From assembly GCF_009193185.1 (NCBI RefSeq), contig NZ_VUKF01000018.1, forward strand, positions 1 to 64,000: 64,000 nt of DNA, given 5' to 3'. Each line of letters starts with the position of its first letter. Positions within the stretch are counted from its first letter, which is position 1. Below, in pieces: positions 1-64,000 of the stretch. Source of the DNA: Georgenia thermotolerans. Its GTDB lineage: Bacteria; Actinomycetota; Actinomycetes; Actinomycetales; Actinomycetaceae. Position numbers and translations under genes: made by a program. Under the pieces are notes generated by a model, which was given only the letters and a program-made list of their open reading frames with translations, was not told the DNA's origin and ran no database searches.

Positions 1-1
1 C

Positions 2-256
2 ATCCCCTTCGAGCCCGAGGCCGCGAACCTGTTCTTCCAGCTCGTCTCCGCCCGCTACGAACGCGCGAGCCTGATCGTCACCTCCAACAAGCCCTTCGGC
101 CGCTGGGGCGAGGTCTTCGGCGACGACGTCGTCGCGGCCGCGATGATCGACCGCCTCGTCCACCACGCCGAGGTCATCGCCCTCAAGGGCGACTCCTACC
201 GCCTCAAAGACCGCGACCTCGGCCGCGTCCCCGCGGCCACCACCGACGAACCATGA
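2..256 (+). CDS. istB: IS21 helper ATPase IstB, C-terminal fragment
   Basis: The last 84 residues of an AAA+ transposition helper protein. IstB works with the IstA transposase in choosing the target and activating transposition. The visible part includes the conserved TSNKPFGRWGEVFGDD stretch, followed by AMIDRLVHHAEVI, which are typical of the IstB C-terminus. The Walker motifs would lie upstream of the window edge. The stop codon falls just before the terminal repeats of the element, as expected for istB as the last gene of an IS21 element. Confidence 0.9.
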   Translation: MPFEPEAANLFFQLVSARYERASLIVTSNKPFGRWGEVFGDDVVAAAMIDRLVHHAEVIALKGDSYRLKDRDLGRVPAATTDEP

Positions 257-260
257 CCAT

Positions 261-310
261 CCAGGGGGTCAGTTTTCAGATGCCGCCAGGGGGTCAGTTT
301 TCACATGCCG
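261..310 (+). repeat. Two 25-bp terminal direct repeats of the IS21 element
   Basis: Positions 261-285 and 286-310 are head-to-tail copies that differ by one base (CAGATG versus CACATG). Repeats of this kind at IS21-family ends are thought to be transposase-binding sites. Confidence 0.85.
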
Positions 311-317
311 TTGACAG

Positions 318-1565
318 TACTCCACCTGGGAGGCCTCCCGCAGGGACAAGGCTCCTCGGACACTAGAGGCCGAGCGGGAACGTTATGACTCCCTCATCTC
401 CCCCACATTTGGTAAGTCCGCGCTGGGCCGCATCACCTACGAGGACGTGGTCAGGTGGTCAATCGAGATGAAGGCGTCCAACGGTGAGGTTGCCGGACAG
501 ACCCGCCGCAGGGATGCGGTACGGCTTCTGAAGAGCGTGCTTGATGCTGCGGTGGATTCCGGCCTCATCCTGCGCAACCCCGCTAGGACGAAGTCCGGCA
601 AGACGCCATACATGCCGAGCCGATCCAAGACGAAACCGCACCGGTACCTGAACGACGAGCAAGTGGCACGCCTTGCTGACGTCGCGGGAGACCAGGCGGG
701 TCGGCTCATCCGGATCGCCGCCTACACCGGGCCTCGCTGGGGAGAACTGACAGCCCTAACCGTGTCGGATGTCGACGTGCTACGAGGACGCCTTCACATT
801 CGGCGTGCCTACACGCGCCTTGACAGCGGCCAACTCCTCCTTGGGGACACCAAGACCCACGCCAACCGGTATGTCGTGGTGCCCATCCCCCTGCGGGGCC
901 TCCTTCAGGCACAGCTCGCAGACAAAGGGCCTCACGATCTTTTGTTCTCGCAGGGAGACGGCAAGGCTCTGCGTCGCGAGAACTTCACGAGCCGCCACCT
1001 CAGCACTGCGGTCGAGACGGCAGGCACGGCTGTGAGGACGCTGCAGGCCCTTCTATGCCTCCCTGAACGGCAGCAGACGGGTGTGTACGGTTCCAGCACC
1101 ACGCAGGCCGTCAGGGCGCTCCAGGAGCGCTCAGGCATCCCTGTGACAGGGCTCGTGGATGCAACCACATGGACACACATCGAGCTAGCAGATCGGTCCG
1201 CTCGTTCTGACCTGACTCAGGGTGAGAAGGTCAAGCGCACCAACATGTTCAAGAGGCTACGTAGATGCACCCTCGCGGAGGGGGCCGAAGACTTCGAGCC
1301 ACTCACCTTCCACGACCTCCGGCATACCGCCGCGTCACTCGCCATCCGAGTCGGAGCAACGGTGAAGGCGGTCCAGGAGATGCTCGGGCATGCCTCGGCG
1401 CAGGAGACGCTCAACACCTACGCGGGGTTGTTCCCAGACGAGCAGGATGCTGTTGCCGATCGCCTTGCGGCCAACATCGTGGCGCCCTCTGCCCACTATG
1501 TGCCCACTGGTGACGGACACCAGCATGAGGAGGCACCGACCGAGCGACGCCTACAGGCTGTCTGA
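318..1565 (+). pseudogene. Tyrosine recombinase (integrase), 5' end replaced by IS21; contains an inserted peptidoglycan-binding-like domain
   Basis: The frame is open from the IS terminus (318) to the stop at 1565 and encodes 415 residues without a proper N-terminus. A GTG at 447 could start a 372-residue product. Numbered from there, catalytic residues are R97 (TGPRWGE), H289/R292 (FHDLRHT), H315 (LGHAS) and the nucleophile Y325 (NTYAGLF), so the catalytic domain is complete. The region before 447 reads as an integrase core-binding domain (LISPTFGKSALGRITYEDV). Residues 196-243 (1032-1175) do not belong to the fold: they match the peptidoglycan-binding PGB1 pattern (TGVYGSSTTQAVRALQ, then GLVDATTW). 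The stop lies 17 bp from tRNA-Arg, the usual place for an integrase using the tRNA 3' end as attachment site. G+C is lower than in neighbouring genes. The truncated product may be inactive. Confidence 0.8.
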
Positions 1566-1582
1566 CCTGCGCAAACACTGCG

Positions 1583-1655
1583 TGCCCTCGGGCAGATTCG
1601 AACTGCCGACACCCGCTTTAGGAGAGCGGTGCTCTATCCCCTGAGCTACGAGGGC
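1583..1655 (-). tRNA. tRNA-Arg (anticodon CCT)
   Basis: A 73-nt cloverleaf on the minus strand. The acceptor stem pairs GCCCTCG with CGAGGGC, the D stem GCTC with GAGC, the anticodon stem CCGCT with AGCGG, and the T stem GGCAG with CTGCC with loop TTCGAAT. The anticodon loop CTCCTAA gives CCT, reading AGG codons. The discriminator is A and no CCA is encoded. The 3' half faces the integrase gene, so this tRNA is the probable attachment site of the decayed element. Confidence 0.96.
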
Positions 1656-1782
1656 GGGGACGCACACCAGGGTAGCGGGCGCGACCACGCGCACCGAAAC
1701 GTGCCCCTCCCCCGCCGCAGGTCCCGTGGGCAGCGTTCCCGCCGCGCCGCCGTACGGAGGCAGCGGGGCCGGCCGCGCCGGT

Positions 1783-2304
1783 TCATGTGGCCAGGGCTCC
1801 GGCCACGCGCGCGCCGAGCACCTCGCCCCAGCGCCGGGCCCGGTCGAGCTCGCCGTCGAGCAGCGGGCCGGTGTACCCGTGGACCCAGAAGCTCTCGGCC
1901 GGGCACGCGATCCGCGCCCCGAGGTGGCGCAGCCGCCGCTGCGCGGCGACCGAGGCCCGCCCGGGCACCCGCGGGCTCCTCACGTGGGTGTCGAAGGCGG
2001 CGACGGCGAGGCCGCCCCGCACGGGGGCCGCGGCGTCGAGCCACTCCCGCACCCCGGTGCCGGCGGAGAGCACCGGCCCCTCGCCGCGCGTCGCGGCGTC
2101 CTCGCGGGTCCCGGCCCGGCTGAGCCCGAAGGCGTGCGTGGGCGCGCCGACCACGAGGAGGTCGACGTCGAGGTCCGCGAGCGCCGGCGCCCGGCCCACC
2201 TCGCACAGCTCCACCTCCAGGGACGGGCGCAGGCCCGCGGCGACGGCGCGGGCCACCTCCTGGGTGTTGCCGAACATCGACTCGTAGACGACCAGCGCGC
2301 GCAC
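1783..2304 (-). CDS. Flavodoxin-family protein
   Basis: A 173-residue single-domain flavodoxin. The N-terminal phosphate-binding loop is recognisable as YESMFGNTQEVA right after the first beta strand, and the GAPTHAFGLSR loop fits the second FMN-contact region. No membrane segment or signal peptide is present. It may shuttle electrons or act as an FMN-dependent reductase; the substrate is unknown. It lies 159 bp downstream of the ATPase of the peptide locus on the same strand, so it could be its last member, but the gap is wide enough for independent transcription. It is equally likely to be an unrelated stand-alone flavodoxin. Confidence 0.85.
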   Translation of the reverse strand: MRALVVYESMFGNTQEVARAVAAGLRPSLEVELCEVGRAPALADLDVDLLVVGAPTHAFGLSRAGTREDAATRGEGPVLSAGTGVREWLDAAAPVRGGLAVAAFDTHVRSPRVPGRASVAAQRRLRHLGARIACPAESFWVHGYTGPLLDGELDRARRWGEVLGARVAGALAT

Positions 2305-2463
2305 GGCCGCTCACCCGCTCCCGCTCGTGCGGCGGGCGACCGCCGGCGGGTGCCGGGGCACCGTGCCGCTCCTCCTGCCACCGTGCCGGGCCGGGCCGCC
2401 GGGCGGAAGAGACCGAGGTCCCGGGCCGCCGGCGCGGTGACTTGGTGGACGTCGTCCGCGCGG

Positions 2464-3888
2464 TCAGCGGTTGCCGCGCACCTCGACGAAGTTGTCGGCC
2501 ACGGCCGCCGCGACCCGGTGCAGGGCCTCGCGGGTGGGCCGGCGCAGCTGCTCGACGGCCGTCTGCGCGCCCTTCTCGAGCATCTCGTCCCAGGGCACGC
2601 TCAGCACGTGCGCGCACCGCTTGGTGAAGTGGGCCTCGATCTTCTCCAGCGGCACCCCCACGCCCGGGCGCACCCCGTTGATGACGACGACGGCGCGCTC
2701 GACCAGGTCGCCGTGGCCGTGCTGGTCGAGCCAGTCCAGGGTCAGCGCGGCGGCTCGGGCGCCGTCGAGCGCGGGGCGCAGGACGAGGACGAGCTGGTCC
2801 GCGTCGGCGATGAGGCCCTGGTTGGCGCTGTCGAGGATGCCCGTGCCGGTGTCGAGCAGGATGAGGTTGTAGAAGGCGTCGAGCAGCGTGATGACCCGGT
2901 GGTAGGACGCCCGCGTCAGGGCCAGGGAGATGCGCGGGTCGTCGTCGGAGGCGAGCACCTCCAGCCGCGACTCGGGCGCCTGGGAGGTGTAGCCCTGCAG
3001 GTCCGCGTAGGTGTGGATCCGGTCCAGGTCGCCCAGCACGTCGGTGATGGACCGGTGGGTGGGCCGGGTGTGCCCGCGGGCGAGGCGGTGGGCGAGGTTG
3101 CCCGCGTCGGGGTTGGCGTCCACGGCGATGACCCGGTCGCCGCGCTCGAGGGCGAAGGTGCTGCCCAGCGCCAGGGCCAGGGTGGTCTTGCCGACGCCGC
3201 CCTTGCGGCTCATGACCACCACCCGGCGCGAGCCGGTGATGGGGGCGCGGACCCGCTCGAGGACCTCCAGGTAGCGGCGCTCGGCCGCGCCGGGGCGCGG
3301 GCTGATCCGTCCGCCGGTGAGGACGTGGACGGCGTGCTGCCAGCCGAGGGTGGCGGCCGGCCGCGGCGGCGGGAACATCTCCGCGTCGGTGAAGGCCGCC
3401 GCCGTCAGCGGGAGGGGCAGGCCGGGCAGGTGGTCGGCGTCCGACGGCGCCCTCGCCGGCTCCCGCGCGGGGGCGGTCCGGGCGGGCGCCGGCGCTTCGG
3501 GGGCCTGCTGGGCGGCCGGGGCGATGGGAGGGGGCGCGGCTGCCTCGTCCGCCGGGGGCGCGGGGACGGCCGGTGCGGCCACCTGGTCGACCGGTGGGGC
3601 GGCGGCCGGCGAGGGCACGGTTGCGTCGTCGGCCGGGGGCCCGGGGACAGCTGGTGCGGTCACCTCGTCGGCCGGCGCCGCCGCCGACGGGGCGGGGGCG
3701 GGCGAGGCGGGAGCGGCGGCTGGGGCGGCCGCTCCGACCGAGCCCGAGATGACCCGCCAGCCGTCCCAGCCGCCCTGTCCGGGAGGCAGTGGCCGGGCGG
3801 GTGGGGTCGGGCCGTCCGCCGTCTGTGTCGCGGCGGTGCCGGCGCGGGCGCCGGGAGTGGCGGCATCGCCGGGCCGGGGCTGGACCAT
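2464..3888 (-). CDS. EspI-like MinD/ParA-type ATPase (internal start within the longer frame)
   Basis: Starting at ATG 3888 this gives a 474-residue protein. Residues 1-180 are low-complexity Pro/Ala-rich and include a tandem duplication of about 27 residues (73-99 and 100-126, sharing APAVP-x-PPAD). The C-terminal half is a deviant-Walker ATPase: KGGVGKTT at 229-236, AVDANPDAGNLAHRL following, and LILLDTGTG as the switch region. The sequence before the P-loop (AERRYLEVLERVRAPITGSR) resembles EspI-type ATPases of actinobacterial type VII secretion, as I recall that family, but no EccC, EccD or WXG100 gene is visible nearby. The start is chosen because AAGGAGGT lies just upstream. Its role here is unknown; by analogy it could drive or regulate export of the small peptides. 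Confidence 0.6.
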   Translation of the reverse strand: MVQPRPGDAATPGARAGTAATQTADGPTPPARPLPPGQGGWDGWRVISGSVGAAAPAAAPASPAPAPSAAAPADEVTAPAVPGPPADDATVPSPAAAPPVDQVAAPAVPAPPADEAAAPPPIAPAAQQAPEAPAPARTAPAREPARAPSDADHLPGLPLPLTAAAFTDAEMFPPPRPAATLGWQHAVHVLTGGRISPRPGAAERRYLEVLERVRAPITGSRRVVVMSRKGGVGKTTLALALGSTFALERGDRVIAVDANPDAGNLAHRLARGHTRPTHRSITDVLGDLDRIHTYADLQGYTSQAPESRLEVLASDDDPRISLALTRASYHRVITLLDAFYNLILLDTGTGILDSANQGLIADADQLVLVLRPALDGARAAALTLDWLDQHGHGDLVERAVVVINGVRPGVGVPLEKIEAHFTKRCAHVLSVPWDEMLEKGAQTAVEQLRRPTREALHRVAAAVADNFVEVRGNR

Positions 3889-5277
3889 GATCGACCTCCT
3901 TGTCGTGGTCGCGTGGCGACGCACCTTGGTGATGGGCGCCGGACGCGGGTGGCGGGCGCGCCAGGCCCCGGCCGCGCGCCGCGCGGGGAGCAGCGCCATG
4001 ACCGCGGTGCGCTGGACCACCAGCGCGGCGCCCAGGGCGGGCAGGGCGAGGACCACCATCGCGAAGACCGCCCCGAGGAGCGGCAGGGGTGCGCCGTCGG
4101 CGACGGCCTGCTGCGCCGTCGCCAGGTGGGTGCGCACGGCGTCGAGCGCCACCCGCACGATCTCGGGCAGGTTCCACACCAGCACGGCGAGCCCGAGGGC
4201 CAGCGTCGGCACGACGACGAGGACCCAGGTCGTGACGAGCCGGCGGGCGCGCGGGCGCAGCTCGGCGACGCGCGGGTGGGCCGGCCGCCCGGGCACCAGG
4301 CTGCGCATCACCGGGCCGACCCGCGAGAACAGGTCGGGCACCCCGGCGAGGTCGGCGAGGACGTAGTAGCCGTCGAAGCGCAGGGTGGGGATGAGCTGCT
4401 GGACCATCTGGAAGTGCGTGATGAGGATGTAGAGCACCAGCACCTGGGGCCCGCCGAGCAGGTAGGCGGCGCCGGCGGCCAGCAGCCCCCAGACGTTGAA
4501 GTACAGGCCCCCGAGGTCGGTGCGCAGCCGGCCCGCCCGGTCCAGCCGGTAGGAGTCCGTGACGTCGGTGTAGAAGGCGGGGAAGACCAGGTAGACCCCG
4601 GCCCCGATCCGGCCGGGCGTGGCGCCGCCGTACCGGCACGCTGTCGCGTGACCGAGCTCGTGGAAGAAGATGCCCACGGCGGTGAGCAGGTACAGCGCGG
4701 CGATCAGCCCCGGCGTGGCGAGCGTGGTGGCCAGCGCCGCGAGCGCGTCGCTGCGCACGAACAGCAGGACGTCCATCACGACCAGCGCGGCGAGCGCCAG
4801 CACGACGACGGGCGGCCAGAACAGCGGCGACAGCGTCCCGGCGGCGAACCGGACCGCACCGGCGGGCAGCAGCGTCAGCTTGGCGCGCAGCGCGAGCAGC
4901 GGCGTCGCGCGCGGGGCCGGCCGGGCGGCGGGGGCGGCGGCGTCGGTGACCAGCCCGACGGGCGCGAGCTTGGTCGTCACGAGGCGGTCGAGCCCCTCGA
5001 CGCTGAGGCGACGACCGAAGGCGGCGCTGACGACGTCGGCGGCCTCGGCGGGGCTGCGGTCGGCGGAGAGCGCCATGAGCACGAGGTGGACGAGCTCGGA
5101 GACCTGGACCACCTGGCCGTCGCCGCGGCGCACCAGGAACGCCGGCGCGGTCAGCCCGGAGTCCTGGACCTGCCCGAGCGACTCCACGCCGTCGGCCCGG
5201 CGCCACCGGCGCGAGCCGGCGGCGGCGTCGTCGGCCGTGACCGGCGGGGCGTCCGGCCCGCGGGTCTGCGTCGACAT
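2464..5277 (-). CDS. PqqD-like RRE / M50 membrane metalloprotease, frame continuous with an EspI-like ATPase
   Basis: The frame is open for 937 residues from ATG 5277, which has a GAGGGGG ribosome-binding site. Residues about 35-110 look like a PqqD-type RiPP recognition element (LVRRGDGQVVQVSELVHLV, ending LAPVGLV). The next part is a polytopic site-2-protease (M50): HELGH at 206-210 in a membrane helix, and a second metal-ligand motif RFDGYYVL with D302. More hydrophobic segments lie near 155-175, 185-205, 260-290, 345-370 and 400-425. After residue 463 the frame runs straight into the ATPase described separately, with no stop. An internal ribosome-binding site exists, so the cell may make a fusion, a separate ATPase, or both. 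By family, the protease would cut small peptides at the membrane and the RRE would bind their leader. The two peptide genes at 5366 and 5603 are the obvious substrates. Confidence 0.75.
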   Translation of the reverse strand: MSTQTRGPDAPPVTADDAAAGSRRWRRADGVESLGQVQDSGLTAPAFLVRRGDGQVVQVSELVHLVLMALSADRSPAEAADVVSAAFGRRLSVEGLDRLVTTKLAPVGLVTDAAAPAARPAPRATPLLALRAKLTLLPAGAVRFAAGTLSPLFWPPVVVLALAALVVMDVLLFVRSDALAALATTLATPGLIAALYLLTAVGIFFHELGHATACRYGGATPGRIGAGVYLVFPAFYTDVTDSYRLDRAGRLRTDLGGLYFNVWGLLAAGAAYLLGGPQVLVLYILITHFQMVQQLIPTLRFDGYYVLADLAGVPDLFSRVGPVMRSLVPGRPAHPRVAELRPRARRLVTTWVLVVVPTLALGLAVLVWNLPEIVRVALDAVRTHLATAQQAVADGAPLPLLGAVFAMVVLALPALGAALVVQRTAVMALLPARRAAGAWRARHPRPAPITKVRRHATTTRRSIMVQPRPGDAATPGARAGTAATQTADGPTPPARPLPPGQGGWDGWRVISGSVGAAAPAAAPASPAPAPSAAAPADEVTAPAVPGPPADDATVPSPAAAPPVDQVAAPAVPAPPADEAAAPPPIAPAAQQAPEAPAPARTAPAREPARAPSDADHLPGLPLPLTAAAFTDAEMFPPPRPAATLGWQHAVHVLTGGRISPRPGAAERRYLEVLERVRAPITGSRRVVVMSRKGGVGKTTLALALGSTFALERGDRVIAVDANPDAGNLAHRLARGHTRPTHRSITDVLGDLDRIHTYADLQGYTSQAPESRLEVLASDDDPRISLALTRASYHRVITLLDAFYNLILLDTGTGILDSANQGLIADADQLVLVLRPALDGARAAALTLDWLDQHGHGDLVERAVVVINGVRPGVGVPLEKIEAHFTKRCAHVLSVPWDEMLEKGAQTAVEQLRRPTREALHRVAAAVADNFVEVRGNR
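3895..3901 (-). promoter_or_regulatory. Strong internal ribosome-binding site before the ATPase start
   Basis: On the minus strand AAGGAGG precedes ATG 3888 by six bases, although the protease frame is still open here. Such a perfect Shine-Dalgarno sequence inside a reading frame argues for separate translation of the ATPase. Confidence 0.6.
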
Positions 5278-5365
5278 CCCGTTCCCCCCTCGTTGCGGGA
5301 AGCCGCCGCCCGGCGGGCACGCCAGCGCGCGTGGCGGACCCACCGGGCGGCGGACCGGCCGGCGC

Positions 5366-5566
5366 CTAGTGGTGCTGCCAGGTGCCGATCCACTGCTGGG
5401 CGTTCGCCGCGGCCACCGAGTGGTCGGAGAACGCGTTGATGGCGATCGCCATGTTGACCCCGATGACGGGCGCAACGTTGATGTTGAGCCAGAGGGTCTC
5501 CCGCGCGGGGAGGACCTCCACCGCCTGGTCGTCGAGCTCGGGGTCCAGGATCACGTGATCTGTCAT
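5366..5566 (-). CDS. Small peptide B (66 aa), putative RiPP-type precursor
   Basis: A 66-residue peptide paralogous to the product at 5603. The N-terminal part is acidic and carries VEVLPARETL. A hydrophobic middle follows (VAPVIGVNMAIAINAF), then the conserved C-terminus AAANAQQWIG followed by TWQHH. There is no cysteine, so lanthionine or disulfide chemistry is excluded. ATG 5566 is chosen because AAAGGTGAG lies at the right distance; a GTG two codons upstream is possible. The gene sits 36 bp after peptide A and 88 bp before the RRE-protease gene. The LPxRETL segment shared with peptide A would be the natural leader recognised by the RRE, but this is inference. I know no characterised family for it. 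Confidence 0.75.
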   Translation of the reverse strand: MTDHVILDPELDDQAVEVLPARETLWLNINVAPVIGVNMAIAINAFSDHSVAAANAQQWIGTWQHH

Positions 5567-5602
5567 GACCACTCACCTTTCGCAGAGGTCAGGTCGTGCA
5601 GG

Positions 5603-5800
5603 TCAGTGCTGGTTCACGCCGATCCACTGCTGGGCGTTGGCGGCGGCGATGGAGTCCTTCGTGAAGAAGTTCACCGCCGTGGCCGAGTTGTGAGCGAACA
5701 CCGCCGAGAAGTTGTTGTTCTTGAAGTAGAACAGCGTCTCCCGTTCCGGCAGCAGCTCCACGTCCTGGCCCTCGATCTCGCTGATGGTCAGCTCGCGCAT
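5603..5800 (-). CDS. Small peptide A (65 aa), putative RiPP-type precursor
   Basis: A 65-residue peptide with a strong ribosome-binding site (GAGGGGGGTGA) before ATG 5800. It shares VELLPERETL and the C-terminal AAANAQQWIG with peptide B but differs between them: its middle is rich in Asn and Phe (FYFKNNNFSAVFAHNSA) where B is aliphatic. The pairing of constant ends with a divergent middle and the small size are typical of multi-component precursor peptides. It contains no cysteine. It is the first gene of the minus-strand operon that continues into peptide B and the RRE-protease. The asparagine codons make it locally less G+C-rich than its neighbours. Function is unknown; a secreted signal, bacteriocin or modified peptide are all possible. 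Confidence 0.75.
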   Translation of the reverse strand: MRELTISEIEGQDVELLPERETLFYFKNNNFSAVFAHNSATAVNFFTKDSIAAANAQQWIGVNQH

Positions 5801-5861
5801 CTTTGTCACCCCCCCTCGTGATTTCCGACCCGTGACGAACGTGCCCAGTGAGCCGGGTGCC

Positions 5862-5890
5862 CTGTTACTGGCGCGTGACAGGTCCGTCAC
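5862..5890 (-). promoter_or_regulatory. Possible promoter of the small-peptide operon
   Basis: Read on the minus strand, GTGACG (5890-5885) and TAACAG (5867-5862) are 17 bp apart, giving a start about 55 bases before peptide A. The divergent intergenic region (5801-6073) also holds GTGAC-N6-GTCAC over the -35 element and a doubled CCCGATCCG near 5938-5955, either of which could bind the divergent regulator. Confidence 0.35.
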
Positions 5891-6073
5891 CGCGCCCGCA
5901 CCACCGGCGGGCGCTCGCGCCAGGACAGCGTTTCGCCCGATCCGCCCGATCCGCGATTTCATCCTTGACGGTGGAGTGACAGGTGGGGATCGTGATGCTT
6001 GTCGCCCCGGTCGGCGACAGGTGAGGCCGGGCGGCGCAGGCCGCGAAGTCGGGTCGAGGGGGACGCACCGACG

Positions 6074-6838
6074 ATGGACAGCGACGCGATCGCGACCACC
6101 GCGCCACGCTGGTCGCTGCGGCTCTTCGACGGGTGGCAGCTGCGGTGCGGGGACGCCGCGGTCGTGGTGGCCTACCGCGAGCGCCGCCTGCTCAGCCTGC
6201 TGGCGCTGCAGGGCGAGCGGCCCCGGGCGCACCTGGCGGGGCTGCTGTGGCCGGAGAGCGAGGAGGGGCGGGCGCACGGGAACCTCCGCGCCGCCGTCTG
6301 GCGCATCCAGCACCTGCTCGACGGGGTCCTCGAGGAGTCCCAGGGGATGATGGCGCTGGCCCCGGGGGTCCACGTGGACGTGCACGACCTGCGCGGGGTC
6401 GCCCACCAGGTCACCGCCGGCCAGGACCCGCCGGACACCGCGCGGGCGCTGCAGGTGCTGCGGCGCGGCACCCTGCTGCCGGGGTGGTACGACGACTGGG
6501 CGCTGGAGGAGCGCGAGCAGCTCCACCAGCTGCGGCTGCGGGCCCTCGAGGCGCTGGCGGACCGCCTCCTGGACCACGACGAGCTGCACGGGGCCCTGCA
6601 GGCCGCGATGGGGGCGGTCCAGCTCGAGCCGTTGCGCGAGAGCGCCCACCGCGCGCTCATCCGCGTCCACCTCAAGGACGGCAACCACGTCGAGGCGGTG
6701 CGGGTCTACCGGGCGTTCAAAGAGCGGCTGAGCGAGGAGCTCGGCATCTCCGTCTCGCACCAGATCGTCGATCTCATCCGGCCGCTGCAGGCGGTGCACC
6801 CCCGCAACGACCTCCCGCCGCCGGACGCGGTCCCGTGA
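6074..6838 (+). CDS. SARP-family (BTAD domain) transcriptional activator
   Basis: A 254-residue protein with the two-part layout of Streptomyces-antibiotic-regulatory-protein activators. Residues about 12-105 form an OmpR-like winged helix (LRLFDGWQLRCG at the start, RGERPRAHLAGLLWPES-like core, then NLRAAVWRIQHLL). Residues about 115-245 form the all-helical bacterial transcriptional activation domain (LLPGWYDDWALEEREQL, HRALIRVHLKDGN, YRAFKERLSEELG). There is no ATPase or sensor domain, so it is a small DnrI/RedD-type SARP. SARPs normally switch on nearby peptide or antibiotic genes. It is divergent from the small-peptide operon with 273 bp between, making it the likely activator of that operon. 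ATG 6074 is preferred over longer starts because a GAGGGGG stretch precedes it. Confidence 0.85.
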   Translation: MDSDAIATTAPRWSLRLFDGWQLRCGDAAVVVAYRERRLLSLLALQGERPRAHLAGLLWPESEEGRAHGNLRAAVWRIQHLLDGVLEESQGMMALAPGVHVDVHDLRGVAHQVTAGQDPPDTARALQVLRRGTLLPGWYDDWALEEREQLHQLRLRALEALADRLLDHDELHGALQAAMGAVQLEPLRESAHRALIRVHLKDGNHVEAVRVYRAFKERLSEELGISVSHQIVDLIRPLQAVHPRNDLPPPDAVP

Positions 6839-6851
6839 GAGGCCGCCACGC

Positions 6852-8621
6852 TCAGGCCAGGTAGACCCGCGACTCCCAGGGCGCCAGGCGCACGCGGTCG
6901 CCGTCGGCGGGGGCGCCGTCGGGATGGGTGGTGAGGAGCAGCTCGCCGGCGAGGACGCCGGCCTGGCCGGGCAGGTCGACGGCGACCGGCTCGCTCGACA
7001 TGTTGGCCACCACCAGGAGCGTCTGGGCCGCCCTGCGGGTGTAGGCGAAGACCTGCTCGTGCTCGGGCAGGAGCAGCTCGAACCGGCCGTCCACCACGAC
7101 GTCGAGGCGGTGGCGCAGCTCGATCAGCCGGCGGTAGTGGTGGAACACCGAGTCCGGGTCGGCGACCGCGGCGGCGGCGTTGATCTGGGGGTAGGCGGGG
7201 TTGACGCTCAGCCACGGGGTGCCGGTGGTGAACCCGGCCTGCGGGGAGTCGTCCCACTGCATGGGGGTACGGGCGTTGTCCCGGCTGACCGGTCCGATGC
7301 CGGCCATGACCTCCCCGTCGCTCGCCCCGCCGGCGACGGACTCGCGGTAGTAGTTGAGGGTCTCGACGTCCTGGTAGTCCTCGATCTGGGACCAGGAGAC
7401 GTTGGTCATGCCGAGCTCCTCGCCCTGGTAGACGTAGGGCGTGCCCTGCTGCAGGTGCAGCACGGTGCCGAGGGTCTTGGCGGAGGCGACGCGGTGCTCG
7501 GGCGAGTCGTCGCCCCAGCGGGAGACCACCCGGGGCTGGTCGTGGTTGTTCCAGTACAGGGAGTTCCACCCCGCCCCGGCCAGTCCCTCCTGCCACCTGG
7601 CCAGGTTGGCCTTGAGGTCGGGCAGGTGCAGGGGCCGCAGCTGCCACTTCCCGCCCGGCCCGTGGTCGACGCCCATGTGCTCGAACTGGAACACCATGTC
7701 GAGCTCGCGGCGGGCCGGGTCGGTGATGGACCGCGCCTGGTCCAGGGTGACGCCGGGGGTCTCCCCCACGGACAGCAGCACCGCGCCGTCGCGCGCGCCG
7801 CCGGCGAGCACGGCGTCGTGCATCTCGTGGAGGAACTCGTCCAGGCGGGGCCCGTTCGTGTAGTGCGGGCTGCCGTCCCCGTACCGGGACGGGCCGGGGA
7901 GCGGGGCGCCGTCGGGCAGGGAGCCGTCGGGGCGCACCGCCTTGGAGATGAGGTTGATGACGTCCATCCGGAAGCCGTCGACGCCGCGGTCGACCCACCA
8001 GCGCATCATGTCGTACACGGCCCGGCGCACCGCGGGGTTCTCCCAGTTGAGGTCCGGCTGCTTGCGGTCGAACAGGTGCAGGTAGTACTCCCCGCTCGCC
8101 TCGTCCCACTCCCAGGTGGAGCCCGAGAAGAAACCGTGCCAGTTGGTCGGCTCGGCCCCCGGCTCCCCGCCGCGGCAGCCCGGGCGCGGCGGGCGCCACC
8201 AGTACCAGTCGCGCCGCGGCGAGTCCTTCGACGCCCGGGACTCGGCGAACCACGGGTGCTCGTCGCTGGTGTGGTTGACCACGAGGTCCATGACGAGCCG
8301 CATGCCGCGGGCGTGCAGCCCGGCGATGAGCTCGTCGAGGTCCGCCAGGGTGCCGAAGGTGGGGTCGACGTCGTGGTAGTCGGAGATGTCGTAGCCGTTG
8401 TCCGCCTGCGGGGAGCGGTAGATCGGCGAGAGCCACACGACGTCGACGCCGAGCGCGGCGATGTAGTCGAGCCTGCCGATGATGCCGCGCAGGTCGCCCA
8501 CGCCGTCGCCGTCGGAGTCGGCGAACGAGCGCGGGTAGACCTGGTAGACGACGGCGCGGCGCCACCACTCCTGGCCGGGGCCCAGCGCGCGTGCGGTTAC
8601 GGACGTGGAGCGGGCGGTCAT
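6852..8621 (-). CDS. Glycoside hydrolase family 13 alpha-glucosidase
   Basis: A 589-residue cytoplasmic enzyme of the oligo-1,6-glucosidase/alpha-glucosidase type, hydrolysing alpha-glucosidic bonds of malto-oligosaccharides or related sugars. The (beta/alpha)8 domain starts at VVYQVYPRSFADSDGDGVGD. Region I is DLVVNHTSDEHPWF, the catalytic nucleophile Asp is in GFRMDVINLI, the acid/base Glu in LSVGETPG, and region IV is NNHDQPR. A C-terminal beta domain follows (LLVVANMSSEPV). Length is normal for the subfamily. It ends 13 bp from the converging SARP gene. No transporter or sugar regulator is adjacent, so the natural substrate cannot be narrowed further. Confidence 0.92.
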   Translation of the reverse strand: MTARSTSVTARALGPGQEWWRRAVVYQVYPRSFADSDGDGVGDLRGIIGRLDYIAALGVDVVWLSPIYRSPQADNGYDISDYHDVDPTFGTLADLDELIAGLHARGMRLVMDLVVNHTSDEHPWFAESRASKDSPRRDWYWWRPPRPGCRGGEPGAEPTNWHGFFSGSTWEWDEASGEYYLHLFDRKQPDLNWENPAVRRAVYDMMRWWVDRGVDGFRMDVINLISKAVRPDGSLPDGAPLPGPSRYGDGSPHYTNGPRLDEFLHEMHDAVLAGGARDGAVLLSVGETPGVTLDQARSITDPARRELDMVFQFEHMGVDHGPGGKWQLRPLHLPDLKANLARWQEGLAGAGWNSLYWNNHDQPRVVSRWGDDSPEHRVASAKTLGTVLHLQQGTPYVYQGEELGMTNVSWSQIEDYQDVETLNYYRESVAGGASDGEVMAGIGPVSRDNARTPMQWDDSPQAGFTTGTPWLSVNPAYPQINAAAAVADPDSVFHHYRRLIELRHRLDVVVDGRFELLLPEHEQVFAYTRRAAQTLLVVANMSSEPVAVDLPGQAGVLAGELLLTTHPDGAPADGDRVRLAPWESRVYLA

Positions 8622-8796
8622 GTCCCTCAGGCTAACGACGGCGCCCGGGCGCGCCAGCGCTGCCGCCCGGGGCCGGCGGCGTTCCGATTGCCGCCTCCCG
8701 GCCCGGGCCGCAAGGTGGTGCGGTGACACGTGACGTCGATGCCCCCGCCCTCCCCTCGGCCCCGACCCGCGCTGCGGGGCCGCGCCCGGTGCGCGC

Positions 8797-10545
8797 GTGA
8801 GCACCTCCACCCTGGAGCGGCTGCGCGAGGCCGCCCGCGAGACGTTCGACTGGGACACGCTCAAGCCCGGGCAGCGCGAGGCGATGGAGGCCGTCGTCGC
8901 CGGTCGCGACGTCCTCGCCGTGATGCCCACCGGGTACGGCAAGTCGGCCATCTACCAGGTCTCGGCGCTGCTGCTGGACGGCCCGACCGTCGTCGTCTCC
9001 CCGCTGATCTCCCTCCAGCAGGACCAGGTCGCGGCCCTGGAGGAGGCCGGCGCCGGCGCCGAGGCGGTCGCGGTCAACTCCGCCCAGGACCGGCGCGAGA
9101 ACGCCGAGGCGTGGCGCTCCGTGGGCGGCGGGCGCGCGGAGTTCCTCTTCCTCTCCCCCGAGCAGCTCGCCAAGGAGGAGGTCACCGACCGGCTGCGGGC
9201 GCTGCGCCCGTCGCTGTTCGTCGTCGACGAAGCGCACTGCGTCTCCTCCTGGGGCCACGACTTCCGGCCCGACTACCTGGCCCTGGGCGCCGCGGCCGAG
9301 CGGGTCGGGCGGCCGGTGGTCATCGCCCTGACGGCCACGGCCTCCACCCCCGTCCAGGCCGAGATCGTCGAGCGGCTCGGGCTGCGCGACCCGCTCGTGG
9401 TCAGCCGCGGCTTCGACCGGCCGAACATCTTCCTCGACGTGGTCCGCCACCCCGACGACCACGCCAAGCGGCGCGCCGTGGTCGACGGCGTGGCCGACCT
9501 GCCCGGGCCGGGGCTGGTGTACGTCGCCACCCGCAAGGACACCGAGCGCTACGCCGCCGCCCTCGCCGAGCGGGGGCTGCGGGCCGCGGCGTACCACGCG
9601 GGCCGGTCGGCCGGGGACCGCGAGGACGTCCACCGCGCCTTCCTCGACGACGAGCTCGACGTCGTGGTGGCCACCTCCGCCTTCGGCATGGGCATCGACA
9701 AGCCCAACGTGCGCTACGTCGTCCACGCCGACGCCCCGGACTCCCTGGACAGCTACTACCAGGAGATCGGCCGCGCCGGCCGCGACGGCCAGCCGGCCCG
9801 CGCCGTCCTGCACTACCGGCCCGAGGACCTCGGCGTCCGGCAGTACTTCGCGACCACCTCGGTGGACGAGGAGGCGCTGCGCGCTGTCCTGACGGCGGTG
9901 CGCCGGGCCGACGGGGCGCTGGCGCTCAAGGACCTGCGCGCGCGGACGGAGCTGTCCGCGCGCAAGGCGGCCGGGCTGGTCAACCTGCTCCAGGAGGTCG
10001 GCGCCGTCCGGCGGGAGCGGCGCGGCGTGGCGGCGGTCGGCGACGAGGCGCCGGGGCGGGTGGCGGACCGGGCGCGGGAGCTGACCGACTCCCGCGAGCG
10101 CATCAACCGCTCCCGGGTGGAGATGGTGCGCGGCTACGCGGAGACCCTGCACTGCCGGCGCCAGTTCCTCCTGGGGTACTTCGGGGAGCCGCACGCCGGC
10201 CGCTGCGGCACGTGCGACGTGTGCGCGGGCCCGCAGGAGCGGGAGGAGGACGGCGTCGAGGACGTCATGGCCGACACCGACGTCCTCGCGGGCACCGGGA
10301 TGCCCGAGGGTGGCGACGTCCCCGAGCGTGACGGCGGGCCCGAGGGGGACGGCCGGCCCGGGCCGCACCCGGGTGCTGAGGACCCCTTCCCCCTGCAGGC
10401 GGCGGTCGAGCACCGCGAGTGGGGCCGCGGGGTGGTCATGCGCCACGAGGGCGAGGACCGCATCACCGTCTTCTTCGAGCGCGAGGGGTACAAGACGCTC
10501 GGCCGGGACCTCATCGCCGCCCAGGACCTGCTGCGCCGGGTCTGA
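8797..10545 (+). CDS. recQ: RecQ-family ATP-dependent DNA helicase
   Basis: A 582-residue superfamily-2 helicase, unwinding DNA 3' to 5' during repair and recombination. The N-terminal signature FDWDTLKPGQREAMEAVVAG is motif 0; Walker A is MPTGYGKSA, the DEAH box VVDEAHCVSSWGHDFRPDY, and motifs V-VI are SAFGMGIDKPNVRYVVHAD and QEIGRAGRDG. A zinc-binding part follows (CRRQFLLGYFG then CGTCDVC). No HRDC domain is present. Instead the last 70 residues form a small domain (VEHREWGRGVVMRHEGEDRI) common in actinobacterial RecQ-like proteins. The GTG start at 8797 is the first good candidate; no strong ribosome-binding site is visible. Confidence 0.92.
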   Translation: MSTSTLERLREAARETFDWDTLKPGQREAMEAVVAGRDVLAVMPTGYGKSAIYQVSALLLDGPTVVVSPLISLQQDQVAALEEAGAGAEAVAVNSAQDRRENAEAWRSVGGGRAEFLFLSPEQLAKEEVTDRLRALRPSLFVVDEAHCVSSWGHDFRPDYLALGAAAERVGRPVVIALTATASTPVQAEIVERLGLRDPLVVSRGFDRPNIFLDVVRHPDDHAKRRAVVDGVADLPGPGLVYVATRKDTERYAAALAERGLRAAAYHAGRSAGDREDVHRAFLDDELDVVVATSAFGMGIDKPNVRYVVHADAPDSLDSYYQEIGRAGRDGQPARAVLHYRPEDLGVRQYFATTSVDEEALRAVLTAVRRADGALALKDLRARTELSARKAAGLVNLLQEVGAVRRERRGVAAVGDEAPGRVADRARELTDSRERINRSRVEMVRGYAETLHCRRQFLLGYFGEPHAGRCGTCDVCAGPQEREEDGVEDVMADTDVLAGTGMPEGGDVPERDGGPEGDGRPGPHPGAEDPFPLQAAVEHREWGRGVVMRHEGEDRITVFFEREGYKTLGRDLIAAQDLLRRV

Positions 10546-10692
10546 CCGGCGCCGCCCGGTCCGCGCCGGAGCGCCGAGCCCGGGCGGCGCAGCACCCACC
10601 GCCCACGGCGGGCACGGCTGAACCAGCGGCAGATCGGCGAGTCAGCAGCAGACCGGCGAACCGGTAGCCGATCCACCGCGAACTCGCCGAGA

Positions 10693-10787
10693 CGGTTCGA
10701 CCTCACCCAGCCTGTTCGAGCTCACCGGTCCGGTTCGACCGCACCGGACCGGTTCGGGCTCGCCGGACCTGTTCGAGGTCGCCGGCG
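10693..10787. repeat. Five tandem 19-bp repeats between convergent genes
   Basis: Five units in exact 19-bp register (10693, 10712, 10731, 10750, 10769) follow the pattern C-G/T-GTTCGA-N2-TC-R-CCGG-N2. They lie in the 268-bp gap between the convergent recQ and pyridoxamine-oxidase-like genes and no protein is encoded there. Upstream (10620-10690) more degenerate GGCGA/CCGGCGA elements continue the texture. Function unknown. Confidence 0.75.
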
Positions 10788-10813
10788 ACGATCCCGCTCG
10801 GGACCCGGGCGCG

Positions 10814-11353
10814 TCACAGGGTGACCGTGCCCGTCTCCCCGCCGTCGTACCGCTCGCCCTTGATCTTGGACTTCACCATGCTCATGAGCTGGACGACCTT
10901 GGCGCCCGGGGTGTCCCAGTACTGCGCGGCGTCGGCGTGGACCTTGATCAGCAGGACCCCGGGGGTCTCCGGCCCGTCCGGGAACCACGCATCGACGAAC
11001 GTGTTCCACAGCTCCTTGGACCGCTCGCGGTCGCGCACGATCTCGGCCTTGCCGGACACCGACACCCACGACCCGTTGGCGCTGAACGAGACGTTCACGT
11101 CGGGGACGGCGGTCAGGTCGGCCGCCAGGTCGGAGTGCTCGTCGGCGAAGAACCACAGGTCGCCGTCGAACTCGACCTCCTGCAGCCCCATGGGCCGGCT
11201 GACCAGGTGCCCGTCGGCGTCGATGGTGTTGAGCATGGCGATCCGGGCGTCCTTGACCAGCGCGGCGAGCTTCTTCCGGCCCTCGGCCTGCTCGTCGGTC
11301 TGCTGGTCGGCCCCGTGCGGGTCCGCGCCCGTCGCCTTGTCCGCGTCGCTCAT
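10814..11353 (-). CDS. Pyridoxamine 5'-phosphate oxidase-fold general stress protein
   Basis: A 179-residue split-barrel flavin-binding protein of the 'general stress protein 26' type. Conserved stretches are ARIAMLNTIDADGHLVSRPM, GDLWFFADEHSDLAADL, VNVSFSANGSWVSVSG and KVHADAAQYWDTPG. The family binds FMN or FAD/F420 and has been linked to stress tolerance; the enzymatic activity is usually unknown. ATG 11353 has GAGGAGG in front. The hydrophilic N-terminus (residues 1-25, rich in Asp and Gln) is probably disordered. It converges on recQ across the 19-bp repeats and is divergent from the alpha/beta hydrolase 109 bp away. Confidence 0.88.
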   Translation of the reverse strand: MSDADKATGADPHGADQQTDEQAEGRKKLAALVKDARIAMLNTIDADGHLVSRPMGLQEVEFDGDLWFFADEHSDLAADLTAVPDVNVSFSANGSWVSVSGKAEIVRDRERSKELWNTFVDAWFPDGPETPGVLLIKVHADAAQYWDTPGAKVVQLMSMVKSKIKGERYDGGETGTVTL

Positions 11354-11462
11354 GACCGTCCTCCTCGCCCGTGGTGGCACTCCCTCCACGGAACCACCCG
11401 GGCGCCGGCCCTGCCACCGGGTGGCTGTGGCGAGGGTGCGGCGGGCGAAATAACCTCCCCCC

Positions 11463-12290
11463 ATGTCCCGCCTGAGCCAGGTGCGCCGCGGCCGACTCCT
11501 CTTCGACGTGCGCGACGAGGGTCCGGTGGACGGGGAGGCCGTCCTGCTCCTGCACGGCTTTCCCGAGGACGCCGCCAGCTGGGACCGGGTCGCGCCGCTG
11601 CTGCACGGGGAGGGCCTGCGCACGCTCGCGCTCGACCAGCGCGGCTACTCCCCCGGCGCCCGGCCGCTGGAGCGGGCGGCCTACCGGATGCCGTGGCTGG
11701 TCGCCGACGCCATGGCGGTCCTCGACGCCGCCGGGCTCGCCCGGGTGCACCTGGTCGGGCACGACTGGGGCGCGGGGGTGGCGTGGGCCGCGGCGGCGGC
11801 CCACCCGGCGCGGGTCGCCTCGCTGACCGTCCTCGCCACCCCGCACCCGCGGGCCTTCGTCTGGGCCCTGAGCCACTCGGCCCAGCCGCTGCGCTCCTGG
11901 TACATGGGCCTCTTCCAGCTGCCGGCCCTGCCCGAGGCCCTGCTGCGCCCGCGGCTGGAGGCCCTCCTGGCCGACGGCGGGCTGCCGGCGGCCGACGCCG
12001 CCCGGTACGCCGCCCGGATGCGCGAGCCGGGCGCCTTGCGGGCGGCGCTGAACTGGTACCGGGCCATGCCGCTGGCCCGGGGGCTGCCCGGCGCCGTCGA
12101 GATCCCGACGACCTACCTGTGGGGCGTGCACGACCCGGCCATCGACGCCGCGGCGGCGGAGCGCAGCGAGCACCACGTCGCCGCCCCGTACCGGTCCTTG
12201 GCGCTCGATGCCGGGCACTGGCTGCCCGAGACCCGGCACGAGGAGGTCGCCGAGGCGGTCCTGCACCGCGTCCGCGCGGCGGCGCGCTGA
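11463..12290 (+). CDS. Alpha/beta hydrolase, epoxide-hydrolase-like
   Basis: A 275-residue alpha/beta hydrolase. The oxyanion-hole motif is LLLHGFPEDAASW and the nucleophile elbow is LVGHDWGAGVAW. The aspartate in GHDWG rather than serine is characteristic of epoxide hydrolases and haloalkane dehalogenases. The acid residue is probably in YLWGVHDPAID and the catalytic histidine in LDAGHWLPE. The cap domain (about 130-200) has WYMGLFQLP, typical of soluble epoxide hydrolases. The substrate is not predictable. It is divergent from the stress gene upstream and convergent with the acetyltransferase downstream. Confidence 0.88.
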   Translation: MSRLSQVRRGRLLFDVRDEGPVDGEAVLLLHGFPEDAASWDRVAPLLHGEGLRTLALDQRGYSPGARPLERAAYRMPWLVADAMAVLDAAGLARVHLVGHDWGAGVAWAAAAAHPARVASLTVLATPHPRAFVWALSHSAQPLRSWYMGLFQLPALPEALLRPRLEALLADGGLPAADAARYAARMREPGALRAALNWYRAMPLARGLPGAVEIPTTYLWGVHDPAIDAAAAERSEHHVAAPYRSLALDAGHWLPETRHEEVAEAVLHRVRAAAR

Positions 12291-12324
12291 GGGGCCGGCC
12301 GCGGGCGGCGCCCGTTCCCCGGCG

Positions 12325-12936
12325 CTACGCGACCGGCGCCTGCTCCCGGGCGCGCGCGAGCTTCTCGGTGAGGGACAGGCGCACGGTGGGCCACTCGCTG
12401 GCGATGATGGAGAACACGACGGTGTCGCGCAGCGTCCCGTCGCGCCCGATCCGGTGGTTGCGCAGCACGCCGTCCTGCTTGGCCCCGAGGCCGGCGATGG
12501 CGCGGCGCGACTGCTGGTTGTGCCAGTGGGTGCAGAACTCGACGGCGATGCACCCGAGGGTGTCGAAGGCGCGGCTGAGCAGGTGCAGCTTCGCCTCGGT
12601 GTTGATGCCGGTGCGCTGGGCGCTCACGGCCAGCCAGGTGTAACCGATCTCCAGGCGCCGGTGCTCCTCGACCATGTTGCAGTACGTGGTCATCCCGACG
12701 GCCCGGCCGTCGCTCGCGCGGCGCACCGTCCACGGGACGATGTCCCCCGCGGCGTGCCTGGCGAGGCGCCGCTCGATCTCGTCGCCCATCTGCTCCGGGG
12801 CCGGGACGTTCGTGTACCACCGCTTCCACAGCCCGTCCTCGGCGACGGCCTGCGCCAGCTCGTCGACGTGCTCGAGCGACAGCGGCTCGAGGGTCATCAG
12901 GGTGCCGGGCAGGGTCGGGAGGTCCAGGAAGCTCAC
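12325..12936 (-). CDS. GNAT-family N-acetyltransferase, RimJ/RimL type
   Basis: A 203-residue acetyltransferase of the RimJ/RimL branch. Signature segments are RLEIGYTWLAVSAQRTGINT, which carries the acetyl-CoA pyrophosphate loop (QRTGINTEAK), and CIAVEFCTHWHNQQSRRAIAGLGA, which is motif B. RimJ/L-type enzymes acetylate protein N-termini or small amines. The substrate here is unknown. It is a single-gene unit, convergent with the hydrolase, and is followed upstream by the promoter region of the UspA gene. Confidence 0.88.
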   Translation of the reverse strand: MSFLDLPTLPGTLMTLEPLSLEHVDELAQAVAEDGLWKRWYTNVPAPEQMGDEIERRLARHAAGDIVPWTVRRASDGRAVGMTTYCNMVEEHRRLEIGYTWLAVSAQRTGINTEAKLHLLSRAFDTLGCIAVEFCTHWHNQQSRRAIAGLGAKQDGVLRNHRIGRDGTLRDTVVFSIIASEWPTVRLSLTEKLARAREQAPVA

Positions 12937-13040
12937 GAAACGGCGACGTTACAGCCTGCTGGCCCGCGATCGGCACAGCCTGCGGGCGAGCGATCCGCGG
13001 CACGGTCCGTCTGCGGCGCCGGGGTACGAATCCGGCGCTT

Positions 13041-13054
13041 GGGACTTTTATCCC
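13041..13054 (+). promoter_or_regulatory. DosR-like box in the uspA promoter
   Basis: GGGACTTTTATCCC matches the core of the DosR/DevR site (GGGACTWWAGTCCC) at 12 of 14 positions. Its centre (13047.5) is 41.5 bases before the ATG at 13089, and CATGAT at 13077-13082 sits where a -10 box for a leaderless transcript starting at that ATG would be. This is the geometry of activation by a bound dimer overlapping the -35 position. Universal stress genes are classic DosR targets. Confidence 0.5.
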
Positions 13055-13088
13055 TGCACCGTGAGCCAGGACACGCCATGATGCAGTC

Positions 13089-13478
13089 ATGACCATCGTT
13101 GTGGGGTACACCACCAGGCCCGAAGGCCGCGCCGCGCTCGAGCGGGCCATCCTCGAGGCGAAGACGCACGGCGAGTCCGTCGTCGTCCTCAACGTCTCCG
13201 ACGGCGACGGGGTCCGCGACCCGCTGCTCGCCTCCGAGGACGACCTGAACGAGGTGCGCGCGCACCTGGCCCATGCGGGCGTCGAGGGCACCGTCCGCCA
13301 GCTCGTGCGCGGCAAGGACGCGGCCGAGGAGATCGAGGCCGTCTCCGAGGAGGTCGACGCCAGCCTCATCGTCATCGGCCTGCGCAAGCGCACCCCGGTC
13401 GGCAAGCTCGTCCTGGGCAGCAACTCCCAGCGGATCCTGCTCAACGTCTCCGCGCCGGTCCTCGCCGTCAAGGCGTAG
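13089..13478 (+). CDS. Universal stress protein, single UspA domain
   Basis: A 129-residue UspA-fold protein. It begins MTIVVGYTTRPEGRAALERA, where the first strand and Asp/Glu loop are shortened, and ends with VGKLVLGSNSQRILLNV, which carries the GS of the ATP-binding loop. The usual G-x2-G part is degenerate (GLRKRTPVG), so ATP binding is uncertain. Universal stress proteins support survival in growth arrest or hypoxia. The promoter carries a DosR-like box and no ribosome-binding site is obvious, consistent with leaderless initiation. It converges with the symporter gene across a strong hairpin. Confidence 0.9.
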   Translation: MTIVVGYTTRPEGRAALERAILEAKTHGESVVVLNVSDGDGVRDPLLASEDDLNEVRAHLAHAGVEGTVRQLVRGKDAAEEIEAVSEEVDASLIVIGLRKRTPVGKLVLGSNSQRILLNVSAPVLAVKA

Positions 13479-13485
13479 GGACGGC

Positions 13486-13527
13486 GCGAGGGCCGGCGGC
13501 GCGGTCTCCCGCGCCACCGGCCCTCGC
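13486..13527. terminator. Bidirectional hairpin between uspA and the symporter
   Basis: A 19-bp stem with one mismatch (13486-13504 with 13509-13527) closes a TCTC loop. No U-tract follows, as is usual in high-G+C genomes. Confidence 0.7.
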
Positions 13528-13554
13528 CGGTGCGGCCCGTGCGCCGCGCCGCCG

Positions 13555-14982
13555 TCAGCGGCTGGCCGCGAGCTCCGGCTCGCGGGCGACGACGTCGCCG
13601 TCGACGACGCCGTCGGCCTCGTCCTCGGTGAAGAGGTCCTCGGCGTCGGCGCCGCGGTACTTCTCGACGTCGAGGATGCCCTCGCGCTTGGACACCACGA
13701 TCGGCACCAGCACCTGCCCGGCGACGTTCACCGCGGTGCGACCCATGTCGAGGATCGGGTCGATGGCCAGCAGCAGGCCCACGCCCTCGAGCGGCAGGCC
13801 CAGGGTGGACAGGGTCAGGGTGAGCATGACCGTCGCGCCGGTCAGGCCCGCGGTCGCGGCGGAGCCGACCACGGAGACGAACGCGATGAGCAGGTAGTCG
13901 GTCACGGACAGGTCCACGCCGAAGAACTGCGCGACGAAGATCGCGGCGACGGCCGGGTAGATCGCGGCGCAGCCGTCCATCTTGGTCGTCGAGCCGAACG
14001 GCACCGCGAAGGCGGCGTAGGCCCGCGGGACGCCGAGGTTGCGGTGGGTGACCCGCTCGGTCACCGGCATGGTGCCGATCGAGGAGCGGGAGACGAAGGC
14101 CAGCTGGATGGCGGGCCAGGCGCCGCGGAAGTAGCTCATCACCGGCAGGCCGTGGCCCTTGAGCAGCACCGGGTAGACCACGAAGAGCACCAGGGCCAGG
14201 CCCACGTAGATCGCGACGGCGAAGGTGCCGAGGTTGGCCAGCGAGGACCAGCCGTAGGTGGCGATGGCGCGCCCGACGAGGCCGAGGGTGCCCAGCGGCG
14301 CCAGGCGGATGATCCACCACAGCACCTTCTGGATGACGGTGAGGACCGAGGCGTTGAGGGTGAGGAACGGGTCCGCCTTCTTGCCGACCTTGAGCGCGGC
14401 GAGCCCGACCACCAGGGCGATGACGATGATCTGCAGGACGTTGAAGCTCACGCCGGTGCTCACGGCGGTGACGGCGCCGTCGGCGCCGGTCTCGAGCGAG
14501 GACGAGGCGCCCAGGCCGAGGAAGTTGGCCGGGATGAGGCCCTGGAGGAAGTCCAGCCACGTGCCGGTCTTGCTCGGCGCGGCGGCGTCCGCGGCGTCCA
14601 CGCCGGCGTTGGCGCCGGGCTGGAGCACCAGGCCCAGGCCGATGCCGATCGCCACGGCGACCAGGGAGGTGATGGCGAACCACAGCAGGGTCTGCCCGGC
14701 GAGGCGGGCGCCGTTCGTCAGCCCGCGCAGGTTGGCGATGGAGGCGACGATCGCCGTGAAGACCAGCGGCGGGACGACGGCCTTGAGGAGGCTGACGAAG
14801 GAGGAGCCGATGGTGCTCAGCGTGACGGTCAGCCAGTTGTCGGCGCCGTCGGCGGTCTTGCCCAGGCTCAGGGCGGCCCAGCCGAGGACGACGCCGAGCG
14901 CGAGGCCCAGCAGGATCTGGACGCTGAACGAGGGCATCCGGAGGCGGCGGCCCCGGGAGCTCTCGGTGGTGGTCGAGGACAC
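13555..14982 (-). CDS. Dicarboxylate/amino-acid:cation symporter (DAACS), possibly a cystine transporter
   Basis: A 475-residue membrane protein of the glutamate/dicarboxylate/cystine sodium-symporter family with about eight membrane helices and two re-entrant loops. The first re-entrant loop has FVSRSSIGTMPVT; helix 7 has TTKMDGCAAIYPAV, the family's NMDG-like sodium site; the second loop and helix 8 read GVGLLLAIDPILDMGRT and NVAGQ. A long periplasmic insert (about 135-175) and an acidic C-terminus are additions. GTG 14982 is preceded by GAAAGG. Sequence alone does not separate dicarboxylate, glutamate or cystine transport. A cysteine-rich leader peptide 182 bp upstream on the same strand favours cystine. 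Confidence 0.85.
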   Translation of the reverse strand: MSSTTTESSRGRRLRMPSFSVQILLGLALGVVLGWAALSLGKTADGADNWLTVTLSTIGSSFVSLLKAVVPPLVFTAIVASIANLRGLTNGARLAGQTLLWFAITSLVAVAIGIGLGLVLQPGANAGVDAADAAAPSKTGTWLDFLQGLIPANFLGLGASSSLETGADGAVTAVSTGVSFNVLQIIVIALVVGLAALKVGKKADPFLTLNASVLTVIQKVLWWIIRLAPLGTLGLVGRAIATYGWSSLANLGTFAVAIYVGLALVLFVVYPVLLKGHGLPVMSYFRGAWPAIQLAFVSRSSIGTMPVTERVTHRNLGVPRAYAAFAVPFGSTTKMDGCAAIYPAVAAIFVAQFFGVDLSVTDYLLIAFVSVVGSAATAGLTGATVMLTLTLSTLGLPLEGVGLLLAIDPILDMGRTAVNVAGQVLVPIVVSKREGILDVEKYRGADAEDLFTEDEADGVVDGDVVAREPELAASR

Positions 14983-15163
14983 GGGATTTCTACCTTTCGG
15001 GTCTCGTCCCGGCGGCGCGCGGGGACGACGGTAAGAGCGGCCCGGCGGGGGCGGCGCGCGCGGGCGCGGGCCACTGGTGCGGGCACGGCGGGTTGGAGCG
15101 AGGCCCCGGTCAGCGGGGCGTCAGGAGGGGCCGACGGTCGTCGTCGGCGGCGTGGTCAGCGGC

Positions 15164-15229
15164 TCAACAACACGTCCCGGACGCACACAGCATGCTGGCC
15201 TGACGACGAAGGTCGACGTCGTGGCGCAT
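15164..15229 (-). CDS. 21-residue cysteine-rich leader peptide
   Basis: A short frame MRHDVDLRRQASMLCASGTCC with a VDLxR core and terminal cysteines. Small actinobacterial leader peptides of this form (M-x-n-VDLxR-x-n-C, often ending in Cys) lie upstream of sulfur and cysteine uptake or metabolism genes and are thought to sense charged tRNA-Cys by translation of the Cys codons. Here it precedes the DAACS symporter. The 181 bp between leader stop and symporter start are very G+C-rich; small hairpins exist but no clear terminator/antiterminator pair is evident. The ribosome-binding site is weak (GGAAC). Confidence 0.6.
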   Translation of the reverse strand: MRHDVDLRRQASMLCASGTCC

Positions 15230-15421
15230 GGTGAGGTTCCAGGGGTTGAGCACGCTCGCTCCAAGAAGAAGGACCGCCCGCGGGACACGGGACGAGGCCC
15301 AACGTACTCCAGACGACCGGTTCCGGAAAGGGGAGGGCATCCGGATGTGGGCGGCCTCACCAATCCCCTTCCGCCGGGTCGGCGCCTGCTCTACCGTCCG
15401 TCATGAGACCAGGGAGGCCAC

Positions 15422-16723
15422 GTGCTCCACGACGGGCAGGTTCGCACCGGCACCAACGCGTCGTCCGGGACGGGCACCGCCCCGCCGTCGGCCGACGGCC
15501 CCGGGGCGGTGGCGCCGGCGCTCGCGCCCAGCGCGCTCGCCCACAACTACCACCCCCTGGACGTGGTGCTCGCCGCCGGCGAGGGCTCGTGGGTCACCGA
15601 CGTGCGCGGCCGCCGCTTCCTCGACTGCCTCGCGGGCTACTCCGCGCTCAACTTCGGTCACCGCCACCCCGCCCTGGTGGCCGCGGCCACCGCCCAGCTG
15701 GGGAGGATCACGCTCACCTCCCGGGCCTTCGACCACGAGCTGCTCGAGCCCTTCGCCGAGGCGGTGACGCGGCTGACCGGCACCGAGATGCTGCTGCCGA
15801 TGAACACCGGCGCCGAGGCGGTGGAGACGGCGGTCAAGGCCGCCCGCAAGTGGGGCTACGACGTCAAGGGCGTGCCGGACGGCCGGGCCACCATCGTCGT
15901 CGCCGAGGGCGCGTTCCACGGGCGGACCACCACGATGGTCTCGATGAGCTCGGACCCCGAGGCCCGCGACGGCTTCGGGCCGTACACGCCCGGCTTCCGG
16001 ATCGTCCCCTACGGCGACGTCGACGCCGTCGCCGCCGCGGTGGACGAGACGACCGTGGCGGTGCTCGTCGAGCCGATCCAGGGCGAGGCCGGCGTCGTCA
16101 TCCCGCCGGCGGACTACCTGCCCCGGCTGCGCAACCTGTGCACGGCGGCCGACGTGCTGCTCGTGCTCGACGAGGTCCAGTCAGGGCTCGGCCGGACCGG
16201 GACGACCCTCGCCCAGGACCTCGCCGGGGTGCGCGGGGACCTCATCGCCCTCGGCAAGGCGCTCGGCGGCGGCATCCTGCCCGTCTCCGCCGTGGTCGGG
16301 CGGCGTGACGTGCTGGGCGTCCTGACCCCGGGCACGCACGGGTCGACCTTCGGCGGCAACTCCCTGGCCTGCGCCGTCGGCCTGGCGGTGGTCGACCTGC
16401 TCGCGCCGGGCGACCTGCAGGCGCGAGCGGCGGCGCTGGGCGCCGAGCTGCGCGAGCGGGTGGACGAGCTCGTGGCGCGCGGGCTGCTGGCGGCCGGGCG
16501 CACGGTCGGGCTGTGGGCCGGGCTCGACGTCGAGCCGGCGCTCGGGCTGACCGGGCGGGGCACCTGCGAGCGGCTGGTCGCCCGCGGCATCCTCGTCAAG
16601 GAGACGCACGGGGCCACCATCCGGCTGGCCCCGCCGCTGACGATCTCCGGCGACGACCTGCACCTGGCCCTCGACACGCTCAGCGACGTGCTGCGCGAGG
16701 AGGCCGACGACGCGGCGCGGTAG
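15422..16723 (+). CDS. rocD: Ornithine aminotransferase (ornithine-oxo-acid transaminase)
   Basis: A 433-residue class-III PLP aminotransferase that transfers the delta-amino group of ornithine to 2-oxoglutarate, giving glutamate semialdehyde in arginine/ornithine catabolism. The N-terminal HNYHPLDVVLAAGEGSWVTDV is diagnostic for RocD; MNTGAEAVETAVKAARKWG, EPIQGEAGVVIPP, LDEVQSGLGRTG and the PLP-lysine segment LIALGKALGGGILPVS follow in order. The first 35 residues are a Gly/Ala/Pro-rich extension beyond the normal start. GTG 15422 has GGAGG only four bases upstream, so an internal start is possible. No rocF or rocA is adjacent. The leader-peptide region lies upstream on the other strand. Confidence 0.92.
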   Translation: MLHDGQVRTGTNASSGTGTAPPSADGPGAVAPALAPSALAHNYHPLDVVLAAGEGSWVTDVRGRRFLDCLAGYSALNFGHRHPALVAAATAQLGRITLTSRAFDHELLEPFAEAVTRLTGTEMLLPMNTGAEAVETAVKAARKWGYDVKGVPDGRATIVVAEGAFHGRTTTMVSMSSDPEARDGFGPYTPGFRIVPYGDVDAVAAAVDETTVAVLVEPIQGEAGVVIPPADYLPRLRNLCTAADVLLVLDEVQSGLGRTGTTLAQDLAGVRGDLIALGKALGGGILPVSAVVGRRDVLGVLTPGTHGSTFGGNSLACAVGLAVVDLLAPGDLQARAAALGAELRERVDELVARGLLAAGRTVGLWAGLDVEPALGLTGRGTCERLVARGILVKETHGATIRLAPPLTISGDDLHLALDTLSDVLREEADDAAR

Positions 16724-16795
16724 CGCCGCCAGGCGGACCTGCGTTCGCCCACCGGCCGCCGGTCCGGCCCCGTGCCGTGACCAGAGTGGCCATCT

Positions 16796-16863
16796 GGCTG
16801 CGACCCGGAGGGCGTTCCGGCTGCGACCGGAAGGGCGTTCCGGCTGCCGCCCGCGAACGTTCC
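16796..16863. repeat. Three tandem 22-23-bp repeats
   Basis: GGCTGCGACC-(C/G)-GGAGGGCGTTCC-like units at 16796, 16819 and 16842, the third degenerate. They lie in the 368-bp gap between rocD and the converging stress gene, where no protein-coding frame is convincing. Confidence 0.6.
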
Positions 16864-17025
16864 CGGCGTTCCGTGTGCGCCCGGACGTGCGGCACGATTG
16901 GATACTGCCCAGCGGGATCTCATCGGGCAGGGCTCGGCAACGGCCCCGCCTGCCGCCCGCAGCGACCATGCGCACCCGTGCGCCCTGGGGGCGTGCCGAT
17001 CGTGGTCGGCGGCACGCGCACAGGG

Positions 17026-17059
17026 AGGGTGCGGCGGGTTGTCCCACCCGCCGCACCCT
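17026..17059. terminator. Hairpin between rocD and the stress protein gene
   Basis: AGGGTGCGGCGGGT pairs perfectly over 14 bp with 17046-17059 around a six-base loop; CTCTCTCTCG follows on the plus strand. It lies 33 bp past the stop of the minus-strand stress gene and can serve both genes. Confidence 0.75.
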
Positions 17060-17091
17060 CTCTCTCGCTCGTCTCGGCCCGTCCGGCCCGG

Positions 17092-18015
17092 CTACGCGGT
17101 CCAGGGCACGTCGGACGGCGAGCGGCCCTCGTCCTTGACGCGGCTGGGCACGACCATGACCGGCGAGGCGGCGTGGTGCAGCACGGCCTGGCTGGTCGAG
17201 CCCAGCAGCAGCCCGGCGAAGCCGCCGCGGCCGCGGGTGCCCACGACGATCAGCTCGACGGCGGTGGAGAACTCGGCCATGAGCGCCGCGGCGTTGCCGT
17301 CCAGGGCGTGCTGGCGCACCCGCACCGGGCGGTCCCCCACCGCGCCCGCCACGGCCACCCCGAGCCCCTCGCGGACGTCGGCGAGCACCTCCTCGCGGTC
17401 CACGGTGGCCGGCAGCCAGGCCATCGCGCCGGCGCCGGTGGCGATCGGGACGGCGGCGACGGCGGTGAGCTCGGCGTCCCACACCGCGGCCTCGTCGACG
17501 GCGCGGCGCAGCGCCACCCGCGCCGACTCCGAGCCGTCGACGCCGACGACGATGCGCCGGACCGGCATGTAGCTGCGGCCCTCGCGCACGGGGACGACCA
17601 CGACCGGGCAGTGCGCGTGCGCGGGCAACGCGGAGGAGACGGTGCCCAGCAGGCGGTCGGTGAAGCCGCCGCCGCCGCGGGTGCCGACGGCGATGAGGGC
17701 CGCCTCCCGGGACAGGTCGACGAGGACGCCGGCCGGGTCGCCGGTCTCCAGGGCCGAGGTGACGACGACGTCGGCCTCGCCCACGCGGGCGACCGCCTCG
17801 TCGATCACCGCCTGGGCGCCCTGCTGGATCGCGGTGTCGTCCATCGCGGCGTAGCCGCCGTCGAGCGAGGCCGCGGTGAAGGAGGGCAGGGCGTAGGCGC
17901 ACACGACGTGCAGGCGCATGCCCGCCTGCTTCGCCTCCGCCACCGCCCAGTCGACGGCGGCGAGGCTCGCCTCCGAGCCGTCGACCCCGACGACGATCAC
18001 CTTCTCGTTCGCCAT
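17092..18015 (-). CDS. Universal stress protein with two UspA domains
   Basis: A 307-residue tandem UspA protein. The first domain (about 3-145) begins EKVIVVGVDGSEASLAAVDW and ends GTRGGGGFTDRLLGTVSSAL. The second (about 155-295) begins RRIVVGVDGSESARVALRRA and ends GTRGRGGFAGLLLGSTSQAV. Both keep the G-x2-G-x9-G-S/T ATP-binding loop, unlike the single-domain protein at 13089. Double-domain forms are abundant in actinobacteria and associated with dormancy and redox stress. ATG 18015 is chosen for its GGAAGGGG ribosome-binding site; a start nine codons further up is possible. It is a monocistronic gene. Confidence 0.92.
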   Translation of the reverse strand: MANEKVIVVGVDGSEASLAAVDWAVAEAKQAGMRLHVVCAYALPSFTAASLDGGYAAMDDTAIQQGAQAVIDEAVARVGEADVVVTSALETGDPAGVLVDLSREAALIAVGTRGGGGFTDRLLGTVSSALPAHAHCPVVVVPVREGRSYMPVRRIVVGVDGSESARVALRRAVDEAAVWDAELTAVAAVPIATGAGAMAWLPATVDREEVLADVREGLGVAVAGAVGDRPVRVRQHALDGNAAALMAEFSTAVELIVVGTRGRGGFAGLLLGSTSQAVLHHAASPVMVVPSRVKDEGRSPSDVPWTA

Positions 18016-18174
18016 GACCCGCCCCTTCCGTTGGTTGGTCATCCGTTGACCTCATTGTGCCGCTATCGAGGGGGTCGCGAACCGGGACCCGCGGTAACTG
18101 TCCGAATTCGCTGGGCGGTGCGGCCCCTCCGATCGGCGGGGAGCCCGGCGCACCGTTCGCCCCCGCAGACGGCG

Positions 18175-18207
18175 GCGGCCCGCCCCCGGGTGACGGGGAC
18201 GGGCCGC
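18175..18207 (-). terminator. Hairpin after the NlpC/P60 gene
   Basis: A 14-bp stem with one wobble position (18175-18188 with 18194-18207) lies 17 bp beyond the stop codon of the minus-strand cell-wall hydrolase gene. Confidence 0.65.
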
Positions 18208-18223
18208 TCGGTGCGCGCGAGGG

Positions 18224-19015
18224 TCAGAGCACGCGGATGTAGGTCGGGTTCGCCTTGTAGATCGGGGTCTCGGCCAGGGGGGTGCCCGGGTTGCGAGCCG
18301 CGATGTGGTTGCCGTTGCCGGTGTAGATGCCGACGTGGCCGGGCCAGACGACGAGGTCGCCGGGCTGGGCCTGGGCGGCGGAGACCTGCTTGCCGGCGCC
18401 GGCCTGGGCCCCGGAGCTGCGCGGCAGGTTCACGCCGAACTTGGCGAACACGTACTGGGTGAAGCCGGAGCAGTCGAAGCCGGCCGGGGTGGAGCCGCCG
18501 TACACGTACGGGGTGCCGATGAACTGGCGGGCGTAGTTGATGACCGCGCTCGCCGAGGCGGAGGCCAGCTGCGGAGCGGCCTGCTGCTCGGCAGCGGCGA
18601 GCGCCGGGCGGTCCGCGCTGCGCGAGGCGGCGGGCGCCGCGCGGTCCACGGCGGGGGTCGCGGCGACCTGGGCCGCGGCGGCCGGGGCCGGGGCGGGCTT
18701 CGGCTTGGGGGCCGGGGTGGCCTGCGCCGTGACGGTGTCAGTCTCGACGCTCCACGTGACGTCGGCCGGCACGGTGACCGTCGGCGTGGTGACGACGGCG
18801 GCAGCCTTCTGGGCGGCGGCGACGTCGGCCTGGGGGGCGGCGACCGTGTCGGCGTCGCTCGGCGCGGCGGTGGCCCCGGTGGCCGCGGCGGTGAGCACCA
18901 GGCCGGACGCCGCGATGGCAGCCAGGCCGCGGCGCGTGCCGACGGTGAGGTTGGTCAGGGGGGTGCTGGGGCGACGCGCCGCGCGGTGCTTCGCGTCAGT
19001 GGTGCTGATGGTCAC
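18224..19015 (-). CDS. Secreted NlpC/P60 (C40) peptidoglycan endopeptidase
   Basis: A 263-residue exported cell-wall hydrolase. Residues 1-51 include a long signal peptide (RRGLAAIAASGLVLTAAATG, cleavage near TAA). An Ala/Pro/Lys-rich linker of about 110 residues (APKPKPAPAP) spans the wall. The C-terminal catalytic domain (about 155-263) begins INYARQFIGTPYVYGG, with the nucleophile in FDCSGFTQYVF and the histidine in WPGHVGIYTGNG. NlpC/P60 enzymes cut stem peptides, usually D-Glu to meso-DAP. GTG 19015 follows AGGAGAGG. A c-di-AMP-type riboswitch precedes the gene, as for many actinobacterial wall hydrolases and resuscitation factors. Confidence 0.92.
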   Translation of the reverse strand: MTISTTDAKHRAARRPSTPLTNLTVGTRRGLAAIAASGLVLTAAATGATAAPSDADTVAAPQADVAAAQKAAAVVTTPTVTVPADVTWSVETDTVTAQATPAPKPKPAPAPAAAAQVAATPAVDRAAPAASRSADRPALAAAEQQAAPQLASASASAVINYARQFIGTPYVYGGSTPAGFDCSGFTQYVFAKFGVNLPRSSGAQAGAGKQVSAAQAQPGDLVVWPGHVGIYTGNGNHIAARNPGTPLAETPIYKANPTYIRVL

Positions 19016-19029
19016 GAACTACCTCTCCT

Positions 19030-19200
19030 GGAAGCCTGCGGGGTGAGCTGTCGGGTTCGGGTGTGGAGTTCACCCGGCGCGCCCCGTGGGCCGCGCTTCA
19101 CCCCAAGGCCCTGGCCGGAGCCAGGACCGGATGTGGTTCCCCCGCCCCTGCCGCGGTGCGTAGTCGAACGGCTCCGGACGGCGGCAGGGCTCGGTGTTCG
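19030..19200 (-). ncRNA. ydaO/yuaA-type c-di-AMP riboswitch
   Basis: In the leader of the NlpC/P60 gene, read on the minus strand, the conserved elements occur in order: GGGGGAACCA, GGGGTGAAGCG, CCGGGTGAACTCC and CGAACCCGACAGCTCACCCC, ending GCAGGC just before the ribosome-binding site. This matches the c-di-AMP riboswitch consensus, which in actinobacteria is found before wall-remodelling genes and lowers their expression when c-di-AMP is high. The 5' boundary is approximate. Confidence 0.75.
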
Positions 19201-19220
19201 TCCAGAGGCTTTACGGGGAG

Positions 19221-19670
19221 GGATTCCGCAAAGCGATAGAGACACTACGTGCCGAGAACCCGATTGTCACGTTTTGATAACGGACCGTGGGAGAGGTCAC
19301 GGATCCCCGAGGCTTTCGGCCGCTGGCGTCGTCGTTCTGCGGCCTGGCGATGCCCCAGGTCAGCAGCGCACGCCGGGGCGGAACCCACGATACGGGCTGC
19401 AGCACGGCCGGGGCCCAGAAGTCCGGAACTTGTGGGACGCGTCACGCTCGGGTGCCGTCCGGAGGATCCGGACCTTCCCGGCCGCTGCTCGGCAAGCGTG
19501 ACCGGGGGTAGTGGACGGGCAGGCCGCGTGCGACCTGGCCGCGGGGACGGCTCCGGTCCGCAGCCGCGTCTCCGGCGCCCACCGTTGCGCGCCGGACCCG
19601 CCCCGCCGGGCGCATGACAGGGCCCGGGGCGCGGCTCGCCGCCGCGCCGCCGGCCCGGCGGACGGCCCGG
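19221..19670. other. 450-bp gap between the riboswitch and the metal regulator
   Basis: No convincing coding frame is seen. The left part probably holds the promoter of the riboswitch transcript: a lower-G+C patch at 19236-19285 contains CACGTTTTGATAACGG. The rest is G+C-rich without clear structure until the 23-bp repeats. Confidence 0.5.
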
Positions 19671-19739
19671 GACGCTCACGCGGGGGGCAGCGTGACGCTC
19701 AGGCGGGGATCAGCGCGCCCCTTAGGCGGGGGTCAGATC
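19671..19739. repeat. Three tandem 23-bp repeats overlapping the end of the metal-regulator gene
   Basis: Units at 19671, 19694 and 19717 share (G/C)-C-N-C-T-(C/T)-A-N-GCGGGG-N2-CAG. The third copy carries the stop codon of the DtxR-family gene (19733-19735). Because 23 is not a multiple of three, the array could have arisen by slippage from the gene's end. Confidence 0.65.
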
Positions 19740-20551
19740 GCCACGAACAGGTGGCGCGCGATGTCCTCGGGCAGGTCCAGCACGACGTCCGAGCCCGGCG
19801 CGTGCAGCGAGATCATCTCGTCCGGGTGCACCGTGACCTCGACCCGCAGCCCCGGCCGGAGCCCGGCCTCGGCCATGCGGCCGAGCAGCTCGACGTCGAC
19901 CTGGAGCGGCTCGCCGATGCGGGCGAGCTCGACGGTGAAGGCCCCCTCGGACGCGTCGACCGCCTGCCCGGGCACCGCGGCGGGGGCGGCGTGCGGCACG
20001 GCGGCGCCGGTCACGGCCGCGTGCACGATCGGCCGCCCCGCCCCGGGGGTGACCCCGAGCCCGGCGGGCACGGTCTCCGCGGCGACGTCGGCCAGCGAGC
20101 GCACCTCGGGGTGCGTCGCCGCCGCGCCCTGCTCGCCCAGCTGGTCGAGCCCGGGGATGGGGTTGCCGTAGGGGTCCACGTGGGGGTGGCCGAGCAGCTC
20201 GACGAGGCGGCGCTCGACGCGCTCGCTCATGACGTGCTCCCAGCGGCAGGCCTCCTCGTGCACGAAGGGCCACTCCAGGCCGACGACGTCGGTGAGCAGC
20301 CGCTCGGCGAGGCGGTGCTTGCGCATGACCATCGTGGCCCGCGCGCGCCCCTCGTCGGTCAGGCGCAGCTGTCGGCTGCCCGTGAGCACCAGGAGCCCGT
20401 CGCGCTCCATCCGCGCCACGGTCTGGGAGACGGTCGGCCCGGAGTGGCCGAGTCGCTCGGCGATGCGGGCGCGCAGCGGGACGACGCCCTCCTCCTCGAG
20501 CTCGTAGACCGTCTTGAGATACATCTCGGTGGTGTCGATCAGGTCGCTCAC
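19733..20551 (-). CDS. DtxR/IdeR/MntR-family metal-dependent transcriptional regulator
   Basis: A 272-residue repressor that binds operator DNA when loaded with Fe(II) or Mn(II). Residues 1-75 are the winged helix (LIDTTEMYLKTVYELEEEGV, then GHSGPTVSQTVARMERDGLL). The dimerisation and metal-binding domain follows (HRLAERLLTDVVGLEW, HEEACRWEHVMSERVERRL, GHPHVDPYGNPIPG) with the usual His/Glu/Cys ligands. An Ala/Pro-rich linker leads to a C-terminal SH3-like (FeoA) domain (LARIGEPLQVDVELLGRMAE, then GLRPGLRVEVTVHPDE). It is slightly longer than the typical 230 residues because of the linker. GTG 20551 with GAAGGAG is the likely start. Whether it senses iron or manganese cannot be said, and no transporter is adjacent. 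Confidence 0.9.
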   Translation of the reverse strand: MSDLIDTTEMYLKTVYELEEEGVVPLRARIAERLGHSGPTVSQTVARMERDGLLVLTGSRQLRLTDEGRARATMVMRKHRLAERLLTDVVGLEWPFVHEEACRWEHVMSERVERRLVELLGHPHVDPYGNPIPGLDQLGEQGAAATHPEVRSLADVAAETVPAGLGVTPGAGRPIVHAAVTGAAVPHAAPAAVPGQAVDASEGAFTVELARIGEPLQVDVELLGRMAEAGLRPGLRVEVTVHPDEMISLHAPGSDVVLDLPEDIARHLFVAI

Positions 20552-20786
20552 GCGTCCGCCGCTCCTTCGTACGTGGCCCCGGCCGGCGCCCGCCATCCGG
20601 CCGGCGTGCACCCTTCTGGGCTCAGGATAGGGAGAATCGCCCACATCTCGGCAGACTCGCCGCTGCCGTGGCCCCCTCGCCGCCGCCCCGGCCACCCCGA
20701 GGCCCGTCGCCGGTGACGGAGGGGGGCGGTGCCCGGTCGTCGGAGGGATTCCTCGCCGGACGCCACCGCGCCCTATCCTGCCCGAG

Positions 20787-21803
20787 ATGTTCACCACACC
20801 TGCCGACCAGACGGGGGCTCCGGAGCCGGCGATCTCGGCCTTCGAACCGGGCACCGGCACCCCGGTCTACCGCGGCCACCCGCTCCCGCGCCTGCTGGGC
20901 ACCCCCTTCGAGCGGGTCTGGGGCTTGCTCGTCGACGGCGCGCCCACCCCGGGCCTGCCGCCGGCGGAGCCGTTCAACCTGCCGGTGCGCACCGGCGACG
21001 TCCGGGTCGACGTGATGTCGGCGCTGGCCCAGCTCACCCCGGTATGGGCGTACCGGCCGCTGGGCGAGGTCGACGCGCGGCAGGCCCGCGAGGACCTCGC
21101 GCGCGCGTCCGTCATGGCGCTGAGCTTCGTGGCCCAGTCGGCCCGGGGCGAGGACGTGCCCGCCGTGCCCCAGCGCGAGGTGGACCTCGCCGCCACGATC
21201 ACCGAGCGCTTCCTCGTCCGCTGGCGCGGCGAGGCCGACCCGCTCGCCGTCCAGGCGCTGAACACCTACTGGCTGGCCCTGGCGGAGAATGGCCTGTCGC
21301 CGTCGACCCGCACTGCCCGCCTGGCGGCGGAGGAGGGCGCGGACGCCGCATCCTGCCTGGCCGCGGCCGTGGCCGTGGCCAGCGGGCCGAGCAGCGGCGG
21401 GGCCGGCGCGCGGGCGCTGGCGCTGGTCCAGCGGGCCGAGCGCGGCGGCGACGTCGCCGCCGTCGTCGCCGAGCACATCGCCCGGCACGGCGCGCTGCCC
21501 GGCTTCGGCGACCCGCACCTGCCCGAGCACGCCCGCGGGCAGCTGCTGCGCGAGGCGTGCGCGCGGCTCGGCGCCGGGCGGCTGGAGGTCGCCGACGCCG
21601 TCGTCGCGGCCGGCGAGGACGCGCTGCGCGCGGGCGACGGCGGCCCGGACGGTCAGCCGCGCGCCGGGGCGCTGTTCTGGGGGGCGGTCCTGCTCGACTC
21701 CGTCGGCGTGCCGGCCCCGCTGCACGGCGCGCTGTACGTGTGCGGGCGCACGGCGGGCTGGTCGGCCCACGTGCTCGAGGTCCAGCGGGCGCGGCGCGGC
21801 TGA
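20787..21803 (+). CDS. Citrate synthase-family protein (CitA-like) lacking active-site histidines
   Basis: A 338-residue protein clearly related to the second actinobacterial citrate synthase (CitA type): WGLLVDGAPTPGLPPAEPF, TGDVRVDVMSALAQL, LVRWRGEADPLAVQ and VCGRTAGWSAHVLEVQ. The residues that make citrate synthase work are gone. The segment normally ending in GPLHGG reads GPSSGG, the GFGHRVY-type segment reads GFGDPHLPEHA with a short deletion, and the upstream catalytic-region histidine (AEHGMN in CitA, recalled) reads AENGLS. The aspartate in LLDSVGVP is retained. It is also shorter than CitA (about 370). An inactive, regulatory or altered-specificity paralogue is likely. The gene is divergent from the metal regulator, and a very strong hairpin follows its stop. 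Confidence 0.85.
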   Translation: MFTTPADQTGAPEPAISAFEPGTGTPVYRGHPLPRLLGTPFERVWGLLVDGAPTPGLPPAEPFNLPVRTGDVRVDVMSALAQLTPVWAYRPLGEVDARQAREDLARASVMALSFVAQSARGEDVPAVPQREVDLAATITERFLVRWRGEADPLAVQALNTYWLALAENGLSPSTRTARLAAEEGADAASCLAAAVAVASGPSSGGAGARALALVQRAERGGDVAAVVAEHIARHGALPGFGDPHLPEHARGQLLREACARLGAGRLEVADAVVAAGEDALRAGDGGPDGQPRAGALFWGAVLLDSVGVPAPLHGALYVCGRTAGWSAHVLEVQRARRG

Positions 21804-21835
21804 ACCGCACCCTCCGGCGAGACGTCAAGTCCGTC

Positions 21836-21887
21836 GCGAGACGTCAAGTTGTGCACCGGGGACCGCGTGCACTACTTGACGTCTCGC
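21836..21887. terminator. Long hairpin between the citrate-synthase-like gene and VKOR, preceded by a partial duplicate
   Basis: 21836-21856 pairs with 21867-21887 over 21 bp with one mismatch around a 10-base loop. A 14-bp direct copy of the left arm (GCGAGACGTCAAGT) occurs just before it at 21817-21830. The two genes converge here, so this is probably a shared terminator. Confidence 0.8.
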
Positions 21888-21926
21888 GGGGAGGGCGGGA
21901 GGGCGGGAGGGCGGGAGGCGGGGGAG
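21888..21926 (+). other. G-quadruplex-type run of GGG tracts
   Basis: GGGGAGGGCGGGAGGGCGGG and its continuation contain at least seven runs of three or more G on the plus strand, separated by one or two bases, between the hairpin and the stop of the VKOR gene. Confidence 0.6.
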
Positions 21927-21927
21927 G

Positions 21928-23904
<1,977 letters not shown>

Positions 23905-24125
23905 CCGCCCGCCCGCCGACGCACCCCCCGTCCCCCGTCTTCCCGGTGGACTCGTGGGTTAGCGGTGAGCTCGCGCTCCCGGGAGGACGAGCGCACCACC
24001 CACCGACGAGTTCACGCCGTCAGCACGTCCTCCCACCGTTCCCCGGGCCGCGTCGCCCTGGCTTTGATCGACCGAGCCGCAGGCCAGGGCAGATCCCACG
24101 ACAGATGCGACCTCACGCCGCGCGA

Positions 24126-24161
24126 CTTTTGCTTGACGATGGACAAAAGCAGCCATAGTCT
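24126..24161 (+). promoter_or_regulatory. Promoter with CTTTTG-N12-CAAAAG operator (copy 1)
   Basis: The inverted repeat CTTTTG (24126-24131)/CAAAAG (24144-24149) overlaps the -35 box TTGACG (24133-24138). After 17 bp comes TAGTCT (24156-24161). It faces the small gene at 24258, about 90 bp downstream of the predicted start point. It shares its sequence with three promoters in the sugar island and has the most perfect palindrome of the four. The rest of the 350-bp gap (23905-24254) shows nothing else. Confidence 0.65.
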
Positions 24162-24257
24162 CGACCCCAGGCGTCGCGCTGTGTCGCGGGGCGCTCGACA
24201 GGTCAGCACCACGTAGTTCCTCCCGGGTCCGGTCCCCCCTCCGCCCCTCGGGACGTG

Positions 24258-24524
24258 ATGCCTGACCGCATCTCACCGTCGCGACGCCAGAAGGGGGCAG
24301 CCACGACCACACCTGACGCAGGACATCCGTTCACGCCAGACGAGGGAGCACCGTGGTTTCACGACAAGGCCGAGGAGTTCGCGGGCGACGGCCGGTTCGA
24401 CAGGGCCTCCCACAAGCTCGACCAGGCCAAGGCCGCCGCGGGCCGCGCGGACGCCACGGCCCGGGACGAGCTGGTCGGGCTCGTGGAGAGCCTGCGCCCG
24501 CACGTGGAAGGGGACGGCGCCTGA
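24258..24524 (+). CDS. Small hydrophilic protein, unknown function
   Basis: An 88-residue frame with coding-type codon bias in its last 65 residues. The N-terminus is basic (MPDRISPSRRQKG) and may be an over-extension. The remainder is charged and probably helical (WFHDKAEEFAGDGRFDRA, then SHKLDQAKAAAGRADATA), ending ESLRPHVEGDGA. No signal, membrane segment or known domain is recognised. AGAAGGGGG lies inside the frame near 24290, but no ATG or GTG follows it, so the start remains uncertain. It is the only gene behind the first copy of the shared operator, which ties it to the ROK-type sugar regulon 15 kb away. Confidence 0.6.
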   Translation: MPDRISPSRRQKGAATTTPDAGHPFTPDEGAPWFHDKAEEFAGDGRFDRASHKLDQAKAAAGRADATARDELVGLVESLRPHVEGDGA

Positions 24525-24947
24525 GGTAGTCCTGCACTCCCCTCATTCACTGGGCTCGGCTGCCCGGCCGGCCAGGTCGGCCGGGCACTCTCGCGCCCCG
24601 CTCGTTTCCCGCACGAGACTTTCCACTCTTGCATTCCTGCAAGCAGCGCAGAGTTTCATCGCGGTCCTTTTGTCAATTGCCAGGGGGGCGGCTTTGCCCT
24701 GCCGTTCTTTCGGCATTTCGAAGGCGTCGATGAGACCGGTACAGAAATGGCGAGCCTCGCGATTGTCGGCGCAGCCAGACGGCACTCACGAGACTGACGG
24801 CCGCATACCCCGGGGCGGGACCGCTCAGCGGATGCCGGGCCCCGGCAGGGCGGGTGGCAACGCCGGGGCTCGGTGTCACGGTAGGCGTGCGCCGACCAGG
24901 AGTCGCGAAGCGCACGCCCGCGGCGCCGCCACGAAAGGTGCGTCGCC
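24525..24947. other. 423-bp gap with an A+T-richer patch
   Basis: Between the small gene and the polyprenyl synthetase. Positions about 24600-24790 are clearly less G+C-rich than surroundings (TTTTGTCAATTG, TTCTTTCGGCATTTCG). A minus-strand frame of 80 codons exists but has no ribosome-binding site and no coding bias. It may be the remains of acquired DNA or a promoter region; nothing definite can be assigned. Confidence 0.4.
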
Positions 24948-26057
24948 TCAGCCGGCGGCGCGCACGTGCCGCTCGGCCTCCTCGACGGCGGCGCTGACCG
25001 TGGCGGTCAGCTCCCCCAGCAGCCGCGCCGCGGCCGGCGGGAGGTCCGGGACCAGCGCCCCGACCGCGTCGAGCTCGGCGCGCACGAGGCCGGCGACCTG
25101 CTGCGGCGCGCCGGACGCGGCGAGCTCGCCGCGCACCCCGGCCGCGGCCTCGTCGGTCAGCTCCCGGCGCAAATAGGTGTCGATCCGCTGCCACCGGGGC
25201 GTCTGGCGGGCCAGGAGCATGAGCACGGTGGCCGTGCCCTCGCGCAGGTCCGACAGCCGGCTCTTGCCGGTGACCTCGTCCGGGGCGAAGACCCCGCACA
25301 GGTCGTCGACGAGCTGGAAGGCCACGCCCAGGCGCCGGCCGGCCTCGTCCAGGCGGGCCCGGGTCTCGGCGGGGGCGCCGACGAGCAGCGCGCCGGCGGC
25401 CAGCGGCGCGCGGAAGGAGTACATCGCCGTCTTCGCGGCCGCGGTCTCGAGGGCGCCGTCGACGGTGGGGGTACTGCCGGGCAGCCCGTCGCGGACGTCG
25501 GCCAGCTCGCCGCGCACGCTCACCGCGAGCGTGCGGGAGAGGAGGTCCTGCAGGGCGCTGTGGGCGGCGGCCGGCGCGGCGAGGGCGACCAGGCGGTGGG
25601 CCAGCCCGAGCGCGAGGTCGCCGGCCAGCACCGCGGCGGCCTCCGCCAGGCGGGTGGCCGCGGCGGGGGGCAGGCCCCGGGCCGTGGCGGCGGCGAGCAC
25701 GGTGCCCATGAGGTTCGGCGCGCCGCGGCGCCGGAAGTCACGGTCGATGAGGTCGTCGTGGACCAGGAAGGCCGTGTGCACCAGCTCCAGCGCGGCCCCG
25801 ACCCGGTCGGCCGCGTCGGGCTCACGGCCGCCGAGGGCGTCGTGGGTGCGCACGACCAGCGTGCCGCGGAACCCCTTGCCGCCCAGCGCGGTCCGGGCGA
25901 GCTCGTCCCACACGAGCCGGTAGTCCTCGTCGCCCGTGCCGGCCGCCTCCGCCCGCGCCTCGGCCAGGACGTCGGCGAGCACCGCGCGGACGCGCTCGCG
26001 GGCGATCGTCGACCCGGCCCCCCGCGCGACGGCGGGGGCGGGCGTCGGTGGCGCCAT
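24948..26057 (-). CDS. Polyprenyl (isoprenyl) diphosphate synthase
   Basis: A 369-residue trans-isoprenyl diphosphate synthase that condenses isopentenyl diphosphate with allylic diphosphates. The first aspartate-rich motif is HDDLIDRDFRRRG (DDxxD), preceded by GGKGFRGTLVV where the family normally has GGKRxRP, so one conserved arginine position is altered. The second motif is LVDDLCGVFAPDEVTGKS, a DDxxG-type variant of DDxxD. Such variants are common in actinobacterial geranylgeranyl-type synthases of secondary metabolism. ATG 26057 follows GAGGAGGAGG. It is divergent from the ebo-like operon, whose UbiA member needs a prenyl diphosphate, so it is probably the supplier. Confidence 0.88.
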   Translation of the reverse strand: MAPPTPAPAVARGAGSTIARERVRAVLADVLAEARAEAAGTGDEDYRLVWDELARTALGGKGFRGTLVVRTHDALGGREPDAADRVGAALELVHTAFLVHDDLIDRDFRRRGAPNLMGTVLAAATARGLPPAAATRLAEAAAVLAGDLALGLAHRLVALAAPAAAHSALQDLLSRTLAVSVRGELADVRDGLPGSTPTVDGALETAAAKTAMYSFRAPLAAGALLVGAPAETRARLDEAGRRLGVAFQLVDDLCGVFAPDEVTGKSRLSDLREGTATVLMLLARQTPRWQRIDTYLRRELTDEAAAGVRGELAASGAPQQVAGLVRAELDAVGALVPDLPPAAARLLGELTATVSAAVEEAERHVRAAG

Positions 26058-26258
26058 GGCGGACCTCCTCCTCACCGGGTGCCGGTCGCCGGAAAGGCGG
26101 GCAGGGGCAATCATCCGCGTCATTCTTCCCGACCGCGGCGCAATTGGGAAGGAGACGGACACACTCCGAGAAACATTTCCGGAACCCGGCACGGGACGCT
26201 AGCCTCGGGAAATCCGAGGAGCGCCACGGCGGCGCCCGGTGAGAAATACGAGGTAACG

Positions 26259-27437
26259 ATGCCTGCTGCTGCCACCGACAACGATTCCGCCCGGACCGGG
26301 GTGTGGTTCGTCGGCGCCCGAGGGTCCGTGGCGACGACCGCCACGCTCGGGGCGCTCGCCGCCCGCAAGGGCCTGGCTCCGCGCACCGGTCTCGTCTCCG
26401 AGCTGCCCGAGGTCGCGGCGGCCGGGCTGCCCGGCGTCGAGTCCCTCGTCTTCGCCGGCCACGACGTGGCGACCGAGCCGCTGCCCGAGCGGGCGCTGAC
26501 GCTGGCTCGCGGCGGCGTCGTGCCGCTCGACCTTGCCCGCTCCCTCGCGGACGAGCTCGCCGAGGTGGACGGCCGGATCCGCTCGGGCGCCCGCGCCGAC
26601 GGCGAGCCGCAGCGCGACGTCGCCGCGCGGCTGAGCGCCGACCTCGAGGGCTTCCGGACCGAGCACGGCCTGGACCGGGTCGTGGTGGTGGACGTCTCGA
26701 GCACCGAGCCCCCGGTGGAGCCCTCCCCCGCGCTCGAGCACCTCGCCGAGCTGGAGCGCGCCCTCGACGCCGGAGGCTCGCCCCTGCCGCCGAGCTCGCT
26801 GTACGCCTACGCGGCCTTCCGGGCCGGCTGCCCTCTGGCCGAGTTCACCCCGAGCACCGGTCCCCACCTTGGCGCGCTGGCCGAGCTCGCGAAGGAGCAG
26901 GGCCTGCCCTGGGCCGGGCGGGACGGCAAGACCGGCGAGACGCTGCTGAAGTCCGTCCTCGCGCCGATGTTCGCCACCCGCGCCCTGACGGTCCGGTCCT
27001 GGGCCTCCTACAACCTCCTCGGCGGCGGCGACGGGAACACCCTCGCCGACCCGCACGCCGCGGCGAGCAAGACCGCCACCAAGGCGATGGGGCTCCAGGC
27101 CATGCTCGGCCACCCGGTCGACGGCCCGCTCCACATCGACTACGTCGAGGACCTCGGGGACTGGAAGACCGCCTGGGACCACATCTCCTTCGAGGGCTTC
27201 CTCGGCACCCGGATGAGCATGCAGTTCACCTGGCAGGGGTGCGACTCCGCGCTCGCCGCGCCGCTCGTGCTCGACCTGGCCCGCCTCCTCGCCCGGGCCC
27301 ACGAGGCGGGCGAGGCGGGCGCCATGGGCGCCCTGGGCTTCTTCTTCAAGGAGCCCCTGGGCAGCTACGAGCACGGCCTCGCGGCCCAGTGGCGCGCCCT
27401 GACCCAGTGGTGCGAGCACCTCGGGTCGCTGTCGTGA
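26259..27437 (+). CDS. Inositol-3-phosphate synthase-family enzyme
   Basis: A 392-residue NAD-dependent protein of the myo-inositol-1(3)-phosphate synthase fold. NAD-binding is seen in VWFVGARGSVATTATLG. The catalytic-domain segment GKTGETLLKSVLAPMFATR contains the lysines that act in cyclisation, and YNLLGGGDGNTL and SKTATKAMGLQAMLGH follow as in the family. Inositol phosphate synthases turn glucose-6-phosphate into inositol-3-phosphate. Members linked to ebo clusters may act on another sugar phosphate, so the product is uncertain. It is the first gene of a seven-gene operon; GAGG precedes ATG 26259. The next gene overlaps by four bases. Confidence 0.8.
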   Translation: MPAAATDNDSARTGVWFVGARGSVATTATLGALAARKGLAPRTGLVSELPEVAAAGLPGVESLVFAGHDVATEPLPERALTLARGGVVPLDLARSLADELAEVDGRIRSGARADGEPQRDVAARLSADLEGFRTEHGLDRVVVVDVSSTEPPVEPSPALEHLAELERALDAGGSPLPPSSLYAYAAFRAGCPLAEFTPSTGPHLGALAELAKEQGLPWAGRDGKTGETLLKSVLAPMFATRALTVRSWASYNLLGGGDGNTLADPHAAASKTATKAMGLQAMLGHPVDGPLHIDYVEDLGDWKTAWDHISFEGFLGTRMSMQFTWQGCDSALAAPLVLDLARLLARAHEAGEAGAMGALGFFFKEPLGSYEHGLAAQWRALTQWCEHLGSLS

Positions 27438-28294
27438 CGACGGCGCGCGACCTCGCCGAGCTCGTCCGGCTCCCGGCGGCGCTGACCGTGCCTGGCGACG
27501 TGCTCGCCGGCGCGGCCGCCGCCGGATGGCCGGCCGGCGCCCGCACCGCGGCGCTGCCGGCCGCGTCGGTGTGCCTGTACTGGGCAGGGATGGCGCTGAA
27601 CGACTACGCCGACCGCGACCTCGACGCCGCCGAGCGGCCCGAGCGGCCCCTCCCCTCCGGCCGGATCACCCCGCGCGCGGCGCTGGCCGTGGCCGGCGGC
27701 CTCACCGCCGCCGGCGTGGGGCTGGCGGCCCTCGCCGGCCGGCCGGCCCGGCGGACGGCGACCGCCCTGGCGGCCACCGTGTGGGCCTACGACCTGCTCG
27801 CCAAGCCCACCCCGGCCGGGCCCGTCGTCATGGCCGCCGCCCGCGGGCTCGACGTCCTGCTCGGCGCGGCCGGCAATGCCCGCGCCGCCGTCCCGGCCGC
27901 GCTGGCCGTCACCGCGCACACCGTCGGCGTGACGGCGCTGAGCCGGGGCGAGGTCCACGGCACCTCCCCCCGGGTCGCCGCCGCGGCCGCCACCACCACC
28001 GCCGCCGTCGCGGCGGGCACGCTGGTCGCCTCGGCGGGCCGGCCGTGGGTGGCGCGGGCCGCCGCGGCGGTGCTGACCGGGCTGTACGCGGGTGGGGTCG
28101 GCGGTGCCCAGCGCCGCGCCGTCGCCCGCCCGGGCGCCCCGGAGGTCCGTGCCGCCACCGGCGCGGGCATCCGCGGGCTGGTGCCGCTGCAGGCGGCCTG
28201 GACGGCGGCGGCCGGCGCCCTGCCCGCGGCCGCGGCCCTGGTGGCGCTCGGCCCGCTGGCCCGTGCCGCGTCCCGGCGGATCGCGCTGACATGA
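27434..28294 (+). CDS. eboC: UbiA-family prenyltransferase, EboC-like
   Basis: A 286-residue membrane prenyltransferase with about eight helices. The metal-diphosphate motif NDYADRDLDA (NDxxDxxxD type) is at about residues 56-65, and the loop YDLLAKPTPAG marks the second aspartate region. UbiA enzymes attach prenyl chains to acceptor molecules in the membrane. In ebo clusters this component is called EboC and its acceptor is unknown. GTG 27434 overlaps the previous stop (GTGA) and the gene ends with an ATGA overlap, so translation is coupled on both sides. The divergent polyprenyl synthase probably supplies its donor. Confidence 0.82.
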   Translation: MTTARDLAELVRLPAALTVPGDVLAGAAAAGWPAGARTAALPAASVCLYWAGMALNDYADRDLDAAERPERPLPSGRITPRAALAVAGGLTAAGVGLAALAGRPARRTATALAATVWAYDLLAKPTPAGPVVMAAARGLDVLLGAAGNARAAVPAALAVTAHTVGVTALSRGEVHGTSPRVAAAAATTTAAVAAGTLVASAGRPWVARAAAAVLTGLYAGGVGGAQRRAVARPGAPEVRAATGAGIRGLVPLQAAWTAAAGALPAAAALVALGPLARAASRRIALT

Positions 28295-29178
28295 GCCTCA
28301 CGCTCGCCTACGGCACCAACGGCTTCGCCGACCACCGCCTGTCCGAGGCGCTCAGCGTCGTCGCCGGACTGGGCTACGACGGCGTCGCGCTCACCCTCGA
28401 CCACGGACACCTCGACCCCTTCGCACCGGACCTGCCCGCACGGGTGGCCGCGGTGCGCCGCCTGCTCGAGCGCCACGGGCTGGCGGTGGCCGTCGAGACC
28501 GGGGCGCGCTACCTGCTCGACCCGTGGCACAAGCACGAGCCCACGCTCGTCTCCGACACCGGCCGGGAGGTCCGGGTGGACCTGCTGCGCCGGGCCGTCG
28601 ACGTCGCCGCCGACCTCGGCGCCGGCGTGGTCTCGCTGTGGTCGGGCATCCTGCCGGCCGGTGTCACCGCGGCCGAGGGCTGGTCGCGCGTGCTGAGCGG
28701 GCTGGAGGCCGTGCTGCCCCACGCCGAGCGGGCGGGCGTCGTGCTCGCCGTCGAGCCCGAGCCGGGCATGTTCCTCGACCGGCTGGCCGCCGTCCTGGAG
28801 CTGCGCCGCCGCCTCGGCGACCCCGACCACCTGCGGGTCACCCTCGACATCGGCCACCTCGTGTGCAACGAGACCGACCCGCCCCCCGCCCTCGTCGGCC
28901 AGGCCGCCGGCCTGCTCGCCCACGTCCAGATCGACGACATGCGCCGCGGCGTGCACGAGCACCTCGAGTTCGGTGAGGGCGAGGTCGACCTCCCGCCCGT
29001 GCTCGCCGCGCTCGAGGACGCCGGGTACGCCGGCCTCGTCGCCGTCGAGCTGCCCCGCCACTCCCACGCCGCCCCGCTGGTGGCCCGCCGCTCCCTCGAG
29101 GCGCTGCGCGCGGCCCTGGGCCGCGCCCGGGAGCACCGCGTCCCCCGTCCCGCACCCATCCCGGAGGTACTCCGATGA
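28291..29178 (+). CDS. TIM-barrel sugar phosphate isomerase/epimerase-like protein
   Basis: A 295-residue AP-endonuclease-2/xylose-isomerase-like TIM barrel. Metal ligands of the family are visible as AVEPEPGMF (Glu), LDIGHLV (Asp, His), HVQIDDMRRGVHEH (His/Asp) and VAVELPRHSH (Glu). These proteins isomerise or epimerise sugars and sugar phosphates with a divalent metal. The gene overlaps its upstream neighbour by ATGA and its downstream neighbour by four bases. A second TIM-barrel protein (EboE) is encoded two genes later. The substrate may be the product of the first gene in the operon, which is inference. Confidence 0.85.
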   Translation: MSLTLAYGTNGFADHRLSEALSVVAGLGYDGVALTLDHGHLDPFAPDLPARVAAVRRLLERHGLAVAVETGARYLLDPWHKHEPTLVSDTGREVRVDLLRRAVDVAADLGAGVVSLWSGILPAGVTAAEGWSRVLSGLEAVLPHAERAGVVLAVEPEPGMFLDRLAAVLELRRRLGDPDHLRVTLDIGHLVCNETDPPPALVGQAAGLLAHVQIDDMRRGVHEHLEFGEGEVDLPPVLAALEDAGYAGLVAVELPRHSHAAPLVARRSLEALRAALGRAREHRVPRPAPIPEVLR

Positions 29179-29810
29179 CCGCAGCCCCCACGCTGGCCGC
29201 CGCCCTCACCGACGAGGGCCGCGGCCGGCTCACCGACCTCATCCAGGAGGTCCGCCACGACCCCGCGGCCGCCCGGCGCCGCTTCCCGGCGGCCGCCCGC
29301 CTCGTGGGCCGCGGGCCCACCGACCCGTCCGACCCGCTGGGCGTGACCACCCCGCTGGTCGAGGACCTCGTGCGCGGCGCGCTGCTCGAGGCCCTCGCCG
29401 CGGCCCGCGACGGCGCAGCCGACCGGATCCTCCAGGACGTCGAGGCGCTCTACCGCGACGGCGACGCCGACGAGAAGCGGGCCGTGCTGCGCGCCCTGCC
29501 GGCCCTGCCCGTCGGCGCCGGCGCCCTGCCCCTGCTGCGCGACGCCCTGCGCACCAACGACACCCGCCTCGTGGCCGCCGCCATGGGCGCCTACGCCACC
29601 GCCCACCTCGACGACGACGCCTGGCGCCAGGGCGTCCTCAAGTGCCTGTTCGTCGGGGTCCCCGTCGCCGCGGTCGACGGGCTCGACCGCCGCGCCGACG
29701 CCGAGCTCGTCCGGATGGTGACCGCCTACGCCGAGGAGCGCCGCGCCGCCGGCCGCGAGGTGCCCGCCGACGCCACCCGCATCCTCACCGACCACGCCCC
29801 GACCCCCTGA
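29175..29810 (+). CDS. eboA: EboA-like protein
   Basis: A 211-residue helical protein without membrane segments. It matches the EboA type mainly in its second half: KRAVLRALPALPV, LLRDALRTNDTRLVAAAMGAY, WRQGVLKCLFVGVP. The C-terminal part resembles HEAT-like helices and the whole protein is soluble. EboA is the defining member of ebo clusters, which are implicated in metabolite traffic across the inner membrane in cyanobacteria, but its biochemical role is not known. Start and stop overlap or nearly touch the neighbouring genes. Assignment rests on this sequence pattern plus the strongly matching gene order. Confidence 0.8.
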   Translation: MTAAPTLAAALTDEGRGRLTDLIQEVRHDPAAARRRFPAAARLVGRGPTDPSDPLGVTTPLVEDLVRGALLEALAAARDGAADRILQDVEALYRDGDADEKRAVLRALPALPVGAGALPLLRDALRTNDTRLVAAAMGAYATAHLDDDAWRQGVLKCLFVGVPVAAVDGLDRRADAELVRMVTAYAEERRAAGREVPADATRILTDHAPTP

Positions 29811-29819
29811 GGAGCCACC

Positions 29820-30713
29820 ATGCGCATCTTCGACCCGCACATCCACATGACCTCGCGGACCACCGACGACTACGAGGCCATGCACGCCGCCGGCGTGCGC
29901 GCCCTCGTCGAGCCGGCGTTCTGGCTCGGCCAGCCCCGCACCAACGTCGGCTCCTTCATCGACTACTTCGACGCCCTGCTGGGCTGGGAGCGCTTCCGCG
30001 CCGCCCAGTTCGGCATCGTCCACCACGCCACGATCGCGCTGAACCCCAAGGAGGCCAACGACCCGCGCTGCACCCCCGTGCTCGACGTCCTCCCCCGCTA
30101 CCTCGACAAGGACGGCGTGGTCGCCGTCGGCGAGGTGGGCTTCGACTCCATGACGCCCGAGGAGGAGCGCGTCTTCGTCCGCCAGCTCGAGCTGGCCGGC
30201 GAGCACGACCTGCCCGTCATGGTGCACACCCCGCACCGCGACAAGGCGGCCGGTACCCGGCACACCCTCGAGCTCGTGCGCCAGGTGGGCATCGAGCCGG
30301 GCCGGGTCCTGGTGGACCACCTCAACGAGACCACCGTGGCGATGGTCGAGGACGCCGGGTGCTGGATGGGCTTCTCCATCTACCCCGACACCAAGATGGA
30401 CGAGGACCGCATGGTACGGATCCTCGGCGAGCGCGGCCTGGACCGGGTCCTGGTCAACTCCGCCGCCGACTGGGGCCGCAGCGACCCGCTCAAGACCGCC
30501 AAGACGGGCACCGCCATGCTCGCGGCCGGCTTCACCGACGCCGACGTCGACACCGTGCTGTGGCAGAACCCCGTCGCCTTCTACGGCCAGAGCGGCCGGC
30601 TGCTCATCGACGACGCCGGCCCGGCCGGCGCCACCTTCGAGGGCAACTCGATCCTGCGCGGCGAGCCCGTCGCCGGCGCCGGCCGCCAGGCGGTCGCGGC
30701 GGGGGCGGAGTAG
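29820..30713 (+). CDS. eboB: TatD-like metal-dependent hydrolase, EboB-like
   Basis: A 297-residue amidohydrolase-fold protein. The N-terminal metal motif is FDPHIHMTSR (HxH), the bridging Glu is in VVAVGEVGFDSM, further ligands are in VMVHTPHRDK and VLVDHLNE, and the last aspartate in VNSAADWGRSDP. The family includes TatD DNases and small-molecule hydrolases; in ebo clusters the role is not defined. A nine-base gap with GGAGCC separates it from eboA. Its TAG stop overlaps the GTG start of the next gene (TAGTG). Confidence 0.85.
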   Translation: MRIFDPHIHMTSRTTDDYEAMHAAGVRALVEPAFWLGQPRTNVGSFIDYFDALLGWERFRAAQFGIVHHATIALNPKEANDPRCTPVLDVLPRYLDKDGVVAVGEVGFDSMTPEEERVFVRQLELAGEHDLPVMVHTPHRDKAAGTRHTLELVRQVGIEPGRVLVDHLNETTVAMVEDAGCWMGFSIYPDTKMDEDRMVRILGERGLDRVLVNSAADWGRSDPLKTAKTGTAMLAAGFTDADVDTVLWQNPVAFYGQSGRLLIDDAGPAGATFEGNSILRGEPVAGAGRQAVAAGAE

Positions 30714-31882
30714 TGCGCCTGCGCCACCGCGACGGCACGATCGTCCACCTCGCCTACTGCACCAACGTCCACCCGGCCGAGGACTTCGCCGGGCTGCGCG
30801 ACCAGCTGCGCCGCTTCGCCGCCCCGGTGCGCCGCGAGCTCGGCGTCGACCGCCTCGGCGTGGGCCTGTGGCTCCCGGCCGGGGCGGCGGCCCGCCTGGC
30901 CGGCGACCCCGCCGAGCTGGCCGAGCTGCGGGCGGACCTGGACCGCCTCGGCCTCGAGGTCGTCACGCTCAACGCCTTCCCGTACGCCCACTTCCACGCC
31001 CCGGTGGTCAAGCAGGCGGTGTACCACCCGGACTGGACGGACGAGGCGCGGCTGACCTACACCCTCGACGCGGCCCGCGTGCTCGCCGGGCTGCTGCCCG
31101 ACGACGTCGCCCGGGGCTCCATCAGCACCCTGCCCCTGGCCTGGCGCGAGCCCTGGTCGCCCGACCAGGCGGGCGCCGCCGCGGCCCAGCTCGACCGGCT
31201 CGCCGCCGGGCTGGGCCAGATCGCCGCCGAGACCGGCCGCCGCGTGCGCGTGGCCGTCGAGCCCGAGCCGGGCTGCGTCGTCGAGACCGTGGCGGACGCC
31301 GTCGAGCACCTCGCCGGCGTGGACACCGAGCACCTCGGGCTGTGCCTGGACACCTGCCACCTGGCCACCTCCTTCGAGGACGCGGAGGCCGCGCTCGGCG
31401 CGCTCGACCGCGTGGGGCTGCCGATCGTCAAGACGCAGGTCTCCGCCGCCCTGCACGCCGAGGACCCGCGCGACCCGGCCACCCGGCAGGCCCTGGCCGG
31501 GTTCGTCGAGGACCGGTTCCTCCACCAGACGCGCGAGCTCGACGGCGCCGGCCTGCTGGCCCGCGACGACCTGCCCGACGCCCTCACCGGCGCCGACGCG
31601 CTGCCCGGCGAGGGGCCCTGGCGGGTGCACTTCCACGTGCCGCTGCACGCCGAGCCCGACCCGCCCCTGCGCAGCACCCGCGACGTCCTCGCCGCCACCC
31701 TCGAGAGGCTCCTCGGCGGCGAGCACCCGCGCACCGACCACCTCGAGCTGGAGACCTACACCTGGTCCGTCCTACCGCCCCACCGCCGCCCGCACGACGA
31801 CGCCGGTCTCGTCGCCGGCCTCGCCGCCGAGCTGGCCTGGGCGCGGGACCAGCTCACCCGCCTCGACCTGGAGGTCCTGTGA
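30713..31882 (+). CDS. eboE: Metabolite traffic protein EboE-like (TIM barrel)
   Basis: A 389-residue TIM-barrel protein, longer than ordinary sugar isomerases. Typical segments are VHLAYCTNVHPAEDF near the start, TLNAFPYAHFHAPVVKQAVY, VEPEPGCVVETV, LCLDTCHLATSFED and WRVHFHVPLH, the last carrying two histidines. EboE-type proteins have this lengthened C-terminal half (LELETYTWSVLPP). Catalysis has not been defined for the family. It is translationally coupled to EboB (TAGTG) and to the phosphatase (GTGA). Confidence 0.82.
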   Translation: MRLRHRDGTIVHLAYCTNVHPAEDFAGLRDQLRRFAAPVRRELGVDRLGVGLWLPAGAAARLAGDPAELAELRADLDRLGLEVVTLNAFPYAHFHAPVVKQAVYHPDWTDEARLTYTLDAARVLAGLLPDDVARGSISTLPLAWREPWSPDQAGAAAAQLDRLAAGLGQIAAETGRRVRVAVEPEPGCVVETVADAVEHLAGVDTEHLGLCLDTCHLATSFEDAEAALGALDRVGLPIVKTQVSAALHAEDPRDPATRQALAGFVEDRFLHQTRELDGAGLLARDDLPDALTGADALPGEGPWRVHFHVPLHAEPDPPLRSTRDVLAATLERLLGGEHPRTDHLELETYTWSVLPPHRRPHDDAGLVAGLAAELAWARDQLTRLDLEVL

Positions 31883-33282
31883 ACCGCACCCTCGTCCTCG
31901 ACGTCGTCGGGCTGACCCCCCGGCTGCTCGAGCACATGCCCCACCTGCGCAGCGTGGGCGGCCCCGGCGGGCGCGCCGAGCTCGGCACCGTGCTGCCCGC
32001 GGTGACCTGCTCGGCGCAGTCGACGTTCCTCACCGGGCTGCCGCCGCGCGACCACGGCATCGTGGGCAACGGCTGGTACTTCCGGGAGCTGGGCGAGGTC
32101 TTCCTCTGGCGCCAGCACAACCGCCTGGTCGGCGGGGAGAAGGTCTGGGAGACCATCCGGCGCCACCGGCCCGGCTACCGGGTCGCGAACGTGTTCTGGT
32201 GGTACGCCATGGGCTCCACCGCCGACACGACGATCACCCCGCGGCCGGAGTACTACGCCGACGGGCGCAAGGAGCCGGACTGCTGGACCTGGCCGCCGCA
32301 GCTGCACGACGAGCTGACCGCCGAGCTGGGCCGCTTCCCGCTGTTCAAGTACTGGGGGCCGGGGACGTCGATCGACGTCTCGAAGTGGATCGTCGCCGCG
32401 GCCCGGCGCCTCATGCCCGAGCACGACCTCACCCTCGTCTACGTCCCGCACCTGGACTACGACCTCCAGCGCTACGGGCCTTCCTCGCCCCAGGCGGCCG
32501 CCGCCGCCCGGGAGGTCGACACCGCCCTCGCGCCGCTGCTCGACGACGCCCGGCGCACCGGCACCACGGTGGTCGCGCTCAGCGAGTACGGCATCACCGA
32601 CGTCGCCCGGCCCGTGGACGTCAACCGGGTGCTGCGCCGCGCCGGGCTGCTCCACGTGCACACCAACCGCACCGGCGAGCTGCTCGACCCGTGGACCTCG
32701 CGCGCCTTCGCGGTGGCCGACCACCAGGTGGCGCACGTGTACGTCAACGACCCGGCCGACCTGCCGGCGGTGCGCGACCTGCTCGCCGGCGTCGACGGGG
32801 TGGCCGAGGTGCTGGACCGCGAGGGCCAGGCCGCCTACGGCCTCGACCACCCCCGGGCCGGGGACCTCGTGCTGGTCGCCGAGCCGGACGCCTGGTTCAC
32901 CTACTACTACTGGCTCGACGACGCCCGGGCGCCCGACTTCGCCCGCATCGTGGAGATCCACAAGAAGCCCGGCTACGACCCGGCTGAGCTGTTCCTCGAC
33001 CCCGAGGACCGCTGGGCCAAGGCCCGGGCGGCCGGGGCGGTGCTGCGCAAGAAGGCCGGCCTGCGCTACCGGATCGACGTCGTCCCGCTCGACCCCTCGC
33101 CGGTGCGCGGGAGCCACGGCCGGCTCCCGGACGACGCCGCGGACGGGCCCGTGCTGCTGTGCTCGGCCGGCGACCTGCCCGCCCGGGTCGAGGCCACGGA
33201 GGTGCGCGACCTGCTGCTGCGGCTGGCCGGCGTGCCGGTCACCGCGCCGGTGGCCCCGGCCGCGGCGCCGGCGGAGGTCTGA
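31879..33282 (+). CDS. eboF: Alkaline-phosphatase-superfamily protein, EboF-like
   Basis: A 467-residue nucleotide pyrophosphatase/phosphodiesterase-type enzyme. Metal-binding Asp is in LVLDVVGLTPRLL, the nucleophile region is VLPAVTCSAQSTFLTGLPPRDHG (Thr or Ser), YVPHLDYDLQRYG holds the Asp/His pair, and VALSEYGITDV and a late histidine segment (IVEIHKKPGYDP) complete the site. There is no signal peptide. The last member of ebo clusters is usually such a phosphatase. It may remove a phosphate or diphosphate during product release, which is inference. Two hairpins follow the stop. Confidence 0.82.
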   Translation: MNRTLVLDVVGLTPRLLEHMPHLRSVGGPGGRAELGTVLPAVTCSAQSTFLTGLPPRDHGIVGNGWYFRELGEVFLWRQHNRLVGGEKVWETIRRHRPGYRVANVFWWYAMGSTADTTITPRPEYYADGRKEPDCWTWPPQLHDELTAELGRFPLFKYWGPGTSIDVSKWIVAAARRLMPEHDLTLVYVPHLDYDLQRYGPSSPQAAAAAREVDTALAPLLDDARRTGTTVVALSEYGITDVARPVDVNRVLRRAGLLHVHTNRTGELLDPWTSRAFAVADHQVAHVYVNDPADLPAVRDLLAGVDGVAEVLDREGQAAYGLDHPRAGDLVLVAEPDAWFTYYYWLDDARAPDFARIVEIHKKPGYDPAELFLDPEDRWAKARAAGAVLRKKAGLRYRIDVVPLDPSPVRGSHGRLPDDAADGPVLLCSAGDLPARVEATEVRDLLLRLAGVPVTAPVAPAAAPAEV

Positions 33283-33290
33283 CCGGCGCA

Positions 33291-33321
33291 CGTGCCTGAG
33301 CCGCGTCGCGCCTCAGGCACG
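33291..33321 (+). terminator. First hairpin after the ebo-like operon
   Basis: CGTGCCTGAG (33291-33300) pairs with 33312-33321 over 10 bp, starting 9 bp past the last stop codon of the operon. Confidence 0.65.
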
Positions 33322-33332
33322 CGGAGACAGCA

Positions 33333-33366
33333 GGAAGGGCCTCACCCGTGCGGGTGAGGCCCTTCC
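33333..33366. terminator. Second, perfect hairpin between convergent operons
   Basis: GGAAGGGCCTCACCC pairs perfectly over 15 bp with 33352-33366 around a GTGC loop. It lies between the ebo-like operon and the converging sugar operon and can end both. Confidence 0.85.
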
Positions 33367-33405
33367 GTGGTGGCCCGGCCGGCCCGGTCGGCCGGGCCGG
33401 GGCGG

Positions 33406-34410
33406 TCAGCGCACGCTGAAGGCGGCGTCGAACGCGGCGGCCGGCTTGTCGAAGGCCAGCTTGCGCACGAACGCCAGCGCCTCGGGGGCGCCGACCAGCC
33501 GGTCCATCCCGGCGTCCTCCCACTCCACCGAGATGGGCCCGTCGTAGTCGATGGTGTTGAGCATCCGGAAGCAGTCCTCCCAGGGCACGTCGCCGTGGCC
33601 GGTGGAGACGAAGTCCCAGCCGCGGCGCGGGTCCGCCCAGGGCAGGTGGGAACCCATGCGCCCGTTGCGCCCGTTGCCCACCCGGCGCTTCGCGTCCTTG
33701 CAGTCCACGTGGTAGATCCGGTCCTTGAAGTCCCACAGGAAGCCCACCGGGTCCAGGTCCTGCCACACGAAGTGGCTCGGGTCCCAGTTCAGCCCGAAGG
33801 CCTCGCGGTGCCCGATCGCCTCGAGCGCGCGCACGGTGGTCCAGTAGTCGTAGGCGATCTCGCTGGGGTGGACCTCGTGGGCGAAGCGCACCCCCACCTC
33901 GTCGAAGACGTCGAGGATCGGGTTCCACCGGTCGGCGAAGTCCTGGAAACCGGCCTCGACCCACTCCTCCTTCACCGGCGGGAACATGGCCACGTACTTC
34001 CAGATCGACGACCCGGTGAAGCCCACGACCGTCTTGACCCCCAGCCGGGCGGCGGTGCGGGCGGTCAGCTTCATCTCCTCCGCGGCGCGCTGGCGCACGC
34101 CCTCGGGCTCGCCGTCGCCCCACACCTGGTCGGGCAGCATGTCGCGGTGCCGCTCGTCGATCGGGTCGTCGCACACCGCCTGCCCCTTGAGGTGGTTGGA
34201 GATGGCGTAGACCTTGAGGTTGTGCCGCTCGAGGATGTCGAGGCGGTCCTGGATGTAGGCGTCGTCCTCGGCGCCGCGCCAGGGGTCGAGGTGGTCGCCC
34301 CAGCAGGCGATCTCCAGCCCGTCGTACCCCCACTCGGAGGCGAGCCGGGCCACCTCCTCGAAGGGCAGGTCGGCCCACTGGCCGGTGAACAGGGTGATCG
34401 GTCGCGTCAT
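33406..34410 (-). CDS. Cytoplasmic TIM-barrel sugar isomerase/epimerase
   Basis: A 334-residue xylose-isomerase-like TIM barrel without signal peptide. Metal-site segments are [13 protein letters not shown] (Glu), [14 protein letters not shown] (Asp, His), [13 protein letters not shown] (His, Asp) and [11 protein letters not shown] (Glu). Such enzymes paired with Gfo/Idh/MocA dehydrogenases isomerise or cleave oxidised sugars such as keto-glycosides and keto-inositols. It is the last gene of the minus-strand transporter operon, ten bases after the dehydrogenase stop. A secreted relative is encoded at 41000. Confidence 0.88.
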
Positions 34411-34420
34411 GGTCCCTCCC

Positions 34421-35620
34421 TTAGGACTGTGCGGCCGCCGCGTGGGCGGCGATGTCGGTGTAGACGCTGCGTGCGGCGCTGGAGCGCTCGACGGCGTCGA
34501 GCACGCGCTGCACGGCCAGGCCGTCGGCGAAGGACGGCGTGGGCTGCTCCCCCGCCGCGACGGCGCGGACGAGGTCGACGGCCTGGTGGACGAAGCCGTG
34601 CTCGTAGCCGAGGCCGTGCCCGGCGGGCCACCAGCTCGCCACGTAGGGGTGCTCGGGCTCGGTGACGAGGATCCGGCGGAACCCCGCGGTGCGGGCCGGC
34701 TCGCTGGCGTCGTAGTACTCCAGGACGTTCATGTCCTCGAAGTCGAACGCCAGGGACCCGGTGGTGCCGTTGACCTCGATGCGGATGGCGTTCTTGCGGC
34801 CCCAGGCGAAGCGGGTGGCGTCGAACACGGCCGGGGCGCCGCTCGCGAGGCGGGCGGTGAACATCGCCGTGTCGTCCACGGTCACCGGCCCCCGCTCGCT
34901 GCCGCCCACCCCGTGCAGGCCGTCGAAGCTCTCCGCCACGGGCCGCTCGGCCACGAGGGTCTCGAGCATCGCGGACACCCCGGCCACCCGCTCGCCGGTG
35001 ATGAAGTGGGTGAGGTCGATGATGTGGGCGCCGATGTCGCCCAGCGCGCCGGAGCCGGCCTTGGCCTTGTCGGTGCGCCAGGACAGCGGCGCCTCGGCGT
35101 CGGCCAGCCAGTCCTGCAGGTACTGGCAGCGCACCTGCCGGACCTCGCCGATGCGGCCCTCGACCACCAGCTGGCGGGCGAGCTGGACGGCCGGCACGCG
35201 CCGGTAGGTGAAGCCCACCATGGAGAGCACGCCGCGGGCGGCGGCCTCCTCGGCCGCCGCGGCCATCGTCTCCGCCTCGGCGAGGGTGTTCGCCATCGGC
35301 TTCTCGACGAGGACGTGCTTGCCGGCCTCGAGCGCCGCGCAGGCGATCTCGGCGTGGGTGTCCCCGGGGGTGCAGATGTCGACGAGGTCGACGTCGTCGC
35401 GCTCGAGCACCCGCCGCCAGTCCGTCTCCACCTCCTGCCAGCCCAGCCGGTCCGCCGCCGCCTGCGCCGCGTCGGCGTGGCGGCCCACGAGGACCTGCAT
35501 GCGCGGCTCGAGCGGCAGGTCGAAGAAGCGGGGGGCCACCCGCCACCCCTGGGAGTGGGCGCGTCCCATGAACGCGTAGCCGATCATGGCCACGCGGAGC
35601 GGCCGTGCTGCCTGACTCAT
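34421..35620 (-). CDS. Gfo/Idh/MocA-family NAD(P)-dependent sugar dehydrogenase
   Basis: A 399-residue oxidoreductase. The Rossmann start is [18 protein letters not shown], the conserved EKP motif is [15 protein letters not shown], and the C-terminal dimerisation domain includes [15 protein letters not shown], where Asp and His form the catalytic pair. [17 protein letters not shown] closes the fold. Relatives oxidise a sugar hydroxyl with bound NAD and often interconvert glycosides and 3-keto-glycosides. ATG 35620 with GGAGAG is preferred to an upstream GTG. It lies between the substrate-binding protein and the isomerase in the same operon. Confidence 0.9.
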
Positions 35621-35684
35621 CAGAAAATCTCTCCTCACCTCTCCTGGGCGGGCCGCCCGGCGGGGACCGCCGGGCGGCGTCGCG

Positions 35685-36743
35685 TCAGGACTGGAACGCC
35701 GTGGGCAGGTACTGGTCGACGTTGTCCTTGGTCACCACGGGCGCGTGGAGCTGGACGGTGCGCGGCACCTCGACCTCGACGAGGTCGCTCATGGCCTTGC
35801 CCTGGGCGATGAGCCGGGCGAGGCGGATGCCGTCGGCGGCCTGCGTGGACGGGTAGATGACGGTCGCCTCGACGACGGTGCCGCCGGACTTGATCATCTC
35901 CATGACGTTCTTCGACCCGGCGCCGCCGACGAGGAAGAACTCGTCGCGGCCGGCGTTGTCGATCGCGGCCATGACGCCGACGCCCTGGTCGTCGTCGTGG
36001 TTCCAGATGGCGTCGATCTTCGGTGCGGCCTGCAGCAGGTTGGAGGCGGCCGTCTCCCCGCCCTGGACGGTGAAGTCGGCGGCCACGCGGTTGGAGACCT
36101 TCAGCCCGCAGTCCTTCAGGGCGTCGGCGAAGCCCTGGCTGCGGTCCTGGGTCAGCGGCAGGTTGTCGATGCCGGCGATCTCGGCGACGACGGCGTCGGA
36201 CTTGCCGCCGAGCCGGTCGCAGATGTAGGTGCCGGCCGAGACGCCCATGCCGTAGTTGTCACCGAGGACGGTGGTCCGGGCGGCGAACGGGCTGGAGAAC
36301 TCGCGGTCGACGTTGACGACGGGGATGCCGGCCTCCATCGCCTTGGTGGCGACGTCGGTGAGGGCGGCGCCGTCGAAGGGCAGCAGGACGATGGCGTCGA
36401 CCTTGTCGTTGATGAACTGCTCGATCTGGCTGATCTGCAGGTTGACGTCGTTGGTGCCCTCGGCGACCTTGAGGTCGACGTCCGTGTACTTCTCGGCCTC
36501 GGCCTGGGCGGCGGAGGTGATCGCGCCCATCCAGCCGTGGTCGGCGGCCGGGGCGGAGAAGCCGATGGTGACGGTGTCACCCGGCTCGTCGTTGGCCCCG
36601 GCGGGCGCCGGCGCGGCGCTGCCGCCCCCGCTGGTCTCGCTCGGCGCGGGGGTGTTCGAGGTGCAGGCGGCCAGGACGGCGGCCCCGGCCAGGACCGCCA
36701 GCGGGGCCATGACCCGGCGGCGCAGCGTCTTCGGTGCGGACAT
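35685..36743 (-). CDS. Sugar ABC transporter substrate-binding lipoprotein (ribose type)
   Basis: A 352-residue periplasmic-binding-protein-family (Peripla_BP_4) lipoprotein. The signal ends in the lipobox LAAC at about residues 27-30, followed by a Ser/Gly/Pro linker. The binding domain shows VTIGFSAPAADHGWMGAI, DAIVLLPFDGAAL, GIPVVNVDREF and AIWNHDDDQGVGVMAAI, like RbsB/XylF proteins. It delivers a monosaccharide or polyol to the permease. ATG 36743 has GAAAG in front. The 168-bp gap to the permease contains two small G+C hairpins, possibly for graded expression. Confidence 0.92.
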   Translation of the reverse strand: MSAPKTLRRRVMAPLAVLAGAAVLAACTSNTPAPSETSGGGSAAPAPAGANDEPGDTVTIGFSAPAADHGWMGAITSAAQAEAEKYTDVDLKVAEGTNDVNLQISQIEQFINDKVDAIVLLPFDGAALTDVATKAMEAGIPVVNVDREFSSPFAARTTVLGDNYGMGVSAGTYICDRLGGKSDAVVAEIAGIDNLPLTQDRSQGFADALKDCGLKVSNRVAADFTVQGGETAASNLLQAAPKIDAIWNHDDDQGVGVMAAIDNAGRDEFFLVGGAGSKNVMEMIKSGGTVVEATVIYPSTQAADGIRLARLIAQGKAMSDLVEVEVPRTVQLHAPVVTKDNVDQYLPTAFQS

Positions 36744-36911
36744 GCTTTCTCTCCTTGGGAAGGGGTTGGGCGTCAAACAACGGGGTGGTGCTGGGACAAG
36801 GGGTGCGGTCGAGGGCGGACGGGTGATGGAGAAACCACAGGTGCGGGACCGCGGTTGCGGTCCGAGGCCGTGCGGGACAGGTGCGGCCGGGCGACGGCGC
36901 CCGGCCACGCC

Positions 36912-37958
36912 TCAGGTGCGGCGGGAGAAGCGCTGCTGGAGCAGCACGGCGGCGACGATGATGGCGCCCTTGGCCACCGACTGGGCCGAGATGGACAGGT
37001 TGTTCTGGGTGAAGATGTTCGTCAGCGTCGCGAAGATGAGGACGCCGAGGACGGTGCCGACGATGGTGCCGCGTCCGCCGATGAGCAGCGTGCCGCCGAC
37101 GACGACGGCGGCGATGACGTCGAGCTCCAGGAGCTGGCCGTGGGTGGACGAGCCGGCGGTGGTGCGGGCGAGCATCATGAGCCCGCCGATGCCGGCGGTG
37201 AGGCCGGCAATGGCGTAGAGGTACATCGTGTGCCGCTGGACCTTGATGCCTGCGAGCCGCGCGGCCTCGGGGTTGCCACCGACCGCGACCGTGCGCCGGC
37301 CGAAGGTGGTGCGGTTGAGCACGACCCACCCGGCCGCGGCGACCACGACGAAGATCCACACGAGCACCGGGATGCCGAGGACGTCGGCCTGGAAGAAGTC
37401 GAGGAAGGGCCGGACGGTGACGAGCTGAGTCCGCCGCTGGGCGATCATCTCGGCCAGGCCGCGGGCGGCGACCATCATCGCCAGGGTGGCGATGAACGCC
37501 ACGACCCTGCCGTAGGCGACAAGGACGCCGTTGACGAGCCCGGCGGCGGTACCCACGGCGAGGGCGGTGAAGACCATGATGACCCAGTGGGTGTTGGTCG
37601 CCATCGTCTGGGTGGCGAGCGTCGTCGCCCACACGCTGGACAGCCCCAGGACCGAGCCGACGGACAGGTCGATGCCGCCGGCGGTGATGACGAAGGTCAT
37701 CCCCACGCTGACCACGCCGGTGACGGCTGCCAGGCGCAGGATCGTCATGACGTTGTCGAGGCTGGCGAAGCGCTCGCCGGCGGTCGCCACGCCGATGACC
37801 ACCAGCAGCGCCAGGGCGATGACGAGGCCGAGGTTGCGGCCGAGGCCGAGCCCGCGCCAGCGGGCCGGAGCCGCCTTCGGCTCGGCCCCCGCGGGGAGCA
37901 GGTCCCGGTTGGACGGCGGCAGCGCCGCCGCGCTCCCGGTGGTCTGCGGCTCGCTCAC
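36912..37958 (-). CDS. Sugar ABC transporter permease (RbsC type)
   Basis: A 348-residue permease with about ten membrane helices. The N-terminal 40 residues are hydrophilic, then LGLVIALALLVVIGVATAGE begins the first helix. Family segments are FVITAGGIDLSVGSVLGLSS, AFIATLAMMVAARGLAE, AVGGNPEAARLAGI (the ATPase contact loop) and GGTLLIGGRGTIVGTVLGV. GTG 37958 overlaps the ATPase stop by four bases and is preceded by GAAGGAG. It forms the membrane channel with the ATPase gene just upstream. Confidence 0.93.
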   Translation of the reverse strand: MSEPQTTGSAAALPPSNRDLLPAGAEPKAAPARWRGLGLGRNLGLVIALALLVVIGVATAGERFASLDNVMTILRLAAVTGVVSVGMTFVITAGGIDLSVGSVLGLSSVWATTLATQTMATNTHWVIMVFTALAVGTAAGLVNGVLVAYGRVVAFIATLAMMVAARGLAEMIAQRRTQLVTVRPFLDFFQADVLGIPVLVWIFVVVAAAGWVVLNRTTFGRRTVAVGGNPEAARLAGIKVQRHTMYLYAIAGLTAGIGGLMMLARTTAGSSTHGQLLELDVIAAVVVGGTLLIGGRGTIVGTVLGVLIFATLTNIFTQNNLSISAQSVAKGAIIVAAVLLQQRFSRRT

Positions 37959-39466
37959 GAGTGAGCTCCTTCCATGACGAGGTCGAGCACACCGTGCTCG
38001 TCGATGAGGTGGGACGGGCCCTGGTGGACGATGCGGCCGTCGGCGACGACGAGGACCTGGTCGGACAGCCCCAGGACCTCCTCGATCTCGCTGGACACGA
38101 CGACGACGGCGGCACCCTCCGCGGCGAGGCGGCGGACGAGGCCGTAGATCTCGGCGCGGGCGCCGACGTCGACGCCGCGGGTGGGCTCGTCGAGCAGGAG
38201 CACCGTGCAGCCGTGGACGAGCCAGCGGGCGAGCATCGCCTTCTGCTGGTTGCCGCCGGAGAGGGTGCGGATGGCCCGTTCGGGGTCGGCCGGGGACAGC
38301 TGCATCGCCTGAATCTGCTCTCGGGCGGCGCCGCGCTCGGCGCGCTCGTCCAGAAACCCCGTGCGGGCGAAGCGCGCGAAGGTCGAGAGGGTGATGTTGC
38401 GGTACACCGGCTCGTCCAGCAGCAGGCCCTGGCTCTTGCGCTCCTCCGGCGCCAGACCGACGCCGCGGGCGACGGCGTCGGGCACCGAGCCCGCCCGCAG
38501 TTCCTGACCGTGCACCCGCACGGTCCCGGCGGTGCGGCGGCGGGCGCCGTAGACGGTCTCGAGGATCTCGGACCGGCCGGCGCCCACGAGGCCGGCGAGC
38601 CCGACGATCTCCCCGGCGCGCACCGTGAACGAGACGTCCTGGAACACCCCGGCGAGGGCCAGGTCCTCGACCTCGAGCACCGGCTCACCCTGGACCTCCC
38701 GCGGCTCGCCGCCCAGCGCCGCGTCCACGGTGCGGCCGGTCATGAGCCGGATGAGCTCGCGGGTCGGGGTGCCGGCGACGTCGAGGTTGGCGGCGACCGT
38801 CCGCCCGTCCTTGAGGACGGTGATGCGGTCGCCGATCTGGCGGATCTCCTCCAGGCGGTGGGAGATGTAGATGACGGCGACACCCTCGGCGGTCAGCGAG
38901 CGCACCACCCGGAAGAGGTTCTCCACCTCCTCGGGGTCGAGCACCGCGGACGGCTCGTCCATGACGATGACCTTGGCGTTGCGCGACAGCGCCCGGGCCA
39001 TGGACACGATCTGCTTGCCGGCCGCGGAGAGCCGGCCCACCTCGCGCCCGGGCGAGATCTCCCGGTGGCCGAGCCGGCGCAGCAGGTCCCGGGTGCGCGC
39101 GTGCGCCTCGGACCGGCGGAGGAACCCGCCCCGGGCCAGCTCGTGGCCGAGGAAGATGTTCTCGGCGACGGTCAGGCCGTCGACGACGTCGAGCTCCTGG
39201 TACATCGTGGCGACGCCGAGGTCGAGCGCGGCCTGGGGGCCGGAGATCGTCACCGGCTCCCCGAGCCAGCGGATCTCGCCGTCGTCGGGCTGGTGGGCGC
39301 CGGCGAGGATCTTGATGAGCGTGGACTTCCCGGCGCCGTTCTGGCCGAGGAGGCAGTGGACCTCGCCGGCACGGATGTCGAGGTCGACACCGTCGAGGGC
39401 CCGGGCGCCGGGGAAGGTCTTGACGATGTCGCGCATCTGCAGCAGGAGGGGGTCGGCTGTGACCAT
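37955..39466 (-). CDS. Sugar ABC transporter ATPase (RbsA type, two cassettes)
   Basis: A 503-residue protein with two ATP-binding cassettes. Cassette one has Walker A GQNGAGKSTLIK, a degenerate signature (GRLSAAGKQIVSMARA) and Walker B VIVMDEPSAVLD. Cassette two lacks a normal Walker A (GLAGLVGAGRSEILE) but has a good signature (RTLSGGNQQKAMLARW) and LLLDEPTRGVD, as typical for ribose-type transporters. Start: the predicted transcription start from the promoter at 39473-39508 falls on the A of ATG 39466, so the gene is probably leaderless. No ribosome-binding site is visible. It is the first gene of the transporter operon and divergent from the ROK repressor. Confidence 0.92.
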   Translation of the reverse strand: MVTADPLLLQMRDIVKTFPGARALDGVDLDIRAGEVHCLLGQNGAGKSTLIKILAGAHQPDDGEIRWLGEPVTISGPQAALDLGVATMYQELDVVDGLTVAENIFLGHELARGGFLRRSEAHARTRDLLRRLGHREISPGREVGRLSAAGKQIVSMARALSRNAKVIVMDEPSAVLDPEEVENLFRVVRSLTAEGVAVIYISHRLEEIRQIGDRITVLKDGRTVAANLDVAGTPTRELIRLMTGRTVDAALGGEPREVQGEPVLEVEDLALAGVFQDVSFTVRAGEIVGLAGLVGAGRSEILETVYGARRRTAGTVRVHGQELRAGSVPDAVARGVGLAPEERKSQGLLLDEPVYRNITLSTFARFARTGFLDERAERGAAREQIQAMQLSPADPERAIRTLSGGNQQKAMLARWLVHGCTVLLLDEPTRGVDVGARAEIYGLVRRLAAEGAAVVVVSSEIEEVLGLSDQVLVVADGRIVHQGPSHLIDEHGVLDLVMEGAHS

Positions 39467-39472
39467 GGGCAC

Positions 39473-39508
39473 AACCTACGGAGGCTTCTGTCGGCCGTCA
39501 AGCAAAAG
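39473..39508 (-). promoter_or_regulatory. Promoter with CTTTTG-N12-CAGAAG operator (copy 2), transporter operon
   Basis: On the minus strand the half-sites CTTTTG (39508-39503) and CAGAAG (39490-39485) flank the -35 box TTGACG (39501-39496). After 17 bp comes TAGGTT (39478-39473). The transcription start would coincide with ATG 39466. The ROK gene diverges 65 bp further on, so the operator could also control the regulator itself. Confidence 0.7.
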
Positions 39509-39572
39509 TCGCGACCAATTTGCGGCGTTGCCTTGCCGCGACGTCCGGAAGACACCGTGGTTTACTCCTGCT

Positions 39573-40799
39573 ATGGCGATTGCTTCAGCCAAACCACCAA
39601 CCTTGGCGCCCCGTAGCGACCCGCGCCGCCCCGCCGATGTCCGCCCGAACACCGCGGGCAGCCTGTTCCAGCTCCTGCGTGACGGTCAGCCGCGCACGCG
39701 CGCGGACCTGGCGGCGATCACGGGGCTCGCCCGCTCGACGGTCGCCGCGCGCATCGAGGACCTCCTCGCCGCCGGTCTGCTCGCGCCCACCGGGGAGGCA
39801 GCCTCCACCGGTGGACGCCCGCCCGCGACCTTCGCGTTCAACCCGGCCGCCCGCATCGTCGTCGCCGTCGACCTCGGCGTCAGCCACGCCCGCGTCGCGG
39901 TGACCGACCTGGGCGGGCACGTCCTCGCCGAGGACACCTTCGAGCTGGCCATCGCCGACGGGCCGGAGCCGGTCCTCGGCCGCGTCGTCGACGTCGCCCG
40001 CGCCCTCGTGCGCGAGGTGGGCCGCCCGGAGGCCGACGTCGTCGGCATGGGGGTCGGCCTGCCCGGCCCGGTCGAGCACGCCTCCGGGCGGCCGACGAGC
40101 CCGCCGATCATGCCCGGCTGGGACGGGTACGACGTGCCGGGCCGGCTCGGCGAGGCCTTCCCCATCCCGATCCTGGTCGACAACGACGTCAACATCATGG
40201 CGCTGGGCGAGCACGAGGCCGTCTGGCCCGACGTCGACGACCTGCTCTACGTCAAGATCGCCACCGGCATCGGCGCCGGCATCATCAGCGACGGCACGAT
40301 CCAGCGCGGGGCACAGGGCGCCGCCGGGGACCTCGGTCACATCGCCGTGCCCGGCGGGGCGGAGGTGCCGTGCCGGTGCGGCAACTTCGGCTGCCTCGAG
40401 GCGATCGCCGGCGGGCCCGCCGTGGCCGCCGCGCTGCGCGAGAAGGGCCTGGAGGTGGCCTCCAACGCGGCGCTGGTCGAGCTCGTCCGCTCCGGGAACC
40501 TGGAGGCGACCCTCGCGCTGCGGCAGGCCGGCCGGGAGATCGGCGCGGTGCTCGCCACGTGCGTGAACCTGCTCAACCCGTCGGTGATCGTCATCGGCGG
40601 GGCCGTCGCGGAGGCGGGCGAGCACCTGCTGGCCGGTATCCGCGAGGTCGTCTACACCCGCTCCCTGCCGCTGGCCACGCAGCACCTGCGCATCGTCGCC
40701 TCCCGCACCGCCGGCCGGGCCGGGGTGCTCGGCGCGGCCGCCATGGTGACCCAGCACGTGCTCTCCGCCGAGCAGATCAACGCCCTGGTCGGGGACTGA
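39573..40799 (+). CDS. ROK-family transcriptional repressor (NagC/XylR type)
   Basis: A 408-residue regulator. Residues about 25-85 form a winged helix (SLFQLLRDGQPRTRADLA, then GLARSTVAARIEDLLAAGLL). The rest is a ROK sugar-kinase fold: VAVDLGVSHARVAVTDLGGH, VGMGVGLPGPVEHASGR, PILVDNDVNIMALGEHEA. The zinc motif reads PCRCGNFGCLEAIA (CxCGxxGCxE), preceded by DLGHIAVP. ROK repressors leave DNA on binding a sugar ligand. It is divergent from the transporter operon and is the natural candidate to bind the shared inverted repeat. The predicted DNA-reading helix carries SRSTVAAR-like residues (ARSTVAARIED). Confidence 0.92.
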   Translation: MAIASAKPPTLAPRSDPRRPADVRPNTAGSLFQLLRDGQPRTRADLAAITGLARSTVAARIEDLLAAGLLAPTGEAASTGGRPPATFAFNPAARIVVAVDLGVSHARVAVTDLGGHVLAEDTFELAIADGPEPVLGRVVDVARALVREVGRPEADVVGMGVGLPGPVEHASGRPTSPPIMPGWDGYDVPGRLGEAFPIPILVDNDVNIMALGEHEAVWPDVDDLLYVKIATGIGAGIISDGTIQRGAQGAAGDLGHIAVPGGAEVPCRCGNFGCLEAIAGGPAVAAALREKGLEVASNAALVELVRSGNLEATLALRQAGREIGAVLATCVNLLNPSVIVIGGAVAEAGEHLLAGIREVVYTRSLPLATQHLRIVASRTAGRAGVLGAAAMVTQHVLSAEQINALVGD

Positions 40800-40806
40800 C
40801 ACGGGT

Positions 40807-40846
40807 GCGCTGAGGGCCCTCACCGGACGGTGAGGGCCCTCAGCGC
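40807..40846 (+). terminator. Terminator of the ROK gene
   Basis: GCGCTGAGGGCCCTCACC pairs perfectly over 18 bp with 40829-40846 around GGAC, eight bases past the stop codon. Confidence 0.9.
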
Positions 40847-40946
40847 GCTCGACGGCCCGTCCACGCGTGCGACAGCGCCTTCCCACGCGGTCCACGGCAC
40901 CTGCCACGCGCACGACGGCGGCGCATGCGGGCGCGTCCCCACGCAC

Positions 40947-40992
40947 GACGGCGGCGGCGCCGGTGCCCCCCAGCACCGGCGCCGCCGCCGTC
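40947..40992 (-). terminator. Terminator of the secreted TIM-barrel gene
   Basis: GACGGCGGCGGCGCCGGTGC pairs perfectly over 20 bp with 40973-40992 around CCCCCA, directly after the minus-strand stop at 41000. Confidence 0.9.
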
Positions 40993-40999
40993 CCCGCGG

Positions 41000-41914
41000 T
41001 CAGTACCGCAGCGTGGTGAGGTAGTCGAAGCTCTCCTGGGCGAAGTCGCGGCCGTCGGGCGCGAGGTCGTACTCGACGGTGTAGAACCGCACCTTGCCGT
41101 GGGCCGCCTGGAGGATGGCCTCCCAGTCGAGCTCGCCGTCACCGACGTTGGCGAAGGTCGCGCGCTTGTCGCCGTTGAGGAAGCCGTCCTTGATGTGGAG
41201 CAGCTCGATGCGGTCGCCGTAGCGCTCGAGCAGGTCGACGACGTCGACGCCGGCGTCGGCCGCCCACAGCACGTCGACCTCGAAGGTGACGTACCGGGGG
41301 TCGGTGTTGTCGGCGATGATCTCCCAGGCCGGCTTCAGCTCCCCGGTCTCGGGCACGACGTACGTGGTCGTGAACTCCTGCTGGTGGTTGTGGCCGAAGA
41401 TCTTGTGCAGACCCTGCTGCTTCGCGGCCTTGCCCAGCCGGTTGAGGGTCTCGGCGGTCTTCAGGACGTTCTCGTAGCTGCCGATGCCGGGCGAGGCGAA
41501 GCCGCCGGAGCCGACGTAGTGCTGCCCGATGGTCTTGGAGTACGCCAGGGTCTGGTCCCAGGTGGCCTCGTTCGTGCTGTTGTGGGACGCGGAGGCCTTG
41601 AGGCCGTACTGCTTGAGCAGGGCCGCGAACTCCTCGGCGGTGTAGCCGCTGAAGTTGCCGCTGTAGGGCTCGATGTTCTTGTACCCCATGGCCGACAGCT
41701 CGGCGAGGACCTGCTCGAGGCCGACCTGGTTGACCCACGGGATGAGGCTGTACATCTGGATCGAGACCTTGCTGGCCGGGACGCTGCGGCCGGCGTGGTC
41801 GGGGGTGTGAGGCCCCGGCGTGGCCGAGGCGGCGGAGGCGGTGGCGACCAGGGCGCCGGCGGCGAGGGCGGCGGCGGCCACCCGGCGGGTGTGGCGGGAC
41901 CGGAATGACGACAT
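41000..41914 (-). CDS. Secreted TIM-barrel sugar isomerase/lyase-like protein
   Basis: A 304-residue exported protein. The signal peptide has a basic start and a Tat-like twin arginine (HTRRVAAAALAAGALVATA), with cleavage near SAASA. The mature part is a xylose-isomerase-like TIM barrel: SIQMYSLIPWVNQVGLEQVL, KIFGHNHQQEFT, VTFEVDVLWAADAGVDVVDL, IELLHIKDGFLNG and TVEYDLAPDG carry the expected Glu, Asp and His ligands. Secreted members often occur with Gfo/Idh and DUF1080 proteins in keto-glycoside breakdown. It has its own terminator. The 200-bp gap upstream holds no copy of the shared operator, so its regulation may differ. Confidence 0.88.
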   Translation of the reverse strand: MSSFRSRHTRRVAAAALAAGALVATASAASATPGPHTPDHAGRSVPASKVSIQMYSLIPWVNQVGLEQVLAELSAMGYKNIEPYSGNFSGYTAEEFAALLKQYGLKASASHNSTNEATWDQTLAYSKTIGQHYVGSGGFASPGIGSYENVLKTAETLNRLGKAAKQQGLHKIFGHNHQQEFTTTYVVPETGELKPAWEIIADNTDPRYVTFEVDVLWAADAGVDVVDLLERYGDRIELLHIKDGFLNGDKRATFANVGDGELDWEAILQAAHGKVRFYTVEYDLAPDGRDFAQESFDYLTTLRY

Positions 41915-41986
41915 CGGTGAACTCCCTTGTTGTCCGTGCGGTTGAGGGGACCGGCGCGATGCGCCGGGGCGTGCGGGGCGGACGGT

Positions 41987-42044
41987 GGGCCCGCCCGGTG
42001 ATGGGGCGGAGGGCCCGCCCGGTGATGGGGCGGAGGGCCCGCCC
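41987..42044. repeat. 24-bp tandem repeat (2.4 copies)
   Basis: GGGCCCGCCCGGTGATGGGG plus CGGA occurs at 41987-42010 and 42011-42034, identical, with a partial third copy to 42044, in the 200-bp gap between two minus-strand secreted-protein genes. Confidence 0.75.
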
Positions 42045-42080
42045 AGGGGGTGAGCGGCGGGCGTCCGCCCGCCGCGCCGG

Positions 42081-42108
42081 GAGGGCGGGGCCCGAAGGCC
42101 CCGCCCTC
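42081..42108 (-). terminator. Terminator of the large sugar dehydrogenase gene
   Basis: GAGGGCGGGGCC pairs perfectly over 12 bp with 42097-42108 around a CGAA tetraloop, seven bases past the minus-strand stop. Confidence 0.85.
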
Positions 42109-42114
42109 GCGCCG

Positions 42115-45100
42115 TCAGCTCAGCGCGGCGATCACCGCCTTGGCGTCGCGCACGAGGACCTCGTGGCCGGCCTTGTCGGCGAACCGCTCGAGGGCGCCCA
42201 CGGCCTGGGCGGCGCGGCCGGCGGCCAGGTGCCGCTCGGCCTGGTCGAGCTGGGCGGTCAGCGGCTTGACGGCGCCGACCTCCCCGCGCTCGGCCAGGAG
42301 CCCGAGCAGGGCCCGGACGTCGGCGAGGGACGTCGTCGTCGTGAAGGTCACGGCGGTCTCGGCGGTGTTGCCCGCCGCGTCCGTCGCGGTCGCGACGACG
42401 GTGTGCTCGCCGAGGTCGAGCGTCCACAGCTCCAGGGCGTCGGTGACCGGCGCCCCGTCCACCGTCAGCGTCGTGGCGGCGACGCCGGAGGTGGCGTCCT
42501 CGGCGGCCGCGGCCGGGCGCAGGACGCCCGAGTCGCCGAGCTCGGCGCCGTCCTCGACCCCGCTGATGCTCACCACGGGGGCGGCGGCGTCGATCCGGAC
42601 GCTCAGCGCGATCGGCTCGGAGACGTTGCCCGCGCCGTCGGTCGCCCGGACGAGGGCGGTGTGCTCGCCGTCGCCGCTGATGGCGAAGGTGCCGTAGGTG
42701 GACACCGGCTGCCAGGTCTTCCCGCCGTCGAGGGAGTAGGCCCGCTCGGTGACGGTGCCGTCGTCCACCGCCGTGACCGAGACGGTCACGTCGGCGGTGT
42801 ACCAGCCGTTCTCGCCGGTCGGCTGCGCCGGGTCGAGGGTCGCCTGGACGACCGGGGCGAGCGTGTCCGGCACGTCGCCGGTGCCGACGCCGGCGCCCAC
42901 GAACCGCAGGTAGTCCAGGTCGACGCCGCCGGTGGAGGTGACGTAGAGGGTGTCCGACCCCTCGGGGGCGTCCGCCAGGGTGGCGGCGGCCTGCTGCCAC
43001 CCCTCGCCGCCGCCGAACGCGAGCTCGGCGAAGGGCGCGGCGTCCGCGGCGCCCCAGCGCAGCTGGATGCCGCCCTTGCCCTGGGCCTGGCCGATCACCG
43101 AGTCGACGCCGACGAGGTTCGCCGGGTCGTAGGCGAGGTAGTCGCCCTCGTCGAAGGAGACGACCTTGCGCAGCCCGCTCGCGGACGCGTCGTCGACGAC
43201 CTCGACGCCCTCGAGCCGGTCGGCCCACTCGGCCTCCTGCGTCTTGGGGTTGAACAGGAGCGTGGCCTCGCCCTGGGCGGGCGGGATGTCGCCGTGGCCG
43301 GCGTCGGTGTAGGTCACCACGAGGGTGCCGTAGATGTTCTCGGTCTCGCCGTGCTCCTGGGCGTCGGCCGGGGTGCGGATCGAGAAGGAGCAGCCCGTGC
43401 CCGAGGTGAGCGGGTGGGCGTGCTCGTCGTGGCCCAGGCCGAAGGTCCAGGAGACCCGCCTGCAGTCCGGGCTGGTGCCGTCCTCGGGGTCGTCGACGGA
43501 CACGTTGACGCGGACCGTCTGGCCCCAGTCGAAGAAGGCCCCCTGCGGCACGTCCAGGCTCACGGTCGGCGCGACGTTGCCGACGGTGATGGCCCGGCTG
43601 GTCAGGGCGAAGCGGCCGCCGGCGTCGGTGACCCGCAGGCGGGCGGTGTACTGGCCGGTCTCCGTGTAGGTGTGGGAGGCGGTCACGCCGGTGGCGTCGA
43701 AGGTGCCGTCACCGTCGAAGTCCCACTCGTAGGTCAGCGCGTCACCCTCGGGGTCACGCGAGCCGGAGGCGTCGAAGTCGACCACCAGCGGGGCGTCGCT
43801 GGAGGAGATCGCCGAGGCGGTGAAGCGCGCCTGCGGCGTCTTGTTGCCGGCGGCGAAGTCGACCCGGTACAGGCCGGCGTCGGGGTTCTGACGGAAGAAC
43901 CCGTCGCCGTACTCCAGGACGTACAGCGAGCCGTCCGGCCCGAACTCCATGTCCATGACGTTGTCCCAGATGGGCTGCGCCACGTTGTTCAGGTGCGCGT
44001 TGGGCAGGAAGTTCTCGATGTGGGTGACTTCGCCGTCGTTGGCCAGGTCCGAGGTGAACGCGGCGACGTAGTCCTGGGAGAACTCCGCGAAGAAGGACTT
44101 CCCGTCCCAGTACTCCGGGAACTTCGACGTCGAGGGGTTCTCGGCGTCGTAGCGGTAGACCGGGCCGCCCATGGGCCCCTGGCCCCTGCCGCTGCCGAAG
44201 GCGGTCAGCTCGGGCCAGGGCTGGTGGTCGTCGTCGTCGCCGTACCACAGCTGCGGGGCGGTGGCCGGCGGCAGCTCGCGCAGACCGGTGTTCCAGCGCG
44301 AGTTGTTCTCGGCGCCGGCGTCGCAGTCGAAGAACTCCCGGGGCGTGCCGGTCGCGAAGTCCCACTCGTTGTAGTTGGCGTTCGGGCCGTGGCAGAAGGG
44401 CCAGCCGCCGTTGATCGGCTTGGTGGTCGACTGCCACTCCACGTAGCCCATCGGGCCGCGCTGCGGGTCAGGGACGGCGGAGTCCGGGCCGTAGTCGCCC
44501 CACACCAGCGCGCCGCTCTGGGCGTCGTAGTCGATGCGGAAGGGGTTGCGCACCCCCATGACGTAGATCTCCGGGCGGGTGCCCTCCGTGCCCTCGGGGA
44601 ACAGGTTCCCCGCCGGAATGGTGTAGGAGCCGTCCGCCTGGACGCTGATCCGCAGGATCTTGCCGCGCAGGTCGTTGGTGTTGCCGGGGCCGCGGCGGGC
44701 GTCCAGGCCCGGGTTCATCCCGGGGGCGTCGTTGTTGGGCGCGAACCCGTTGGCGCCGGGGGTGCCGGCGGGGGTGTTGTCACCCGTGGACAGGAACAGG
44801 TTGCCGTCGGCGTCCCAGGCGATGTCAGCCCCGACGTGGCAGCACTGCCCGCGCTGGGCCTCGACCTTGATGATCTTCTGCTCGGTGCTCAGGTCCAGCG
44901 TGCCGCTCTCGGCGTCCCACTGGAACCGGGAGAGCTGGTTGTACCCCAGCCACTGGTTCCAGTACTCCTCGGTCTCCCCCGCGGGCAGGCTGTTGGGCGC
45001 GCTGCCGGCCGGCGTCGTCCGCGGGTAGGGCACCCCGGAGCTGGAGACGCCGTCCATCACCACCGGCGCGTAGACGAGGTAGACCCAGCCGTTCTCGGCG

Positions 45101-45456
45101 AAGTTCGGGTCGAGGGCGACGGTCTGCAGGCCGTCCTCGGAGTTGCGGTACACGTCGAGCGTCGCGGCGACGCGCGTGGTTCCGGTGGCCGGGTCGGTGA
45201 GCCGGACGACGCCGTCGCGGGCGGTGTGCAGCACCTTGCCGTCCGGCATGACGGCGAGGTCGATGGGCTCGCCGGTGTTCTTGGTGAGCAGGATCTTCTC
45301 GTAGTTGTCCCAGTCGAGGGCGACGTCGGCCCCCGGCTCGCTGCCGTGGTCGATGCCGCCGTGCGCGGCGGCCGGGACGGTGACGGCACCGGAGAGCGCC
45401 ACGAGGCCCGCGAGAAGCAGGGCTCGCGAGCGCGTCGGGCGCGCAGGTCTTCTCAT
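42115..45456 (-). CDS. Secreted PQQ-type glucose/sorbosone dehydrogenase with PKD, CBM-like and Ig-like domains
   Basis: A 1113-residue secreted protein. Signal peptide about 1-31 (RALLLAGLVALSGAVTVPAA). Residues about 45-535 are a glucose/sorbosone-dehydrogenase beta-propeller (GEPIDLAVMPDGKVLHTARD, DGLQTVALDPNFAENGWVYL, GNTNDLRGKILRI, MDMEFGPDGSLYVLEYGDGF). Then a PKD domain (about 540-625, YEWDFDGDGTFD), a domain with DPEDGTSPDC (about 635-730), a CBM6-like part (about 740-853), an OmpL47-type domain (AYSLDGGKTWQPV), an Ig-like segment and a helical C-terminus (about 1040-1113). The family oxidises sugars with PQQ and calcium. It is transcribed divergently from the laccase operon; both promoters carry the shared operator. 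Confidence 0.88.
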   Translation of the reverse strand: MRRPARPTRSRALLLAGLVALSGAVTVPAAAHGGIDHGSEPGADVALDWDNYEKILLTKNTGEPIDLAVMPDGKVLHTARDGVVRLTDPATGTTRVAATLDVYRNSEDGLQTVALDPNFAENGWVYLVYAPVVMDGVSSSGVPYPRTTPAGSAPNSLPAGETEEYWNQWLGYNQLSRFQWDAESGTLDLSTEQKIIKVEAQRGQCCHVGADIAWDADGNLFLSTGDNTPAGTPGANGFAPNNDAPGMNPGLDARRGPGNTNDLRGKILRISVQADGSYTIPAGNLFPEGTEGTRPEIYVMGVRNPFRIDYDAQSGALVWGDYGPDSAVPDPQRGPMGYVEWQSTTKPINGGWPFCHGPNANYNEWDFATGTPREFFDCDAGAENNSRWNTGLRELPPATAPQLWYGDDDDHQPWPELTAFGSGRGQGPMGGPVYRYDAENPSTSKFPEYWDGKSFFAEFSQDYVAAFTSDLANDGEVTHIENFLPNAHLNNVAQPIWDNVMDMEFGPDGSLYVLEYGDGFFRQNPDAGLYRVDFAAGNKTPQARFTASAISSSDAPLVVDFDASGSRDPEGDALTYEWDFDGDGTFDATGVTASHTYTETGQYTARLRVTDAGGRFALTSRAITVGNVAPTVSLDVPQGAFFDWGQTVRVNVSVDDPEDGTSPDCRRVSWTFGLGHDEHAHPLTSGTGCSFSIRTPADAQEHGETENIYGTLVVTYTDAGHGDIPPAQGEATLLFNPKTQEAEWADRLEGVEVVDDASASGLRKVVSFDEGDYLAYDPANLVGVDSVIGQAQGKGGIQLRWGAADAAPFAELAFGGGEGWQQAAATLADAPEGSDTLYVTSTGGVDLDYLRFVGAGVGTGDVPDTLAPVVQATLDPAQPTGENGWYTADVTVSVTAVDDGTVTERAYSLDGGKTWQPVSTYGTFAISGDGEHTALVRATDGAGNVSEPIALSVRIDAAAPVVSISGVEDGAELGDSGVLRPAAAAEDATSGVAATTLTVDGAPVTDALELWTLDLGEHTVVATATDAAGNTAETAVTFTTTTSLADVRALLGLLAERGEVGAVKPLTAQLDQAERHLAAGRAAQAVGALERFADKAGHEVLVRDAKAVIAALS

Positions 45457-45665
45457 GCGTTGGTTCCCCCTGTCGGTCGGCCCCGCCGCCCGCCGTCGTC
45501 GGCGGGCCGTGCGGGGTCGGCGTGAGCTGCTGCGACAGCCGTCCGGCGGCGGCTCGCCGGCCCCGGGCCTCTCCCGGTGGGTTCCCGGGTACCCCGGGGC
45601 GCCGGCCCCCCTCCCCGGGCCGGTGGCGGCAATTGCGGACCACCTTGTCCTGTCGCTTGCCGGGA

Positions 45666-45701
45666 ACGTAACGGGGACATCTGTCGTCCGTCAAGCATAA
45701 G
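45666..45701 (-). promoter_or_regulatory. Promoter with CTTATG-N12-CAGATG operator (copy 3), sugar dehydrogenase
   Basis: Minus-strand half-sites CTTATG (45701-45696) and CAGATG (45683-45678) flank TTGACG (45694-45689); TTACGT (45671-45666) follows after 17 bp. This is the least perfect copy. The transcript would have a leader of about 200 bases before ATG 45456. The sequence between this promoter and copy 4 (45702-45900) shows no gene. Confidence 0.65.
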
Positions 45702-45900
45702 TCCGGAGTATGGGCAGCCAAAGACCCGCGACGGGCGTCAGTTGCGGTCCCGCAACGGCCTGACGGGCCGTCCCGGCGCCCGCCCGAGCGGCCGGATCGT
45801 CCCACCGCCGGGGCCTCGGCGGCACCTTCCCGCACTAACTCACCCGTGCCGCGCCGCGGGGGGCACTTGAACCGTCACGCTTTTACGGATCGAGATAGAT

Positions 45901-45936
45901 CTTTTGCTTGACGATCAACAGAAGGGGGCCTACTGT
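45901..45936 (+). promoter_or_regulatory. Promoter with CTTTTG-N12-CAGAAG operator (copy 4), laccase operon
   Basis: CTTTTG (45901-45906) and CAGAAG (45919-45924) flank TTGACG (45908-45913); TACTGT (45931-45936) follows after 17 bp. The leader to ATG 46214 is about 270 bases and contains a short frame at 46078. Confidence 0.7.
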
Positions 45937-46077
45937 CGCCATCGTTCCAGACGATGACGTCCGGTCCATCGATACGGCCAGCCCGTGAGGCTGACCGGCC
46001 CTCCCCCTCGCGATGGTCCGGACCGCGCGCGCCGACGACGGCCCGTGCGGCGTCGTCCCGACACCAGGGGGAGCTCG

Positions 46078-46203
46078 ATGACGACGACCAGGCGTGCCGG
46101 TCGTGTCCTCTTCCACGCCCCCGTGCCAGGGCGGAGCCGCCTCGCCGACGAGGCGCCCGCCGTACCGCAGTCGCCGCCGCGGCGTCGGGCCGGGCGGCCC
46201 TGA
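46078..46203 (+). CDS. Possible 41-residue upstream frame in the laccase leader
   Basis: ATG 46078 has CAGGGGGAG at good spacing and encodes 41 residues beginning [15 protein letters not shown] and ending RRRAGRP, strongly basic and Pro-rich. The stop lies ten bases before the laccase start and overlaps its ribosome-binding region. It may be a translated leader coupling translation to the laccase, or a chance frame. No homology is recognised. Confidence 0.35.
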
Positions 46204-46213
46204 AGGGAGACCC

Positions 46214-47266
46214 ATGACCGCACCAGCTGCCCCCGGCCCGCTCCGGAGGGCGATCTCGCGCCGCTCGATGATGAGAGGAGCGGCCCTCGGCGTCGTCGCG
46301 CCCGCGGCGGCGGCCGCGATCGGCGCGCCCGCCGTGGCCAACCCCGGCAAGGGCCAGGGGGCCGGGCAGGGCGGGGAGACGCGCCGCATCACCATGTACG
46401 CCGAGAAGCTGCCCGGCGGGATGGTCGGCTACGGGCTCGCCCCCGGGAAGGCGACCGTCCCGGGGCCCGTCCTGGAGATGTGGGAGGGCGACACCCTCGA
46501 GATCGAGCTGGTCAACACCACCGACCAGCGGCTCTCGATCCACCCCCACGGCGTCCTCTACAGCACCGACTCCGACGGCAGCCCGTTCAACGCCTCGTTC
46601 AACGAGCCGGGCGAGACACGCACGTACGTGTGGCGCTCCCGCGCGCCCTTCCGGTCCGACGGGCTGTGGATGCCCGGCAGCGCCGGCTACTGGCACTACC
46701 ACGACCACGCCATGGGCACCGACCACGGCACGGGCGGGCTGCGCGCGGGTCTGTACGGCGCCCTGGTGGTGCGCCGCAAGGGCGACCCGCTCCCCGACCG
46801 CCAGTTCACCGTCGTGTTCAACGACATGACGATCAACAACAAGGTGGCCCCCGACACCCCGATGTTCGAGGCCAACCTCGGCGAGCGGGTGGAGTTCATC
46901 GCCATCGGGCACGGCAACACCTTCCACACCTTCCACCTGCACGCCCACCGGTGGGCCAACAACCGGACCGGCATCCTCGAGGGCCCGAACGACCCGAGCC
47001 AGGTCATCGACAACCGGGACCTCAACCCCGGCGACTCCTTCGGCTTCCAGGTCCTGGCCGGCGAGGGCGTCGGGCCCGGGGCGTGGATGTACCACTGCCA
47101 CGTCCAGTTCCACTCCGACGGCGGGATGGCCGGGATCTTCCTGGTGCGCAACGCCGACGGCAGCCTCCCCGAGGGCGCGCAGGAGGCCATCGACGGCTTC
47201 CACGGCGGCGCACACGGGCACCACGCGGCCGGCGACGCCGGCTCGGCAGGACCCACCCACGAGTGA
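46214..47266 (+). CDS. Secreted two-domain multicopper oxidase (small-laccase type)
   Basis: A 350-residue Tat-exported copper oxidase. The signal has [16 protein letters not shown], a twin-arginine motif. The four copper-ligand segments are all present: [32 protein letters not shown] and [14 protein letters not shown], the last giving the type-1 Cys/His/Met and trinuclear His ligands. Two cupredoxin domains with this layout form trimers in known small laccases and nitrite-reductase relatives. A His-rich tail ([12 protein letters not shown]) may bind copper. It reduces oxygen with electrons from phenols or other proteins. It heads the plus-strand operon with the gene at 47277 only 10 bp on. 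Confidence 0.92.
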
Positions 47267-47276
47267 AGGAGGACTG

Positions 47277-50200
47277 ATGCGACGAGATCGTGCAGGGGGC
47301 CACGTCCGGCCCCTCTGGCTGCGCCGCTCCTTGGCGCTGGCCACCGGCGGGACGCTCGCGCTGGGGCTGGCCGCCCCGGCCGTCGGCGCACCACCGGCCG
47401 GCCCACAGCCCGACGCCGCCGGCGGCGCGCCCGCCGTGCTGGTGTTCCACGGCGCGCCCGACCAGCAGGAGGACCCGGTCGCCCGGGCCGCCCAGACCAT
47501 CGAGGAGCTCGGCGCCGACCACGGCCTCGCCGTCGAGACCACCACCGACCCCGCCACGTTCACCGCGGAGAACCTCGACCGCTACCGCGGCGTCGTCTTC
47601 CTCTCCGCCGAGGGCACCGCTCTGAGCGCCGGGCAGGAGGCGGCGCTCAAGGGGTTCGTCAACGACGGCGGGGGTTTCCTCGGCGTGCGGGACGCGGCCC
47701 GGGCCCAGGAGCGCTCGGAGTGGTTCACCGGGCTCATCGGCACCCGCCCGGCCGGCAACCTGCCCGAGCCCGAGAAGGTCGCCGAGGTCACCGCCAGCGG
47801 TAACAACCCGCCCAACGAGGTCGCGGCCAAGCTCGTCGACGGCGACCCGCGCACCAAGTGGCTCACCTTCACCCCCACCGCCACCATCACGCTGCGCCTG
47901 GCCGAGGCCGTCCCCGTCACCCGGTACGCGCTGACCTCCGCCAACGACGCCGCCGGCCGGGACCCGCAGGACTGGACCCTGCAGGGCTCCGCGGACGGCA
48001 AGACCTGGGTGGACCTCGACAAGCGCACCGGCGAGGACTTCCCCGACCGGTTCCAGACACTGGACTACACCTTCGAGAACGACCAGGCCTACGCGCACTA
48101 CCGCCTGGTCATCTCCCGCAACGCCGGGGACGGCCTCACCCAGCTCGCCGAGCTGCAGCTCTTCGGCGCCGCCGCCACCACCGAGCCCGAGCCGGAGATC
48201 ACCGTGCAGAAGACGATCGTCGACGTCGTCGACCGTCAGCACCCGGCCACCAAGGACCTGCCGCTGAACTGGGAGCGCTCGGACCGCTGGATCAACTGGG
48301 ACCCCAACCCGGTGGGCCAGGTGCACACCGTCGCGCAGATCCGCGAGAACCTCTACGACGCCGGCAAGGGCGCCAACGGCCCGTTCCACCCCGTCTCCTG
48401 GTGCCGGGACTACGACGGCGGCCGCTCCTTCTACACCGGCATGGGCGGCACCGCCGACAGCTACGGCGAGGACGGCTTCCGCACCCACCTGCTCGGCGCG
48501 CTGCAGTGGACCACCGGCCTCGTGCGCGGTGACTGCCAGGCCACCATCGCGGCGAACTACACCACCGAGCGGCTCACCGCGACCAACGCCTCGGGCAAGC
48601 TCGACCAGATCGGCGAGCCGCACGGCCTGACCGTCGCTCCCGACGGCACCGTGTTCTACGTCGGCAAGGCCGCGTGCCCGAGCGGGCCGGTCCCGTCGTG
48701 GGACGACCCCGACGTCGGCCTCGGCTGCGGCACCATCCACCAGTGGGACCCCAAGACGGGCAAGGTCACGCTGCTGACCACCCTCGACGTCATGGGCAAC
48801 CGCGGCAGCGGCGACGAGCTGGTGAAGAACGAGGAGGGCCTGCTCGGCATCGTGCCCGACCCCGACTTCGCCGAGAACCACTGGATCTACGTCTACTGGA
48901 TGCCCCACGAGTCCATCGACCGGGAGAAGCGCACCGGCCAGCGGACCGTCTCGCGCTTCACCTACGACCCGGCCGGTCCCACTATCGACCAGGCCAGTCG
49001 CGTGGACCTGCTGAGCTGGACCACGCAGATCCACAGCTGCTGCCACGCCGGCGGCGGCATGGCGTTCGACGACGCGGGCAACCTGTACATCGGCTCCGGC
49101 GACAGCAACTCCTCCGGCGGCTCCCAGGGCTACTCGGGGAACAACTGGACGAAGGAGTACGCCGGCCTGTCCTTCCAGGACGCCCGCCGCACCTCGGGCA
49201 ACACCAACGACCTCAACGGCAAGATCCTGCGGATCCACCCCGAGGACGACGGCAGCTACACCATCCCCGAGGGCAACCTGTTCCCCGAGTCCGAGGACCC
49301 GGGCGACAAGACCCGCCCGGAGATCTACGTCATGGGCGTGCGCAACATCGCCCGCCTCCAGGTCGACGCCGACACCGACTGGCTCACCGCCGGGTGGGTG
49401 GGGCCCGACGCCGGCGCCCCGAGCCCGGAGCTCGGCCCGGCCAAGTACGAGACCGCCACGATCATCACCTCGGCGGGCAACCAGGGCTGGCCCTTCTGCA
49501 TGGGCAACCGGCAGCCTTACCGCGACCGCAGCGACACCGACGCCAGCGTGCTCACCGGCTGGTACGACTGCGACAACCTCAAGAACACCTCGCCGCGCAA
49601 CACCGGCCTGGTGGACCTGCCGCCCGCCCGGGACAACATGATCTGGTACTCCCCCGACGGTGGCGGCCCGGTCTTCCCGCTGCGGGAGGACGGGGTGCCC
49701 ACCTACGAGAAGGCGGACGCCACCTATACCCAGCCGTGGTACCGCGGCGGCGGCCAGGCGATCATGTCCGGGCCCACCTACCGCGCCTCCCAGGTGAACA
49801 AGGACAGCAACGTCGCCTGGCCGTCGTACTGGGAGGGCAAGTGGCTGATCGGCGACCAGTCCAACGCCAACAACCGCGTGGCGGTCACCGTCGACCCCGA
49901 CAAGGTCGAGGAGCAGGGCCCGCCCGCCTTCGCCGAGGACCTGCGCCAGATCATCCGCGGGGGCAACGGCAACGACCGGCTGCAGAGCTGGATGGACGCC
50001 GAGTTCGGCCCGGACGGGGCGCTGTACCTGCTCGACTACGCCGGCGGGTTCTTCAGCCTGCACCCCAACCAGAAGCTGCTGCGGGTGACCTACCAGGGCG
50101 GACCGGCCAGCCCGGCCCCCACCGCCACGGCCACCAGCCTGCAGCACCGGCCGCTGACGGTGGCCTTCACCGGTGAGCGGTCCGGCGGGGTCACCTACGC

Positions 50201-51245
50201 GTGGGACTTCGGCGACGGCGCGACCTCCACCGAGGCGAACCCGCGCCACACCTACGCCAAGGTCGGCACCTACAGCGCCACGCTGACGGTGACCTACGCC
50301 GACGGCGAGAAGGCGTCCACGACCACCAAGGTCACGATCGCCTGCCCGACACCGGACGCCCGCAAGACCGTCTGGCTCGGCGACACCGACACCGGGGTGG
50401 CCAACCACGACCTGGGTGGCTGCACGGTCAACGACCTCATCGACGACGAGGGCACGTGGGCCAACCACGGCGAGTTCGTGACCCACGTCAACGACGTCAT
50501 CGGCCCGCTCGTGGCCGACGGCGTGATCAGCGGCAAGGACAAGGGGAAGATCACCAGCGCCGCCGCCAGGTCCGACATCGGCAAGAAGGGCCACGCCGGC
50601 TACCAGTCCCTCTTCGACGGGACCGCCGCGTCCCTGGCGGGGTGGACCCAGGCACCGGGCGGCCACTTCGAGCTCCAGCCGGACGGCACGCTGCTCTCCC
50701 GCGGCGGCCTCGGGATGCTCTGGTACTCGGGCAAGGAGTTCGGGGACTTCTCCCTCAAGCTCCAGTTCCGCGACGTCTCGCCGGAGGGACGCCACGCCAA
50801 CAGCGGCGTCTTCGCCCGCTTCCCCGACCCGCGCACCCCGGCCGACCAGCGGCCCGAGTGCGCCACGCAGGGCGCGGCGCGGGACTCGCAGGCCTGGGTG
50901 GCGATCTACTGCGGCCACGAGATCCAGATCTACGACGGCGCGACCGGCGAGCCGCAGAAGACCGGCTCGATCTACAACTTCGACCCCGTGGGGCTGAAGG
51001 ACGCCGGCGTGACCGCCAAGGGCGAGTGGAACGACTACGAGGTCCGCGTCGTCGGACAGCGCTACACGATCATCCGTAACGGCGAGGTCATCAACGAGTT
51101 CGACAACGCCAAGGGGATCGCCTCGTCCCGGGCCGGCGACCCGCCGACCGACCTGCGGCAGTTCGCCAGCGGCTTCATCGGGCTGCAGAACCACGGCGAC
51201 AACGACCGCATGGAGTTCCGCAACATCCGCGTGCAGGAGCTCTGA
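47277..51245 (+). CDS. Secreted ThuA / F5-8C / sugar dehydrogenase / PKD / DUF1080 multidomain protein
   Basis: A 1322-residue secreted protein. After a signal peptide (about 1-38) a ThuA-like domain starts (AVLVFHGAPDQQEDPV). It is interrupted at about residues 160-300 by a discoidin F5/8C-type sugar-binding domain (KLVDGDPRTKWLTFTPTATI, DWTLQGSADGKTWVDL) and resumes at about 308 (VDVVDRQHPATKDLPLNW, RSFYTGMGGTADSY). A glucose/sorbosone-dehydrogenase propeller spans about 427-945 (GEPHGLTVAPDGTVFYVGKA, QIHSCCHAGGGMAFDDAGN). A PKD domain (about 949-1022), an 80-residue module shared with the next gene (1023-1103) and a DUF1080 concanavalin-like domain (about 1107-1322, LFDGTAASLAGWTQAPGGHF) complete it. 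DUF1080 members hydrolyse 3-keto-disaccharides. It probably binds, oxidises and cleaves glycosides outside the cell. Confidence 0.9.
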   Translation: MRRDRAGGHVRPLWLRRSLALATGGTLALGLAAPAVGAPPAGPQPDAAGGAPAVLVFHGAPDQQEDPVARAAQTIEELGADHGLAVETTTDPATFTAENLDRYRGVVFLSAEGTALSAGQEAALKGFVNDGGGFLGVRDAARAQERSEWFTGLIGTRPAGNLPEPEKVAEVTASGNNPPNEVAAKLVDGDPRTKWLTFTPTATITLRLAEAVPVTRYALTSANDAAGRDPQDWTLQGSADGKTWVDLDKRTGEDFPDRFQTLDYTFENDQAYAHYRLVISRNAGDGLTQLAELQLFGAAATTEPEPEITVQKTIVDVVDRQHPATKDLPLNWERSDRWINWDPNPVGQVHTVAQIRENLYDAGKGANGPFHPVSWCRDYDGGRSFYTGMGGTADSYGEDGFRTHLLGALQWTTGLVRGDCQATIAANYTTERLTATNASGKLDQIGEPHGLTVAPDGTVFYVGKAACPSGPVPSWDDPDVGLGCGTIHQWDPKTGKVTLLTTLDVMGNRGSGDELVKNEEGLLGIVPDPDFAENHWIYVYWMPHESIDREKRTGQRTVSRFTYDPAGPTIDQASRVDLLSWTTQIHSCCHAGGGMAFDDAGNLYIGSGDSNSSGGSQGYSGNNWTKEYAGLSFQDARRTSGNTNDLNGKILRIHPEDDGSYTIPEGNLFPESEDPGDKTRPEIYVMGVRNIARLQVDADTDWLTAGWVGPDAGAPSPELGPAKYETATIITSAGNQGWPFCMGNRQPYRDRSDTDASVLTGWYDCDNLKNTSPRNTGLVDLPPARDNMIWYSPDGGGPVFPLREDGVPTYEKADATYTQPWYRGGGQAIMSGPTYRASQVNKDSNVAWPSYWEGKWLIGDQSNANNRVAVTVDPDKVEEQGPPAFAEDLRQIIRGGNGNDRLQSWMDAEFGPDGALYLLDYAGGFFSLHPNQKLLRVTYQGGPASPAPTATATSLQHRPLTVAFTGERSGGVTYAWDFGDGATSTEANPRHTYAKVGTYSATLTVTYADGEKASTTTKVTIACPTPDARKTVWLGDTDTGVANHDLGGCTVNDLIDDEGTWANHGEFVTHVNDVIGPLVADGVISGKDKGKITSAAARSDIGKKGHAGYQSLFDGTAASLAGWTQAPGGHFELQPDGTLLSRGGLGMLWYSGKEFGDFSLKLQFRDVSPEGRHANSGVFARFPDPRTPADQRPECATQGAARDSQAWVAIYCGHEIQIYDGATGEPQKTGSIYNFDPVGLKDAGVTAKGEWNDYEVRVVGQRYTIIRNGEVINEFDNAKGIASSRAGDPPTDLRQFASGFIGLQNHGDNDRMEFRNIRVQEL

Positions 51246-51420
51246 GCCCTGGGGGTGGGCCGGTGCGCGTCGGCAGCCGGCCGACGCGCACCGGCCCGCC
51301 CCGCCCCCGACCCGTTCCGGGTCCTCACCCGTCCACGGCCCCCTCCGGGCCTGACCGTCCACGGCCCGCCCCGGGCCTCATCGACACGGCCCGCCTCGGG
51401 CCCCCATCGGAAGGCACACG

Positions 51421-53577
51421 ATGTCCCACAGAACCTCACCGGCCCGCCGCCGTCGCGGCGCGGCCGTCCGGCTCGCCATCTCCTCGGTCGCCGCGATCAC
51501 CGCGGTCGGGCTGGTGCCCGGCACCGCCTCGGCCGAGGTCGCCCCCCAGACGCAGGAGGCCGCCCAGACGGCCGCCGAACAGGTGCTGACCTGGACCGCC
51601 GGCGACAGCATGACCGAGTACACCTCCGCCCCGACGGAGGCCACGGCCGGGCCCGCCACCATCGTCTTCGAGACCAGCCTGGCCACCGGCAACACCTTCG
51701 GCATGGCGCACACCCTGACGTTCGACACCTCCACGCCGGGGTACAACCACGACGTCGACCTCAACATCGTCGCCAGCCCCTTCGACGCCAACGGCGGCCG
51801 CCACGAGGTCGAGGTCACCCTCAGCCCGGGGACCTACCGCTACTTCTGCGCCATCCCCGGCCACGGGATGATGGTCGGCGAGTTCACCGTCACCGGCGGC
51901 GGCACCGAGCCCGGCGACACCACGGCGCCGGAGGTCTCGGCCCAGGTCACCGGCGAGCAGGACGCCGACGGCAACTACGTCGGCACCGCGTCGGTGACGC
52001 TGGACGCCACCGACGACTCCGGCGTCGAGTCCGTCGAGTACTCCCTCGACGGCGGCGCCTGGACTCCCTACACCCAGCCCGTGGCCGTCACCGCACCGGG
52101 CGCGCACACCCTGCGCTACCGGGCCACCGACACCGCCGGCAACACCTCCGAGGCCGCCAGCGTGACCTTCACCGTCGCCGAGCCGGCCCCCGCGGACACC
52201 ACCGCCCCGGAGGTCAGCGCCCACGTCGCCGGCGAGCAGGACGCCGACGGAAACTACGTCGGCGCCGCCACCATCGCCCTGGAGGCCACCGACGCCTCGG
52301 GCGTGGAGAGCGTCGAGTACTCCCTCGACGGCGGGGCCTGGACCCTCTACACCGAGCCGGTCGCCATCACGTCCCCCGGCGCGCACACCCTGCGCTACCG
52401 GGCCACCGACACCGCCGGCAACACCTCCGAGGCCGCCAGCGTGACCTTCACCGTCGCCGAGCCAGCCCCCGCGGACACCACCGCCCCGGAGGTCAGCGCC
52501 CACGTCGCCGGCGAGCAGGACGCCGACGGAAACTACGTCGGGACCGTCACCGTGGCCCTGCACGCCACCGACGACTCCGGCGTCGAGACGGTCGAGTACT
52601 CCCTCGACGGCGGGGCCTGGACCCCCTACACCGATCCGGTCGCCATCACGTCCCCCGGCGCGCACACCCTGCGCTACCGGGCCACCGACACCGCCGGCAA
52701 CACCTCCGAGGCGGCGGAGGTCACCGTGACCGTGGCCGCCGAGCAGCCCGAGCCGGACACCACCGCCCCCGAGGTCACGGTCAGCCTCGGCGGGGACCGG
52801 GACGGCGACGGCAGCTTCGTCGGCGCGGCGACCCTCACCCTCGCGGCCACCGACGACTCCGGGGTGGCGAGCATCGAGTACGCCCTCGACCGCGGCGGCT
52901 GGACGGCCTACACCGAGCCCATCCGGATCACCGCGCTCGGCAACCACACCGTGCAGTACCGGGCCACCGACACTGCGGGCAACACCTCCGCCGTCGCCTC
53001 CGTGACGCTCACGGTCGTGGCACCCCAGCCGGACGACACCACCGCCCCCGAGGTGAGCGCCACCGTCAAGGGGCAGAAGGACGGCGAGGCCTACGTGGGC
53101 ACGGCGACCGTCGTCCTCGACGCCACCGACGCCTCCGGCGTCGCGTCGATCGAGTACGACCTCGACGGCGCGGGTTGGGCCGCGTACACCGGGCCGGTCG
53201 CGGTCACCGAGCCCGGCGCGCACACCCTGCGCTACCGCGCCACCGACACCGCGGGCAACACCTCCGCTCCGGCGTCGATCGCCTTCGAGGTGGTCGACGG
53301 CGAGCCCGGCCCCGGCGAGCCGGACGCCTGCCCGGACTCCGACGGGCTCGAGACGGTCGTCATCGGCGGCCACGACACCACGGTGGCCAACGTCGACACC
53401 GGCGACGGGTGCACGATCGGCGACCTGATCGCCGCCGACGGCGAGTACCGCAACCACGGCAAGTTCGTCTCGCACGTGGCGAAGGTGACCGGCGACCTCC
53501 TCGAGCGCGAGATCATCTCCGCCGTGGAGAAGGGCCGCATCCAGAGCGCGGCCGCCCGCTCCGACATCGGCAAGTAG
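51421..53577 (+). CDS. Secreted cupredoxin with five OmpL47-type repeats and a shared C-terminal module
   Basis: A 718-residue secreted protein. Signal about 1-38 (RLAISSVAAITAVGLVPGTA). Residues about 55-158 form a blue-copper domain, with ligands in FGMAHTLTFD (His) and RYFCAIPGHGMMVGEF (Cys, His, Met). Five tandem domains of 93-94 residues start at D166, D259, D352, D446 and D539, each with DTTAPEV, GVESVEYSLDGGAW-like and LRYRATDTAGNTS motifs. The last part (637-718) repeats the module found in the previous protein and ends AARSDIGK. There is no sorting signal. The cupredoxin may carry electrons between the sugar dehydrogenases and the laccase encoded upstream; this is inference. It is the last gene of the operon and lies 175 bp after its neighbour. 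Confidence 0.9.
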   Translation: MSHRTSPARRRRGAAVRLAISSVAAITAVGLVPGTASAEVAPQTQEAAQTAAEQVLTWTAGDSMTEYTSAPTEATAGPATIVFETSLATGNTFGMAHTLTFDTSTPGYNHDVDLNIVASPFDANGGRHEVEVTLSPGTYRYFCAIPGHGMMVGEFTVTGGGTEPGDTTAPEVSAQVTGEQDADGNYVGTASVTLDATDDSGVESVEYSLDGGAWTPYTQPVAVTAPGAHTLRYRATDTAGNTSEAASVTFTVAEPAPADTTAPEVSAHVAGEQDADGNYVGAATIALEATDASGVESVEYSLDGGAWTLYTEPVAITSPGAHTLRYRATDTAGNTSEAASVTFTVAEPAPADTTAPEVSAHVAGEQDADGNYVGTVTVALHATDDSGVETVEYSLDGGAWTPYTDPVAITSPGAHTLRYRATDTAGNTSEAAEVTVTVAAEQPEPDTTAPEVTVSLGGDRDGDGSFVGAATLTLAATDDSGVASIEYALDRGGWTAYTEPIRITALGNHTVQYRATDTAGNTSAVASVTLTVVAPQPDDTTAPEVSATVKGQKDGEAYVGTATVVLDATDASGVASIEYDLDGAGWAAYTGPVAVTEPGAHTLRYRATDTAGNTSAPASIAFEVVDGEPGPGEPDACPDSDGLETVVIGGHDTTVANVDTGDGCTIGDLIAADGEYRNHGKFVSHVAKVTGDLLEREIISAVEKGRIQSAAARSDIGK
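51916..53295 (+). repeat. Five tandem 279-bp coding repeats
   Basis: Units start at 51916, 52195, 52474, 52756 and 53035. The first three are nearly identical at DNA level over long stretches, the fourth and fifth more diverged, which suggests recent duplication or gene conversion among copies 1-3. Confidence 0.85.
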
Positions 53578-53584
53578 CACCGGC

Positions 53585-53629
53585 ACGGGACCCGGGGCCG
53601 CGGCACGCCACCGCGGACCCGGGTCCCGT
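53585..53629 (+). terminator. Hairpin after the cupredoxin gene
   Basis: ACGGGACCCGGG (53585-53596) pairs with 53618-53629 over 12 bp, with an inner CCGCGG pairing, eight bases past the stop. Confidence 0.75.
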
Positions 53630-53696
53630 CGTCTGCGCCGGGGTCTTTGCCCGGCCCTGCCGAGAGAGGCCCCGCAGCGTGGCGACTCGGGCGCCG

Positions 53697-53858
53697 CTAC
53701 TCCCTCACCGTCGTGGCGTCCAGCAGGCCGGCGGTGTCGGCCAGCGCCGGGAACACCCAGGTGAACAACGCCGCGACGACCGCGAGCGCGAGCAGCACGG
53801 CCTCGAGCGCCTTGAGCCAGCGCGGCCCGGGCAGGAGCCGCCAGATCGCCGCGTACAT
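53697..53858 (-). CDS. Small single-pass membrane protein downstream of sortase
   Basis: A 53-residue protein with one membrane helix (ALEAVLLALAVVAALFTWVF) and a basic N-terminal side (WRLLPGPRWLKALE). Its ATG at 53858 overlaps the sortase stop (TGATG) and has GGAGGGG in front, so the two are translationally coupled. Small membrane proteins of this kind are frequent next to class E sortases; no function is known. Confidence 0.75.
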   Translation of the reverse strand: MYAAIWRLLPGPRWLKALEAVLLALAVVAALFTWVFPALADTAGLLDATTVRE

Positions 53859-54634
53859 CAGTTCCCCTCCAGCAGCTCGGCCGGCATGCCCTCGGCGCGC
53901 GGGTACCACTCGGTCAGCTCGCCGTGCGTGATCCACCGCTGCGCCACGCTCCACAGCGGGTGGCAGGTGGTCAGCGTGATGGTCCGGGCGGTCGGCTCTG
54001 CCCCCGGCTCGCCGGGCACCGGCGCGATGACGTCGACCTCGTCGGGAGTGACGACGTAGCTCTCGGTCACCCGGTACACCAGCCACGCATCCGCCGTCTC
54101 GACGATGAGCGGGTCGCCCGGCTGCAGCTTGTCGACGCCGTGGAAGGCGGCGCCGTAGGTCTGCCGGTGTGCCGCCAGGGCGAAGTTGCCCACGTCCCCG
54201 GGCATGGCCGTGCCCGGGTAGTGCCCGGCCGCGCCGGTGTTGAGCACCTGGCGCAGGCCGACGCCCTCGGCAATGGCCACCTCGTAGTCGCCGCCCCAGC
54301 GGGGCACGTGCAGCGTGGCAAACCCCTGGCCCTCGGCCGCGGGGGCCACGGTGGGCGGCGGGTCCGTCCGGGGCTGCGCCGTCACCTCGACCGCCGGGGC
54401 GGCGTAGCCCTCCTTGATCTGGGCGACGACGGCGTCCTGCTCCCGGTCGGCGACGACGTCGGTCCACCAGACCTGCCATACGACGAACAGGCCGAGCAGC
54501 ATCCCGGCGGTGAGCAGCAGCTCGCCGAGCACGCCGACCACGCGGGTGGCCGGTCCGGGCCGGCCCGTTCCCGGCCGCCTCGGCCGGTACCGGGTGGCGG
54601 ACCGGCGGGCGCGCTCGACGTCCTCCGCGGTCAT
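53858..54634 (-). CDS. Class E sortase
   Basis: A 258-residue membrane-anchored transpeptidase. One N-terminal helix (VVGVLGELLLTAGMLLGLFV) is followed by an extracytoplasmic linker and the sortase barrel: FATLHVPRWGGDYEVAIAEG, then the catalytic His in ALAAHRQTYGAAFHG, the Cys in LTTCHPLWSVAQRWI, and an Arg close by. The class E type cleaves LAxTG-like sorting signals and joins the protein to the wall. No protein in the window has an obvious sorting signal at its C-terminus. ATG 54634 has GAGGAGGGG. Confidence 0.9.
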   Translation of the reverse strand: MTAEDVERARRSATRYRPRRPGTGRPGPATRVVGVLGELLLTAGMLLGLFVVWQVWWTDVVADREQDAVVAQIKEGYAAPAVEVTAQPRTDPPPTVAPAAEGQGFATLHVPRWGGDYEVAIAEGVGLRQVLNTGAAGHYPGTAMPGDVGNFALAAHRQTYGAAFHGVDKLQPGDPLIVETADAWLVYRVTESYVVTPDEVDVIAPVPGEPGAEPTARTITLTTCHPLWSVAQRWITHGELTEWYPRAEGMPAELLEGN

Positions 54635-54847
54635 GCCGTTCCCCTCCTCGTGCCGGTCGCACCCGACGCGCTGCGACCCTATTCCCCGCCGCCGGGCGGC
54701 GTCCCGGCGTCGTCGGCCCGAACACTCGTTGGTCGATGTCGACCGTCTCGCCGGGCAGGTCCGCGCCACCGGTGCTTGCCAGCCTCCCCGGCCTCGGGCC
54801 ATGCTCGGCCGTCATCCGCCCGAGACGCCCACGGCCGAAGGAGCCAC

Positions 54848-55511
54848 GTGGTCACGCAGCATGCCGCCCTCGAGATCCACCCGGCTGACGCCGACCGGTG
54901 GCCCGACGTCGAGCGCCTCTTCCGGCGCCCCGGCGATCCGCGCAGCTGCTGGTGCGCGTGGTGGCGCCTGCCGGCGTCGGAGTACGGGGCGACGCCGGTG
55001 GCTGACCGTCGCGCCCTCATGGCCGACCGGGTGGCCCGGACTCCGGCGCCCGGCCTGCTCGCCTACGCCGGGGGCGTCCCGGCCGGTTGGGTGGCGCTCG
55101 CGCCGCGGGGCGAGTACCCGCGCATCCCGCGCTCGACGGTCATCACCTACGAGGACGTGCCCGGCTGCTGGGCGATCACGTGCTTCTACGTCCACCCCGG
55201 CCACCGCGGCCGGGGCCTGCTGCAGCCGCTCCTGGCCGCCGCCGTCGAGCACGCCCGCACCCACGGGCGCCCGCCACCTGGAGGCATACCCCGTCGAGCC
55301 GGGTCCCGGCCAGTCCGACTCCGGGCTGTTCCGCGGCCCGCTCGGCCTCTTCCTGCAAGCCGGGTTCGTCGAGGTGGGCCGGCGCGGCGGGCGGCCCACG
55401 GTGCGGCGGACGCTCGACGGCACGGACGGCTCCGGACGGCCAGCTCCCGACGGCGCCCAGGCCTCCCGGCAGCGAGCGCCCGACGGCGCCCAGGGCCGCG
55501 GCACCGACTGA
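54848..55511 (+). pseudogene. GNAT-family acetyltransferase with a frameshift
   Basis: The frame from GTG 54848 (AAGGAGCC in front) reads through motif A (YVHPGHRGRGLLQPLLAAAV) and then becomes nonsense after HARTHGR near 55270. The next frame continues in register as RHLEAYPVEPGPGQSDSGLF and LGLFLQAGFVEVGRRGG, the normal end of such enzymes, to a stop at 55511. A single-base change in the GGGCGCCCGCC run near 55265-55275 explains it. This is either a true disabling mutation or a sequencing error. Otherwise it is a typical small-molecule acetyltransferase with WCAWWRLP near the N-terminus, like proteins often annotated as GNAT of unknown substrate. Confidence 0.8.
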
Positions 55512-55519
55512 GCCGCTGA

Positions 55520-55558
55520 CCGAAGAGAAGGTACGGCTATCCCGTACGTTCTCTTCGG
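55520..55558 (+). terminator. Hairpin after the acetyltransferase
   Basis: CCGAAGAGAAGGTACGG pairs with 55542-55558 over 17 bp with one mismatch around a five-base loop, nine bases past the stop. Confidence 0.8.
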
Positions 55559-55747
55559 CCAAGGGGGCATCCGCCTCAACCACGAGGGCACCCGCGGATA
55601 CGCGGTCGCCCGCAGCAACGGGGCCAACCGGGGGGCCGAGCCACGCGGCGCCGCCCCTGGCCGGAAGTCCGCGCGCCGTTCTGTCACGAAACGCCCAAGG
55701 CTGCCGAATGATAGGGCAAGACCAGCCCGGCCACCATCGGAGACAGG

Positions 55748-56515
55748 ATGCTCCCGGCTCGACGTCGCGCCCTCGCGGTGCTCGGCGTGCTCGCGGCGTT
55801 ACCCCTCGCCGCCTGCTCCGCCGGGGCACCGTCGGTCCTGGTCGCCGACGAGTCCGTGGAGCGCCTGCCGTCCCCGCGCGCCTCCGCGGAGCTCGACGAC
55901 CCCGCCGCGACGACGCTCGCCGCGCCGTCCGGACAGCTCCCCGAGGCGCGGCCCACCGTGGGCGACGGCGTCCTCATCGAGGGCCTGGGGCTGCTCAGCA
56001 GCGCGCAGCACGACGTCGCCTTCGGCACCGTCGTCAACCCCACGGGCGCCGCCGTGCGCGTGACCGTCGACGTGACGACCTACGACGACGCCGGCGTCGT
56101 CCTCTCGCAGGACAACACCGCGGAGGTCGAGGTGCCCGCCGCGGACTCGACGCTCTTCGTCGCCGAGGTCATCACCCCGGCGGGCGCCACCGTGGCCCGC
56201 ATGGACGCCGCCCACTCGGTGGTCTCCCCCGTGTCGGCCTCCGCCGGGCCGACGGCCCCGAGCCCGGCGCTGACGGTCAAGGGCCGCACGATCCACCCCG
56301 ACCCGCTCAACCCGACGGTGACCGGACGGGTGAGCTCCGCACACCCGGGCGCCCTGGAAGCGGTCCGCGTGATGGCGGTGTGCACGGCCGACGGCGAGCC
56401 GGTCGCCGCCGGGTTCGGCCGCGTGCCCAAGGTGCCCGCCCACGGCGACGCCGCCTACGAGGTGATGCTGTACGGCGCCACGCCCGACACCTGTGAGGTC
56501 ACGGCGACCCGGTGA
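55748..56515 (+). CDS. Putative lipoprotein of unknown function
   Basis: A 255-residue exported protein. The signal [19 protein letters not shown] ends in a lipobox (LAAC, about residues 20-23), so it should be membrane-anchored. The mature part begins with a low-complexity linker. The later part (about 75-165) has the beta-rich look of FxLYD-type domains ([38 protein letters not shown]). Two cysteines near the end ([17 protein letters not shown]) may form a disulfide. No partner gene is evident. Confidence 0.75.
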
Positions 56516-56615
56516 CCGGGGCCACCTCCCGGGACTCTCCCCGCCAATCCCGCCCGATCCGGCCGGTTCCTGCCCTATGTTCCGGGCTGATGGTTCCTGG
56601 GAGGGAGGGTGCGAG

Positions 56616-56819
56616 ATGGGCACCGGGACCGTGAAGTGGTTCAACGCCGAGAAGGGCTTCGGCTTCATCAGCCCCGACGACGGCAGCCCGGACGTGTTCG
56701 TGCACTACTCGGCGATCATGATGCGGGGGTACCGCACGCTGGAGGACGACCAGAAGGTCGAGTTCGACATCGCGGAGAGCCCCAAGGGCCCGCAGGCGGA
56801 GAACGTCCGTCCCGGCTGA
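56616..56819 (+). CDS. cspA: Cold-shock protein (CspA family)
   Basis: A 67-residue single cold-shock domain that binds single-stranded RNA/DNA. It begins [20 protein letters not shown] with RNP1 (KGFGFI) and has RNP2 in DVFVHYSAI, both complete. The ribosome-binding stretch GGGAGGGAGGG precedes ATG 56616. It is monocistronic. The length is normal. Confidence 0.96.
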
Positions 56820-56993
56820 GCGGGCTCCGGGCGGACGGCGCGCCATCCCGTGGCGCCGTCGGCCACTTGCTGCCATGACCGCAAGTTGACCGGCTCCAGC
56901 CCTGTCCGTGACGCGGGCGCGGTGGTGACGATGGCTGGCATCCCGGACGGCAGCGCCGCCGCCGGGGGCCGTCGACCCGAAGGAGTCCCGCCC

Positions 56994-58019
56994 GTGAAGA
57001 AGACCGCCACCGCGATCACGCTCGCCGCCGCGCTCAGCCTCGGCGCCGCCGCACCGGCCCTGGCCGTCGGCGAGGGCCCTGGCTACAACGGCCACGAGAC
57101 GGTCAACACCTCGATCCTCACCACCTACGACGAGATGGTCCGCTTCCTGAAGGAGCAGGACGCCAAGCAGGACCGCATGGAGCTCGAGGTGATCGGCCAG
57201 ACGGTCAAGGGCCGCGACATCCACCTGGTGAAGTACCTCTCCGACCCGGCGAACCCGACGATCCTCTACCTCACCCAGCAGCACGGCAACGAGCAGCTGA
57301 CCACCGAGGGGGCCCTCGAGTTCATCAAGAGCCTCGGCACGGGCAAGAACGACGGGCTGCTCGACAAGGTCAACGTCCTCATCGTGCCCATGCTCAATGC
57401 CGACGGCGCCATGGGCGACGTCGACTTCTCGCTCGACGGCTACCGGGCGTCCGGCGACCGCCACCTCACCCGGTACAACGCCCACGAGATCGATCTCAAC
57501 CGCGACCACGTCGCCAGGTCCGAGCCCGAGACCCGGGCGCTGCACACCAACGTGCTCGCCACGTACGACATCGACTACGCCATCGACCTGCACCACCAGG
57601 GCACCGACCGCGAGGCCGACGGCACGCTCGTCTCCGGCGCGATCCTGTACCCCACCAGCCCCAACGTCTCCCCCGAGGTCGTCGAGCGGTCCAAGCGGAT
57701 CGGTGCCGTGGTCTACGGCGCGGTGGAGCGCACCGGCTGGGGCCACCTCGGCAAGTACGACGTCGGCGGCAGCTCCGACGCCATCGCCCGCAACGGGCTG
57801 GCCGCCCGGTACGGCATCCCGACGCTGCTGTTCGAGATGCGCGGCATGTCCGACCACGAGGACCCCACGCGGGTTATCGGCCAGAAGAGCAACGGCTACC
57901 TCATCCGCCAGACCGTCGTGACGCTCGAGGCGACGGCGCGCGCCGTCGCCGACAGGTCGATCGAGACCGCCGACACCTCGGTCTGGGACACCATGCCGGA
58001 GCAGCAGAGCCGCCTCTGA
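56994..58019 (+). CDS. Secreted M14-family zinc carboxypeptidase
   Basis: A 341-residue secreted peptidase. The signal KKTATAITLAAALSLGAAAP is cleaved near ALA. Zinc ligands are the His/Glu pair in TQQHGNEQ and the later His in AIDLHHQGTD; the catalytic Glu is in LLFEMRGMSD. LNADGAMGDVDF and AHEIDLNRDH are substrate-pocket segments as in the M14 family. It removes C-terminal amino acids from peptides or wall fragments outside the cell. GTG 56994 has AAGGAG. It is followed by a strong hairpin. Confidence 0.92.
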   Translation: MKKTATAITLAAALSLGAAAPALAVGEGPGYNGHETVNTSILTTYDEMVRFLKEQDAKQDRMELEVIGQTVKGRDIHLVKYLSDPANPTILYLTQQHGNEQLTTEGALEFIKSLGTGKNDGLLDKVNVLIVPMLNADGAMGDVDFSLDGYRASGDRHLTRYNAHEIDLNRDHVARSEPETRALHTNVLATYDIDYAIDLHHQGTDREADGTLVSGAILYPTSPNVSPEVVERSKRIGAVVYGAVERTGWGHLGKYDVGGSSDAIARNGLAARYGIPTLLFEMRGMSDHEDPTRVIGQKSNGYLIRQTVVTLEATARAVADRSIETADTSVWDTMPEQQSRL

Positions 58020-58035
58020 CGCCGCCGAGACGCCG

Positions 58036-58072
58036 ACGACCGTGCCGGTGGTTGCCCCACCGGCACGGTCGT
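58036..58072. terminator. Hairpin between the carboxypeptidase and the converging small gene
   Basis: ACGACCGTGCCGGTG pairs perfectly over 15 bp with 58058-58072 around a seven-base loop. Confidence 0.85.
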
Positions 58073-58149
58073 CCAGGTCGTCGGCAATGCGGTCGTTCGC
58101 CACCGGGTGCGGGGCGATGCCTGCGGCACGGCGCCGAGATCGCCCCTGC

Positions 58150-58377
58150 CTACGGCATCGGCGAGCCGGGGCCGGCGATGTCCCCGCCCTCGCCCTCGGC
58201 CTCCAGGTCCGGCCGGCCCTCGCGCTCCGCCTCCGGCGTGTGCGCGACGGAGACGTCCTGGTCCACCGCGTCGTCGTCCCGTGGCTGGGCCTCACCGAGG
58301 TTCTCCGCGGCCGACTCGGCCAGGTTCTTCGCCTCGTCGGCCTTCTGGCGGCCGCTGCCCAGCACTGACTCGCTCAT
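58150..58377 (-). CDS. Small acidic hydrophilic protein
   Basis: A 75-residue protein, rich in Glu, Asp and Ala and without hydrophobic core (KADEAKNLAESAAENLGEA, HTPEAEREGRPDLEAEGEG). It is probably disordered. ATG 58377 has GGAGGGAG at good spacing. No known domain; stress-related disordered proteins of this type are common but this is not evidence of function. Confidence 0.7.
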   Translation of the reverse strand: MSESVLGSGRQKADEAKNLAESAAENLGEAQPRDDDAVDQDVSVAHTPEAEREGRPDLEAEGEGGDIAGPGSPMP

Positions 58378-58485
58378 GGCACTCCCTCCGGGTCTGGATG
58401 GGCCCACCCTGTCCCGGCCCACGAGGCGCCGCAACGCGGGGCGGGTGGGAGGAGACACGAGGCAGGCCCGCGGCACGGCGAGAGC

Positions 58486-59838
58486 TCAGGCGCTCGCCGT
58501 GCGCTGCTGCGCCTCCTCGGCGCCCATGGCAACCTTGGCGAGCTCACGCTCGGCGCGCTCCATCTGGCGGGTGTACCGCTCGCCCGGGCCGACCACGGCG
58601 AGGTGCGGGCGGTGCAGCAGGGAGTAGCTCACCCGCACGTGCCAGTGCCGCTGGACCCACACTGCGGCCCCGATCGCCACGAGGATCGAGGCGATCGCGC
58701 CGACCCCGACGGACCAGCGCGGCCCCCACTGCTCGGAGATCCAGCCGACGATCGGCGAGCCGATGGGGGTGGAGCCGAGGAAGACCATCATGTACAGGCT
58801 CATCACCCGCCCGCGCATGGCCGGCTCGGTGGACATCTGGATGGTGGTGTTGGCCGCCGTCATCATGGTCAGCGAGAACAGCCCCACCGGGATGCACATC
58901 AGCGCGTACAGCTCGTAGGTGGGCATGAGCGCCTGGATGCCCATGGCCACCCCGAAGGCCAGGGCGGCGCCGACCACCAGCCGCACCCGCGGGCGCCGGC
59001 GCCGGGCCGCCAGCAGGGCCCCGGCGAGGGTGCCCAGCGCCATCACCGAGCCGAGGACGCCGTACTCCCCCGCCCCCTTGCCGAACTCCACGCGCGCCAT
59101 GGTGGCCGAGGTCAGCTGGAAGTTCAGGCCCAGGGCGCTGACCACGCCGACGACCACGAGGATCACGACGATGTCCGAGCGGCGCCGGACGTACTCCACG
59201 CCCGCGCGCACCTGCCCCTTGCCCCGTCCCGCGTGCGGCAGGACCTGCAGCTCCCGCGCCCGCATGAGGGTCAGGGAGAAGATCGTCGCGCCGAAGGAGA
59301 CGGCGTTGATGATGAAGATCCACCCCGGCCCCACCGCGGCGATGAGCAGCCCGGCCAGGCCCGGGCCGATCAGCCGGGCGGCGTTGAAGGACGTGGAGTT
59401 CAGCCCGACGGCGTTGGGCAGGTCCTTGGCGGGGACCATCTCGGCCACGAAGGTCTGGCGCACCGGGTTGTCGAAGGCGGTCACCACGCCCAGGCCCAGG
59501 GCGAAGACGTACACGTGCCACAGCTCGGCGACGCCGGTGAGCACGAGGACGCCGAGGCCGGCGGCGAGCAGCCCGAGCGCGGCCTGGGTGGCCACGAGCA
59601 GCTTGCGCCGCGGTAGCCGGTCCGCCACCAGTCCCGCGACCGGGCTGAGCAGCAGCATGGGCAGGAACTGCAGGCCGGTGACGATGCCGACGGCGAGGCC
59701 GGAGTCCTTCGACAGGACGGTCAGCACCAGCCAGTCCTGCGCCACACGCTGCATCCAGGTGCCGACGTTGGCGACCAGGGCGCCGACGAACCACAGGCGG
59801 TAGTTGAAGTACCGCAGCGAGTAGAACGTCCGGGTCAT
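58486..59838 (-). CDS. MFS transporter (exporter, EntS/MFS_3-like)
   Basis: A 450-residue protein with about 12 membrane helices. It begins YSLRYFNYRLWFVGALVANV, then GTWMQRVAQDWLVL, and has the MFS loop motif VAGLVADRLPRRKLLV between helices 2 and 3. LNSTSFNAARLIGPGLAGLL is typical of the MFS_3 exporter group. A charged C-terminal tail (about 405-450) is cytoplasmic. The start ATG overlaps the MarR stop by four bases, so this efflux pump is translationally coupled to its probable regulator. Confidence 0.92.
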   Translation of the reverse strand: MTRTFYSLRYFNYRLWFVGALVANVGTWMQRVAQDWLVLTVLSKDSGLAVGIVTGLQFLPMLLLSPVAGLVADRLPRRKLLVATQAALGLLAAGLGVLVLTGVAELWHVYVFALGLGVVTAFDNPVRQTFVAEMVPAKDLPNAVGLNSTSFNAARLIGPGLAGLLIAAVGPGWIFIINAVSFGATIFSLTLMRARELQVLPHAGRGKGQVRAGVEYVRRRSDIVVILVVVGVVSALGLNFQLTSATMARVEFGKGAGEYGVLGSVMALGTLAGALLAARRRRPRVRLVVGAALAFGVAMGIQALMPTYELYALMCIPVGLFSLTMMTAANTTIQMSTEPAMRGRVMSLYMMVFLGSTPIGSPIVGWISEQWGPRWSVGVGAIASILVAIGAAVWVQRHWHVRVSYSLLHRPHLAVVGPGERYTRQMERAERELAKVAMGAEEAQQRTASA

Positions 59839-60281
59839 TCCTCCACCACCTTCCGCAGGATCATGGCGGCCTGGGCGACGATCTCCCGTTCCGCCGGCGT
59901 GAGCTTGGCGAGCCGCCTGTCCAGCCACGCGTTCCGACGCCGCTTGACCTCCCGGATCAGGTCGCGGCCGGCGTCGGTCACCGCGACGACCACCTGCCGC
60001 TTGTCGTCCGGGTGGGCCGCGCGGGTGACCAGCCCCCGCTCCTCCAACGCCGCCACCGTCCGGGTCATCGATGGCCGCTGCACCTTGTCGTGCTCGGCGA
60101 GCTGCCCCGGGCTCATGGGACCCAGGTGGCACAGCGCCGAGACCACCGAGTACTGCGCCTCGGTCAGCTGGCCGGACTCGCTGCGGAGCCGGCGCGACAG
60201 GCGCAGGACGGCGATGCGCAGGTTGGTCGCCAGGTCGGGGCGGCGCTCGGCGCGGGACGGGGTGGGAGAGGTCTGAGTCAT
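59835..60281 (-). CDS. MarR-family transcriptional regulator
   Basis: A 148-residue winged-helix dimer. The core reads SVVSALCHLGPMSPGQLAEH, then RPSMTRTVAALEERGLVTRAAHP and DDKRQVVVAVTDAGRDL, in which the wing follows the recognition helix. MarR proteins repress adjacent efflux genes until a ligand binds. It is the first gene of the operon with the exporter and has palindromes directly upstream. Confidence 0.93.
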   Translation of the reverse strand: MTQTSPTPSRAERRPDLATNLRIAVLRLSRRLRSESGQLTEAQYSVVSALCHLGPMSPGQLAEHDKVQRPSMTRTVAALEERGLVTRAAHPDDKRQVVVAVTDAGRDLIREVKRRRNAWLDRRLAKLTPAEREIVAQAAMILRKVVEE

Positions 60282-60283
60282 AC

Positions 60284-60334
60284 CGATCGTTAGTCTAAGT
60301 CATTAGCATTGCTAATTACTAGGGGTAACGATCG
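60284..60334 (-). promoter_or_regulatory. Operator region of the MarR/exporter operon
   Basis: Unusually A+T-rich. It contains the perfect palindrome ATTAGCATTGCTAAT (60302-60316), nested inside a second inverted repeat CGATCGTTA (60284-60292)/TAACGATCG (60326-60334). Both are typical of MarR autoregulation. The MarR start codon is only three bases from the left arm, so binding would cover the translation start and promoter. Confidence 0.7.
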
Positions 60335-60403
60335 TGAGCCGGCCCACTCGAGGGGTCGCCGCCGGCACCCTCGGCGAGGACGGCGATCCGCTATCCTCCG
60401 GCG

Positions 60404-60538
60404 GTGATCACCTCGCGGCTGGCCAGCCAGAAGGTCATGGCCCGTACGGCCGCTCGCCTCGCCGCCGGCGAGGAGGACTGGTTCACCGACGGCTGGACGC
60501 CACGCTCGCGGGTGTTCGGCGTCCTCCTGCCGGGGTGA
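60404..60538 (+). CDS. Possible 44-residue leaderless protein
   Basis: GTG 60404 encodes 44 residues (start MITSRLASQKVMARTAARLA, end RVFGVLLPG). A TATCCT at 60393-60398 lies five bases before the GTG, roughly where a -10 box would be for a leaderless transcript. Codon bias is coding-like. There is no homology I recognise. Confidence 0.4.
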   Translation: MITSRLASQKVMARTAARLAAGEEDWFTDGWTPRSRVFGVLLPG

Positions 60539-60557
60539 GGACGGGGAGCCGCGGACG

Positions 60558-61499
60558 TCAGAACGTCAGCACCAGCCGCCCCCGGGTCCCGCCCGCCTCG
60601 AGCACCCGGTGCGCCTCGGGCGCCTGCTCGGCGGGGAAGGTCCGGGCGACTCGCGGGGTGAGCCGCCCCTCCTCGACGTCGCGGCGCAGCTCGTCGAGCC
60701 AGTCCGTGCGGCCGGCCACCTGCGCGACCATCACGCGGTGGAGGCGGATGCCGCGTCCTGGCTCGCCGTCCCAGCCCCGCACGACGGCCAGCGTGCCGCC
60801 GTCGGCGATCGCGGGCACCACCTCGGTGAGCTGGACGGAGGCGTCGACCAGGCCGGGCACCCCCTCGGGCACGACCTGCCGCAACCGCGCCACGACGTCC
60901 GGGCCGCGGCGCACCACGGCGTCGGCGCCGAGGGAGCGGACGAGCTCCTCGTCGCGCTCGCTGGCGTCGGCGACGACCCGCAGCCCGCGGGCCTTGGCCA
61001 GCTGGACGGCGTACCCGCCCAGCGCGCCGGCCGCGCCGGTGATGGCGACGGTCTGCCCGGTCCGCAGCCCGAGCCCGTCGAGGGCGAGCAGCGCGGTGAG
61101 CCCGTTCATCGGCACCGTCGCGGCACGGACGAGGTCGGTGCCGACGGGCACGCGGGCCACCTGGGCGGCCGGGACCACCACCTGCTCGGCGTAGGCGCCG
61201 CCGTGCGGGCTGACGGGCAGCGCGATGGCCATCACCTGCTCGCCCGGGCACCACGGGGCGCCGTCGCCGACCTCGTCGATCTCGCCGGCGAGCTCCATGC
61301 CGGGGATGTAGGGCGGGCGCAACCCGGCCTGCTCGAGCGCCTGCGCCCGCAGGCCGGCGCGCAGCCCGGTGTCGGTGGGGTTGACCGTGGCTGCGCGCAC
61401 GCGCACCCGCACCTCGCCGGGTCCTGCGTGAGGCTCGGGGAGGTTCACGACCTCGAGCTGGTCGGGACCGCCGAACTGGGTGACTCCGATGGCGCGCAC
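60558..61499 (-). CDS. NADP-dependent zinc-less alcohol dehydrogenase/quinone reductase
   Basis: A 313-residue medium-chain reductase without structural zinc cysteines. The N-terminal domain begins VTQFGGPDQLEVVNLPEP. Nucleotide binding is in QTVAITGAAGALGGYAVQLA, an AAxGxxG-type quinone-oxidoreductase motif, followed by GLRVVADASERDEELVRSLG. Such enzymes reduce quinones or enones with NADPH. GTG 61499 lacks a clear ribosome-binding site. No neighbour suggests a pathway. Confidence 0.88.
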   Translation of the reverse strand: MRAIGVTQFGGPDQLEVVNLPEPHAGPGEVRVRVRAATVNPTDTGLRAGLRAQALEQAGLRPPYIPGMELAGEIDEVGDGAPWCPGEQVMAIALPVSPHGGAYAEQVVVPAAQVARVPVGTDLVRAATVPMNGLTALLALDGLGLRTGQTVAITGAAGALGGYAVQLAKARGLRVVADASERDEELVRSLGADAVVRRGPDVVARLRQVVPEGVPGLVDASVQLTEVVPAIADGGTLAVVRGWDGEPGRGIRLHRVMVAQVAGRTDWLDELRRDVEEGRLTPRVARTFPAEQAPEAHRVLEAGGTRGRLVLTF

Positions 61500-61632
61500 G
61501 TCCGCGTCAACGCCTCTGTCCGGCAGCCATTCCCGTCCGGGCGGCGCCGCCCGACCCCGGCCGCGAGCGCGCCGCACGCCGCCGCGTCTCCTACCGTGGC
61601 ACGGACACCTGACGCGAGACGAGGAGGAGACG

Positions 61633-61767
61633 ATGGGCTTCGTCAAGAAGGCGCTCAAGGGCGCGGTGGTCGCCAAGGGCATCCAGGTCCTCAGCCGCGA
61701 GGCGGCCAAGCCGGAGAACCAGCGGAAGGCCCGCGAGCTGCTCGCCAAGGCCACCAAGCGGCGCTGA
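61633..61767 (+). CDS. 44-residue basic protein
   Basis: A small lysine/arginine-rich peptide (GFVKKALKGAVVAKGIQVL, ending LLAKATKRR) with an excellent ribosome-binding site (GAGGAGGAG) at ATG 61633. The first half is amphipathic and could touch membranes or nucleic acids. Conserved short proteins of this type occur in actinobacteria but I know no function. Confidence 0.65.
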   Translation: MGFVKKALKGAVVAKGIQVLSREAAKPENQRKARELLAKATKRR

Positions 61768-61823
61768 AGCGCATGGCCGACGGCGCCCGCACCAGTCCCG
61801 GGCGGGCGCCGTCGCCGGCGCGA

Positions 61824-63017
61824 TCAGCCCCGGGCCGCGGCGGCCCACATGGTCTCGAAGTTCTCCTCGTACTGCTCGTAGATCGCCTTGTCGCGCAGCT
61901 CGAGCATCGCCTCGTCGTTGCGGTGCAGGGACGTGGTGTTGAAGTTCGGGCTGCCGGTCAGGATGATCTGGCCACCGGAGCGGGTGCCGGTGGCGCCGTC
62001 GACGATGAGGTACTTGGAGTGGATGCGCCCGGGCAGCGTGCCGCTGTTGAGCGCGCGCAGGTCGATGCCGGCCGCGGCGAAGGTGTCGGCGACCTCCTGG
62101 ACCATCGGGCCGTGCACCACCCGCACCGCGCAGCCGTCCTCCGCCATCTCCACGAGGCGGTCGGCGATGCCGAGCCGGGTGGCGTCCCACTCGGACATGC
62201 CCACCCGGACCTCGGTGGCGCCGTCGCGCTTGCAGCCCAGCTCGTTCAGCCGCTCGAGCACGGGGTCGGCGTCGGCGCTGGGGAAGAAGTGCGCGGTCAC
62301 CGGGCCGCCCGGGCCGGCGGTGGTGACCTGGCGGTAGTAGTCGGGGTCCTGTACCTCGGCGGCGAGGTCCTCGAAGTAGGCGTTGTACGCGTCGTAGAGC
62401 CGGTGGTTGCCGGGCAGGACGACCGCGTTGTTCCAGTAGGTGCGCGAGTTGACGTCGGTGAAGTTGGCCGAGGACTGGACGACGACGTTCTTCGCTCCCC
62501 CGGTCTCGGAGAACAGGTAGAACTTGTTGTGCTGGCCCTTGGTGCCGATGCACGAGGAGGTGTTGCCCTCCGGCGAGACGTTGCCGCACACGTGCACCCA
62601 GGAGCCGGCGGACGTGTCCTGGCCGAGCGCCTCGATGAGGGCCACCGACGCGGGGTTGTCCACCTGCCAGCCGTCCAGGACCACCTGGACGTCGACGCCG
62701 CGATCCCGGGCCGCCAGCAGCACGTCCGCGAAGTCCATCCCTGCCGCGCCGGAGATGACGAAGTGGGCGAGGCGGATCTGGGAGCCCTGGGGCGCCTGCT
62801 TGACGAGGCTGCAGATCTGCTCGACGACCCCGGTAGCCCGACCCGCCGCGGGGTTGTTGAACGCGGCGCCCGGGGTGACGGGCGTGAGGGGGGCGTCGGC
62901 GCAGGCGGTGGCGGGGTTGGCGGCGGCCGCGGTGGCGGGCGTGGTGGCGGCGACCACCGGCAGCGCCACCAGTGCCGCGGCGGCCAGTCCGGCGAGGCGA
63001 GGCATCAAACGGGACAC
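61824..63017 (-). CDS. Secreted phospholipase-D-like protein
   Basis: A 397-residue secreted protein with a signal peptide (RLAGLAAAALVALPVVAATTP). It has two half-domains. The first HxK motif is in TKGQHNKFYLFSE, followed by VVVQSSANFTD. The second is in GRIHSKYLIVDGATGT, followed by ILTGSPNFN. Both keep the His-Lys of the PLD catalytic dyad; the usual aspartate at the end of HxKxxxxD is clear only in the second copy (LIVDG). Substrate may be phospholipid or another phosphodiester. Three to four cysteines (ICSLV, HVCGNV, SSCIGT) suggest disulfides. GTG 63017 has GGAAGGAA. Confidence 0.9.
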   Translation of the reverse strand: MSRLMPRLAGLAAAALVALPVVAATTPATAAAANPATACADAPLTPVTPGAAFNNPAAGRATGVVEQICSLVKQAPQGSQIRLAHFVISGAAGMDFADVLLAARDRGVDVQVVLDGWQVDNPASVALIEALGQDTSAGSWVHVCGNVSPEGNTSSCIGTKGQHNKFYLFSETGGAKNVVVQSSANFTDVNSRTYWNNAVVLPGNHRLYDAYNAYFEDLAAEVQDPDYYRQVTTAGPGGPVTAHFFPSADADPVLERLNELGCKRDGATEVRVGMSEWDATRLGIADRLVEMAEDGCAVRVVHGPMVQEVADTFAAAGIDLRALNSGTLPGRIHSKYLIVDGATGTRSGGQIILTGSPNFNTTSLHRNDEAMLELRDKAIYEQYEENFETMWAAAARG

Positions 63018-63219
63018 AAACGTTCCTTCCGACGGTGCGGTGATGACCCGGGCACGTTACGGAGACTCGATGGCGGAAATATGGCCATGACGTGACCGGG
63101 CGGTGACGGCGGGCAGCGCGCCTCTCACGTGCGCGAATGGCCGACAGTTGTCGCTCGAAACGCTCCTGGCGGGCCTCGGCGCGGACTACCTTGAGCGCGA
63201 CAGCGGCGAGGGAGGAGCC

Positions 63220-63600
63220 ATGGCGGTCTCGGAGCGGTGGAAGGCCCTGATCGGGCCGTTCTACACCTCGGTCGACCTCGAATGGTGGCTGGGCCTGAGC
63301 GAGCAGCGCATCCGCCGCCGGGTCCGCGCCGGGGAGCTCCTCGCCGTGCGCGACAGGTCCGGCGAGGCGCACTTCCCCGTGTGGCAGTTCCATCCCGACG
63401 GGCGGGTGATCGAGGGCCTGTCCGACGTCTGGCGGGCCCTCGGCGAGCGCTCCGCCGTCGAGAAGGCGCGGTGGATGCGCCGATCGCGGCCCGACCTCGG
63501 TGGCCGCTGCCCCGTCGAGGCGCTCGCGCACGCCCACCCCGCGGACGTGCGGACGATCGTCGCGATGGCTGCGGCGGACGAGGTCACCTGGGCGCAGTGA
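63220..63600 (+). CDS. MbcA/ParS/Xre-like antitoxin-type protein, no toxin seen
   Basis: A 126-residue protein that starts at ATG 63220 (GGAGGAG). It has an N-terminal helix-turn-helix-like part (YTSVDLEWWLGLSEQRIRRR, then VRAGELLAVRDRSGEAHFPV) and a C-terminal ParS-like part (FHPDGRVIEGLSDVWRALG, ending VEALAHAHPADV). This layout resembles MbcA/ParS antitoxins of RES-domain toxins. No RES toxin follows; the next gene is a membrane protein. It may be a solitary regulator. Confidence 0.55.
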   Translation: MAVSERWKALIGPFYTSVDLEWWLGLSEQRIRRRVRAGELLAVRDRSGEAHFPVWQFHPDGRVIEGLSDVWRALGERSAVEKARWMRRSRPDLGGRCPVEALAHAHPADVRTIVAMAAADEVTWAQ

Positions 63601-63735
63601 CAGCGCCGGCGCTGGGCCCGTACCGGCGGGCCAGACCTCTCTGCCGACGCTACGCTGACCGCCTCACGCCGCCGCACCCCGGTGCCACGAGGCAGCCGCC
63701 TCCCTTTCCCTGCCTGCTCCCGCCCTAGGGACCCG

Positions 63736-64000
63736 ATGGCGACCTCCCGGCCGATCACCGCCACCAGCTCCCGCCCGTCACAACCGCCACCGCGACGGAC
63801 GGCGCGCCGGCTCGTGCGGTCGGCGCTGCTGACCGCCCTGACCGCCGGCGTCGCGCTCGCCGTCGCCTACGGGCTGGAGCGCGCCCACGCCGGCACCCAC
63901 CCGGTCGTGGCCACCCTCACCCTGCTGCAGACCGAGCGCCCGGGACTGCTGCTGCTCGGCGGGCTGCTGGTGTGGGCCGTCCTCGGCCTGCTCTTCGCCC
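63736..64000 (+). CDS. N-terminus of a membrane protein (cut by the window edge)
   Basis: Eighty-eight residues are visible from ATG 63736. A Pro/Arg-rich cytoplasmic start is followed by one membrane helix (SALLTALTAGVALAVAYGLE), a short outside loop (HAGTHPVVATLTLLQTERPG) and a second helix (LLLLGGLLVWAVLGLLF). Two helices joined in this way occur at the start of large membrane-bound sulfatase-type enzymes and other polytopic proteins; the family cannot be decided here. Confidence 0.7.
   Translation, partial: MATSRPITATSSRPSQPPPRRTARRLVRSALLTALTAGVALAVAYGLERAHAGTHPVVATLTLLQTERPGLLLLGGLLVWAVLGLLFA

Follow-up and report, generated by a model that had tools for sequence, protein, structure and literature searches.

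M50 proteases that carry an RRE domain are known to complete modified-peptide pathways as their final step, and in other bacteria peptide signals are produced by M50 proteases. ParA/MinD-type (deviant Walker) ATPases commonly carry the signature KGGxxKT, and EspI of type VII secretion has a Pro/Ala-rich stretch before its ParA-type domain. The closest described peptide systems are the daptides, found in Actinomycetota, in which MpaP combines an N-terminal RRE-type domain with a membrane M50 protease and adjoins several short leader peptides; daptide leaders bear ELExMEAP and the peptides end in an invariant C-terminal Thr (available text of PMC10036551). The same text reports RRE-fused site-2 proteases near short frames, one set of which was pursued. 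A second relative is EpeP, the YydH/LiaK epipeptide protease, an M50 enzyme tied to an antimicrobial, for which a role in cutting and export has been proposed in the part of PMC10885120 available to us. On the regulatory side, operators of PimR-type SARP regulators are described, in the accessible portion of PMC5930380, as three heptamers with 4-nt spacers, 11 nt apart.

Here we compare with these systems a locus of Georgenia thermotolerans (GCF_009193185.1, contig NZ_VUKF01000018.1). The window is the 64,000-nucleotide stretch analysed (positions 1 to 64,000); genes were listed over its first 14 kb and three neighbours were scanned. An earlier note, made from the letters of this DNA, had described two paralogous small peptides, a protein with HELGH and FDGYY directly after them on the same strand, and a small divergent SARP, all of which we recovered (Table 1); the peptides match at 54% over residues 9–65. 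The note had also placed the protease and an ATPase in successive genes, which proved incorrect: the frame from 5277 to 2464 contains no stop, so the two are one gene, as they are in 43 of 82 unique loci. Features that the note did not mention are the predicted operator, the Cys-repeat protein, the strand-like character of the cores, a second system elsewhere in this genome and the possible internal start.

Table 1. Features of the peptide locus, in window coordinates
Feature	Position	Strand	Remarks
Precursor peptide A	5603..5800	-	65 aa; MRELTISEIEGQDVELLPERETL...NQH; conserved, protein-like evolution
Precursor peptide B	5366..5566	-	66 aa; MTDHVILDPELDDQAVEVLPARETL...WQHH; conserved, protein-like evolution
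Fused gene in one frame (937 aa), encoding in order an RRE-like domain, an M50 membrane protease, a Pro/Ala-rich linker and an ATPase of ParA/MinD type	2464..5277	-	stop-free here and in fused relatives
N-terminal domain of the fusion (residues 24-116), RRE-like, of PqqD type	4930..5208	-	weak sequence evidence
M50-type membrane protease domain (HELGH, FDGYY)	3898..4929	-	H206, E207, H210, D302, G303, Y304 invariant in 78/78 rows
Possible internal in-frame start, AAGGAGG then ATG at 3888; would yield the ATPase alone	3886..3901	-	
ParA/MinD-type ATPase domain (RKGGVGKTT)	2467..3402	-	
Triple direct repeat with an 11-bp period, GTGACG-N5-GTCACG-N5-GTAAC; candidate operator at which the SARP would act on the peptide operon	5864..5890	-	
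Small SARP regulator, 254 aa, divergent	6074..6838	+	BTAD 3.3e-18 (Pfam)

Relatives were collected by a scan of named genomes in which the best 80 of 305 were kept, so the counts given here describe the nearest part of the family. Adding the window and four loci retrieved by position to these 80, and removing the duplicates L032, L036 and L039, gives the 82 unique loci. The 43 fused loci comprise 41 plain cases plus L053 and L073, counted as fused with an ATPase match 6–12 nt past the frame end; L090, with a shortened frame, was likewise counted as fused, and L046 and L049, where the protease match is not in one frame, as standalone. Eleven genera or MAG labels are represented among the fused loci (Nocardioides 20, Pseudarthrobacter 6, Georgenia 4, Arthrobacter 4, Intrasporangium 3, and six labels with one each). 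Conservation of the small frames beside the protease had been set beforehand in the earlier note as a test of its proposal; exactly one A and one B peptide are present at 43 of the 43 fused loci, as sorted by patterns devised for this analysis, with three Georgenia A peptides placed by hand. A SARP lies less than 4 kb away at every fused locus, divergently in 40, and a protein with Cys repeats is encoded at 29 and absent locally at 14.

The protease stands alone, with no ATPase, at 17 loci (Sinomonas, Paenarthrobacter, some Arthrobacter and others); at 13 of these a single B peptide is accompanied by two to four A peptides, and a SARP is present at 15 and the Cys-repeat protein at 12. The other 22 loci are mostly from MAGs, including Acidimicrobiia, Thermoleophilia, Frankiaceae and Chloroflexi, together with mycobacterial-type relatives. 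Peptides of the same family occur at 17 of them, a Cys-repeat protein or domain at 17 and a SARP at one. Altogether 182 peptides were counted at 77 of the 82 loci, with an LPx[RKQ] motif required and long tandem-repeat substrates left out; the peptide profile was built in three iterations, the last of which may drift. Distribution within Georgenia is patchy, the locus being present in this genome and in three of eight congeners searched. Genomes of the genus used for comparison include G003 (G. ruanii), G007 and G008 (Georgenia sp. SYP-B2076). With all classes pooled, the broader protease type turned up at E ≤ 1e-40 in 58 genomes out of 394 in the class.

Neighbouring genes, predicted with a home-made gene finder to a distance of about 8 kb either way, were grouped into clusters by BLAST. 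Beyond the protease, the SARP, the peptides and the Cys-repeat protein (5 of 11 labels by clustering), no further gene family recurred in more than three of the 11 labels, and this held for immunity-gene and exporter families and for decarboxylases, aminotransferases, methyltransferases and DUF-RRE proteins, as judged by clustering. The note's remark that modifying enzymes and an exporter are lacking was borne out to the extent that, near the 43 fused loci, no such family recurs across genera. ABC-transporter genes (cluster 5, 20 loci) occur near many Nocardioides loci and some others, on the opposite strand in the printed Nocardioides maps; their presence leaves room for an exporter there, and we read them as lineage-specific neighbours. 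Comparison of loci thus defines a conserved unit in which a predicted operator and the SARP accompany peptides A and B and a single RRE-like/M50/ATPase protein.

All 78 of the 78 proteases aligned share H206, E207, H210 and D302-G303-Y304 without exception, and the M50 hallmark of HExxH with a downstream DG motif is present. Pfam PF02163 matched 10 of the 78 proteases at E ≤ 0.1, the window protein not being among them, and a hydropathy scan gave five strong segments, which may span the membrane. The nearest curated model was that of the daptide RRE-peptidase, NF041824 (daptide_HExxH), which aligned to residues 47–368 with 88.6 bits (4.5e-25) against a cut-off of 300; the epipeptide protease model NF058609 gave 50.7 bits against a cut-off of 225. 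The protein shares its M50 core with EpeP but differs in its score, in the added N-terminal RRE-like domain and ATPase, and in having no recurring partner enzyme.

A PqqD/RRE domain had been proposed for the N terminus of the protease, and this found weak support: a few relatives match RRE models weakly, and the window's own domain, of about 90 residues, matches none. Pfam PqqD was found in 2 of 78 proteins at E ≤ 0.1. Among 38 N-terminal domains, four matched ApyI, two PqqD and one each three further PqqD-type models, in a nine-family NCBIfam list that also holds unrelated FolE models (3 and 1 members). A profile search of the PDB yielded no RRE chain, its four matches being attributable to chance. 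We call the domain RRE-like (PqqD-type), an assignment that these profile matches support weakly.

The ATPase domain of the window scored 43.9 bits with PF01656 (cut-off 25.4). It had been called EspI-like, a label for which the analysis gave no support: the closest curated matches are ParA and MinD, and the PDB chains matched are of the site-determining, MinD type (6riq, 4v03 and 4v02). The KGGxxKT pattern, with its deviant Walker A lysines, is present in 43 of 43 aligned ATPases (31 by a stricter pattern). The Pro/Ala-rich stretch recalls EspI; unlike EspI and other ParA/MinD-type ATPases, the domain here is fused to a membrane M50 protease. A search for type VII EccB found no match in this genome, and control genomes were equally silent. 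A tree of the ATPases, with L090 left out, splits deeply into 12 Micrococcaceae/Microbacteriaceae rows and 30 others joined by a very long branch, and because its branches are long we draw no conclusion from it on separate fusions.

Within the linker, the ATG at 3888 carries a strong ribosome-binding sequence. An in-frame start preceded by GGAGG or AGGAG was found in the linkers of 13 of 41 fused loci, including five of five in the Georgenia group (four Georgenia and one Actinomycetales MAG). Such a sequence accompanied 11 of 76 ATG codons in linkers versus 11 of 378 elsewhere (Fisher p 2e-4, the rows not being independent). We treat the internal start as a side feature, since it is present in only these 13 loci.

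Sequence comparison shows that both peptides are translated and evolve as proteins, since pN was below pS in 172 of 176 A pairs and in 83 of 83 B pairs; median dN/dS was 0.47 for A and 0.24 for B. The closest pair of Georgenia differed at too few codons to be of use. The leader, of about 23 residues, is rich in charge (mean 8.24 charged residues) and contains the motif ELxxExxELLPxRE; the two peptides of the window carry ELLPERETL and EVLPARETL. The core that follows, of about 43 residues, has a mean of 1.40 charged residues, is uncharged in 51 of 182 peptides, and consists largely of Ala (20.5%), Asn (11.8%), Val (10.2%) and Ser (9.9%), with Cys in some relatives. L19, P20 and N38 are invariant in an 88-row peptide sample. 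No Pfam or NCBIfam model reached its cut-off on the peptides, the PDB held no relative at E ≤ 10, and a plasmid search with peptide A gave no match. At its long end the family passes gradually into frames built of tandem repeats, with lengths of 235 and 273 aa.

Along the core, conservation rises and falls with a period of 2 in types A (79 peptides), B (60) and p4 (38, the peptides of MAG loci), a pattern reached by 0 of 2000 shuffles in each. No helical period was seen in the three groups; alternation of hydropathy was not significant (p 0.67, 0.47 and 0.09), and residue volume alternated in B (p 0.01) and p4 (0.04) and not in A (0.18). Because conservation has period 2, we favour extended strands with one conserved face, and the cores are probably strand-forming. 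The spacing of N, A and Q had prompted us to consider homology to curli and chaplins, which we rejected, since the Curlin and chaplin Pfam models matched 0 of 88 peptides at E ≤ 1; we retain the analogy alone.

Upstream of peptide A lies a triple repeat of RTNACG with an exact 11-bp period. Like PimR-type operators (available text of PMC5930380) it has three repeats at 11-nt spacing, and unlike them it uses a different repeat sequence. The motif had been spotted by eye among nine promoters before it was tested with controls, and was thus defined on part of the data counted here. At period 11 the mean best score was 12.70 compared with 9.19 (s.d. 0.07) in shuffles, and periods 8–10 and 12–15 showed no comparable excess (at most 9.80). 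Scores of at least 12.5 at this period were reached at 34 of 43 fused loci and by 12 of 36 A peptides of other loci. At a threshold of 13, the 799 kb of the 43 loci held 35 sites (some counted on both strands), all of them 74–122 nt upstream of a peptide A start, at 24 of the 43 loci; the reversed-sequence control gave none. A shared promoter 7-mer, also considered, was no commoner than in shuffles.

Genome-wide, the exact pattern occurs three times: at the peptide operon, 80 nt before a gene of the ScyD/ScyE family (251.8 bits, cut-off 80), and 93 nt before a tatA-like gene, putatively tatA itself. The ScyE site recurs in G. ruanii and in the more distant G007, and the tatA-like site in G. 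ruanii. The three congeners with the operon had 3, 4 and 2 sites and the five without it 0, 1, 0, 0 and 1; the backwards pattern was absent from all eight. Some of the sites have no recognisable gene downstream.

The Cys-repeat protein or domain, of about 250 aa, was found near the protease at 58 of 82 loci. An N-terminal hydrophobic stretch is visible by eye, and the protein is probably secreted. Six Cys are present in 33 of 63 aligned rows and four in 22. At four of the 58 loci, and in L024–L027, the Cys-repeat region forms the C-terminal part of the protease. The core profiles of A, B and p4 all align in the same register on the last Cys repeat (E 2.8e-4, 8.6e-5 and 1.4e-3), and 0 of 200 column shuffles reached the match for any of them. 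Reversed profiles gave 12.3 versus 24.8 for A, 21.2 versus 27.2 for B and 13.2 versus 21.4 for p4, so the B match is less specific. The same period-2 conservation was found in the last Cys repeat (p 0.002), more weakly in the first (0.019), and not in the second (0.22). In this genome the domain was found only inside a second protease, an 830-aa frame on another contig; the frame before it, of 235 aa, encodes the same leader followed by cores in repeated copies; the operon of the window is therefore without a local Cys-repeat partner.

The locus does not appear to be a daptide cluster. Its protease stays below the daptide cut-off and has an ATPase joined to it, clustering shows no recurring family of decarboxylases, aminotransferases or methyltransferases, and its leaders and C termini (NQH and WQHH) differ from those of daptides as given in the available text of PMC10036551. 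The family may be among the sets that the daptide authors found without pursuing. The term M50 is absent from the main texts of two RRE papers (PMC12710340 and PMC7470986), the accessible part of a later daptide paper (PMC12338566) contains nothing on this protease, and no paper on this combination was found among open-licence papers. The earlier note's view that a regulated peptide and leader-protease system of this kind is undescribed agrees with the libraries and papers searched. We regard the system as RRE-M50 peptide maturation in a new form, with a fair chance that it represents a separate kind of extracellular assembly system.

The reading towards which we lean, if only slightly, is an operon under SARP control in which a membrane machine resembling the daptide peptidase binds the leader peptides, cuts them and lets them go without modification, to act outside the cell. 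The SARP would bind the triple 11-bp repeat and turn the operon on, and the leader, through ELxxExxELLPxRE, would dock on the N-terminal RRE-like domain. The membrane M50 domain would then cut near the leader–core junction and free the core of about 43 aa outwards; we propose the protease as the release step because no further gene family recurs in more than three of the 11 labels, a role also suggested for EpeP in the part of PMC10885120 available to us. Our guess is that the ATPase part, which may in addition be produced separately by way of the internal start, would gate or drive the handling of the near-uncharged core in place of an exporter. Outside, the cores would act as strand-forming peptides, perhaps as strand assemblies, and in most relatives they would do so with the probably secreted Cys-repeat protein bearing the same motif of about 30 residues. 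More tentatively, and with the balance of probability somewhat against it, the wider family in Actinomycetota and some Chloroflexota could be an extracellular assembly system in which RRE-M50 proteases recognise and free leader-bearing strand or tandem-repeat peptides, one branch being ATPase-coupled, which co-assemble with the secreted Cys-repeat protein of the same motif, giving a fibre or coat by RiPP maturation with no dedicated secretion system.

Other readings have to be weighed against release of unmodified strand-forming peptides. A and B could be the two halves of an antimicrobial, a two-peptide bacteriocin matured by the protease and released against competitors. The strict one-to-one pairing at all fused loci, the small and nearly uncharged cores, a SARP of the kind usual at antimicrobial loci and the link of EpeP to an antimicrobial (available portion of PMC10885120) all speak for this reading. 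We nevertheless think it unlikely: neither an immunity gene nor an exporter recurs in more than three labels, the multiple A peptides at most standalone-protease loci leave no fixed pair, and the peptides both grade into tandem-repeat frames and share their core motif with a Cys-repeat protein.

A RiPP in the true sense, with genes for its modifying enzymes lying away from this locus, would account for a leader, RRE and M50 logic like that of daptides (PMC10036551, as available), and the Asn, Ser and, in some relatives, Cys of the cores are modifiable residues; yet the clustering found no recurring modifying-enzyme family near the fused loci and the daptide features are missing, and we consider this improbable. 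Signalling by regulated intramembrane cleavage, with the released peptides sensed by kin or feeding back on the SARP, seems very improbable. M50-made peptide signals exist elsewhere and a regulator is linked to the operon, but Pfam finds no sensor domain in that SARP, no receptor family recurs by clustering, and the cores are long, conserved and strand-like.

Several bacterial families possess this set of parts. An RRE-M50 device is found here with no recurring modifying enzyme, fused to an ATPase and serving peptides that fall below every Pfam and NCBIfam cut-off tried. The peptides and the Cys-repeat protein form two families, so far unannotated, that can now be named across many actinobacteria, and operator, SARP and peptides together offer a clean, testable regulon. 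If the proposed working is true, the logic of leader and RRE would be used here to release plain structural or effector peptides.

The genome that carries the twin-peptide operon encodes a second RRE-M50 system on another of its contigs, C28. Its first frame (235 aa) has a leader like that of the window peptides and repeated cores, and the next encodes an 830-aa protease whose C terminus is the Cys-repeat domain. At locus L092, a peptide-family member has a deviant core, QGNGNTNQAGFLNISVLNGNLSGNQ; judged by eye only, this core resembles other Asn/Gly-repeat fibre proteins.

Coordinates of the features discussed (L, loci; C, other contigs of the window's genome)
Feature	Location	Strand	Remark
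Second RRE-M50 system	L026 7018-10218, contig C28		leader, core repeats, Cys-repeat domain
Peptide with deviant core	L092 2793-3002
Triple repeat	C37:52973-52999 (L122/L124)		80 nt upstream of ScyD/ScyE-family gene
Triple repeat	C73:13685-13711 (L123/L125)		93 nt upstream of tatA-like gene
Phage-type integrase	window 447-1565	+	PF00589, 5e-21
tRNA-Arg gene	window 1582-1655	-	adjoins integrase

For 12 loci with protease and ATPase fused in one frame (L045, L048, L052, L053, L071, L073, L075, L077, L084, L086, L033 and L055), identity to the window ATPase domain was 28–34%, compared with 52–58% for the protease. This low ATPase identity could mean that the domain evolves fast, or that protease and ATPase were joined a second time in a separate event. 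Adjoining the SARP gene in eight loci (L033, L035, L040, L045, L053, L077, L082 and L086) is a protein of 67–90 aa, cluster 18.

Because the integrase abuts a tRNA-Arg gene, this point may mark the end of an integrated element. A peptidoglycan-binding domain (PG_binding_1, 5.3e-11) is inserted within this integrase at residues 197–244, an unusual feature for a recombinase.

The triple repeat, a putative SARP operator, recurs at two further sites in the window's genome, and the ScyD/ScyE-family site is present too in two other Georgenia genomes. The ScyD/ScyE-family and tatA-like genes are possible additional members of the SARP regulon.
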